A DNA stretch of 36,566 nucleotides from Microbispora sp. (lineage in GTDB: Bacteria > Actinomycetota > Actinomycetes > Streptosporangiales > Streptosporangiaceae). The stretch spans positions 1 to 36,566 of the forward strand of contig JADGHC010000005.1 of NCBI GenBank assembly GCA_019689655.1, written 5' to 3'. Position numbers and translations under genes: made by a program. This document shows positions 1 to 36,566 of the stretch, piece by piece. Under the pieces are notes generated by a model. The model made no database searches. It saw only the letters and a program-made list of their open reading frames with translations, and had not been told where the DNA came from. The number at the start of each line of letters is the position of its first letter. The first letter of the stretch is position 1.

Positions 1-52
1 CCCGGGTTTGGAATCAAACGGAGTGGTCGGGGATGCTGGTGGCGTGCCAACT

Positions 53-991
53 ATGACTACTCCGCTCGCGGAGGTCGCCACCTCATCCTCGGCGTTGCGG
101 GCGTTCCTGCACGGTCTTCCCGGCGTCGACCGGGTCGGGGCGGACGCCCGGGCCGCGATGCTGGGCACGCGATCCATCAAGACGACCGCCAAGAAGCAGG
201 CCATCGACATGGCCATCGGGATGGTCGACCTCACCACCCTGGAAGGGGCGGACACCCCCGGCAAGGTCAGGGCGATGTGCGCCAAGGCGGTGCGGCCCGA
301 CCCTGCGGACGCCTCGGTTCCGCGGGTCGCCGCCGTCTGCGTCTATCCCGACCTGGTCGCCACCGCCGTCGAGGCGCTGCGCGGGTCGGGGGTGAAGGTG
401 GCCTCCGTCGCCACGTCGTTCCCCAGCGGCCGCTCGTCCATCGACGTCAAGGTCGCAGAGACCCGTCTCGCCGTGGCCGCCGGAGCCGCCGAGATCGACA
501 TGGTCATCGATCGCGGCGCGTTCCTCGCCGGCGACTACCTGAAGGTGTACGAGGAGATCGTCGCCGTCAAGGAGGCGTGCGGCGGCAGCCATCTCAAGGT
601 CATCTTGGAGACCGGGGAGCTCGCGACGTACGACAACGTGCGGCGGGCCTCCTGGCTCGCGATGCTCGCGGGAGCGGACTTCATCAAGACCTCGACCGGC
701 AAGGTGTCGCCGGCCGCGACCCTCCCGGTGACGCTCGTCATGCTGGAGGCCGTGCGCGACTTCCTCGCCGCGACCGGCCGCAAGGTGGGCGTGAAGCCCG
801 CGGGCGGCATCCGTACGACCAAGGACGCGATCAAGTATCTGGTGCTGGTCAACGAGACGGCCGGGCCCGACTGGCTGCACCCGGACTGGTTCCGCCTCGG
901 CGCCTCCTCGCTGCTGAACGACCTGCTCATGCAGCGGCAGAAGATGATCACCGGCAGGTACGCCGGTCCCGACTACTTCACGCTCGACTGA
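53..991 (+). CDS. deoC: Deoxyribose-phosphate aldolase
   Basis: Class I aldolase that splits 2-deoxyribose-5-phosphate into glyceraldehyde-3-phosphate and acetaldehyde in the cytosol. Family landmarks are clear: FIKTSTGK, whose Lys forms the Schiff base, GVKPAGGIR, which carries the second active-site Lys and the phosphate-binding glycines, and an upstream EIDMVID strand. About 312 residues, longer than E. coli DeoC because of an N-terminal extension common in actinobacteria. I chose ATG at 53; an in-frame TTG at 8 is possible but lies at the very edge of the contig. The stop is 9 nt from the next ATG, so it is probably cotranscribed with the aldehyde dehydrogenases, which could consume the acetaldehyde. 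Function is well supported; the exact start is less certain. Confidence 0.95.
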   Translation: MTTPLAEVATSSSALRAFLHGLPGVDRVGADARAAMLGTRSIKTTAKKQAIDMAIGMVDLTTLEGADTPGKVRAMCAKAVRPDPADASVPRVAAVCVYPDLVATAVEALRGSGVKVASVATSFPSGRSSIDVKVAETRLAVAAGAAEIDMVIDRGAFLAGDYLKVYEEIVAVKEACGGSHLKVILETGELATYDNVRRASWLAMLAGADFIKTSTGKVSPAATLPVTLVMLEAVRDFLAATGRKVGVKPAGGIRTTKDAIKYLVLVNETAGPDWLHPDWFRLGASSLLNDLLMQRQKMITGRYAGPDYFTLD

Positions 992-1000
992 GGCGAGGTC

Positions 1001-2428
1001 ATGTTCGAATACGCACCCGCGCCCGAGTCGCGGGACATCGTCGACATCCGGCCGTCGTACGGCCTGTTCATCAACGGCGAGTGGGTCGAGCCGCAGAGCG
1101 AGGAGCGCCACAAGACCATCAACCCGGCCACCGAGGAGGTGCTCGCGGAGGTCGCGTGGGCGGGGGAGGCCGACGTCGATCGCGCGGTCCAGGCCGCGGC
1201 CAAGGCGTTTCCCGCGTGGTCGGGCATGCCGGGCGCCGAGCGGGCCAAGTACCTGTTCCGGATCGCCCGGATCATCCAGGAGCGGTCGCGTGAGCTGGCG
1301 GTCCTGGAGACGCTCGACAACGGCAAGCCGATCCGCGAGTCCCGCGACGTGGACCTGCCGCTGGTCGCCGCGCACTTCTTCTACTACGCCGGCTGGGCCG
1401 ACAAGCTGGCCTACGCGGGGTTCGGCCCCGATCCCCGTCCGCTGGGCGTGGCCGGGCAGGTCATCCCGTGGAACTTCCCGCTGCTCATGCTGGCCTGGAA
1501 GATCGCGCCCGCGCTGGCCTGCGGCAACACCGTCGTGCTCAAGCCGGCCGAGACCACGCCGCTGACCGCGCTGGCGTTCGCCGACATCTGCCGCCAGGCG
1601 GACCTGCCGCCGGGGGTCGTCAACATCGTCACCGGCGCGGGCGAGACCGGCGCCGCGCTCGTGAACCACCCCGGCGTGGACAAGGTCGCCTTCACCGGCT
1701 CCACCGAGGTCGGCCGGCTCATCGCCAGGAGCCTCGCGGGGACCCGCAAGAAGCTCACGCTGGAGCTCGGCGGCAAGGCCGCCAACATCGTGTTCGAGGA
1801 CGCGCCGATCGACCAGGCCGTCGAGGGCATCGTCAACGGCATCTTCTTCAACCAGGGGCACGTCTGCTGCGCGGGCTCCCGGCTGCTGGTGCAGGAGTCG
1901 ATCGCCGGCGACGTGCTCGAGGCGCTCAAGCGGCGCCTCGGCACGCTCCGGCTCGGCGACCCGCTGGACAAGAACACCGACATCGGCGCGATCAACTCGG
2001 CCGAGCAGCTCGCCAAGATCCGCGAGCTATCGGAGGCCGGGGAGGCCGAGGGTGCCGAGCGGTGGTCGCCCGCCTGCCCCATCCCCGACCGCGGGTTCTG
2101 GTTCCCGCCCACGGTCTTCACCGGGGTGGCCCAGTCGCACCGCATCGCCCGGGAGGAGATCTTCGGCCCGGTGCTGTCGGTGCTGACCTTCCGCACCCCC
2201 GCCGAGGCGGTGGAGAAGGCCAACAACACGCCGTACGGGCTGTCGGCCGGGGTGTGGACCGAGAAGGGCTCGCTCATGCTCTGGATGGCGTCGCGGCTGC
2301 GGGCCGGCGTCGTGTGGTCCAACACGTTCAACCGGTTCGACCCCGCCTCGCCGTTCGGCGGCTACAAGGAGTCGGGCTACGGCCGCGAGGGCGGACGGCA
2401 CGGGCTGGAGGCATACCTTGACGTATGA
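1001..2428 (+). CDS. NAD(P)-dependent aldehyde dehydrogenase
   Basis: Full-length (475 residues) member of the aldehyde dehydrogenase superfamily. Visible landmarks are the IPWNFPLLM cofactor-binding motif, VLKPAETTP, FTGSTEVG, the catalytic base Glu in LELGGK, and the nucleophile Cys in NQGHVCCAGSR (Cys289 by alignment with the human ALDH2 motif). The C-terminal oligomerisation strand includes SPFGGYKESGYGRE. It starts 9 nt after deoC with a GCGAGG-like ribosome site, so a role in oxidising the acetaldehyde made by DeoC is a reasonable inference. Substrate specificity cannot be read from the sequence. Its last codons overlap a possible ATG at 2425 of the next open frame. Confidence 0.93.
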   Translation: MFEYAPAPESRDIVDIRPSYGLFINGEWVEPQSEERHKTINPATEEVLAEVAWAGEADVDRAVQAAAKAFPAWSGMPGAERAKYLFRIARIIQERSRELAVLETLDNGKPIRESRDVDLPLVAAHFFYYAGWADKLAYAGFGPDPRPLGVAGQVIPWNFPLLMLAWKIAPALACGNTVVLKPAETTPLTALAFADICRQADLPPGVVNIVTGAGETGAALVNHPGVDKVAFTGSTEVGRLIARSLAGTRKKLTLELGGKAANIVFEDAPIDQAVEGIVNGIFFNQGHVCCAGSRLLVQESIAGDVLEALKRRLGTLRLGDPLDKNTDIGAINSAEQLAKIRELSEAGEAEGAERWSPACPIPDRGFWFPPTVFTGVAQSHRIAREEIFGPVLSVLTFRTPAEAVEKANNTPYGLSAGVWTEKGSLMLWMASRLRAGVVWSNTFNRFDPASPFGGYKESGYGREGGRHGLEAYLDV

Positions 2429-2649
2429 CCGGTGTGATCATCACGCGGCCCGGCCGCACGGCCGCTGCGACGACGAGCGGCGCCGCCGTCTCGTCCGCCG
2501 GGCGCGCGCGGGGGCCGGGGAGGGCTTCTCCCGGGGCAGCCGCTCCCCCCGCTTCGCCGTACGGCACGGCTGGTTCGCGCATCGCGGCGGCGTGTGCCGG
2601 TGCGGCCAGACCTACCAGCCGGCCCGTCCACTGGAGATTGGAAGTTTCG

Positions 2650-3516
2650 ATGAGTGAGCGGCTCGCCGTGCGCAAGACGTACAAGCTGTTCATCGGCGGC
2701 GCGTTCCCGCGTTCGGAGAGCGGAAGGTCGTATGTCGTGACCTCCTCCAAGGGCGACTTCCTCGCCAACGCGGCCCGGGCGTCGCGCAAGGACGCCAGGG
2801 ACGCGGTCGCCGCCGCGCGCAAGGCGTTCCCCGGCTGGTCCGGCGCCACCGCCTACAACAGGGGGCAGATCCTGTACCGGATCGCCGAGATGCTGGAGGG
2901 CCGCCGCGCCCAGTTCGCCGCGGAGGTGAGCGACGCCGACGGCGTGGGGGCCAAGAAGGCCGGCGAGATCGTGGACGCCGCGGTCGACCGGCTGGTCTGG
3001 TACGCGGGCTGGTCCGACAAGATCGGCGCGGTGCTCGGGTCGGCCAATCCGGTGGCCGGGCCGTACTTCAACCTGTCGAGCCCGGAGCCGACCGGCGTGG
3101 TCGCGGTGGTGGCCCCGCCGGAGGCGCCGCTGCTCGGGCTGGTCAGCGTGATCGCGCCGGTGATCGTGACCGGCAACACCTGCGTGGTGGTGGCCTCCGA
3201 GCGTGCGCCGCTGCCGGCGATCACCCTGGCCGAGGTGCTGGCGACCTCCGACCTGCCGGGCGGGGTGGTGAACATCCTCACCGGCTCGGCCGCCGAGATC
3301 GCCCCCTGGCTGGCGGGTCACATGGACGTCAACGCCATCGATCTCACGGGCGCGGCCCCCGAGCTGGCCGTCACGTGTGAGGAGCTGGCCGCGGAGAACC
3401 TCAAGCGGGTGCTGCGGCCGCCGGCCGGCCGGGTGGACTGGCTCGCCGACCCCGGCGTCGAGCGGATGACGGCGTTCCTGGAGATCAAGACCGTCTGGCA
3501 TCCGATCGGGGTCTAG
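2650..3516 (+). CDS. Truncated aldehyde dehydrogenase-like protein (no catalytic domain)
   Basis: 288 residues resembling the N-terminal, cofactor-binding half of the aldehyde dehydrogenase fold: YKLFIGGAFPRSES, an AFPGWS segment, GNTCVVVAS and SDLPGGVVNILTG. The catalytic Glu and Cys motifs are absent. The protein ends shortly after the position of the usual FTGS motif with a distinct tail (FLEIKTVWHPIGV). There is no leftover catalytic half downstream, so it looks like a stable short form, not a fresh truncation. I chose ATG 2650, preceded by GGAAG. The frame stays open back to ATG 2425, but that 75-residue extension is Ala/Pro/Gly/Arg-rich low-complexity sequence, so 2429-2649 is taken as non-coding leader. 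It may be a partner of the full-length enzyme. The stop codon shares a CTAG with the convergent rho stop. Confidence 0.82.
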   Translation: MSERLAVRKTYKLFIGGAFPRSESGRSYVVTSSKGDFLANAARASRKDARDAVAAARKAFPGWSGATAYNRGQILYRIAEMLEGRRAQFAAEVSDADGVGAKKAGEIVDAAVDRLVWYAGWSDKIGAVLGSANPVAGPYFNLSSPEPTGVVAVVAPPEAPLLGLVSVIAPVIVTGNTCVVVASERAPLPAITLAEVLATSDLPGGVVNILTGSAAEIAPWLAGHMDVNAIDLTGAAPELAVTCEELAAENLKRVLRPPAGRVDWLADPGVERMTAFLEIKTVWHPIGV

Positions 3517-4655
3517 TTCTTCGCCAGGGCCAGGAGGAGTTCGGCGTTCGAGCCGGTGTTCTTCAGCGTGGTGAGGAAGCGTTCGAACGCCTCCTGGTCC
3601 GGCAGCGCCCGGCGGAGCCGCCACACCAGCGGCAGCTCGGCGGGGTGGAGCAGCAGGTCCTCGCGGCGGGTGCCGGAGGCGACGACGTCCACGGCGGGGA
3701 AGACGCGGCGGTCGGCCAGGCTCCGGCTCAGCTTCAGCTCCATGTTGCCGGTGCTCTTGAACTCCTCGAAGAGGTTGTCGTCCATCTTCGAGCCGGTCTC
3801 GACCAGCGCGGTGGCGAGGATCGTGAGCGAGCCGCCGCCCTCGATGTTGCGCGCGGCGCCGAGCACCTTCTTGGGCTGGTGCAGGGCGCGGGCGTCCATG
3901 CCGCCCGTGAGCACGCGGCCGCCGCTCGGCGCGGCCATGTTGTACGCGCGGCCGAGGCGGGTGATCGAGTCGATGAGCACGACCACGTCCCGGCCGGTCT
4001 CCACCAGCCGCTTGGCCCGTTCGACGGCGAGTTCGGCCACGGCGATGTGGTCCTGCGGCGCGCGGTCGAAGGTCGAGGCGATCACCTCGGCCGAGACCGA
4101 CTCCCGCATGTCGGTGACCTCCTCGGGCCGCTCGTCCACCAGGACGGCCATGAGGTGGCATTCGGGGTGGTTGGTGGTGATGGCGTTCGCGACGGCTTTG
4201 AGGAGCATCGTCTTGCCGGCCTTCGGCGGGGCGACGATCAGGCCGCGCTGGCCCTTGCCGATCGGGGCGAACAGGTCGATGACCCGCGTGGCGAGGGCGT
4301 GGCGGCTCGTCTCCAGCCGCAATCTCGTGTCCGGATAAATCGGCACAAGGTCGGCGAAGTTCGGTCGTTCTGCGCCCACCGGCCCGCCGTTCACGGTGGT
4401 GACGGCGGTGAGCGTGCCATTCTGGGCGACGCCGCGGACGAGGTCGCCGCGGCGCAGGTCGAGCGCCTCCGCGAGCGCGGGCGGAACGCTCACGTCCTTC
4501 GGTCCGGGCAGGTAGCCGTTCGTACGGATCACCGCGTTTTTGTCCGATCTGTCGAGCAGGCCGGCGATCTCGGTGGTCCGGGGGTTCCTCGTACGGGACG
4601 GTGTGGTGCGGGAGACGTCGCGTGGCCGGGGAACGGGGAGAGTGGTGGTGGTCAT
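3513..4655 (-). CDS. rho: Short Rho-type transcription termination factor paralogue
   Basis: Hexameric RNA-dependent ATPase family. The ATPase core is intact: Walker A APPKAGKT, Walker B VVVLIDSITRLGRAYN, the Q-loop region ALHQPKKVLGAARNIEGGG, and the R-loop segment EEFKSTGNMELKLSR. At 380 residues it lacks the long basic insertion of main actinobacterial Rho proteins. In the N-terminal OB fold the E. coli DGFGFLR motif, whose two Phe contact primary-site RNA, aligns here with DKNAVIR, so both aromatics are lost. ATG 4655 is chosen because GAGGAG lies 5 nt upstream. The organism presumably has a housekeeping rho elsewhere, so this is probably a specialised second copy. A conserved hairpin-like element lies in its leader. 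Confidence 0.9.
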   Translation of the reverse strand: MTTTTLPVPRPRDVSRTTPSRTRNPRTTEIAGLLDRSDKNAVIRTNGYLPGPKDVSVPPALAEALDLRRGDLVRGVAQNGTLTAVTTVNGGPVGAERPNFADLVPIYPDTRLRLETSRHALATRVIDLFAPIGKGQRGLIVAPPKAGKTMLLKAVANAITTNHPECHLMAVLVDERPEEVTDMRESVSAEVIASTFDRAPQDHIAVAELAVERAKRLVETGRDVVVLIDSITRLGRAYNMAAPSGGRVLTGGMDARALHQPKKVLGAARNIEGGGSLTILATALVETGSKMDDNLFEEFKSTGNMELKLSRSLADRRVFPAVDVVASGTRREDLLLHPAELPLVWRLRRALPDQEAFERFLTTLKNTGSNAELLLALAKN

Positions 4656-4790
4656 GTGACTCCTCGAGTCTGGAGGTGCGAGCCGACGCCGACGGGGCTC
4701 GCGGGAAGGCGCGGCGGACGTGAAACTCCGCACCGGGAAAGAAAGCCGAACGATCCGGCCGGACGGCCGGCGGAAGGGTGGCGCTGCGCG

Positions 4791-4824
4791 CGTATGGGCT
4801 CCGAGACGGAGCCAGAACCATACG
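4791..4824 (-). promoter_or_regulatory. Hairpin in the rho leader
   Basis: Two stacked complementary arms are visible: CGTATGG (4791-4797) with CCATACG (4818-4824), and inside them GCTCCG with CGGAGC around a 3-nt loop, separated on one side by a 5-nt bulge (CAGAA). It lies about 135-170 nt upstream of the rho start and downstream of the previous minus-strand gene. There is no T-tract, so it is not a canonical intrinsic terminator. A weak -10-like TATAGT (minus strand, 4836-4841) lies just upstream, which would place the hairpin at the 5' end of a rho leader RNA. An attenuation or stability role is inference. Confidence 0.5.
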
Positions 4825-4873
4825 GCTTACCGCCGACTATAACAGGCGCACCCGCCTCGGCGACGGTCCGGGA

Positions 4874-5452
4874 CTATCGGGCCTGGAGGGCGTCGAGCGC
4901 CACGGCCATCGCGATGGCCAGGCGGCGGTCGAGGCGCGGATCGCGGATCTCGATGGTGTAGCGGTCGCGCAGCCCCCACCGGCGGTCCACCGAGAACGCG
5001 ATCGAGGCGCCGATGCTGAAGTCGAAGTGATAGGGCAGCCACTCCAGCGAGTCGGAGAACCGGCGCAGCAGGGCGACCGCCGGGTTGCGCTCCTGCCCGG
5101 TCAGCGTGGGCAGCCCGGGCTGCCGCAGATGCCAGGTCGAGCGGAGCAGCGAGCGGGCGAAGTCCTTGCGGAACATCCCGATCGGCGCCCCCGTGTGGTC
5201 CACGACGTCGTACTCGCCGGCGAGGTCGAGGACCTTGTGCGCCTTGAATCCGGCCAGCGTCTCCTGCCGGGACTCGTCGGTGTAGAGGGTCACCTGCTCC
5301 TTGAGTGCCATCCGCTTCTGCTCGGCGAACGCCACCATCTCGCCTTCCGACCCGTCGGGGAGCGCCACATGGACGACGTATCTGTTCACCATCATGGTGA
5401 TCTTCTGACGCAGGTACAGGCGTGTCTGTGCCTGCAGGGTCGCTATATCCAT
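4874..5452 (-). CDS. LURP-one/tubby C-terminal-like domain protein
   Basis: 192-residue cytosolic-looking protein without signal peptide or membrane segment. It resembles the LURP-one-related (tubby-like beta-barrel) family: an N-terminal LRQKI...VNRYVV strand, FAEQKRMALKEQVTLYTDE, and a repeating pattern of short beta strands such as YDVVDHTGAPIGMFRKDF. These proteins are structurally related to phospholipid scramblases; bacterial functions are unknown. ATG 5452 is chosen for a GGAG 6 nt upstream; a TTG at 5464 overlaps that ribosome site. It is transcribed divergently from the PspC-domain gene across 186 nt in which I see no clear operator. Confidence 0.7.
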   Translation of the reverse strand: MDIATLQAQTRLYLRQKITMMVNRYVVHVALPDGSEGEMVAFAEQKRMALKEQVTLYTDESRQETLAGFKAHKVLDLAGEYDVVDHTGAPIGMFRKDFARSLLRSTWHLRQPGLPTLTGQERNPAVALLRRFSDSLEWLPYHFDFSIGASIAFSVDRRWGLRDRYTIEIRDPRLDRRLAIAMAVALDALQAR

Positions 5453-5638
5453 GTGAATCTCCAAAGACAGGTGTTTGCCTCCCTATATGCCCACTCGCGG
5501 AGGAAGATCACCGGCCGATGTGATCGAATCGTCCGGGCGCCGGGTTTCAGGGTCGCCGGATCGGGGTTTTCTCAGGGTTCCCCGTCGAACTGCCGTCCGG
5601 CGTCGTCCGTTGAACCGGGCGACGAGAGGAGCAGATCG

Positions 5639-5830
5639 ATGTACCGATCGAGGAAGCACAAGATCATCGCCGGGGTCTGCGGGGGGATCGCGGAGCGGTA
5701 CGACATGTCGCCGACGGTCGTGCGGGCGCTGTTCCTGCTGTCGTGCCTCTTACCGGGCCCGCAGTTCGTGATCTACCTGATCATGTGGGTGTTCGTTCCC
5801 AAGGCCCCCGCGCACTACCCGTACGCGTAG
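5639..5830 (+). CDS. Small PspC-domain membrane protein
   Basis: 63 residues made almost entirely of one PspC domain. A basic N-terminus leads into KIIAGVCGGIAERY, the typical PspC signature, then a hydrophobic hairpin (VVRALFLLSCLLPG, then FVIYLIMWVFVP) that probably spans or inserts into the membrane. A strong AGAGGAG lies 8 nt before ATG. PspC domains act in phage-shock or envelope-stress signalling in proteobacteria; stand-alone short forms are common in actinomycetes with no assigned role. No other psp gene is adjacent. Confidence 0.88.
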   Translation: MYRSRKHKIIAGVCGGIAERYDMSPTVVRALFLLSCLLPGPQFVIYLIMWVFVPKAPAHYPYA

Positions 5831-5893
5831 GGGCGAGGTAGGAAGCAGGGGGCCGGGTGGCCGCGTTTATGCTCACATCGAAAGAGGTGAGCG

Positions 5894-6532
5894 ATGATGC
5901 GGCAACGGCCCCTGACGCTGATCCAGGACGACCTGGTCGACTACGAGAAGGCCATGGAGCGCATGGACGCGCTGGTCGCGGAACGGCAGGATGACGCGCG
6001 GCCCGACACGTTGTGGCTGCTCAGCCATCCGCCGGTCTTCACGGTCGGCAAGCGGACCAAGGAGGCCCACCTGCCCGACCCGTCGGCCGGCATCCCCGTG
6101 GTGCCGACCGCGCGCGGCGGTCAGCTCACCTATCACGGGCCCGGGCAGCTCGTCGGCTACCTCATCGTGAAGCTGCGGACCGGTGAGGGCGTGGTCGACT
6201 ACATCCGCGAGGTGGAGCTGCGGCTGGTCGAGGCGCTGGCCAGGCTCGGCATCTCCGCCGAGCGGCGCGACACCCCGCCCGGGTCGGAGCTGCTCACCGG
6301 CGTGTGGACCAAGGACACCGGGCGCAAGATCGTCTCCATCGGCATGCGGTCGAGCCGGTCGGTCACCAGCCACGGCTTCGCGCTCAACGTGGACGGCGAC
6401 CTCACGCCGTGGAGCCTCGCGGTCCCCTGCGGCATGCCCGACGTGGAGATGACCTCGATCGCCCGCGAGCTCGGGCGGGCCTCCATGGAGGAGACCCGCC
6501 GAGTCGTCGCCGAGGTGTTCGAGGCTTCCTGA
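5894..6532 (+). CDS. lipB: Octanoyl-[acyl-carrier-protein]-protein octanoyltransferase
   Basis: Transfers octanoyl groups from acyl carrier protein to lipoyl domains, the first step of lipoate synthesis. 212 residues. The family motif GGQLTYHGPGQLVGY, the conserved Lys in GRKIVSIGMR, and the catalytic Cys in VPCGMPDVEMTS are all present. AAAGAGG lies just upstream of tandem ATG codons at 5894 and 5897. The partner lipA is not in this window: the next gene downstream is the convergent permease, whose stop is 12 nt away. Confidence 0.96.
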   Translation: MMRQRPLTLIQDDLVDYEKAMERMDALVAERQDDARPDTLWLLSHPPVFTVGKRTKEAHLPDPSAGIPVVPTARGGQLTYHGPGQLVGYLIVKLRTGEGVVDYIREVELRLVEALARLGISAERRDTPPGSELLTGVWTKDTGRKIVSIGMRSSRSVTSHGFALNVDGDLTPWSLAVPCGMPDVEMTSIARELGRASMEETRRVVAEVFEAS

Positions 6533-6544
6533 GATTTCAGGAGG

Positions 6545-8092
6545 TCACGCGACCGGTTGGCGGTTCTCCGCGTCGTCGATCGTACGGCGGGGACCGGTGA
6601 ACCAGTGCTTGGCGGACAGCAGCCACCACAGGGCGATGCCGATGAGCACGATGCCGACGGCGATGGGCGCGTAGTTCACCGAGGTCCAGGTGAAGTCCTT
6701 CGTGCCCGGGACGCCCGCCGGGGAGATGGGCAGGATGAAGTAGATCGAGATGATCGCGATCTCGATCACGGCGATCCAGGACAGCGCCTTGTACTTGCGG
6801 CCGAGGGTCCACGGCCCGGGCTGGAAGGAGTCCCCGGCGCGCAGGCGCAGCCAGATCGGGATGAGGAACGCGAGGTAGAGCCCGATCACCGCGATGGACA
6901 CCACGGCGAGGAACGCGACGGGGGTCGTCGTGCCCTCGGGCGCCCAGAGCGCGGGGAGCGTGATCAGCAGCGCGACGCCGCACCCTCCGATGATCGCGTT
7001 GACCGGCGTACGGTTGCGGTCGACCTTCGACCACAGCCGCCAGCCGGGCACCGCGCCGTCGCGGGAGAACGCGTACGCCATCCGGGACATCGACGTCACG
7101 CAGCTCATGCCGCAGAAGAACTGCCCGATCGTGGAGATCCCGAAGACGACGGTGGCGAGGGCCGACGACAGCGACGAGGTGAAGATCGCCCCGACGAAGC
7201 CGCCCTCGGCGTTGACGGCGTCCACGTTCGTGGCCGCGAACAGGAACGACAGCAGCAGGATCCACCCGCCGATCGCGGAGTAGAAGATCGACTGCCACAG
7301 TCCCTTGGCCGCCGTACGGGCCGCGCCCTGGGTCTCCTCCGACACGTGGGCGCAGGCGTCGAAGCCGGTGATCGTGTACTGCGTGAGCAGGAAGCCCAGC
7401 GGCAGCACGTACAGCCAGAACACGGGCCCGGAGTCGCCGCTGCCGAAACCGGAGTGGTTGAACGTCTCGAACAGGAAGCCCACGCTCTGGTGCTTCGACG
7501 GCCCGAAGATCAGGATCAGCACGACGGCCGCCGCGCCGAACACGTGCCACCACACCGAGATGTTCTGCAGCAGCGAGATCAGCCGGTGGCTGAAGATGTT
7601 GATCAACGCGTGCAGCACCAGGACGATCGCGAACAGCAGGAAGGTCTGGTGCAACGCGTTGCCGTTCGCCCAGGAGTCGCTGAACCGGCCGATCGTGATG
7701 TTCAGGAAGGTGGCGCAGCCGTAGTCGACCGACGCGGTCACCGCGATCAGGCCGATCAGGTTGAGCCAGCCGGTGAACCAGCCGTGGACCGGCCCGCCCA
7801 GCTTCGCCGCCCACCAGTAGATCCCGCCCGCCGTGGGGTAGGCGGAGACCAGCTCCGACAGGCAGAACCCGATGATCAGGATGAACGCCGAGATCAGCGG
7901 CCAGCCGATGGAGATCGCCAGGGGTCCGCCGTTGTTCCACGCCTGGCTGAAGGTGGTGAAGCACCCGGCCAGGATCGAGATGATGGAGAAGGAGATCGCG
8001 AAGTTGGAGAACCCGCTCCACGTGCGGGCAAGTTCCTGCTTGTAGCCGAGTTCCGCTAGTCGTTTGGCGTCGTCGTCGAGGGCTTGCGCCAC
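6545..8092 (-). CDS. APC-family amino-acid permease
   Basis: 515-residue polytopic membrane protein with about 12 hydrophobic segments. It has hallmarks of the amino acid/polyamine/organocation family, near the GABA/choline/amine permease branch: WSGFSNFAISFSIISILAG in the first helix, CLSELVSAYPTAGGIYWW in the second, and GFDACAHVSEET around helix 6. GTG 8092 is chosen because GAGGAGG lies 6 nt upstream. It starts 11 nt after the 80-residue ORF and is probably cotranscribed with it under the inverted-repeat site at 8359-8376. The transported substrate cannot be assigned. Confidence 0.9.
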   Translation of the reverse strand: MAQALDDDAKRLAELGYKQELARTWSGFSNFAISFSIISILAGCFTTFSQAWNNGGPLAISIGWPLISAFILIIGFCLSELVSAYPTAGGIYWWAAKLGGPVHGWFTGWLNLIGLIAVTASVDYGCATFLNITIGRFSDSWANGNALHQTFLLFAIVLVLHALINIFSHRLISLLQNISVWWHVFGAAAVVLILIFGPSKHQSVGFLFETFNHSGFGSGDSGPVFWLYVLPLGFLLTQYTITGFDACAHVSEETQGAARTAAKGLWQSIFYSAIGGWILLLSFLFAATNVDAVNAEGGFVGAIFTSSLSSALATVVFGISTIGQFFCGMSCVTSMSRMAYAFSRDGAVPGWRLWSKVDRNRTPVNAIIGGCGVALLITLPALWAPEGTTTPVAFLAVVSIAVIGLYLAFLIPIWLRLRAGDSFQPGPWTLGRKYKALSWIAVIEIAIISIYFILPISPAGVPGTKDFTWTSVNYAPIAVGIVLIGIALWWLLSAKHWFTGPRRTIDDAENRQPVA

Positions 8093-8103
8093 TGAGGCCT
8101 CCT

Positions 8104-8346
8104 CTAACTGGTGCGGGGTATCCGGCCGTCGCCGATCACGCCGATCGGGCGGCCGAAGCATGGATCCTCGAGGTCGCGTACGGCTTGAGGGGAGCTCGCC
8201 GGCGGGTCGTGGTTGCGAGTGATGGTCGAAAGCGAATGCCGGGCCGGCGCCGCGCCGATGCCGCCGCCCCTGATGTCCGCACAGGTCAGGGGGCGTCCGG
8301 CCCACGCCGTGACGAGATCCTTTGCGTCTGCGACGGGATCTGACAT
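8104..8346 (-). CDS. Small protein of unknown function upstream of permease
   Basis: 80-codon ORF with a strong ribosome site (AAAGGAG, 7 nt before ATG 8346) and an 11-nt gap to the permease start. I do not recognise the family. The first third (MSDPVADAKDLVTAWAGRPL) looks like an amphipathic helix, followed by a Gly/Ala- and Pro-rich stretch with a CADIRGGG and a CFGRPIGVIGDG segment. No signal peptide or membrane helix. Position and ribosome site suggest it is translated as the first gene of the permease operon; it could instead be an upstream regulatory ORF. Confidence 0.6.
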   Translation of the reverse strand: MSDPVADAKDLVTAWAGRPLTCADIRGGGIGAAPARHSLSTITRNHDPPASSPQAVRDLEDPCFGRPIGVIGDGRIPRTS

Positions 8347-8358
8347 GCCCGGCTCCTT

Positions 8359-8376
8359 TGGTCTAAGTTCAGACCA
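8359..8376. promoter_or_regulatory. Inverted-repeat operator, GntR/FadR-like
   Basis: TGGTCT and AGACCA form a perfect 6-bp inverted repeat with a 6-bp spacer (AAGTTC), lying immediately upstream of the ribosome site of the 80-codon ORF. TGGTC/GACCA half-sites are typical of FadR-subfamily GntR repressors, so a repressor site controlling the permease operon is plausible. No GntR gene is in this window, so the regulator would be elsewhere. Confidence 0.6.
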
Positions 8377-8402
8377 TTGATCCGATTCTCTGGGCCGGGT
8401 GT

Positions 8403-8435
8403 TACGAGACGGTACCAATGTCGCAACGTCTCGTA
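8403..8435 (-). promoter_or_regulatory. Inverted repeat enclosing a promoter-like sequence
   Basis: A perfect 9-bp inverted repeat, TACGAGACG (8403-8411) and CGTCTCGTA (8427-8435), has a 15-nt centre. Read on the minus strand, TTGCGA inside the centre and TAACAC at the distal arm are 16 nt apart, resembling -35 and -10 boxes for the permease operon. The arms could be a second operator placed over the promoter. Sequence symmetry is certain; the role is inference. Confidence 0.5.
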
Positions 8436-8463
8436 GACGCCCGCGCCGCCGTGAAAACGGCAA

Positions 8464-8489
8464 AGCCCGCCGCTCGGAAGCGGCGGGCT
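8464..8489 (-). terminator. Intrinsic terminator after PfkB-like gene
   Basis: A perfect 10-bp stem (AGCCCGCCGC / GCGGCGGGCT) with a TCGGAA loop. Read on the minus strand it is followed by TTGCCGTTTT, a modest T-rich tail. It sits 36 nt downstream of the PfkB-like stop and separates that gene from the permease operon. Confidence 0.8.
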
Positions 8490-8525
8490 GTTCGTTCGGC
8501 TCGTCCGGCGGGAGGCGGCCGCGGC

Positions 8526-9404
8526 TCACGGGGGAAGTTCGTCGCGGGTGGGCAGCCCCTGCCAGGAGCTGTGGCTCGCCACCGCGAAGGCGGCCACCGA
8601 GATGCCGCGCTTGAGGCGGTCGGCCGGGTGCAACCCGTCGAGGATCGCGCTGAGGTAGCCCGCGATGAACGCGCCGCCGACCTCGGAGGGATCGACCGCG
8701 GTCACCGGGGCGGCCTGGGTGTCGTAGCGCAGGCCGTCGACGGTGGCGCTGGCCCCCTTGGCGCCCCGGGTCACCACCAGTTCGGGCACGGACGCGAGCA
8801 CGGGCTCCACGAGCCGCAGCTCGTCCTGGTTCGCGAAGAGCACGTCGGCCGAGGCGGCGAGCTCGGTGAGCCCCCGCCGGGCCTCCTCCGCGTTCTCCCA
8901 CAGGTTCGCGCGATGGTTGACGTCCACGGATACGAGCACCCCGGCGTCCCTGGCGAGCTTGACGGCGTGGTGCACGGCACCCCACGTCAGGCCGCTCAGG
9001 CCGAGGGTCACGCCGGTGACGTGCAGGATCCGCGCCGACTGGACCGCCTCGCCGGGCACGTCGCCGGTCGACAGGTGCGACCCGGCCGAGCCCTCGCGGT
9101 AGTGGATGGCGTGGAACGAGCGGCCGATGCGCCGCTGGCGGAGGATCAGCCCGGTCGCCGCCGTCTCGTCCACCCGTACGTGGGAGACGTCCACGCCTTC
9201 GCCGCGCAGGACGGTCAGCGTGCGGATGCCCAGTTCGTCGCCGCTGACCCGGCCCAGCCAGGTCACCGTGTGGCCGAGCCGGGCCAGCCCGATCGCCGTC
9301 GTCAGCTCGGGCCCCTCCACGTCGAGGCGGATGGTCGTGTCGTGCCGGAGCCGGTCGCCGGAGACGACTCCCAGCGCCTCTCCGAGCGTGAAGACGTCAC
9401 TCAT
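8526..9404 (-). CDS. PfkB-family carbohydrate kinase-like protein, degenerate active site
   Basis: 292 residues with the ribokinase fold, closest in feel to 2-keto-3-deoxygluconate kinases: LGEALGVVSGD at the N-terminus, ARLGHTVTWLGRVSGDELG, SVDVNHRANLW, ELVVTRGAKGA. The signature motif, normally D-T-x-G-A-G-D-x-F, reads DPSEVGGAF (residues 238-246). The anion-hole GAG is EVG and the catalytic Asp is Gly244. The GG-x-x-N sugar-binding motif near residue 30 is also replaced (EGPELTTAIG). So it may be a non-catalytic kinase homologue or a sensor. Stand-alone gene, divergent from the DUF72 gene, with a terminator after it. Confidence 0.85.
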   Translation of the reverse strand: MSDVFTLGEALGVVSGDRLRHDTTIRLDVEGPELTTAIGLARLGHTVTWLGRVSGDELGIRTLTVLRGEGVDVSHVRVDETAATGLILRQRRIGRSFHAIHYREGSAGSHLSTGDVPGEAVQSARILHVTGVTLGLSGLTWGAVHHAVKLARDAGVLVSVDVNHRANLWENAEEARRGLTELAASADVLFANQDELRLVEPVLASVPELVVTRGAKGASATVDGLRYDTQAAPVTAVDPSEVGGAFIAGYLSAILDGLHPADRLKRGISVAAFAVASHSSWQGLPTRDELPP

Positions 9405-9503
9405 GCCGTAAGTCCCGGGGATCGCACCCGGAAAGCATGGCAGAGCTCGATCCGCCGCGGAAAGTTTTCGCGCACCGTGCCGTCCACTGGGTAGGGGACG
9501 GGC

Positions 9504-10268
9504 ATGTCCGTGCTGGTGGGGACCTCGGGATGGCAGTACGCCGACTGGCGCGACGTGATCTACGGCGGCGTGCCGCAGCGGCTGTGGCTGGAGCGCTACG
9601 GCGAGATCTTCGCCACGGTCGAGAACAACAACGCCTTCTATCGGCTGCCGGCGCGGGAGACGTTCGAGTCGTGGCGGGAGCGCACCCCGCCCGACTTCGT
9701 CATGGCGGTCAAGGCCAGCCGCTTCCTCACCCACATCAAGCGGCTGAAGGACCCGCAGGAGCCGGTCGATCGGCTGATGGGGGTGGCCGGGGGCCTCGGC
9801 CCGAAGCTGGGCCCCATCCTGCTGCAGCTGCCGCCGACCCTCCGGGTGGACGCCGGGCGGCTGCGGGCCTGCCTGGCCCGGTTCCCGCCCGCCGTACGGG
9901 TCGCCGTCGAGCCGCGGCACGCCTCGTGGTGGACGGACGAGGTCCGCGCCCTGCTGACCGAGTTCGGGGCCGCGTTGTGCTGGGCGGACCGGCTCGGCCG
10001 GCCCGCCGGGCCCCTGTGGCGTACGGCCGGCTGGGTCTACCTGCGCTTCCACGAGGGGCGGGCCGAACCGTGGCCCAATTACGGCACGCGTGCGCTGCGC
10101 AGCTGGGTGGACCGGCTGGGGGACGCGCGGGACGCGTACGTCTACTTCAACAACGACCCCGGCGGCGCCGCCGTACGCAACGCGATCACGTTCGCGGAGC
10201 TGGCGTGCGCGCAGGGGCGGGACGTCGGCAGGGTCACGCCCCCGCACCATGTGCTTCAGGTCACATGA
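9504..10268 (+). CDS. DUF72 (YecE-like) domain protein
   Basis: 254 residues with the DUF72 TIM-barrel signature: VGTSGWQYADW at the start, EIFATVENNNAFYRLP, FVMAVKASRFLTH, LLQLPPT, VAVEPRHASWW, YLRFHEG, and YVYFNNDPGGAAVRNA at the end. Function of the family is unknown. It has a purine-rich GGGGACGG upstream of ATG. The gene is divergent from the PfkB-like gene and is followed by glnII after 134 nt that hold a promoter-like region. Confidence 0.92.
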   Translation: MSVLVGTSGWQYADWRDVIYGGVPQRLWLERYGEIFATVENNNAFYRLPARETFESWRERTPPDFVMAVKASRFLTHIKRLKDPQEPVDRLMGVAGGLGPKLGPILLQLPPTLRVDAGRLRACLARFPPAVRVAVEPRHASWWTDEVRALLTEFGAALCWADRLGRPAGPLWRTAGWVYLRFHEGRAEPWPNYGTRALRSWVDRLGDARDAYVYFNNDPGGAAVRNAITFAELACAQGRDVGRVTPPHHVLQVT

Positions 10269-10300
10269 GGCCGGGCCGCAACCACGGTAAAAAATTCGCG

Positions 10301-10316
10301 TTAACACTCCGTTCAC
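10301..10316 (+). promoter_or_regulatory. Possible GlnR-type site upstream of glnII
   Basis: TTAAC, then 6 nt, then TTCAC lies about 90-100 nt upstream of the glnII start, in an AT-rich pocket of an otherwise GC-rich sequence. The spacing fits actinobacterial GlnR sites (gTnAc-n6-GaAAc) but the second half-site matches only in part. glnII is a known GlnR target in Streptomyces, which raises the prior. Confidence 0.35.
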
Positions 10317-10402
10317 AAATGGGCAAAAGTCGCGAAATGCCGAAACGGCACTCTCGGGCGTGGCGGACGAACGCCGGGCCGCCTCGTTCGAAAGGGACCG
10401 AC

Positions 10403-11416
10403 GTGACCTACAAGGCCGAGTACATCTGGATCGACGGAACGGAGCCGACCGCGAAGCTCCGGTCCAAGACCAAGATCCTTGCCGACGGCGCCGAGCCGCC
10501 GCTGTGGGGCTTCGACGGGTCCAGCACCAACCAGGCCACCGGTCACTCCTCCGACCTGGTGCTCAAGCCGGTGTTCACCTGCCCCGACCCGATCCGCGGC
10601 GGTGACAACGTGCTGGTCCTGTGCGAGGTGCTGCACACCGACATGACCCCGCACGCGACGAACACCCGCTCCCTGCTGTCCGAGGTGGCCGAGCGGTTCG
10701 CCGAGCAGGATCCCTGGTTCGGCATCGAGCAGGAGTACACGTTCTTCAAGGAGGGCCGCCCGCTCGGCTTCCCGCTGGGCGGCTTCCCCGCTCCCCAGGG
10801 CGGCTACTACTGCGGCGTCGGCGCCGACGAGGTGTTCGGCCGCGAGATCGTCGAGTTGCACCTCGACCGCTGCCTGGCCGCCGGCCTGAAGATCTCCGGC
10901 ATCAACGCCGAGGTCATGCCCGGCCAGTGGGAGTTCCAGGTGGGTCCCGGGGGTCCGCTGGAGGTCGCCGACCACTTGTGGGTCGCCCGCTGGCTGCTCT
11001 ACCGCACCGCCGAGGAGTTCGACGTCGCCGCCACCCTCGACCCCAAGCCGGTCAAGGGCGACTGGAACGGCGCGGGCGCGCACACCAACTTCTCCACCAA
11101 GGCCATGCGTGAGGGCTACGACGCGATCATCACCGCGTGCGAGGCCCTGGGCGAGCACGCGATGGAGCACATCAAGAACTACGGCCACGGTATCGAGGAC
11201 CGCCTCACCGGCCACCACGAGACCGCCCGCTGGGACAGGTTCAGCTACGGCGTCTCCGACCGCGGCGCCTCGGTCCGCATCCCGTGGCAGGTCGAGGTGG
11301 ACAAGAAGGGCTACATCGAGGACCGGCGCCCGAACGCCAACGCCGACCCGTACGTGGTCACCCGCCTGATCGTCGACACCTGCTGCACGGCTCTGGAGAA
11401 GGCCGGCCAGGTCTGA
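10403..11416 (+). CDS. glnII: Glutamine synthetase type II
   Basis: Cytosolic ATP-dependent ligase of glutamate and ammonium. At 337 residues it is the short eukaryote-like GSII found in Streptomyces and relatives, not the ~470-residue GSI. Landmarks: LWGFDGSSTNQA near the start, WFGIEQEYTFF with metal-binding Glu, GINAEVMPGQWEFQVGP, NGAGAHTNFST, and DRGASVRIP. GTG 10403 is preceded by GAAAGGGA. A 15-bp-stem terminator follows. GSII is usually induced under nitrogen limitation; a weak GlnR-like site is visible upstream. Confidence 0.97.
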   Translation: MTYKAEYIWIDGTEPTAKLRSKTKILADGAEPPLWGFDGSSTNQATGHSSDLVLKPVFTCPDPIRGGDNVLVLCEVLHTDMTPHATNTRSLLSEVAERFAEQDPWFGIEQEYTFFKEGRPLGFPLGGFPAPQGGYYCGVGADEVFGREIVELHLDRCLAAGLKISGINAEVMPGQWEFQVGPGGPLEVADHLWVARWLLYRTAEEFDVAATLDPKPVKGDWNGAGAHTNFSTKAMREGYDAIITACEALGEHAMEHIKNYGHGIEDRLTGHHETARWDRFSYGVSDRGASVRIPWQVEVDKKGYIEDRRPNANADPYVVTRLIVDTCCTALEKAGQV

Positions 11417-11441
11417 ACCACCGGATGGTTCCCCCATCCTC

Positions 11442-11477
11442 CGTACGGCTCCCGCGTCGTGGCGCGGGAGCCGTACG
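11442..11477 (+). terminator. Long hairpin terminator of glnII
   Basis: A perfect 15-bp stem (CGTACGGCTCCCGCG and its complement) with a 6-nt loop, beginning 25 nt after the glnII stop. There is no T-tract, as is common for actinomycete terminators. Confidence 0.85.
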
Positions 11478-11500
11478 CGTTCCCGGGTACGGTGGCCGCT

Positions 11501-12499
11501 GTGTCACACCAGCCGGAACCCGTGATCATCGCCCACCGGGGTGCCAGCGCCCTGCGGCCCGAGCACACGCTGCCGTCGTACGAGACGGCGATCGCGCTCG
11601 GGGCCGATTACATCGAGCCCGACCTGGTCCCCACCAGGGACCACGTGCTGGTGGCCCGCCATGAGAACGAGATCTCCGGGACCACCGACGTGGCGAGCCA
11701 CCCCGAGTTCGCCGACCGCCGCACCACTAAGATCATCGACGGGGTGGCGGTCACCGGCTGGTTCACCGAGGACTTCACGCTCGCCGAGCTGCGCACGCTG
11801 CGGGCCGTCGAGCGCATCCCCGCCCTGCGCCCGGGCAACGCCGCCTTCGACGGCCTGGCCCGGATCCCGACGTTCGAGGAGGTCGTGGAGCTGGCCAGGC
11901 GGCATGGCGTGGGCGTGTATCCGGAGACCAAGCATCCCACCTATTTCGCCTCCATCGGCCTGCCGCTGGAAAAGCCGCTGCTCGAGGTGCTGGCCCGGCA
12001 CGGCTGGCGCGACCGGGACGACCCGGTCTTCATCCAGTCGTTCGAGCCGGCCAACCTGCGCGAGCTGCGCGGCGTGACCCGGCTGCCGCTGATCCAGCTC
12101 GTCGCCGGTTCCGGCGCGCCGTACGACCGGATGGTCACGCCCGGGGGCCTCGCGGAGGTCGCGACGTACGCGGACGGCATCGGCGTGGCGACGTCCCGGG
12201 TCGTCCCCACGGGGCCCGACGGCCGCCTGCTCGCCCCCACGACGCTGGTGCGCGACGCCCACGAGGCCGGGCTCGACGTGCACGTGTGGACCGTTCGCGA
12301 CGAGAACGCCCATCTGCCGGCCGACTTCCGGCTCGGCGACCCGGCCTCCCCGGCGTACCCGCGGGCGACCGGCGACGTGGCGGGCTGGCTGGCGATGCTC
12401 TACGAGCTGGGCGTGGACGGCGTCTTCGCCGACAACCCCGGCACGGCACGGGCGGTCGCGGCGGCGGTCCGGCGGCGCGGCCGAAGTGTCCGAAGTTGA
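11501..12499 (+). CDS. Glycerophosphodiester phosphodiesterase
   Basis: GDPD TIM-barrel hydrolase that splits glycerophosphodiesters into glycerol-3-phosphate and an alcohol. The metal site is visible as IIAHRGAS, then PEHTLPSYETAIALGADYIEPDL with the Glu/Asp ligands, and a second conserved VYPETKHP. About 332 residues from GTG 11501. An earlier GTG at 11459 is rejected because it lies inside the glnII terminator. No signal peptide is seen, so it appears cytosolic, although periplasmic GlpQ-type enzymes also have this length. The stop codon overlaps the Zur box of the zinc operon. Confidence 0.92.
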   Translation: MSHQPEPVIIAHRGASALRPEHTLPSYETAIALGADYIEPDLVPTRDHVLVARHENEISGTTDVASHPEFADRRTTKIIDGVAVTGWFTEDFTLAELRTLRAVERIPALRPGNAAFDGLARIPTFEEVVELARRHGVGVYPETKHPTYFASIGLPLEKPLLEVLARHGWRDRDDPVFIQSFEPANLRELRGVTRLPLIQLVAGSGAPYDRMVTPGGLAEVATYADGIGVATSRVVPTGPDGRLLAPTTLVRDAHEAGLDVHVWTVRDENAHLPADFRLGDPASPAYPRATGDVAGWLAMLYELGVDGVFADNPGTARAVAAAVRRRGRSVRS

Positions 12500-12511
12500 C
12501 AATGATTTTCA
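12497..12511. promoter_or_regulatory. Zur box overlapping -35 of zinc transporter operon
   Basis: TGACAATGATTTTCA is a 15-bp palindrome one mismatch from the actinobacterial Zur consensus TGAAAATGATTTTCA. The overlapping TTGACA (12496-12501) is a perfect -35 box, with a poor -10 about 17 nt on. Zn-loaded Zur bound here would block transcription of the znuACBB-like operon. Confidence 0.87.
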
Positions 12512-12605
12512 TTTGCGGGAAATTTGGAAGGGATGTCTCCCGTGCCGCGCCGCGTTGTGCAAGGACGCTGTGCAACGAACGCATATGCCGACTTGGGGAT
12601 TCGTC

Positions 12606-13556
12606 GTGCTTTCGCCGTTTGCTCGTAGGTTGTCGTCCGTCGCGCTGCTGGCTCTGTTCGCCGCGGGGTGCGGTGGCGCGGGGAAGGCGCCCCCTTCCGC
12701 CGATCCGGCGCGGCCGTTGCGGGTGGTGGCGACCACCACGCAGGTCGCCGACTTCGCCCGCAACATCGGCGGCGACCGGGTGACCGTCCACCAACTGCTC
12801 CGGCCGAACGTCGACCCGCATGACTACGAGCCGTCCCCCGCCGACATGCGGGCCATCGCCGAGGCCGACGTGCTCGTCAAGAACGGCGTGGGCCTGGAGA
12901 GGTGGCTGGATGAGACGATCTCGGCCGCCGGGTTCCACGGGTCCGTGATCGACGCCTCCCGGGGGGTGTCCATCCGCAAGGGCGACGGATCTGAGGAGGA
13001 GGCCGCGGGCGACCCGCACATCTGGCACAACCCGATGAACGCCAAGATGATGGTCGCCACGATCGAGAAGGGGTTCGCCGCCGCCGATCCGGGCGACGCC
13101 GCGACCTACCTGGCCAACCTCGCCGCGTACGACGCGAAGCTGGACGCGCTGGACGCCGAGATCACCAAGAAGATCGAGTCGATTCCCGCCGACCGGCGCA
13201 AGCTCGTGACCAACCACGACGCCTTCGGCTACTACCTCGACCGATACAAGCTGACGTTCGTCGGCTCGATCATCCCGAGCTTCGACACCTCGGCCGAGCT
13301 GTCCGCCAAGCAGGTGTCCGACCTCGTGGCCAAGATCAAGGCGACCGGGGTGCCCGCGATCTTCTCGGAGGCGTCGCTGCCGCCCAAGACGGCCGAGGCG
13401 ATCGGCCGCGAGGCCGGGGTGACGGTCGTGGCGGGCGAGGGCGCGCTGTACGGCGACTCGCTCGGCCCCGAGGGATCCGCCGGTGCGACCTACCTCCAAA
13501 TGGAGGAGCACAATACCGACACCATTGTCAACGCGTTGAGGGGGACCGACGCATGA
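12606..13556 (+). CDS. znuA: Zinc ABC transporter substrate-binding lipoprotein
   Basis: Cluster A-1 (ZnuA/TroA-like) metal-binding protein. A short signal sequence (LSSVALLALFAAGC) ends in a lipobox Cys, so it should be a surface lipoprotein. Likely metal ligands are His in VDPHDYEPSP, His in DPHIWHNP, His in VTNHDAFGYY, and an acidic residue in the C-terminal GEGALYGDSLGP stretch. It lacks the long His-rich loop of many ZnuA proteins, so manganese would be possible on sequence alone, but the Zur box argues for zinc. GTG 12606 is chosen for the GGGGA upstream. The frame runs back to 12486, before the Zur box, so that start is excluded. 316 residues; the stop overlaps the ATPase start (ATGA). 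Confidence 0.93.
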   Translation: MLSPFARRLSSVALLALFAAGCGGAGKAPPSADPARPLRVVATTTQVADFARNIGGDRVTVHQLLRPNVDPHDYEPSPADMRAIAEADVLVKNGVGLERWLDETISAAGFHGSVIDASRGVSIRKGDGSEEEAAGDPHIWHNPMNAKMMVATIEKGFAAADPGDAATYLANLAAYDAKLDALDAEITKKIESIPADRRKLVTNHDAFGYYLDRYKLTFVGSIIPSFDTSAELSAKQVSDLVAKIKATGVPAIFSEASLPPKTAEAIGREAGVTVVAGEGALYGDSLGPEGSAGATYLQMEEHNTDTIVNALRGTDA

Positions 13557-14314
13557 GCGAGCGCGCGCCGACCCTGGTGCTCGACCGCGCGAGCGTGGCC
13601 TACGGCGACGTCCCGGTTCTGGAGGAACTGGACGGCGTCGTCCACGAGGGCGAGGCCGTGGCGCTCATCGGCCCGAACGGCGCCGGCAAGTCCACACTGA
13701 TCAAGGCGCTGCTCGGCCTGGTGCCGGTCGTACGCGGCCGGATCGAGGTGCTGGGCCGGCCTCCGGCGCAGGCCCGCCGCGACGTCGCCTACGTGCCGCA
13801 GGCCGACACGCTCGACCCGGATTTCCCGGTGTCGGTCGAGCAGGTGGTGATGATGGGCCGCTACCGGCGGATCGGCTGGCTGCGCCGTCCCTCCGCCGCC
13901 GACCGCGCCGAGGTGACCGAGGCGCTTGAGCGGGTCGGGCTGGCCGCCCGCGCCCGCGACCGGTTCGGCATGCTGTCGGGCGGGCAGCGGCAGCGGGTGC
14001 TGCTGGCCCGGGCCATCGCCGCCAAGCCGCGGATGCTGCTGCTCGACGAGCCGTTCAACGGCGTGGACGCGGTCAGCCAGCACGCGCTGCTCGAGGCGAT
14101 CGGCTCGCTGAAGGCGCAGGGCGCCTCCGTCGTCGTCAGCACCCACGACCTCGCCATCGCGCACCTGGCCTGCGACGAGGTGTGCCTGCTCAACCGGCAC
14201 CAGTTCGGCTTCGGGCCGACCGGCGACGTGCTGACGCCCGAGCGGCTGCGCGCGACGTACGGCGGGCACGCCCTCGAACTGTGCGGCGACCGAGTGATCG
14301 TGACCCACACATGA
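13553..14314 (+). CDS. znuC: Zinc ABC transporter ATP-binding protein
   Basis: 253-residue ABC ATPase: Walker A GPNGAGKS, Q-loop VPQADTLD, ABC signature LSGGQRQR, Walker B MLLLDEPF and the switch His in STHDLA. The NGVDA D-loop and short length fit the metal-transport (ZnuC/MntB) branch. It overlaps the genes on both sides by 4 nt, so all four transporter genes should be translationally coupled and controlled by the Zur box. Confidence 0.95.
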   Translation: MSERAPTLVLDRASVAYGDVPVLEELDGVVHEGEAVALIGPNGAGKSTLIKALLGLVPVVRGRIEVLGRPPAQARRDVAYVPQADTLDPDFPVSVEQVVMMGRYRRIGWLRRPSAADRAEVTEALERVGLAARARDRFGMLSGGQRQRVLLARAIAAKPRMLLLDEPFNGVDAVSQHALLEAIGSLKAQGASVVVSTHDLAIAHLACDEVCLLNRHQFGFGPTGDVLTPERLRATYGGHALELCGDRVIVTHT

Positions 14315-15204
14315 TCCTTTTCGAGCCGTTCCACCTGCCGTTCATGGCGCGGGCGCTGGTCGAGCTGGTCCTCCTCGGCGTGCTCGCCGGCACCGTCGGC
14401 GTGCTGGTGCTGCTGCGCCGGCTCGCCTTCGTCAGCGACACCCTGACGCACACCGTCTTCCCCGGCGTGGTCATCGGTCATCTCATGGCCGGAGACGGCG
14501 GGATCTTCTGGGGGGCGCTGGCCGCCGGGGTCGTCACGGCCGTCCTGCTCACACTGCTCACCCATCGCCGCAGGGTGAGCGAGGACGCCGCCCTGGCCAT
14601 GCTGCTGACCACGTTGTTCGCGGTCGGCGTCGTGGTGGTGTCCCGGCAGACGGGCTTCACCTCCGATCTCACCGCGTTCCTGTTCGGGCGGGTGCTCACG
14701 GTCACCGAGGCGCAGCTCGCGCAGACCGCCGTCGTGACGGTGCTGGTCGTGGCGCTGGTCGTGGCGCTGCGGCGGCCGCTGCTGCTGCGCGCCTTCGACC
14801 CCGAGGGCGCCCGCGCGGCCGGGGTGCGCGTGGGCCTGCTCGACCTCGTGCTGAACGTCGCGGTCGCGCTGGTCGTCGTGGCCGCCGTCAAGGCGGTCGG
14901 CACGATCCTCGTGATCGCCCTGCTCATCGTGCCGGCCGCGGCGGCGCGCGGCCTGTCCGACCGGCTCGCGGTCATCGTGCCGCTGGCCTGCCTCATCGGC
15001 GCGGGCGCCGGGTGGCTCGGGCTGGTCGTGAGCTACGAGGCGTCGGTCGGGTACGGCATCCGGCTCGCCTCCGGCGCGACCGTGGTGCTCGTCCTGGTCG
15101 CGATGTACGGCCTGGCGCTGGCCGCCGGATTCGCCCGCAGGAAGGCGGGCCTGGTCCGGGCCCGCCGTACGGCGCCGGAGAGCGCCCTGGAGAGTGCGGC
15201 ATGA
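14311..15204 (+). CDS. znuB: Zinc ABC transporter permease, first copy
   Basis: 297-residue polytopic protein of the ABC-3 family with about 8-9 hydrophobic helices. Family landmarks include VELVLLGVLAGTVGVLVLLRRLAFVSDTLTH-type helix 1-2 (His in the SDTLTHTVFPG loop), FDPEGARAAGV before helix 6, and the AVGTILVIALLIVPAAAA helix. Start ATG 14311 overlaps the upstream stop. It is followed directly by a second, different permease, so the transporter may be a permease heterodimer. Confidence 0.93.
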   Translation: MILFEPFHLPFMARALVELVLLGVLAGTVGVLVLLRRLAFVSDTLTHTVFPGVVIGHLMAGDGGIFWGALAAGVVTAVLLTLLTHRRRVSEDAALAMLLTTLFAVGVVVVSRQTGFTSDLTAFLFGRVLTVTEAQLAQTAVVTVLVVALVVALRRPLLLRAFDPEGARAAGVRVGLLDLVLNVAVALVVVAAVKAVGTILVIALLIVPAAAARGLSDRLAVIVPLACLIGAGAGWLGLVVSYEASVGYGIRLASGATVVLVLVAMYGLALAAGFARRKAGLVRARRTAPESALESAA

Positions 15205-16040
15205 GCTGGCTCGGCACCGCGTTGGACTCCACCGTCAACCGGGCGCTCCTCGAGGCCGTCCTGGTCGGCGCCCTGGGCGGCGTGGTCGGGGTGTTCGTGA
15301 TCGCACGGCGGCTGCCGTTCTTCACGATGGCCCTCACGCACGCGACGTTCCCCGGCATCGTCGTCGCCGCCATGCTCGGGGTGGATCTCTACCTCGGCGG
15401 CGGGCTGTTCGGGCTGCTCGTGGTCGCCGCCGTCATCGCCTTCGGGCGGGGCCGCGGACAGGACTTCGGCACGGCCACCGGCATCGCGCTGTCGGGCGGG
15501 TTCGCGCTCGGCGTGGTGCTGGTGTCGTCCCGGGACGGCTTCAGCAAAGACCTGGCGGCCTACACGGTGGGCGACGTCCTCGCCGTCGGCACCGGGGACC
15601 TGGTGGCGACCGCCGTCGTCGCCGCGGGCGTGCTGCTCCTGCTCGCCCTGGTGGGAAAGGAGCTGCTGCTCACGGTGTTCGACCCGGTCGGCGCGGCGGC
15701 GCTCGGGCTGCCCACCGCGCTGCTGGACTTCGCGCTGCTCGCGGTCGTCGAGGTGACCGTCGTCGTCACCGTGCCCGCGCTCGGGACGATCCTCGCCGTC
15801 GCGCTGATCGTGGGGCCGGCCGCGACCGCCCGCCTGCTCACCGACCGGCTCGCGGCGCTGTTCCCGCTCGCCGCCGCGATCGGGATCGGCTGCGCGCTGG
15901 CGGGGGTGTGGGTCTCCACGCTGTGGAACGTCGCGACCGGGGCCTCCATCGCCCTGTTCGTGGGCCTGGCGTTCGGCGTGGTCTTCCTCGGCACCGCCGT
16001 ACGCGGCCGGATGAGACGGGCCGTGGCCGCCCGGGCGTGA
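15201..16040 (+). CDS. Zinc ABC transporter permease, second copy
   Basis: 279-residue ABC-3 family permease, clearly homologous to the preceding gene but divergent: LEAVLVGALGGVVGVFVIARR, FFTMALTHATFPG, FDPVGAAALGL and the PALGTILAVALIVGPAATA helix. It overlaps the upstream gene by 4 nt. Operons with two non-identical permease genes are known for metal ABC transporters, and a heterodimeric channel is the simple reading. Last gene of the Zur-controlled operon; its stop is 6 nt from the convergent methyltransferase. Confidence 0.92.
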   Translation: MSWLGTALDSTVNRALLEAVLVGALGGVVGVFVIARRLPFFTMALTHATFPGIVVAAMLGVDLYLGGGLFGLLVVAAVIAFGRGRGQDFGTATGIALSGGFALGVVLVSSRDGFSKDLAAYTVGDVLAVGTGDLVATAVVAAGVLLLLALVGKELLLTVFDPVGAAALGLPTALLDFALLAVVEVTVVVTVPALGTILAVALIVGPAATARLLTDRLAALFPLAAAIGIGCALAGVWVSTLWNVATGASIALFVGLAFGVVFLGTAVRGRMRRAVAARA

Positions 16041-16046
16041 ATGAGT

Positions 16047-16865
16047 TCAGGCCGTGTGCCCGACCCCGCAGAGGAACCAGGTGGGCAGGTGCCGGCGGGC
16101 CTGCCGGGCGAGCAGGTTCTCGTCGTCGGGCCGCCAGTCGTCCAGCGGGACCAGGCCAGGTTCGATGAGCCGGAAACCGGCGAACAGCTCGTGGATCTGC
16201 TCGCGGCTGCGCAGGGTGATGCCGGTGCTCGCCTGCCGGTAGACGGCCGCCCCCTCGCGGGCCTCGTCGGCCCGTTCCTCGTCGGTGACGTGGGACAGCA
16301 CGAGGTGGCTTCCGGGGGCGACCGACTCCCTGATGCGGGAGACGAGCTCGGCCGGCTTGTCGTCGTCGGTGAGGAAGTGCAGCACGGCCACGAGCAGGAC
16401 GGCGACCGGCCGGGAAAGGTCGATCAGCGACCGCAGGTCGGGATGGGCCAGGATCTCCTCGGGCCGCCGCAGGTCCCCCTGCACGGTCACGGTGGTCTCC
16501 GCGGTGCCCGACAACAGGGCCCGGGAGTGGGCGAGCACGACCGGGTCGTTGTCCACGTACGCCACCCGGACGCCGGGGTCCAGCTCGTGCGCCACCTCGT
16601 GGACGCTGCCCACGGTCGGCAGCCCGGTGCCGATGTCCACGAACTGCCGGATCCCCGCCTCGGCCACGAGATGGCGCACCGCGCGGCGCAGGAAGGCGCG
16701 GTTGCTGCGGGCCAGCGCGCGGGCCTCGGGCGCGACCTGCAAGACCCGCTCCGCCGCCTCCCGATCGGCGGCGAAGTTGTCCTTGCCCCCGAGGAAGTAG
16801 TTGTACATGCGCGCGGGATTGGGGATGCCTGCGTCGATACCGGGGGGTGGCGCGTCGTCGGACAC
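16047..16865 (-). CDS. DUF574-family SAM-dependent methyltransferase
   Basis: 272 residues of the actinobacterial Methyltransf_19 (DUF574) family. It begins with the family's typical GIPNPARMYNYFLGGKDNFAADREAAE block, followed by the SAM-binding FVDIGTGLPT, AYVDNDPVV and a VAVLLVAVLHFL strand. The C-terminus WFLCGVGHT is also typical. The substrate is unknown; these genes are present in many copies in filamentous actinomycetes. GTG 16865 has GAGGAG 7 nt upstream. The longer open frame towards 17447 has no family similarity and is rejected. Confidence 0.9.
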   Translation of the reverse strand: MSDDAPPPGIDAGIPNPARMYNYFLGGKDNFAADREAAERVLQVAPEARALARSNRAFLRRAVRHLVAEAGIRQFVDIGTGLPTVGSVHEVAHELDPGVRVAYVDNDPVVLAHSRALLSGTAETTVTVQGDLRRPEEILAHPDLRSLIDLSRPVAVLLVAVLHFLTDDDKPAELVSRIRESVAPGSHLVLSHVTDEERADEAREGAAVYRQASTGITLRSREQIHELFAGFRLIEPGLVPLDDWRPDDENLLARQARRHLPTWFLCGVGHTA

Positions 16866-17033
16866 GCGATGTCTCCTCACTGACGGTAGTAAAGAGGACT
16901 TGCTGCGAGCATACGGGCCGCCGGGGAAAATCCCAATGAAGAACGCCATAACGCTGTGACCCCATCTGACCCACCGCAGACCTAGGATCATCGCCCGATG
17001 TGGGGGCATGCTCGGCAGATCTATAACGGGCAC

Positions 17034-17498
17034 ATGTACGCGATCAGATTGCACGCTTTCGGTCCCGCCGAGAACCTTTGCTACGAGGAGGTCGAGGATC
17101 CCGAGCCCGGGCCCGGCCAGGTCCGCGTGGCCGTACGGGCGGCGGGGGTGCACCTCGTCGACACCGTGTTGCGGTCCGGGAACTACAGCGGCGGCCCGGG
17201 AGCTGCTCGGCGTCGGCGGCCGGATCGTGCTGTTCGGCTGGTCGGACGCCAAGGGCGGCCCGACCCCGATCACCACGCAGGACCTGTACGACCGCGGCAT
17301 CACCGCGGCGGTGGGGGTCGGCCCGCGGGTGCTGAAGCAGCCGGGCGCCCTGCGGGCCCTGGAGGAACGGGCGCTGGCGGCCGCGGGGTCGGGGAGCTGG
17401 TCCCGCTGGTGCACAGCTTCCTGCTCAAGGACGCCGCCGCCGCGCACGCCGCGCTGGAGACCCGCGCCACCACGGGCAAGGTGGTGCTCGTTCCCTGA
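17034..17498 (+). pseudogene. Quinone oxidoreductase (MDR family) pseudogene
   Basis: Three fragments of a medium-chain dehydrogenase/reductase are visible. An N-terminal piece (MYAIRLHAFGPAENL to about GNYSG, ending near 17190) is followed in the +1 frame by the late-Rossmann piece ELLGVGGRIVLFGW to about 17385. The C-terminus (GELVPLVHSFLLKDAAAAH to GKVVLVP) is back in the first frame. Roughly 150-180 residues of the GroES-like and NAD(P)H-binding domains are missing at the first junction, and two frame changes are needed. A normal family member has about 310-330 residues. Almost certainly non-functional. Confidence 0.85.
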
Positions 17499-17504
17499 AT
17501 TTCC

Positions 17505-18563
17505 CTAGGCGACCAGGACGGGGTGAGGGAGCACCGAGTTGTGGCAGTAGCCGAGGGCGTTCCAGGGGGTGGCGTCCGGCTGGGCGCGGCCGTGCTCGTC
17601 GGTGGCCCGCACGCGCACGACGTGCGCACCCGGTGAGGCGTCCCAGGGGAACCGCCAGCGGGTCCAGACGCCCGCGAGGTCCGGCCCGTCCAGGACGGCG
17701 GGCCGCCACGGGCCGTCGTCGATCCGGTAGTCGACGGCGGCCACCCGGTCCTCCCCGGCGTACGCCCGGCCGCGGATCGTCTGCGGGCCGGGCCGCAGCC
17801 GCGCGGGCCAGGGCAGCTCGACCAGGCTCGCGACCGGGGTGGAGGTGATCGGCACGGCCGGCCGGCCGGGAGCGATGATCACGTAGTCCTCGGTGTTCCA
17901 CGGCACGCGCAGCGGCCGGTCGGACACCACGATCCGGCCCACCCACTTGATGCTCGCCGCGCCGAGCCAGCCGGGGACCACCACGCGGGCGGGGAAGCCG
18001 TGGTCGGGCGGCAGGATCTCGCCGTTCATGGCGAGCGCGAGCAGGGTGTCGGGGGCCAGCGCCTTGGCGAGCGGCATCGGGCGGCGTCCGCGCGCCTCGT
18101 CGAGCCCTTCCGGCATGACCTCGACGGCCGCGCCGGTGAGGCCCGCGGGTTCGAGCAGGTCACGCAGCGGGATCCCGGTCCATTCGGCGGTGCCGATCGC
18201 GCCGCGGTGCCACTGCACCCCGTCGAAGCGGCAGCCGTGCTCGGCGCCGAAGAGGGCGCGCCGGTTGCCCGCGCACTCCAGGGTGCGGACGACGGACACG
18301 AGCGGGAACCGGCGCCACAGATCGTCGTAGGAGTAGCCGATCGTCCGGCGCACGCCGCCGCCCTCCACACGCAACGTCCAGGTTTTCGGGTCGAGGCGGG
18401 GGGTCGGGGCGTGGTTGCGGACGAAAAACCGGTCGGTGGGAGTGATCAGGCCCGGCATGCGGTCGGGCCGGGTGCCGTAGTCGAGGCCGGTGCCCGCGTC
18501 CTCCATGAGGGAGGCCGCGAACGGCTTGGCCACCGGCGTGCGGATGTCGCGTGTCGTGCGCAT
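17505..18563 (-). CDS. Sulfite oxidase-like molybdopterin-dependent oxidoreductase
   Basis: 352 residues with the SUOX-type molybdopterin domain followed by a Mo-co dimerisation domain. The molybdenum-ligating Cys is in TLECAGNRRALF; other conserved pieces are RFFVRNHAPTP, WTGIPLRDLLEP, GFPARVVVPGWLGAASIKWV and the C-terminal YCHNSVLPHPV. No signal peptide or Tat motif is seen, so it appears cytosolic, and there is no heme domain. Plant-type sulfite oxidases share this architecture. Substrate and electron acceptor are unknown. It follows a 54-codon gene by 36 nt on the same strand. Confidence 0.92.
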   Translation of the reverse strand: MRTTRDIRTPVAKPFAASLMEDAGTGLDYGTRPDRMPGLITPTDRFFVRNHAPTPRLDPKTWTLRVEGGGVRRTIGYSYDDLWRRFPLVSVVRTLECAGNRRALFGAEHGCRFDGVQWHRGAIGTAEWTGIPLRDLLEPAGLTGAAVEVMPEGLDEARGRRPMPLAKALAPDTLLALAMNGEILPPDHGFPARVVVPGWLGAASIKWVGRIVVSDRPLRVPWNTEDYVIIAPGRPAVPITSTPVASLVELPWPARLRPGPQTIRGRAYAGEDRVAAVDYRIDDGPWRPAVLDGPDLAGVWTRWRFPWDASPGAHVVRVRATDEHGRAQPDATPWNALGYCHNSVLPHPVLVA

Positions 18564-18599
18564 CGGCCCTTTCCTTCCGGACCGACGCGGCGGCGGCCG

Positions 18600-18764
18600 T
18601 CAGCCCAGGTCGTGGCCGGCCTTCCGGGCGTGCTGCTGCGCCCAGGACGCCAGGCGCGACCAGCGCCGGGCCGCGATGAGGCGGTTGGCGACGCGGGCGT
18701 TGTCGGCCTCCCGGCGCAGCTCGGTCATCCGTTCGGTGGCCAGGGAGTAGTCGTAGAACATCAT
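18600..18764 (-). CDS. 54-residue protein of unknown function
   Basis: Starts at tandem ATG codons (18764/18761) with AGGGGTGG upstream. It is predicted to be a single long amphipathic, highly charged helix: YDYSLATERMTELRREA, then NRLIAARRWSRLASWAQQ. Short proteins of this Met-x-Arg-x-Leu-Arg-Arg-Glu-Ala type are common in actinomycetes, often annotated as hypothetical. It sits 36 nt before the sulfite-oxidase-like gene and directly behind the palindrome at 18781-18816, so the two genes may form a repressor-controlled operon. Confidence 0.72.
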   Translation of the reverse strand: MMFYDYSLATERMTELRREADNARVANRLIAARRWSRLASWAQQHARKAGHDLG

Positions 18765-18780
18765 TGCCACCCCTGTGGTC

Positions 18781-18816
18781 GTTGTAACTGTCCTAATTTT
18801 CTTAGGCAGTTACAAC
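18781..18816. promoter_or_regulatory. Large palindrome, GTAACTG-type operator 1
   Basis: GTTGTAACTG and CAGTTACAAC are perfect 10-bp arms. Inside them CCTAA and TTAGG form a second pair around TTTTC, offset by one unpaired T. Each half contains GTAACTG-(N)CC-TAA. It lies 17-52 nt upstream of the 54-codon gene, on top of its likely promoter. A repressor operator is likely; it lacks a terminator tail. Confidence 0.65.
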
Positions 18817-18832
18817 GCTACGGCAAAGTGAG

Positions 18833-18862
18833 GTAACTGGTCAAGTTGTCTTGGACAGTTAC
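18833..18862. promoter_or_regulatory. Second GTAACTG-type palindrome at the arsR end
   Basis: GTAACTG (18833-18839) and CAGTTAC (18856-18862) are inverted, with GGTCAAG and CTTGGACA extending the similarity to the palindrome at 18781-18816. The four half-sites fit GTAACTGNCCNAAG, two of them on each strand. It overlaps the last codons of the arsR gene. Confidence 0.55.
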
Positions 18863-19194
18863 GATGGTCTGGCCGCTTGGGCGTCGTACGCGTGGACGAC
18901 GGTGTCGAGCAGGCCGGGGAAGAGGGCGTCGAGATCCTCGCGGCGCAGCGAGCTCATCTTCGCGGTGCCCCGATAGACCTGCCTGATCACGCCCGCCTCG
19001 CGGAGCACGCGGAAGTGGTGGGTGGTCGTCGACTTGCTGACCGCCAGGTCGATCGCCGAGCAGGAGGACTCCCCGTTGTCGGCGAGAAAGCGCACCACCT
19101 GGAGGCGTACGGGATCGGACAGCGCGTGCAGGACGGCCTCCAGCCGGATCTCGGACCGGTCCGGGTGGTCGAGCGTCCGGGGCTGGGGCGTCAT
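18859..19194 (-). CDS. ArsR-family winged-helix repressor
   Basis: 111 residues with the ArsR/HTH_20 fold: ALSDPVRLQVVRFLAD in the first helices, SCSAIDLAVSKSTTTHHFRVLREAGVI as the recognition helix-turn-helix, and a short wing. The ELCVCDL metal-binding Cys motif of classical ArsR/SmtB proteins is absent; a single Cys precedes the HTH. So it may sense a non-metal ligand or redox state. Divergent from the old-yellow-enzyme gene across the 56-bp palindrome at 19205-19260, its most likely binding site. Confidence 0.9.
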   Translation of the reverse strand: MTPQPRTLDHPDRSEIRLEAVLHALSDPVRLQVVRFLADNGESSCSAIDLAVSKSTTTHHFRVLREAGVIRQVYRGTAKMSSLRREDLDALFPGLLDTVVHAYDAQAARPS

Positions 19195-19204
19195 CGGGCT
19201 CTCC

Positions 19205-19260
19205 TTGTACGACGGTTATCGTAGTTTGACAGTTAACGTACTACGAAGGTTATCGTACAA
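19205..19260. promoter_or_regulatory. Nested palindrome with 17-bp-spaced repeats (ArsR operator)
   Basis: Outer arms TTGTACGA / TCGTACAA and inner arms TCGTAGT / ACTACGA share one axis (between 19232 and 19233). Superimposed are three direct repeats, GTTATCGTAG (19215), GTTAACGTAC (19232) and GTTATCGTAC (19249), exactly 17 bp apart. TTGACA at 19226-19231 is a perfect -35 for the rightward old-yellow-enzyme gene. Very likely the operator controlling both divergent genes. Confidence 0.78.
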
Positions 19261-19288
19261 AAGCCTGTCGTGACGAGAGGAGAGCTGA

Positions 19289-20386
19289 GTGAGCGCGTTG
19301 TTCGAGCCCCTGACCCTGCGGGACCTGACCATCCCCAATCGCGTCTGGATGTCGCCGATGTGCCAGTACAGCGCGGCGGTGGAGGGGCCCGAACAGGGCG
19401 TCCCCACCGACTGGCATCTCACCCACCTCGGCTCCCGGGCGGCGGGCGGGGCCGGTCTGATCATCGTGGAGGCCACCGCCGTGTCCCCCGAGGGGCGGAT
19501 CAGCCCCGCCGACCTCGGGCTGTGGAACGAGCGCCAGCAGGAGGCATTCGGCCGCATCACCCGGTTCCTCACCGAGCAGGGCGCGGTCCCCGGCATCCAG
19601 CTCGCCCACGCCGGGCGCAAGGCGTCCACCGACCTCCCGTGGCGGGGCGGCGTGCCGGTCGGCCCCGAAAACCACGGCTGGCAGCCGGTCGCGCCCAGCC
19701 CGATCCCGTTCGATGAGGGCTACCCGGTGCCGCGGGAGCTGAGCGAGGCGGACATCCGGCGGCTGGTGGACGCCTTCGCCGCGGCCGCCCGCCGCGCGCT
19801 CGCGGCGGGCTTCAAGGTGGTGGAGATCCACGGCGCCCACGGCTACCTGATCCACGAGTTCCTGTCGCCGTTCGGCAATCGGCGCACCGACGCGTACGGC
19901 GGCACCTTCGAGAACCGGACTCGTCTCGCACTGGAGGTGGTCGACGCGGTGCGCGCCGAGTGGCCGGACGACCTGCCGGTGTTCTTCCGCGTCTCGGCCA
20001 CCGACTGGCTGAGCGAGAACCCCGAAGACCCGCGCGAGGGCTGGACGGCCGACGACACCGTGCGGCTGGCCAAGGAGCTCCTCGCCCGCGGGGTGGACCT
20101 GCTCGACGTCTCGACGGGCGGCATCGCGCCGGGGGCCCGCATCCCCCTGGAGCCGGGCTATCAGGTGCCGTTCGCGGCCCGGGTGAAGGCGGAGACCGAC
20201 CTCGCCGTCTCGGCCGTAGGGCTCATCACCGAGCCGCGCCACGCGGAGGAGATCGTGGCCTCCGGGCAGGCCGACGCGGTGATGCTCGGGCGGGAGCTGC
20301 TGCGCAACCCCTACTGGCCGATCAACGCGGCACGCGAGCTGGGGGCCCAGGTGCGCCGGCCCGACCAGTACCACCGGGCGTACTGA
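19289..20386 (+). CDS. NADH:flavin oxidoreductase, old yellow enzyme (YqjM type)
   Basis: 365-residue FMN TIM-barrel enoate reductase. The YqjM-class Cys is in SPMCQYSA; QLAHAGRKAS, EIHGAHGYLIHEFLSPFGN and RTDAYGG hold the substrate-binding and FMN-contact residues; SAVGLITEP and VMLGRELLRNP are the phosphate-binding end of the barrel. It reduces activated C=C bonds of enones or quinones. GTG 19289 has GAGAGGAG upstream. Divergent ArsR regulator and operator suggest induction by electrophiles or quinones. The ArsR/OYE pairing is common in actinomycetes. Confidence 0.95.
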   Translation: MSALFEPLTLRDLTIPNRVWMSPMCQYSAAVEGPEQGVPTDWHLTHLGSRAAGGAGLIIVEATAVSPEGRISPADLGLWNERQQEAFGRITRFLTEQGAVPGIQLAHAGRKASTDLPWRGGVPVGPENHGWQPVAPSPIPFDEGYPVPRELSEADIRRLVDAFAAAARRALAAGFKVVEIHGAHGYLIHEFLSPFGNRRTDAYGGTFENRTRLALEVVDAVRAEWPDDLPVFFRVSATDWLSENPEDPREGWTADDTVRLAKELLARGVDLLDVSTGGIAPGARIPLEPGYQVPFAARVKAETDLAVSAVGLITEPRHAEEIVASGQADAVMLGRELLRNPYWPINAARELGAQVRRPDQYHRAY

Positions 20387-20392
20387 ACGGGC

Positions 20393-21169
20393 TCAGCCGC
20401 GAGCCTCCGGATCCCTGGCGAGGACGGTCCGGCCGCCGTCCACCGGCACGGTCGCCCCGTTGACGAAGCTCGCGCCGTCCGAGAGCAGGTAGGCGATCAC
20501 GTCGGCCACCTCGCTCGCCTTGGCCACCCGCCCCAGCGGATGCAGCTCGGCCATCTGCGCCTCCACCCGCGCGGCGGCGGCCGGGTCCAGCGAGGCCAGG
20601 AACGACGCGTAGCGCTCGGTGAAGACCGATCCGGGCGCGACGGCGTTGACCCGGATCCCGCGCGGGCCGTACTCGACCGCCAGCGCCCGGGTCAGCCCCT
20701 CGATCGCCGCCTTGGCCGTCACGTACGGCGTGCAGCCCGGCACCGCCCGCCGGGCCTGGTGCGAGGTGACGTTGACGATCGCGCCGGCCGTGCCCGCCGC
20801 CAGGAACCGGCGGACGGCGGTCGTGCACCCCGCGAGGGCGCAGCCGAGGTTCGCGGTGACGAGTCCGAGCACCTCGCTCGCGGATGAGGAGTGCACCGAC
20901 GCGTCCCGGAACACGGCGGCGTTGTTGACCCAGCCGGTGAGCGTCCCCGCCGACTCCGCCAGGTCGGCGGCCCGCTCCGTCACCGCCTCGTCGCCCGCGT
21001 CGCCCGCGACGGCCCGCACCCGGGGATCGTCGCGGGCCCAGCCGAGCGCGGCCTCGTCGAACTCGATCACCACCACGGCGGCCGTGGTGGCGTCGCCGAG
21101 CAGGCGTTCCACCACCGCCTTCCCGATTCCGCGGCCTCCTCCGGTCACCACATACGAGTGATTGGTCAT
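20393..21169 (-). CDS. Short-chain dehydrogenase/reductase
   Basis: 258-residue classical SDR. The cofactor motif is TGGGRGIG, NNAA follows, the catalytic Ser is in NVTSHQ and the Tyr-Lys pair in PYVTAKAA; the C-terminus has SFVNGATVPVDGG, typical of FabG-like members. Acidic residue after beta-2 (IEFDEAAL) suggests NAD preference, a rule-of-thumb inference. Substrate unknown. It converges on the old-yellow-enzyme gene with 6 nt between stops and is divergent from the LLM gene. Confidence 0.93.
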   Translation of the reverse strand: MTNHSYVVTGGGRGIGKAVVERLLGDATTAAVVVIEFDEAALGWARDDPRVRAVAGDAGDEAVTERAADLAESAGTLTGWVNNAAVFRDASVHSSSASEVLGLVTANLGCALAGCTTAVRRFLAAGTAGAIVNVTSHQARRAVPGCTPYVTAKAAIEGLTRALAVEYGPRGIRVNAVAPGSVFTERYASFLASLDPAAAARVEAQMAELHPLGRVAKASEVADVIAYLLSDGASFVNGATVPVDGGRTVLARDPEARG

Positions 21170-21222
21170 GATTCGACCCTATTTGGATCATTCGACGTGC
21201 GGGCGCGGGTAGGGGACGCCGT

Positions 21223-22188
21223 ATGGCGGAGATCGGTTTCACCCTGATGTGTGAGCAGACGCCCGCGAAGGAGCTGGTGGAGGACGCGGTCGCGGCCGAG
21301 CGGGCGGGCTTCGGCTACGCGGTCATCTCCGACCACTACTTCCCGTGGCTGGAGGAGATGGGCCACTCGCCGTACGCCTGGGCGGTGCTCGGCGCGGTGG
21401 CGCAGGCCACCGAGCGGCTGCCGCTGATGACGTACGTGACCTGCCCGATCATGCGGTACCACCCGGCGGTGGTGGCGCAGAAGGCGGCCACGATGGGGGT
21501 GCTCACCGACGGCAGATTCACCCTCGGCGTGGGCGCGGGCGAGAACCTGAACGAGCACGTGGTGGGGCACGGCTGGCCGCCGGTCAACACCCGGCACGAG
21601 ATGTTCCGCGAGGCCATCGAGATCATCAGGGAGCTGCTGCGGGGCGGCTACCGCAACTACCGCGGCGAGTACTTCGACATCGACTCGGCCCGGCTGTTCG
21701 ACCTGCCCGAGCGGCCGGTGCCGATCGCGGTCGCCGCGTCCGGCGACCAGTCCGTGGACATCGCGGCCGAGCTGGGCGACGGGCTCGTGGCGACCGACCC
21801 GGACGGCTCGCTGGTGGAGGAGTTCGCCGCGTCGGGCGGGGAGGGCAAGCCGGTCTACGGCCAGCTCGCCGTCTGCTACGACCCCGACAAGGACGCCGCG
21901 ATCGAGCGGGCGCACCGCATGTGGCGCTGGTCGGTCACCGGGTGGAAGGTCATGGCGGAGCTGCCCGCGCCGGTCAGCTTCGCCGCCGCCACCGAGACCG
22001 TACGGCCGCGGGACGTGGCGGAGAAGGTGCCCTGCGGCGCGGACGTGAACGCCGTGGTGGCGGCCGCGCGCCGGTACGTCGAGGCGGGCTTCACCCACCT
22101 CGCGATCGTGCAGGTGGGACGGGAGCGGCAGCGGGAGTTCTTCGAGTGGTCGGAAAAGGAGCTGCTGCCCGCGCTCCGGGAACTGTGA
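21223..22188 (+). CDS. F420-dependent LLM-class oxidoreductase
   Basis: 321-residue luciferase-like monooxygenase fold of the G6PDH-related F420 branch: FGYAVISDHYFPW near the start, LGVGAGENLNEHV, YRNYRGEYFDIDSARLFDLP, and the C-terminal FTHLAIVQVG. Proteins in this branch use coenzyme F420 in place of FMN, consistent with an actinobacterial host. Substrate not assignable. It starts with ATG 21223, 53 nt from the divergent SDR, and converges on the TauE/SafE gene with 7 nt between stops. Confidence 0.9.
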   Translation: MAEIGFTLMCEQTPAKELVEDAVAAERAGFGYAVISDHYFPWLEEMGHSPYAWAVLGAVAQATERLPLMTYVTCPIMRYHPAVVAQKAATMGVLTDGRFTLGVGAGENLNEHVVGHGWPPVNTRHEMFREAIEIIRELLRGGYRNYRGEYFDIDSARLFDLPERPVPIAVAASGDQSVDIAAELGDGLVATDPDGSLVEEFAASGGEGKPVYGQLAVCYDPDKDAAIERAHRMWRWSVTGWKVMAELPAPVSFAAATETVRPRDVAEKVPCGADVNAVVAAARRYVEAGFTHLAIVQVGRERQREFFEWSEKELLPALREL

Positions 22189-22195
22189 TCCCGCC

Positions 22196-23176
22196 TCACC
22201 CGTCCAGCGTCGCGGCCTCCGGCTCCATCCGCGCGGCGGCACGGCGCGTGGGGAGCGCGGGCAGGCCGCACCGCACGCGCAGGACCATCCAGACCGCGGG
22301 CGCGAGCAGCAGTACGGCGAGCAGCACCCAGACGGTCTCGGTGGTGCCGACGCCGAACATCTTCAGCGCCGACGCGAGCAGCACGAACGCCAGGACGCGG
22401 CGGATCAGCCCGCCGGGGGCGCGGGAGGAGATCCGCGAGCCGAGGTAGACGCCGGGGATCGAGCCGGCCAGCAGCGCCGCCGTGATCGACAGCGTGAACT
22501 CGCCGAACAGCAGGTGGCCGAGCGCGGCCGACATGACCAGCGGCACGGCCTGGACCAGGTCGGTCCCGACGAGCTGGTTGGCCTTCAACGTGGGGTAGAG
22601 CGCCAGCAGGGCCACGATGATCAGCGAGCCCGAGCCGACCGAGGTGAGGCCGACGACCAGCCCGCCCACGGCTCCGACCAGCGCGGTCGGCAGCGGCCGT
22701 ACGGTGACCGACGGCATCTCGGTCGCGGCCGGTTCGCCGGGGGCGGCGGTGCGGCGGCCGGTCGCGGCGGTGCGGCCCTCGGCGCGGTCGCGCATCGCGA
22801 GGTAACCCCGTACGGCCAGGCCCGCCGCGGCGATGAGCAGGGCGATGCCGAGGCCGGTCTGGATCACCTCCTGCACGCCCTCGCCCCTGCCGAGCGCCCG
22901 GGCGATGAGCACGCCGCAGAACGCCGCGGGGACCGAGCCCGCGCACAGCCAGGCGACGAGCCGCAGGTTGACCGTGCCCCGGCGGAGGTGCACCAGGCTC
23001 CCCACGGGCTTCATGACGGCGGCGGCGACCAGGTCGCTGGAGACGGCGGCCAGGGGCGGCACGCCGAAGAACGTCACGAGCATGGGCGTCATCAGGGCGC
23101 CGCCGCCCATACCGGTCAGGCCGACGACGACGGCGACCAGGAACGAGCCGATCGCCATGGTGTAGTCGAAGTGCAC
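22196..23176 (-). CDS. TauE/SafE-family sulfite/organic anion exporter
   Basis: 326-residue membrane protein of the TauE/SafE (DUF81) family with two related halves of about four helices each: AIGSFLVAVVVGLTGMGGG begins the first and ALVGAVGGLVVGLTSVGSGS the second, joined by a long Ala/Arg-rich cytosolic linker. These transport sulfite, sulfoacetate or similar anions. Given a sulfite-oxidase-like gene 4 kb away a sulfur link is tempting but unproven. The start is GTG 23176; ATG 23158 is an alternative. Divergent from hypF across about 80 nt. Confidence 0.9.
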   Translation of the reverse strand: MHFDYTMAIGSFLVAVVVGLTGMGGGALMTPMLVTFFGVPPLAAVSSDLVAAAVMKPVGSLVHLRRGTVNLRLVAWLCAGSVPAAFCGVLIARALGRGEGVQEVIQTGLGIALLIAAAGLAVRGYLAMRDRAEGRTAATGRRTAAPGEPAATEMPSVTVRPLPTALVGAVGGLVVGLTSVGSGSLIIVALLALYPTLKANQLVGTDLVQAVPLVMSAALGHLLFGEFTLSITAALLAGSIPGVYLGSRISSRAPGGLIRRVLAFVLLASALKMFGVGTTETVWVLLAVLLLAPAVWMVLRVRCGLPALPTRRAAARMEPEAATLDG

Positions 23177-23257
23177 CCATTAACCCTACCTAACCCATCG
23201 GAATTACGGAATCCCCCCTTCCGCGGGTCCGGAAATACGCCGCGAGACAATGTGCGG

Positions 23258-25519
23258 GTGAGCAGGCGTGCCGTCGCCGTACGCGTCGAGGGGATCGTGC
23301 AGGGGGTCGGCTTCCGGCCCTTCGTGTACGGCCTGGCCACGCGGCTCGGCCTCGGCGGCCTGGTCGGCAACGACGAGCGCGGGGTCTTCATCGAGGTCGA
23401 GGGCGGCAGCGCGCGGATCGAGGAGTTCCTCGCCGCGCTGACCGGCGACCCGCCGCCGCTGGCGGTGATCGAGCGCATCAGCACCGGCCCGGCGCCGGTC
23501 ACCGGCCGCAGCACCTTCGTGATCGTGCCGAGCACGGCCCGGGGGGACCGCCGGGCGCTCGTCTCGCCGGACGTGGCGACCTGCGACGCGTGCCTGCGCG
23601 ACCTGACCGACCCGGCCGGCCGCAGACGGGGCTACGCGTTCACCAACTGCACCTGCTGCGGCCCGCGCTTCACCATCGTCCGCGACGTGCCCTACGACCG
23701 GGCCAACACGACGATGGCGGGCTTCCGGATGTGCCCGGACTGCGCGAGGGAGTATCACGACCCCGCCGACCGGCGCTTCCACGCCCAGCCGGTGTGCTGC
23801 TCCGCCTGCGGGCCCAGCCTGCGCTTCGTGGGCCCCGGCGACCCTGAAGAGGACCCGCTGGAGCGGGCCGTACGGCTGCTGCGGGAGGGCGGCGTGCTGG
23901 CGGTCAAGGGGCTCGGCGGCTACCACCTGGCGGCGCCGGCGGCGGACGAGGCCGCCGTGGCGGCGCTGCGCTCCCGCAAGCACCGCGAGGACAAGCCGTT
24001 CGCGGTGATGGCGGGCGACCTCGCCGCGGCCCGGCGGCTGTGCGCGATCGACCCGGCGGAAGAGCGCCTGCTGACCTCGCCCGCCCGTCCCGTCGTGCTG
24101 CTGCGGCGCCTGCCGGACGCGGCCGTCGCGCCGTCGGTCGCGCCGGGCAACCGGTGGCTCGGGGTGCTGCTGCCCTACACCCCGCTGCACCATCTGCTGC
24201 TCCGGTCGCTGGCCCAGCCGACGGTGCTGACCAGCGGAAACGTGTCCGACGAGCCGATCGCCTACCGGGACGAGGACGCCCTGGAACGGCTCGCCGGCAT
24301 CGCCGACGCGTTCTTGACCCACGACCGCCCCATCCACATCCGCACCGACGACTCGGTCGTACGGGTCTTCCGCGGCCGCGACCTGCCGATCCGGCGGTCG
24401 CGGGGGTACGTGCCGCACCCGCTGCCGCTGGCCCGGGCGGCCCCCCGGCCGGTCCTCGCCTGCGGCGCCGAGCTGAAGCACACGTTCTGCCTGGTCAAGG
24501 ACGACCGCGCGATCGTCTCCCACCACATCGGCGATCTGGAGAACTACGAGACCCTGCGGTCGTTCATCGAGGGGGTCGAGCACTTCCGGCGGCTGTTCGA
24601 CGTCGTGCCCGAGGTGATCGCGCACGACCTGCACCCCGAATACCTGTCCACCAAGTGGGCCCTCGACCAGGACGCCGATTTGGTGGGGGTGCAGCACCAC
24701 CACGCCCACATCGCCTCCTGCCTGGCCGACAACGGCGCCGCCGGGCCGGTCGCGGGGGTGGCCTTCGACGGCCTCGGGTACGGCGCGGACGGCACGCTGT
24801 GGGGCGGCGAGTTCCTCGTCGCCGACCTGGCCGGGTTCGAGCGGGCGGGCCACCTCGCGCCGGTGCCGATGCCCGGGGGCGCGACCGCGATCCGCCAGCC
24901 CTGGCGCATGGCGGCGGCCTACCTCGATCTCGCCTACGACGGGGACGTCCCGGAGGACCTGGACGTCGTACGGCGCAACGCCGGGCGGTGGGCGGCCGTG
25001 GTCGCGCTGGCCCGCCGGGGCGGGAACGCGCCCCTCACCTCCAGCATGGGCCGCCTGTTCGACGCGGTGGCGGCCGTCGCGGGCGTACGCGACACGATCA
25101 CCTATGAGGGCCAGGCCGCGGTCGAGTTCGAGCAGCTCGCCGATCCCGAGGTGGACGACGCCTACCCCTGCGATCTCGTCGATGAGGGCCCGGGGTTCGC
25201 CGTGCCGGGCGCGGAGCTGGTCCGCGCGGCCGCCGACGACCTGCGCGCGGGGGTGCCGCGCGAGGTCGTCGCCGCGCGGTTCCACAACGCCGTGGCCGGG
25301 ATCGTGGCCGCCGGATGCGCGCGGATCCGCGAGGCCACCGGCCTGACGACGGTGGCCCTGTCCGGCGGGGTGTTCCAGAACCTGCTGCTGCTCGGCCGGG
25401 CCGTGCCCCTGCTGGAGGAGCGCGGCTTCACCGTGCTCACCCACCACCGCGTCCCCCCGAACGACGGCGGCGTCAGCCTCGGCCAGGCGGCGGTCGCCGC
25501 GGCGCGCGACGCGGGCTAG
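23258..25519 (+). CDS. hypF: Carbamoyltransferase HypF
   Basis: Makes the thiocarbamate on HypE, the source of the CN ligands of the [NiFe] active-site iron. 753 residues with all domains in order: acylphosphatase (VEGIVQGVGFRPFVYG), two CxxC-x18-CxxC zinc fingers (CDACLRDL...CTCCGPR and CPDCARE...CCSACGP), a YrdC-like domain around GVLAVKGLGGYHLA and TSGNVSDEPIAY, and a Kae1-like C-terminal part with QHHHAHIASCLAD and ALSGGVFQN. GTG 23258 chosen; GTG 23252 is possible. It lies on the opposite strand from all other hydrogenase genes and converges on hypE with only 8 nt between stops. Confidence 0.96.
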   Translation: MSRRAVAVRVEGIVQGVGFRPFVYGLATRLGLGGLVGNDERGVFIEVEGGSARIEEFLAALTGDPPPLAVIERISTGPAPVTGRSTFVIVPSTARGDRRALVSPDVATCDACLRDLTDPAGRRRGYAFTNCTCCGPRFTIVRDVPYDRANTTMAGFRMCPDCAREYHDPADRRFHAQPVCCSACGPSLRFVGPGDPEEDPLERAVRLLREGGVLAVKGLGGYHLAAPAADEAAVAALRSRKHREDKPFAVMAGDLAAARRLCAIDPAEERLLTSPARPVVLLRRLPDAAVAPSVAPGNRWLGVLLPYTPLHHLLLRSLAQPTVLTSGNVSDEPIAYRDEDALERLAGIADAFLTHDRPIHIRTDDSVVRVFRGRDLPIRRSRGYVPHPLPLARAAPRPVLACGAELKHTFCLVKDDRAIVSHHIGDLENYETLRSFIEGVEHFRRLFDVVPEVIAHDLHPEYLSTKWALDQDADLVGVQHHHAHIASCLADNGAAGPVAGVAFDGLGYGADGTLWGGEFLVADLAGFERAGHLAPVPMPGGATAIRQPWRMAAAYLDLAYDGDVPEDLDVVRRNAGRWAAVVALARRGGNAPLTSSMGRLFDAVAAVAGVRDTITYEGQAAVEFEQLADPEVDDAYPCDLVDEGPGFAVPGAELVRAAADDLRAGVPREVVAARFHNAVAGIVAAGCARIREATGLTTVALSGGVFQNLLLLGRAVPLLEERGFTVLTHHRVPPNDGGVSLGQAAVAAARDAG

Positions 25520-25527
25520 TCGCGGGA

Positions 25528-26616
25528 TCAGCAGATCCGCGGCAGCGGGTCGCCGACCAGCACGTCGATGATCCGGGTGCCGCCGAAGGCGGTCTTCAGC
25601 AGCACCAGGCCCGGGGGATCGTCCCGGACGCGGCCGACGATCGCGGCGCCCGCGCCGAGCGGGTGGCCGCGCAGCGCGGCGAGCGCGGCGTCGGCCGCCT
25701 CCCCGGCCACCACCGCGACCATGCGGCCCTCGCAGGCCACGTACAGCGGGTCGATGCCCAGCAGCTCGCACGCGCCGCGTACGGCGGGCCGTACGGGCAC
25801 CGCGTCCTCCTCGACCACGACGGCGACGCCGGAGGCGCGGGCGATCTCGTTGAGTATCGTCGCCACGCCGCCCCGGGTCGCGTCCCGCAGGCACCGCACC
25901 GCCCCGCCCGCGGCGTCCAGGAGCGCGGCGACCAGGCCGTTCAGCGGGGCGGTGTCGGAGACCAGGTCGGCCTCGATGTCCAGCTCGCCCCGGGCCAGCA
26001 TGATCGTGACACCGTGCTCGCCGACCGGGCCGGACACCAGGACGGCGTCGCCGGGACGGGCGTGCGCGACGCCGAGCGCCGCGTCCCGCTCCAGCAGCCC
26101 CACGCCCGCGGTGGTGACGTAGCAGCCGTCGGCCTTGCCGCGCTGCACCACCTTGGTGTCCCCGGTCACGATCGACACCCCCGCAGCCGCGGCGGCACGC
26201 GCCATCGACGCGCTGATCCGCCGCAGGTCCTCGACCGGGAACCCCTCCTCCAGGACGAAACCGGCCGACAGGTACAGCGGCCGCGCCCCGCACACCGACA
26301 GGTCGTTCACGGTGCCGTTGACGGCGAGGTCGCCGATGTCGCCGCCGGGGAAGAACAGCGGCGACACCACGTAGGAGTCGGTGGTGAACGCCAGCCGCGC
26401 ACCGCCCGCGCCGAACACCGCGCCGTCTTCCAGCGGCTCCAGCAGCGGGTTGCGGAACGCGTCGAGGAAGACCGCCTCGATCAGGGTCTGCGACGCCTTG
26501 CCGCCCGCGCCGTGGGCCATCGTGATGTGCTCCTCGCGCACCCGCGCCCTGCGCCGCCTGGCCCGGTCGATGCGTTCGAGGACCTGTTCCTCACGGGTGG
26601 CCCGGGTCTCGGTCAC
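25528..26616 (-). CDS. hypE: Hydrogenase maturation protein HypE
   Basis: PurM-like ATPase that dehydrates the C-terminal Cys thiocarboxamide to thiocyanate, donating CN to the HypCD iron. The indispensable C-terminal tail PRIC is present. Other motifs: MAHGAGGKASQTLI, GGDIGDLAVNGTVNDL, GDTKVV and RDATRGGVATILNEIA. About 362 residues from GTG 26616, which overlaps the hypD stop (GTGA) and has GGGAGG upstream. This adds about 30 charged residues before the usual HypE start. Last gene of the hydrogenase operon. Confidence 0.96.
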   Translation of the reverse strand: MTETRATREEQVLERIDRARRRRARVREEHITMAHGAGGKASQTLIEAVFLDAFRNPLLEPLEDGAVFGAGGARLAFTTDSYVVSPLFFPGGDIGDLAVNGTVNDLSVCGARPLYLSAGFVLEEGFPVEDLRRISASMARAAAAAGVSIVTGDTKVVQRGKADGCYVTTAGVGLLERDAALGVAHARPGDAVLVSGPVGEHGVTIMLARGELDIEADLVSDTAPLNGLVAALLDAAGGAVRCLRDATRGGVATILNEIARASGVAVVVEEDAVPVRPAVRGACELLGIDPLYVACEGRMVAVVAGEAADAALAALRGHPLGAGAAIVGRVRDDPPGLVLLKTAFGGTRIIDVLVGDPLPRIC

Positions 26617-27737
26617 CGCGTCGCCTCCCTCACCCGCTGCCGGGAGAAGCGGCCGAAGTTGTAGTAGGCCGCGCAGGCGCCCTCCGACGACACCATGCAG
26701 GTGCCGATCGGGGTCTCCGGCGTGCACGCGGTGCCGAAGACCTTGCACTCCCACGGCTTGAGCACGCCCTTGAGCACCTCGCCGCACTGGCACGCCTTCG
26801 GGTCGGCCACCCGGTTGCCGGGGATGTCGAACAGCCGCTCCGCGTCGTACGCCGCGTACTCGTCGCGCACGCGCAGCGCGGAGTGCGAGATGAAGCCGAG
26901 GCCGCGCCACTCGAAGTACGGCCGCAGCTCCATCACCTCGTTGACCGCCCGCAGGGCTTTGACGTTGCCCGCCCACGGCACGACCCGGGCGTACTGGTTT
27001 TCGACCTCCGATCTCCCCTCGGCGAGCTGGAGCAGCAGCATGTAGATCGACTGGAGGATGTCCAGCGGCTCGAAGCCCGCCACGACCAGCGGCTTGCCGT
27101 ACCCGCGGGCGATGAACTCGTACGGCCGGCAGCCGATGATCGTGGACACGTGCCCGGGCCCGATGAAGCCGTCCAGACGCAGGTCGGGCGAGTCCAGGAT
27201 GGCCTTGATCGCCGGGATGATCGTCACGTGGTTGCAGAAGACCGAGAAGTTCCGCACGCCCTCGGCCGCCGCCCGCAGGATGGTCATGGCGGTCGACGGC
27301 GCGGTGGTCTCGAACCCGATGGCCATGAAGACCACCCGGCGGTCCGGGTTCAACCGGGCGATCTTCAAGGCGTCCAGCGGCGAGTAGACCATGCGGATGT
27401 CGGCGCCCTCGGCCGAGGAGTCGAAGAACGACCCGTGCCCGCCGGGCACCCGCATCATGTCGCCGAACGACGTCATGATCACATCCGGTTGCCCGGCGAT
27501 GTGGATCGCGTCGTCCACCCGGCCCATCGGGATCACGCAGACCGGGCAGCCCGGCCCGTGCACCAGCGTGATCGCCTCGGGCAGGTAGTCCTCCAGCCCG
27601 TGCTTGTAGATCGTGTGAGTGTGGCCGCCACACACCTCCATGAACTTGTACGTCCGGCCCGGCTCGCACAGGCCCGCGATCCTGGCCGCCAGCGCCCGCG
27701 CGGTGTCCGCGTCGCGGTACTCGTCGACGAAGCGCAT
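26613..27737 (-). CDS. hypD: Hydrogenase maturation protein HypD
   Basis: 374-residue [4Fe-4S] scaffold on which the Fe(CN)2CO unit is assembled with HypC. Conserved pieces: MEVCGGHTHTIYKHG with the thiol-redox/iron-binding Cys, VHGPGCPVCV, GFETTAPSTA, and the cluster-binding C-terminus CQCGEVLKG, WECKVFG, CTPETPIGTCMVSSEGAC. Starts at ATG 27737, 7 nt after the hypC stop. Confidence 0.97.
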   Translation of the reverse strand: MRFVDEYRDADTARALAARIAGLCEPGRTYKFMEVCGGHTHTIYKHGLEDYLPEAITLVHGPGCPVCVIPMGRVDDAIHIAGQPDVIMTSFGDMMRVPGGHGSFFDSSAEGADIRMVYSPLDALKIARLNPDRRVVFMAIGFETTAPSTAMTILRAAAEGVRNFSVFCNHVTIIPAIKAILDSPDLRLDGFIGPGHVSTIIGCRPYEFIARGYGKPLVVAGFEPLDILQSIYMLLLQLAEGRSEVENQYARVVPWAGNVKALRAVNEVMELRPYFEWRGLGFISHSALRVRDEYAAYDAERLFDIPGNRVADPKACQCGEVLKGVLKPWECKVFGTACTPETPIGTCMVSSEGACAAYYNFGRFSRQRVREATR

Positions 27738-27744
27738 GGGTCCC

Positions 27745-28020
27745 TCACCTCTCTATCGACGAGTCGCGCAGCGCCGCCAGCTCGTCCTCGTACGCCTGGC
27801 CGATGCCTTCGAGGAACTCCAGCGCTGCCTTCGCCTCGGCCTCGTCGATCTTGGACAGCGCGAAGCCGACGTGGATCAGCACCCAGTCGCCGGGCCGCAG
27901 CGGCTGCCCGTCGAGCAGGCCGATGTTGACGGCCCGCCGCACCCCGCTCACGTCGACCTTGGCGAGGTCAGGCTGGTCCGGCGGGATCTCCACGATCTCG
28001 CCCGGAATTCCCAGGCACAT
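27745..28020 (-). CDS. hypC: Hydrogenase assembly chaperone HypC
   Basis: 91-residue chaperone that carries the Fe(CN)2CO unit to the large subunit. It begins with the diagnostic MCLGIPGEI, whose Cys2 is essential, and contains the GDWVLIHVGFALSKID barrel motif. The tail after about residue 75 is a longer-than-usual charged helix. Its first 53 nt overlap the 3' end of hypA in another frame, an unusually long overlap for this operon. A second, quite different HypC-like gene lies at the operon's start. Confidence 0.97.
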   Translation of the reverse strand: MCLGIPGEIVEIPPDQPDLAKVDVSGVRRAVNIGLLDGQPLRPGDWVLIHVGFALSKIDEAEAKAALEFLEGIGQAYEDELAALRDSSIER

Positions 28021-28375
28021 AGGACTCCTCCCCAGTGGTGTCGGGGTCGAGCTGGATGGATTCGAGGACGAGGCTGTCCCCGCCCTCCATGTCGACGTCG
28101 ACGCCGCCGCACAGTCCGCAGATCGTGAGCGGGTCGGCGCACAGCGCGGAGTGCCCGCAGCCGCGGCAGACGAGCCGTACGGGCTCGATGACCAGGTCGA
28201 GCGTCGCGCCCTCGGCGACCGTCCCGGTGGCGGCCAGGCAGAACGCCTGGTCCATCGCCGCGGGGGCGATGCGCAGCAGGGCGCCCGCCCGCACCCGGGC
28301 CCGGCGCACCCGCCGGCCGGCGGCCCGCTGTTCGACGGCGTCGACCACGGCCTCGGCGATCCCGAACTCGTGCAT
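27968..28375 (-). CDS. hypA: Nickel-insertion protein HypA
   Basis: 135-residue zinc metallochaperone that delivers nickel to the large subunit. ATG 28375 gives the required MHE N-terminus, where His2 binds nickel; a GTG 9 nt upstream overlaps the previous stop but would bury His2. The structural zinc site is CRGC-x12-CGLC. The protein is about 15-20 residues longer than usual, with a Gly/Asp/Arg-rich tail that overlaps hypC. Its usual GTPase partner HypB is not encoded in the window. Confidence 0.95.
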   Translation of the reverse strand: MHEFGIAEAVVDAVEQRAAGRRVRRARVRAGALLRIAPAAMDQAFCLAATGTVAEGATLDLVIEPVRLVCRGCGHSALCADPLTICGLCGGVDVDMEGGDSLVLESIQLDPDTTGEESYVPGNSGRDRGDPAGPA

Positions 28376-28380
28376 CGGCG

Positions 28381-28494
28381 TCACATCTTCCTGATCCGCA
28401 GGTAGCGCCGGATGTCGGGCAGCGACTGGACGATCAGCACGGCCGCCCCGGCCGCACCGGCCAGGAGCAGTACGGCGATCACGCGTCTGCACAT
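28381..28494 (-). CDS. 37-residue membrane peptide in hydrogenase operon (DUF6893-like)
   Basis: A basic start (MCRRV) leads to one hydrophobic helix (IAVLLLAGAAGAAVLIV) and a basic tail SLPDIRRYLRIRKM. Likely a single-span membrane protein. It overlaps the protease gene by 16 nt and its stop lies 5 nt before the hypA start. From memory it resembles DUF6893 small proteins that accompany these hydrogenases; that family name is not verified. A possible role is membrane tethering of the otherwise soluble hydrogenase complex. Its length is below common gene-calling thresholds. Confidence 0.72.
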   Translation of the reverse strand: MCRRVIAVLLLAGAAGAAVLIVQSLPDIRRYLRIRKM

Positions 28495-28955
28495 CGCCCC
28501 GCCTCCTTCGCGATCAGTTCGAGCACCAGATCGGCCGCCCTGGGGACCGCCGCCGCGACCGGCGGGCTGAGGTCCATCCCCGGCGACACGTCGGCGGGCT
28601 CGCAGCCGACCAGCAGGACCCGGCAGCCCGGCGGGTGTCCGAGGCCCGCGCAGAGCGTGAGCACCGCGTCGGGGGTCATCGCGTGGGCGTCCACGAAGGC
28701 CGGCGCGGGGGACGGCGCCGCCGGTTCGACGACGCACAACGTGCCGGGGGCCCGCCCCGCCGGGATCGCGTCCACGAGGATCGTGAGGTCGTACCCCGAG
28801 GTCAGCTCGTAGGCGAGGTGGATGCCCCGGATGCCGAAGTCGCCGACCTCCACCCCATCGGGCACCCCGGTGGCGGCGAGGCGGCGGGCCACCGCGACGC
28901 CGAAGCCGTCGTCGCCGAGGAAGACGTTGCCCACACCCGCCACCAGCGTTCTCAT
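28479..28955 (-). CDS. [NiFe]-hydrogenase maturation protease
   Basis: HyaD/HybD-type endopeptidase (158 residues) that removes the large subunit's C-terminal peptide after nickel insertion. Visible family residues: MRTLVAGVGNVFLGDDGFG (Asp16 at the position of the nickel-sensing Glu16 of HybD), the Asp of ILVDAI, and the His of VDAHAMTPD. The target tail, 22 residues after His569 of the large subunit, is present in hhyL. It overlaps the 425-residue protein gene by 4 nt (ATGA). Confidence 0.94.
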   Translation of the reverse strand: MRTLVAGVGNVFLGDDGFGVAVARRLAATGVPDGVEVGDFGIRGIHLAYELTSGYDLTILVDAIPAGRAPGTLCVVEPAAPSPAPAFVDAHAMTPDAVLTLCAGLGHPPGCRVLLVGCEPADVSPGMDLSPPVAAAVPRAADLVLELIAKEAGRCADA

Positions 28956-30229
28956 GCGGGCTCCACCTCATCCGGGGCGAAGTAGAAGAACCGTCCCTGC
29001 TCGCGCCGCAGGTCGGCGCCGGGATCGTCCTCCAGCGTGACGGCGAGGTGGCGCCGCCCGTCCACGTCGCGGAACACCTCCTCGACCCGGGCGATCCGGC
29101 CGGCGAGGAACATGTCGTGGGCGTCGGCCCGGCGGGCGCCGGGGCGCAGCCGCACGCGGCTGCCCTTGGCGATCCGCACCCCGGCCACGGTCACGGTCTC
29201 CTCCCGCGGTCCCCGTTTCGCCGGGACCTCCAGGTGCCGGATCGCGCCGTGGAGGCGTTCGAGCAGCTCCGGCGGCATCCCGGCGGCCCGTTCGAGGATC
29301 TCGGCGGCACGCGGGTCGGTGACCCGCGCCTCCCGCTTCTCCTCCTCGGTCAGGGTCAGCGTGCGCAGCGTGAGCAGCTCGTCGATCTCGGTCGAGTCGA
29401 ACAGGTCGCCGGGGCTCTCCGGGGCGATCGCCGGGTGGTCGTACAGGATGATCGGCGAGGACAGCACGACGTCGCGGCGGCCGGGCTCGCCCACCAGGAC
29501 CGGCCAGGTGTTCTCGTTGCGGCACTGCCGGGCCGCGGCCTCCGCCCACAGCGGCGGGTCGAGCAGCGAGACGAAGGCCCCGCCGCTCACCCCGATCAGC
29601 AGGTGGGCGGCGACCAGCGAGTGGCGCAGGGCCTCCTCACGCGGCGCGTCCGCCCGCTCCCAGCGGGCGGTGTTCTCCACCTCGATCCGCAGCCGGACCA
29701 GCCCGTACGGCCCGGGCAGCCGTTCGGCGGAGATCCGCAGCTCCGCGTCGAGCGGCTGGTGCTCGCAGACGACGCGGCCGATGCGCTCGCCGTCGGGGCC
29801 GGTTATGGGCTCGATGACGCGTTCGCCGGGCACCAGCACGTCGATGACGCGCAGCCCGCCGGTGACGTCCGCCAGCGACACCGCGGCCCTGGCCTCCCGT
29901 TCCGTGGCCTCGTCGAAGCTGAGGTAGTCGCGCCCGCCGGCGGTCAGCTTCGGCACCGGCCAGTAGCCGTCGTCCTCCCTGCGTTCGACCGTCTTGCCCC
30001 TGACGTGCAGGAACCGCAGGCGTACGTCGATCCGGGCGTCGCCGGGGGCCTCCAGCAGGCACTCGGTCACGCTGCGCGACGGCTCGCCCGGGTAGTCGGG
30101 CGGCACGAGCACCCCGAACTGCCAGCGCATGCGGTTCTTGGCCGCCGAGGCCCGGTAGGGGTAGAGCAAGTAGCCCTCGTACAGCACGGCGTCCGCGACG
30201 CGGCGGGCCGCCTCCATCGGCGTGCTCAC
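28952..30229 (-). CDS. Conserved hydrogenase-associated protein of unknown function
   Basis: 425 residues, no signal peptide, no membrane segment, no Cys-rich motif. I do not recognise a named family, but the gene is embedded in the operon by 4-nt overlaps at both ends (GTG 30229 with GGAGG upstream). Visible features: AVLYEGYLLYPYRASAAKN near the N-terminus, a central region rich in beta strands (GLVRLRIEVENTARW), SLLDPPLWAEAA, a LTLTEEEKREARVTDPRAAEILE helix, and a C-terminal SH3-like stretch (GSRVRLRPGAR, then FLAGRIARVEEVFRDVDG). A structural or assembly role for the hydrogenase is inferred from position only. Confidence 0.75.
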   Translation of the reverse strand: MSTPMEAARRVADAVLYEGYLLYPYRASAAKNRMRWQFGVLVPPDYPGEPSRSVTECLLEAPGDARIDVRLRFLHVRGKTVERREDDGYWPVPKLTAGGRDYLSFDEATEREARAAVSLADVTGGLRVIDVLVPGERVIEPITGPDGERIGRVVCEHQPLDAELRISAERLPGPYGLVRLRIEVENTARWERADAPREEALRHSLVAAHLLIGVSGGAFVSLLDPPLWAEAAARQCRNENTWPVLVGEPGRRDVVLSSPIILYDHPAIAPESPGDLFDSTEIDELLTLRTLTLTEEEKREARVTDPRAAEILERAAGMPPELLERLHGAIRHLEVPAKRGPREETVTVAGVRIAKGSRVRLRPGARRADAHDMFLAGRIARVEEVFRDVDGRRHLAVTLEDDPGADLRREQGRFFYFAPDEVEPA

Positions 30230-30855
30230 CGGCCCGCCTCCTTCAGCAGGGCCGCCACGGCCTCGTCCACGGTGGCGAGCACGTGTTCGGACTTGAAGCG
30301 GAGGATCTCGCGCACGGTGTCGCGGCGCAGCCGCAGCCACCCGCAGCCGGGGAAGACCGCGTCGATCGTCTCGCGCCACACCGCGACCGGCAGGCGGTGG
30401 CGGGTCTCGCAGTGCCAGGGGATCTGCCGGACGCTCACCCCGCCGCCGGAGCGGGCGAGGACGGTCCCGCTGAACAGCAGCAGCAGCGGGATCTCGCCGT
30501 CGTCCAGGGAGGCGAAGTATCGGCCCGCGGCCACCTCCGTGTCGTAGCCGCACGGCACCGGCAGGTCGAACTCGGTGCTCCCGGTGAAGGAGGGCACCAT
30601 CGCCTGCGCCAGGGCGAACTGCACCGGCCGCAGCGTGTCGCCCCACCGGGCCGGCTCGCCGAACAGGTCCGCCAGCAGCGCCGCCTCCCGCGGCCCGTAC
30701 GGCCGGCGGCGCGGCTCGATCCTGATCTGGCAGCGCAGCGCGACGGCGTGCACGCCCTCGGGGGAGGGGTCGGTGACGCGCAGGCGGAACACGAGCGTGG
30801 GGGAGGCCGCGTACGGCTCGGGCCGGGCGTCCAGGCAGTCGAAGCGGGGACCCAC
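30226..30855 (-). CDS. DUF6084-like hydrogenase-associated protein
   Basis: 209 residues. It starts FDCLDARPEPYAASPTLVFRLRV, which reads like the start of a beta-sandwich; central MVPSFTGSTEFDLPVPCGYD and LLLLFSGTVLAR; C-terminus helical (SEHVLATVDEAVAALLKEAGR). I recall this as DUF6084, a family seen almost only beside group 1h hydrogenases; the name is from memory. GTG 30855 is chosen because AAGGAGG lies 7 nt upstream; another GTG at 30861 overlaps the previous stop. Function unknown. The HypE/HypD/HypF set does not need it, so it probably serves the mature enzyme. Confidence 0.75.
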   Translation of the reverse strand: MGPRFDCLDARPEPYAASPTLVFRLRVTDPSPEGVHAVALRCQIRIEPRRRPYGPREAALLADLFGEPARWGDTLRPVQFALAQAMVPSFTGSTEFDLPVPCGYDTEVAAGRYFASLDDGEIPLLLLFSGTVLARSGGGVSVRQIPWHCETRHRLPVAVWRETIDAVFPGCGWLRLRRDTVREILRFKSEHVLATVDEAVAALLKEAGR

Positions 30856-30857
30856 GG

Positions 30858-31502
30858 TCACACCTCCTTGAGTGTGCGGGCGCGCCGGCGCAGGGCGGCG
30901 AAGAAGCCGTCGATGGCCTCCCACGCCTCCCGTCCGCCGTCGAAGCCCTTCCAGTGCAGCCGCACGAGGCCGACCAGCCGGTAGCAGGCGTCGATCGGCA
31001 CGAGATGGCAGGAGAACGTCCCGTCGGGGGCCCGGTCCACCAGCAGCGCCTCGACGTCGGGCTCGGCGTCCGCCAGCGCCGGGTTGGCGGCGAGCACCCG
31101 GTCCCAGGTCGCGAGCGGAAGCAGCGATTCGGTCGCCCCGGCCGGGCTGGGATAGAAGGCCACGGTCCGGCCGAGCGAGGAGTTGCGGAAGAAGAAGGCC
31201 GTACGCACGGGGATGCCCAGCTCGTCCCAGTCGGCGGGGGAGATCCGGAAGGACGGCGCGTACCGGTACCGGCCGGGCACGGCGCGGTAGCGTCCCCCAC
31301 GGACGAACAGCAGGCGGCAGCCCGGGCAGGCGCACATCAGCGCCCGGGTCTCCAGGTCGACGAGGTGCCCGTGGTCGTCCGGCAGGGGCTCGGCGCACAT
31401 CTCGCACCGAGCCACAGTGTTCACCGGTTCGCGTTTCACCGGTTCGCGTTTCACCGGTTCGCGTTTCACCGGTTCGCGGAAGCGGCGCAGGCCGGCGCTC
31501 AT
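30858..31502 (-). CDS. DUF5947-like zinc-ribbon protein with KREPV repeats
   Basis: 214 residues. After MSAGLRRFREPV come KREPV repeats from a 15-bp tandem repeat, then a probable zinc site (CEMC...CACPGC, residues about 33-63), then a globular domain with ELGIPVRTAFFFRNSSLG, VEALLVDRAPDGTFSCHLVP and WKGFDGGREAWEAIDGFF. I place it in DUF5947 from memory, a family tied to actinobacterial hydrogenases. ATG 31502 overlaps the NifU-like stop (ATGA). The repeat probably forms a flexible basic linker between the N-terminus and the zinc ribbon. Function unknown. Confidence 0.78.
   Translation of the reverse strand: MSAGLRRFREPVKREPVKREPVKREPVNTVARCEMCAEPLPDDHGHLVDLETRALMCACPGCRLLFVRGGRYRAVPGRYRYAPSFRISPADWDELGIPVRTAFFFRNSSLGRTVAFYPSPAGATESLLPLATWDRVLAANPALADAEPDVEALLVDRAPDGTFSCHLVPIDACYRLVGLVRLHWKGFDGGREAWEAIDGFFAALRRRARTLKEV
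31420..31479. repeat. 15-bp tandem repeat encoding KREPV
   Basis: Four head-to-tail copies of TTCACCGGTTCGCGT (the last ending in G), with no other mismatches. They keep the reading frame of the DUF5947-like gene. Near-perfect identity implies recent or ongoing slippage. Confidence 0.95.
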
Positions 31503-32041
31503 GACGCCCCCTCCGGCACCGGGCACGGCCCGGGCGGGCGCCTGCCGATCTGCAGGAGGGCCACGGGGCTGTCCACCTCCACCCGGGTCACCTCCGGGGC
31601 GACCCGGGCGATGGCGCGTTCGATCGACTCGGTGACGGTGATCCGCGACGAAGGACAGCCGTCGCAGGCCCCCTCCAGGCGCAGCCGCACGACGCTGCCG
31701 TCCGCGCCGTCGTCCACGCCGATCAGCTCGACGCCGCCGTCGTGCAGGCCGAGGTAGGGCCGCACGCCGTCGAGTGCGGCCCGCACCCGCTCCGCCGTGG
31801 TCAGCGGATGCAGATCGTGCAGCACCAGCAGGCCGGAGACCAGCGGGTCGTCCACCAGCGCGCGCAGCGTGCCGGCCTCCCCGGCCTCGGTGACGATCGC
31901 CATCACGCGTTCGAGGCCCGCGCCGTACAGGCCGACGATCTCCCGTACGAGCTCCTCGGCGGTGGCCCGCGCCCGGGCGTCCACCAGCGTGCCGAGCAGG
32001 CGCTCGACGCGCTCCCCGGTGGCGGCGACGTCGTACGTCAT
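31499..32041 (-). CDS. NifU C-terminal-domain protein of hydrogenase operon
   Basis: 180 residues. The second half is a NifU/Nfu-type domain (ALDGVRPYLGLHDGGVELIGV and the cluster-binding Cys pair in GACDGCPSS). The first half is helical and specific to this locus. Nfu domains bind or transfer Fe-S clusters; here it could load the three clusters of the small subunit or pass electrons. ATG 32041 overlaps the hhyL stop (ATGA), so it is translated with the large subunit. A NifU-like gene at this place is known for related group 1h clusters. Confidence 0.88.
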   Translation of the reverse strand: MTYDVAATGERVERLLGTLVDARARATAEELVREIVGLYGAGLERVMAIVTEAGEAGTLRALVDDPLVSGLLVLHDLHPLTTAERVRAALDGVRPYLGLHDGGVELIGVDDGADGSVVRLRLEGACDGCPSSRITVTESIERAIARVAPEVTRVEVDSPVALLQIGRRPPGPCPVPEGAS

Positions 32042-33813
32042 GGCGACCCCGGGAACGCGTGCGGGCTGTGCACCACGCGCAGCTGCCTGCCCCGGCCGAG
32101 GTACATGTGGACGCCGCAGGGCAGGCACGGGTCGAAGCTGCGGACCGTGCGCATGATGTCGATGCCCTTGAAGCTCTCCGGCGGGTTCTCCTCGAAGATC
32201 GGCGTGTTCTGCACCGCGTCCTCATACGGCCCCGGCGTGCCGTACGAGTCGCGGACGCTGGCGTTCCACGGCGTCGGCGGGTACGGGTGATAGTTGGCGA
32301 TCTTGCCGTCCCTGATCACCATGTGATGGGACAGCACGCCCCGCACGGCCTCGGTGAAGCCGCAGGAGATCGCCTCGTCGGGCACGGTGAACGGCGACCA
32401 CGTCTGGGTGTGCCCCTGGCGGACCTCGCCCAGCGCCTGCTCGGCGAAGTGCAGCGCGCAGGCGGCGGCGTACGCCTGGAAGTACGTCCTGGCCCGGTTG
32501 CGCTCGATCGCGTTGGACAGCGGCTCGCCGTTCCGCTCGGGGATGCGCCACTCGAAGGACTTCTCCGGCCGGGTCGCGGTCCTCGGCAGGTTGATCTCCA
32601 CGCTCTGGCCGGTGGACCTGACGTAGCCGATGTCCACCAGGCCGGACAGGGCGGTGACCCACAGGCGGGCGAGCGGCCCGCCGCCGGTGTCGAGCGCGAG
32701 CAGGTCCCGCCCGTCGAACCAGCGGGGCGACATCACCCAGCTGTACTTGTCGCCGAAGTCCCGCTTCTGCGGATGCGGGATCGTGTGCTGGTTCCACGGA
32801 TGGCGGATGTCCACCGGGTTGCCCAGCGGGTCCTCGGTGACGAACGGCTCCCGGTCGGCCCAGTCGTCGTAGTAGGAGCTGCCGAGCAGGATGCGGATGC
32901 CGAGGTTGATGTCCACCAGGTCGTTGGTGATGAGTTTCCCGTCCACCACGATGCCGGGGGTGACGAACATCTTCCGGCCCCAGGCGTTCATGGTGCGGTA
33001 GTCGAAGTCGCAGTGCTCGGGGTCCTGGAAGCTGCCCCAGCAGCCGAGCAGCACCCGCCGCCGGCCCACCTCTTCGTAGCCCGGCATCGCGTCGTAGATG
33101 AAGTCGAACAGGTCGTCGTGCATGGGGACGACCCGCTTCATGAACTCGATGTAGCGCATCAGGCGGGTGAGGTAGTCGGTGAACACCTGCACGGTCGCCG
33201 CCGTCCCCACCCCGCCGGGGTAGAGCGTGGAGGGGTGCACATGCCTGCCCTCCATCAGGCAGAACATCTCCCGGGTGGTGCGGCTCATCGCCAGCGCCTC
33301 GCGGTAGAACTCGCCCTCCAGCGGGTTCAGCGAGCGCATGATGTCGGCGATCGTGCGGTAGCCGTGGTCGGCCGCGTGCGGTGCCTCGGTCCGTTCGGCC
33401 TGCGCCAGCACGCCGGGGTTGGTCTCGCGGACCATCTTCTCGCAGTAGTCGACCCCGACCAGGTTCTCCTGGAAGATGTTGTGGTCGAACATGTACTCGG
33501 CCGCCTCGCCGAGATTGATGATCCACTCGCCGAGGTGTGGCGGGCGCACGCCGTACGCCATGTTCTGGGCGTACACCGAGCAGGTCGCGTGGTTGTCGCC
33601 GCAGATCCCGCAGATCCGGCTGGTGATGAAGTGGGCGTCGCGCGGGTCTTTGCCCTTCATGAAGACGCTGTAGCCGCGGAACACCGACGAGGTGCTGTAA
33701 CACTCGGCGACCTCGCGGGCCGCGAAGTCGACCTTGGCGTAGATTCCGAGGCTGCCGACGATCCTGGTGATCGGATCCCAGGCCATCTCGACCAGTTCGC
33801 GTTCCCGGGTCAT
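32038..33813 (-). CDS. hhyL: Group 1h [NiFe]-hydrogenase large subunit
   Basis: 591 residues carrying the H2-activating NiFe centre. The L1 motif is SRICGICGDNHATC (Cys68 and Cys71) and the L2 motif SFDPCLPCGVH (Cys563 and Cys566, His569), followed by a 22-residue tail that the operon's protease should remove. RICGICGDNHATC is the signature of group 1h (formerly group 5), the high-affinity actinobacterial uptake enzyme. ATG 33813 comes 2 nt after the small-subunit stop with TGGAG upstream. The earlier open frame towards 34131 is antisense-like noise inside hhyS. Expected to oxidise trace H2 in starving or sporulating cells. Confidence 0.97.
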   Translation of the reverse strand: MTRERELVEMAWDPITRIVGSLGIYAKVDFAAREVAECYSTSSVFRGYSVFMKGKDPRDAHFITSRICGICGDNHATCSVYAQNMAYGVRPPHLGEWIINLGEAAEYMFDHNIFQENLVGVDYCEKMVRETNPGVLAQAERTEAPHAADHGYRTIADIMRSLNPLEGEFYREALAMSRTTREMFCLMEGRHVHPSTLYPGGVGTAATVQVFTDYLTRLMRYIEFMKRVVPMHDDLFDFIYDAMPGYEEVGRRRVLLGCWGSFQDPEHCDFDYRTMNAWGRKMFVTPGIVVDGKLITNDLVDINLGIRILLGSSYYDDWADREPFVTEDPLGNPVDIRHPWNQHTIPHPQKRDFGDKYSWVMSPRWFDGRDLLALDTGGGPLARLWVTALSGLVDIGYVRSTGQSVEINLPRTATRPEKSFEWRIPERNGEPLSNAIERNRARTYFQAYAAACALHFAEQALGEVRQGHTQTWSPFTVPDEAISCGFTEAVRGVLSHHMVIRDGKIANYHPYPPTPWNASVRDSYGTPGPYEDAVQNTPIFEENPPESFKGIDIMRTVRSFDPCLPCGVHMYLGRGRQLRVVHSPHAFPGSP

Positions 33814-33815
33814 GG

Positions 33816-34868
33816 TCAGCTCCAGGGGGCCTTGTAACCGGTGAGCAGCTCGCGGCCCTTCACGCGCCACTTCGGCTCTTTGTCGACCGTTTTGAACGTG
33901 ATGCCGCGCAGGGCGCGGATCATCGCGCCGTAGCCCCCGCTCAGCGTCGAGGACACCCGGGCGCCGGGCGGCTCGTCCATGAACGGCATGAACTTGTCGG
34001 GGAACCCCGGCATCGTGCACGCGATGCAGATGCCGCCCACGTTGGGGCAGCCGCCGACGCCGTTGATCCAGCCCCGCTTGGGGACGTTGCACTTCACTAC
34101 GGGCCCCCAGCAGCCGATCTTCACCAGGCACTTCGGCGAGCCGTACTCGGTGGTGAACTGGCCCTGCTCGTAGTAGCCCGCCCGGTCGCAGCCCTCGTGC
34201 ACGGTCTGCCCGAACAGCCAGGTGGGGCGCAGCATGTCATCCAGCGGGATCATCGGCGCCTGCCCGGCGAGCTGGTAGAGCAGGTAGACGATCGTCTCCG
34301 ACAGGTTGTCGGGGTGGACCGGGCAGCCGGGCACGTTGACGATGGGCAGCCCGGCCTTCGACCGCCAGTCCCAGCCCAGGTAGTCGGCCACCCCCATCGC
34401 CCCGGTCGGGTTGCCCGCCATCGCGTGGATGCCGCCGTACGTCGCGCAGGTGCCGGCGGCGAGCACGGCGGTCGCCTTGGGCGCGAGCCGGTCGAGCCAT
34501 TCGCTGGTGGTCATCGGCTGACCGGTGTCGGGGTTGTCGCCGAACCCGCACCAGTAGCCCTCGCGCTTGATCGACTCGTTGGGGATCGATCCCTCGATCA
34601 CCAGCACGAACGGGTCGAGCTCGCCGCGGTCGGCCTTGAAGTACCACTCGATGAAGGTGTCCGCGCCCTGCACCGGCCCGCACTCGAAGTCGATCAGCGG
34701 CCAGTGGACCGCCACCTTGGGCAGGCCGGGCAGCGCGCCGAGCACGATCTCCTCGATGCTCGGCTGGGTCGCGGCGGTGAGCGCGACCGAGTCGCCGTCG
34801 CAGCTCAGCCCGGCGTTGATCCACAAGATATGGATGACGGGATCGTGTCGTTCGTCAGGCGCCGTCAT
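33816..34868 (-). CDS. hhyS: Group 1h [NiFe]-hydrogenase small subunit
   Basis: 350 residues holding three Fe-S clusters. The proximal-cluster motif, usually C-x-G-C, reads SCDGDSVAL (Cys23, Asp26), so Asp replaces the second Cys. The other proximal ligands are in GTCATYGG and VPGCPVHPD. Medial and distal Cys/His lie in VHEGCDRAGYY, SPKCLVKIGCWGPVVKC and GGCPNVGGICIACTMP. There is no Tat signal peptide and no C-terminal membrane anchor, so it should stay cytoplasmic. ATG 34868 is chosen, overlapping the SIS-B gene by 14 nt; GTG 34877 is possible. The Asp ligand is linked to O2 insensitivity in the R. eutropha enzyme. Confidence 0.96.
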   Translation of the reverse strand: MTAPDERHDPVIHILWINAGLSCDGDSVALTAATQPSIEEIVLGALPGLPKVAVHWPLIDFECGPVQGADTFIEWYFKADRGELDPFVLVIEGSIPNESIKREGYWCGFGDNPDTGQPMTTSEWLDRLAPKATAVLAAGTCATYGGIHAMAGNPTGAMGVADYLGWDWRSKAGLPIVNVPGCPVHPDNLSETIVYLLYQLAGQAPMIPLDDMLRPTWLFGQTVHEGCDRAGYYEQGQFTTEYGSPKCLVKIGCWGPVVKCNVPKRGWINGVGGCPNVGGICIACTMPGFPDKFMPFMDEPPGARVSSTLSGGYGAMIRALRGITFKTVDKEPKWRVKGRELLTGYKAPWS

Positions 34869-35532
34869 CGCTATCACCGGCTTCCGTACGGGTCAGGACC
34901 CGCTGGGTGAGCTCCCAGAGGGCGTGGTAGACGGTCGTCTGGGCCTCCTGGATGCGGTGCACCGAAGCGGACGGCACCACGAACAGGTGGTCGATCGTGC
35001 CGAGCTCGGCCATCTGGCCGCCGTCGTAGCCGGCCAGGCCGACCGTGAGCATGCCGCGCCGCTGCGCCTCCTCGAACGCGGCGATGAGGTTGCGCGAGTT
35101 TCCGCTGGTGGACAGGCCGAGCGCGATGTCCCCCGCGAAGGCGGACGCGGCGAGCTGCCGGGCGAAGACCACCTCGAAGCCGATGTCGTTGGCCAGCGCG
35201 GTCACCACCGCGATGTCGGCCGTGAGGGCGAATGCCGGCAACGGGCGCGCATCGCCCCCGGGGTTCATGAAGAGCGTGACCACGTCCTGGGCGTCGGTCG
35301 AGCTGCCCCCGTTGCCGAAGGCGAACAGCCGCGCCCCCGCCGCGAACGCCTCCGCCATCGCCTCGGCGCAGGCCGCGATCCGGTCGCCGTCGCGCGTCAG
35401 CACCGTACGGCGCAGCATGACGATCTCGTCGACCTTCTCCACGGTCGACTGGCGTACGGAGGCCATGACCGCGTCGAGGTCGGTGGACTCCGAGTAGAGG
35501 AAGGGGTAGAGCGCCTCCATGTCGCCGGTCAC
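34855..35532 (-). CDS. SIS-domain protein B (GmhA-like), keeps phosphate loop
   Basis: 225 residues from GTG 35532, which overlaps the HypC-like stop. Resembles sedoheptulose-7-phosphate isomerase GmhA: FGNGGSSTDAQ, ALTADIAVVTALANDIGFE, LSTSGNSRNLIAAFE, and RIQEAQTTVYHALWEL. The sugar-phosphate loop STSGNS (141-146) and the Gln195/His203 positions are intact. The positions matching GmhA His61 and Glu65 are Asp83 and Leu87, so the catalytic/zinc pair is gone. So normal isomerase activity is doubtful. No other heptose gene is nearby. The gene directly precedes hhyS and overlaps it. Confidence 0.88.
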   Translation of the reverse strand: MTGDMEALYPFLYSESTDLDAVMASVRQSTVEKVDEIVMLRRTVLTRDGDRIAACAEAMAEAFAAGARLFAFGNGGSSTDAQDVVTLFMNPGGDARPLPAFALTADIAVVTALANDIGFEVVFARQLAASAFAGDIALGLSTSGNSRNLIAAFEEAQRRGMLTVGLAGYDGGQMAELGTIDHLFVVPSASVHRIQEAQTTVYHALWELTQRVLTRTEAGDSDDGA

Positions 35533-35753
35533 GGCGGGTCCACCTCCCTCACGACCGCTATGGCTTCCTTGGCGTGGACCAGGATCGTGTCGCCGGGCCC
35601 GGCGTCGACCAGGGCGACGCTGACCACCTCCCGGCTGTGTCCCCCGCCGGGGCCGGTGTCGACGAGGGCGAAATCCCGCTCGAGGAGCCGTACGACGGTC
35701 ACCGCCACCGCCTCGTCCGAGCAGGTGACGCACGTCTCGCCGGAGCAGTTCAT
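35529..35753 (-). CDS. Cys-rich HypC/HupF-like chaperone
   Basis: 74 residues with the HypC-type small barrel (VSVALVDAGPGDTILVHAKEAIAVV). Unlike the hypC product at 27745-28020 it does not start MCLGIP: Cys is at position 3, and two more Cys follow (C-x4-C-x2-C, residues 3, 8 and 11), which could bind a metal or a cluster. The barrel lacks the usual C-terminal helix. It overlaps both flanking SIS genes by 4 nt, so the three are co-translated. It may be a dedicated chaperone for this hydrogenase, or serve the SIS pair. Confidence 0.85.
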   Translation of the reverse strand: MNCSGETCVTCSDEAVAVTVVRLLERDFALVDTGPGGGHSREVVSVALVDAGPGDTILVHAKEAIAVVREVDPP

Positions 35754-36367
35754 GGGACGACCCGCGGATCCAGTACGCCGGGCTGCTCGAGGAACACGTG
35801 CACCAGCTCCCAGAGGATGTGGTAGGTGGTGACGTGCACCTCCTTGACCACGCGGGGATCGGCGGAGCGGGCGATCAGGACGTGGTCGACCGCGGGGCTG
35901 CGGGCGATCGGGCCGCCGTCGTCGCCGCCGGTCAGCGCCAGCGTGAGCAGGCCGAGCCGGTGCGCGGTCTCCAGGCCCCTGAGCACGTTCACGCAGCCGC
36001 CGTCGGGGGAGACGCCCAGGGCGATGTCCCGGGGTGCGGCCAGGCGGCGGAGCTGGTGGGCGAACACCTCCTCCAGGCCCGTCGCCGCGGCCACCCCCGT
36101 GATCGTCGCCACGTCGCTGGTGAGCGAGAACGACGGCAGCGCCCGTTTGCCCACGATCACCGGATGGACGAACTCCACCGAGATGTGCTGGGCGTCGGTG
36201 GCGGCCTCGCCGTTGCCGAAGACGATGAGCCTGCCGCCGCCGTGGAAGCGCGTCGCCATGGCGTGGCAGGCCCTGGCCACCGCGTCGGCCTCGTCGGCCA
36301 GGCCGAGCGCCGGGCCGACCCGGCGCGCGAAGACCTCCGGAACACGTGCAAGGACTGCCTGGTCCAT
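35750..36367 (-). CDS. SIS-domain protein A (GmhA-like), keeps catalytic His/Glu
   Basis: 205 residues; first gene of the hydrogenase operon in this window. GmhA-like fold: FGNGEAATDAQHISVEF, SLTSDVATITGVAAATGLEE and VKEVHVTTYHILWELVH. His61, Glu65 and His183, matching GmhA His61, Glu65 and His180, are retained. The phosphate-binding parts are not: GNGGS reads GNGEA and STSGNS reads SPDGGC (120-125); the Gln172 position is Lys175. It is clearly homologous to SIS protein B but has lost different residues. ATG 36367 has GGGAAG about 9 nt upstream. Confidence 0.88.
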   Translation of the reverse strand: MDQAVLARVPEVFARRVGPALGLADEADAVARACHAMATRFHGGGRLIVFGNGEAATDAQHISVEFVHPVIVGKRALPSFSLTSDVATITGVAAATGLEEVFAHQLRRLAAPRDIALGVSPDGGCVNVLRGLETAHRLGLLTLALTGGDDGGPIARSPAVDHVLIARSADPRVVKEVHVTTYHILWELVHVFLEQPGVLDPRVVP

Positions 36368-36566
36368 CGCGGACCACTTCCCCCGGATCGCGTCAAAATC
36401 CCCTGATTAACGACCGTACGCCGCGCCCGGGCGGGAGAAATCAATGGATGTCGGTGATTTCGTAAAGATCATGATTTTGTGAAGTTCGCCGGAGCCGGGA
36501 CATGCCGGGGGGCCCCCCCCGGCGCGGGGCCCCCGCGCGGGGGGGGGGAGGGGGGGGGGTTTAAAA
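36368..36566 (-). other. Region upstream of hydrogenase operon, and contig end
   Basis: No gene is supported here. 36378-36480 is less GC-rich than its surroundings and should hold the operon promoter. An 8-bp palindrome ATCATGAT lies at 36468-36475 within AT-rich sequence, but I see no convincing -10/-35 pair. From about 36500 the sequence turns into runs of G and C ending in TTTAAAA, which looks like poor-quality contig-end sequence, not biology. Confidence 0.6.

Follow-up and report, generated by a model that had tools for sequence, protein, structure and literature searches.

The closest described counterpart of the locus analysed here is the CyeR-cye1 system of Corynebacterium glutamicum, which is reportedly the subject of Ehira et al. 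2010. According to the parts of the secondary sources available to us, CyeR is an ArsR protein that controls the old yellow enzyme (OYE) gene cye1 under oxidative stress (PMC8960804; also PMC7532634), so that a redox gene pair of ArsR and OYE is already known. The same parts of PMC8960804 place CyeR in one similarity cluster with RexT, state that its redox response relies on the equivalent of RexT Cys41, mention a second cysteine seven residues away, refer to a suggestion that it acts as a monomer and describe this mode as native to Mycobacterium and Streptomyces. RexT itself is described there with the operator ATTCG-N15-CGAAT, a vicinal C40-C41 pair and thioredoxin as its target. By its description in the available text of PMC7950407, the PyeR/XenB pair of Pseudomonas aeruginosa is an analogue, in which an ArsR-family autorepressor accompanies the xenobiotic reductase gene xenB in an operon raised by HOCl; unlike the genes reported here, these lie in a single operon, pyeR-pyeM-xenB, and are not divergent. 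On the DNA side, BldC of Streptomyces forms oligomers on repeated DNA sites of variable length (PMC5859096, as far as its available portion goes), but BldC is a MerR-like protein that sits asymmetrically, head-to-tail, on direct repeats, whereas in the present case each repeat is itself a dyad and the protein is an ArsR.

The window, by which we mean the whole analysed stretch of 36,566 nucleotides of Microbispora sp. (contig JADGHC010000005.1), contains an arsR gene divergent from an OYE gene. We consider it probable that positions 19205-19260, between the two, are their shared operator, silenced by an ArsR of the CyeR/RexT kind and released by modification of a cysteine. The features are as follows.

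18859 to 19194, minus strand: arsR, coding for a 111-aa regulator (ArsR/HTH_20) that is of one kind with RexT and CyeR and has the single cysteine Cys45
19289 to 20386, plus strand: OYE gene, NADH:flavin oxidoreductase, NamA/YqjM-like, 365 aa (393.7 bits against the NCBIfam NamA model, under its cut-off of 431)
19208 to 19223: predicted operator unit 1, TACGA-N6-TCGTA, 10/10 arm bases; arm columns of 1.76-2.00 bits in 76 aligned promoters
19225 to 19240: predicted operator unit 2, 7/10 arm bases; its left arm, TTTGA, contributes to the proposed OYE -35
19242 to 19257: predicted operator unit 3, 10/10 arm bases; the proposed OYE -10 extends over part of its right arm
19226 to 19231, plus strand: proposed OYE -35, TTGACA, from the sequence; exact in 67/76 promoters
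19251 to 19256, plus strand: putative OYE -10, TATCGT (TANNNT); TATCGT in 61/76 and TANNNT in 69/76 promoters
19204 to 19209, minus strand: possible arsR -10, TACAAG; TACAAT in 55/76 relatives

A repeat search of the window returned three 16-bp units beginning at 19208, 19225 and 19242, with a period of exactly 17 bp, and direct reading places GTTATCGTA at 19215-19223 and 19249-19257 and GTTAACGTA at 19232-19240, again at offsets of 17 bp. The array spans 19208-19257 and its basic element is a 16-bp dyad, TACGA-N6-TCGTA, tandemly repeated. It is not due to chance: when dinucleotides were shuffled, a three-unit run at the 17-bp period arose in 0/20000 versions of the intergenic region (94 bp) and in 0/300 versions of the whole window, and a motif-free repeat test that allowed any period from 10 to 27 gave 0/2000. 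An earlier note on this DNA had described three repeats spaced by 17 bp between arsR and the OYE gene, which both the reading and the repeat search recover and the shuffles never reproduce. The nested palindrome that it also described is present as a symmetry (inverted arms 19205-19225 and 19240-19260, 71% complementarity in the repeat search), but not as a separate design; tandem palindromes read nearly alike on either strand, so the shared axis is automatic, and the palindrome and the direct repeats are a single design rather than two.

Within the window only units 1 and 3 reach at least 8/10 arm matches. Unit 2 is imperfect because its left arm doubles as part of the -35, and its deviation is kept in relatives, with T for A in 74/76 promoters and T for C in 71/76. 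The overlap of the repeats with a perfect -35, which had been pointed out before, is borne out by TTGACA at 19226-19231. The proposed -35 and -10 of the OYE gene are 19 bp apart; a sigma-70 scan limited to spacings of 16-18 bp found no promoter, and a spacing of 19 lies outside its range. What weakens the arsR -10 candidate in the window is its overlap with AAGGAGAG, the likely Shine-Dalgarno sequence. One base separates successive units, so that adjoining half-sites abut, and the junctions themselves are imperfect in the window (TCGTAGTTTGA and ACGTACTACGA). The exact junction TCGTA-N-TACGA is absent from the window, and the genome search found three copies elsewhere. We dropped a site centred on the junction, as it has no exact copy in the window and lone arsR promoters retain the N6 dyad. 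An N6 spacer puts the half-site centres 11 bp apart, which suits one winged-helix dimer.

Beyond arsR, two more dyads of 30 bp, resembling GTAACTG...CAGTTAC, lie at 18784-18813 and 18833-18862 with starts 49 bp apart. The second touches the end of arsR, and both are upstream of a small ORF and of a molybdopterin oxidoreductase gene (17505-18563, minus strand). Such dyads are recognisable in the five nearest loci (L002-L006) and are possibly the operator of another regulator. The small ORF (18602-18763, minus strand, 54 aa, starting MMFYDYSLATER) is conserved in L001-L006 and had no Pfam match.

In order to evaluate the conservation of the array, we assembled 110 loci from two sets. The first comprised the best 30 ArsR matches among 200 family genomes, 145 of which had some ArsR match at E 1e-12, and the second the best 80 of 577 confirmed ArsR relatives in public genomes, mostly Streptomyces plus genera such as Microbispora, Nonomuraea and Sphaerisporangium. 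An arsR and an OYE gene diverge within 600 bp in 88 of these loci and do not in 22; removal of 11 duplicates left 99 distinct loci, 79 divergent and 20 non-divergent. Since the loci are the closest ArsR relatives and come from related actinobacteria, the counts are not independent of one another and do not amount to random sampling. The CyeR-type adjacency of an ArsR gene and an OYE gene is present in the window as it is, divergently and within 600 bp, in 79/99 distinct loci, and each of the best 30 family loci has an OYE gene within its 1.5-kb flanks (30/30), 26 of them divergent.

At a threshold of 7/10 arm bases per unit, 76/79 distinct divergent promoters, at loci chosen by ArsR similarity, have at least three in-register units; the full count is three units in 68, four in seven, five in one, two in two and one in one. 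Once these 76 promoters are aligned in register, 29/30 arm columns reach at least 1.2 bits, the exception being the first base of the right arm of unit 2 (0.42 bits), and 12/18 spacer columns fall below 1 bit. Of the six stronger spacer columns, one, a pyrimidine, belongs to unit 1, two to unit 2, where CA follows TTTGA, and three to unit 3, namely G and TA; the CA of unit 2 and the TA of unit 3 are probably promoter bases. The spacing of 17 bp accounts for 165 unit pairs, and the next commonest spacing below 34 bp, 14 bp, for 22. What the alignment presents is, by its sequence, a tandem operator with a conserved period and several in-register sites.

The loci where the OYE gene is not divergent allow the two promoters to be seen apart. 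Among the arsR promoters of the 20 distinct loci of this type, 15 have one unit (two of them scoring merely 7/10), two have two, two have three and one has none. All 14 distinct OYE genes found at these loci have units of their own (14/14, one to five each), with at least three in seven cases, two in three and one in four; a five-unit run stands upstream of the separated OYE gene of L074. The OYE gene was absent from the fetched flank in 6/22 non-divergent loci. Because arsR promoters with one unit stand against OYE promoters with several when the genes are not divergent, the single dyad appears to be the elementary ArsR site, and its multiplication would belong mainly to the OYE promoters. 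Five of these loci (L024, L026, L030, L063 and L070) have an arsR dyad of TCCGA-N6-TCGGA, in which both arms are altered together; the dyads of their convergent OYE genes retain TACGA-like arms, and the arm change is therefore not common to both sites.

The search was also extended independently of the protein. A scan for the array with at most two mismatches matched in 24/100 family genomes and its reversed control in 0/100, each match lying 25-82 bp from an arsR homologue; the pattern is strict, so that a missing match does not imply missing dyads. One match, in genome G025 (L177), belongs to an arsR divergent from a zinc-type dehydrogenase rather than an OYE gene. The exact dyad occurs at four places in the host genome, two in this array and the others on contigs C545, where it sits inside a long ORF, and C540. 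With at most one mismatch the dyad has 37 genome places against 15 for the reversed pattern, and a near-match on C601 was inspected in this single-dyad search. Near the end of C540 (L179, 65-108), beside an ORF, there are two dyads 28 bp apart, with TACGAG/CTCGTA arms and a weaker copy.

We further compared 38 ArsR regions, of which 33 more distant ones (L141-L173) came from a class-wide search. None of these 33 has an OYE match at E 1e-5 within 3.8-4.4 kb, so that this search located no CyeR-like OYE pairs in other families. Four of the remaining regions (L174, L175, L176 and L178) are arsR/OYE pairs with arrays. Three units are found in L141 and L177, and two units at 17 bp, with TTTGACA within the array, in L142, L143, L145 and L147. 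Nine regions (L150-L152, L154, L156, L157, L161, L162 and L173) have two separate dyads of the TTCGA type, 43-50 bp apart, and L148, L149, L163 and L167 have no unit at 7/10. The conserved cysteine is missing from the ArsR in 2/38 regions (L160 and L166). Pfam searches of six neighbours identified MFS proteins in L141, L150 and L173 and zinc-binding dehydrogenases, which we take to be quinone-reductase-like, in L142, L145 and L177. L173 is from the window's own genome (contig C725); there the gene of a paralogous ArsR diverges from that of an MFS protein, and the two separate TTCGA-N6 dyads stand 47 bp apart.

As far as comparison goes, the shared-operator reading is supported by the tandem array and the degree to which it is conserved, by its association with this ArsR and by the split between one-unit and multi-unit promoters. 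The earlier idea that several ArsR sites control both genes fits the conservation of the array, the same split and the arsR-only context of the scan matches, and may to that extent be retained. How the units would work together is a more delicate question. Tentatively, we picture one-cysteine, CyeR-like ArsR dimers assembling on a lattice of 17 bp, on different helix faces since 17 bp is about 1.6 turns, and touching where half-sites abut; the number of units would tune the response, one giving soft autoregulation of a lone arsR and three to six a sharp, oxidant-triggered OYE switch, and zinc-type (quinone-reductase-like) dehydrogenase genes, together with at least one MFS gene, may have come to use the same lattice. 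It is somewhat unlikely, albeit a serious contender, that the ArsR units instead bind independently and with no cooperativity, the 17 bp being kept only since the -35 and -10 hold units 2 and 3 in place. The proposed promoter elements do lie in those two units, and the two-unit promoters of L142, L143, L145 and L147 likewise hold TTTGACA within the array, as independent binding would have it. However, among dyads of at least 8/10 outside the best triplet, seven (in six loci) keep the lattice outside the core promoter, and the five that are off register each share at least two bases with an array unit; this register suggests contact between neighbouring ArsR units. The five-unit run before the separated OYE gene of L074 likewise speaks against independence, as does the single base between neighbouring half-sites, which abut so closely that contact is likely.

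That some other regulator reads the array, the neighbouring ArsR being incidental, appears improbable. TACGA/TCGTA arms do not by themselves point to an ArsR protein, and the excess of near-matching dyads in the host genome over the reversed pattern, the C540 pair included, would be compatible with a second reader, but in 24/24 array-bearing genomes the array stands beside an arsR homologue, 19/20 non-divergent loci have an arsR with at least one unit, and TTCGA/TACGA-N6 dyads also accompany related arsR genes whose neighbours code for MFS proteins or zinc dehydrogenases.

The regulator itself belongs to the ArsR/SmtB family by Pfam (HTH_20, 39 bits against a cut-off of 27; HTH_5, 32.3 bits against 22), and the fold search, made only with the one of five AlphaFold models that reached a pLDDT of 87.6 (the other four were at 55-60), agrees. 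RexT is its nearest solved structure by sequence (E 5.6e-30) and the best match of its predicted fold (TM 0.86, 52% identity). The equivalents of Arg26, Lys50, Arg61 and Cys41 of RexT of Nostoc sp. PCC 7120 (PDB 7TXM/N/O), whose roles we take from the available parts of PMC8960804, are by alignment R30, K54, R65 and C45, all four invariant in 99/99 distinct loci. Unlike RexT, the window ArsR has a single cysteine and hence no vicinal pair, its divergent neighbour is the OYE gene and not a thioredoxin gene, its proposed operator has a spacer of N6 and not N15, and the position of Asn77 is Ser (Asn in 82/99 loci). It resembles CyeR, as portrayed in the same parts of PMC8960804, in family, in its OYE neighbour and in the cysteine at the RexT Cys41 position, but differs in that a dimer is proposed here and a monomer suggested there, and in lacking the second cysteine seven residues off, which was present in 1/99 distinct loci. 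Without that cysteine a one-cysteine mechanism is needed, be it a mixed disulfide, a sulfenic acid, an adduct or an intersubunit bond. The aligned ArsR segment contains one cysteine in 61 of the 99 loci, two in 34 and three in four, that is, at least one further cysteine somewhere in the segment in 38/99. That the ArsR senses a metal or metalloid and not electrophiles or the redox state is very improbable: the generic metalloregulator model of NCBIfam does match, though at 48.5 bits it falls short of the cut-off of 55, but C45 is the only cysteine in 111 aa, no CXC pair of the helix 3 metal site is found, RexT is nearest both by sequence and by fold, and the neighbour is an OYE gene. The lack of a classical cysteine metal site, read earlier from the sequence, is hence upheld, with a redox sensor as the nearest structure.

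We rejected as scarcely credible a role of the dyads as RNA structure, in an attenuator-like leader instead of protein sites, since the better folding of the 94-nt plus strand than of its shuffles (z -2.98, equalled by 1/200) is partly the pairing of the complementary Shine-Dalgarno stretches 19198-19205 and 19278-19285, the array has no terminator-like site and the OYE mRNA would, if the -35/-10 assignment is right, exclude most of the array.

In regards to the shared operator, we infer binding, one dimer per dyad, repression, cooperativity, the promoter assignment and the cysteine switch, in the following sequence of events. The thiol-bearing ArsR repressor would sit on every TACGA-N6-TCGTA dyad, most likely in dimeric form, and three adjoining sites on the 17-bp lattice would cover the proposed -35 and -10 of the OYE gene and extend into the arsR promoter, so that occupancy of the array would silence both genes. 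Oxidation or alkylation of C45 would then weaken the hold of ArsR on DNA, and oxidants, quinones or enones would thereby lead to production of the OYE reductase and of its own repressor. By analogy, an oxidant or electrophile as inducer would agree with what the available parts of PMC8960804 state on CyeR and RexT.

The modular 17-bp operator looks undescribed: in the literature covered, to which the original CyeR paper does not belong, we recognised no description of a tandem ArsR array or of a Streptomyces ArsR/OYE operator. OYEs are credited with great biotechnological potential, and their physiological roles are described as not fully resolved, in the accessible text of PMC5891007. The molecular details of the response of one-cysteine OxyR homologues and of CyeR are called enigmatic in the available parts of PMC8960804, and the present locus bears on such one-cysteine redox sensing. 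A conserved modular operator in many Streptomyces and relatives would tie OYEs to a thiol-bearing regulator and predict their inducers, and the naturally occurring promoters, which range from one site to six, may serve as a test of how the number of sites relates to the sharpness of a redox switch.
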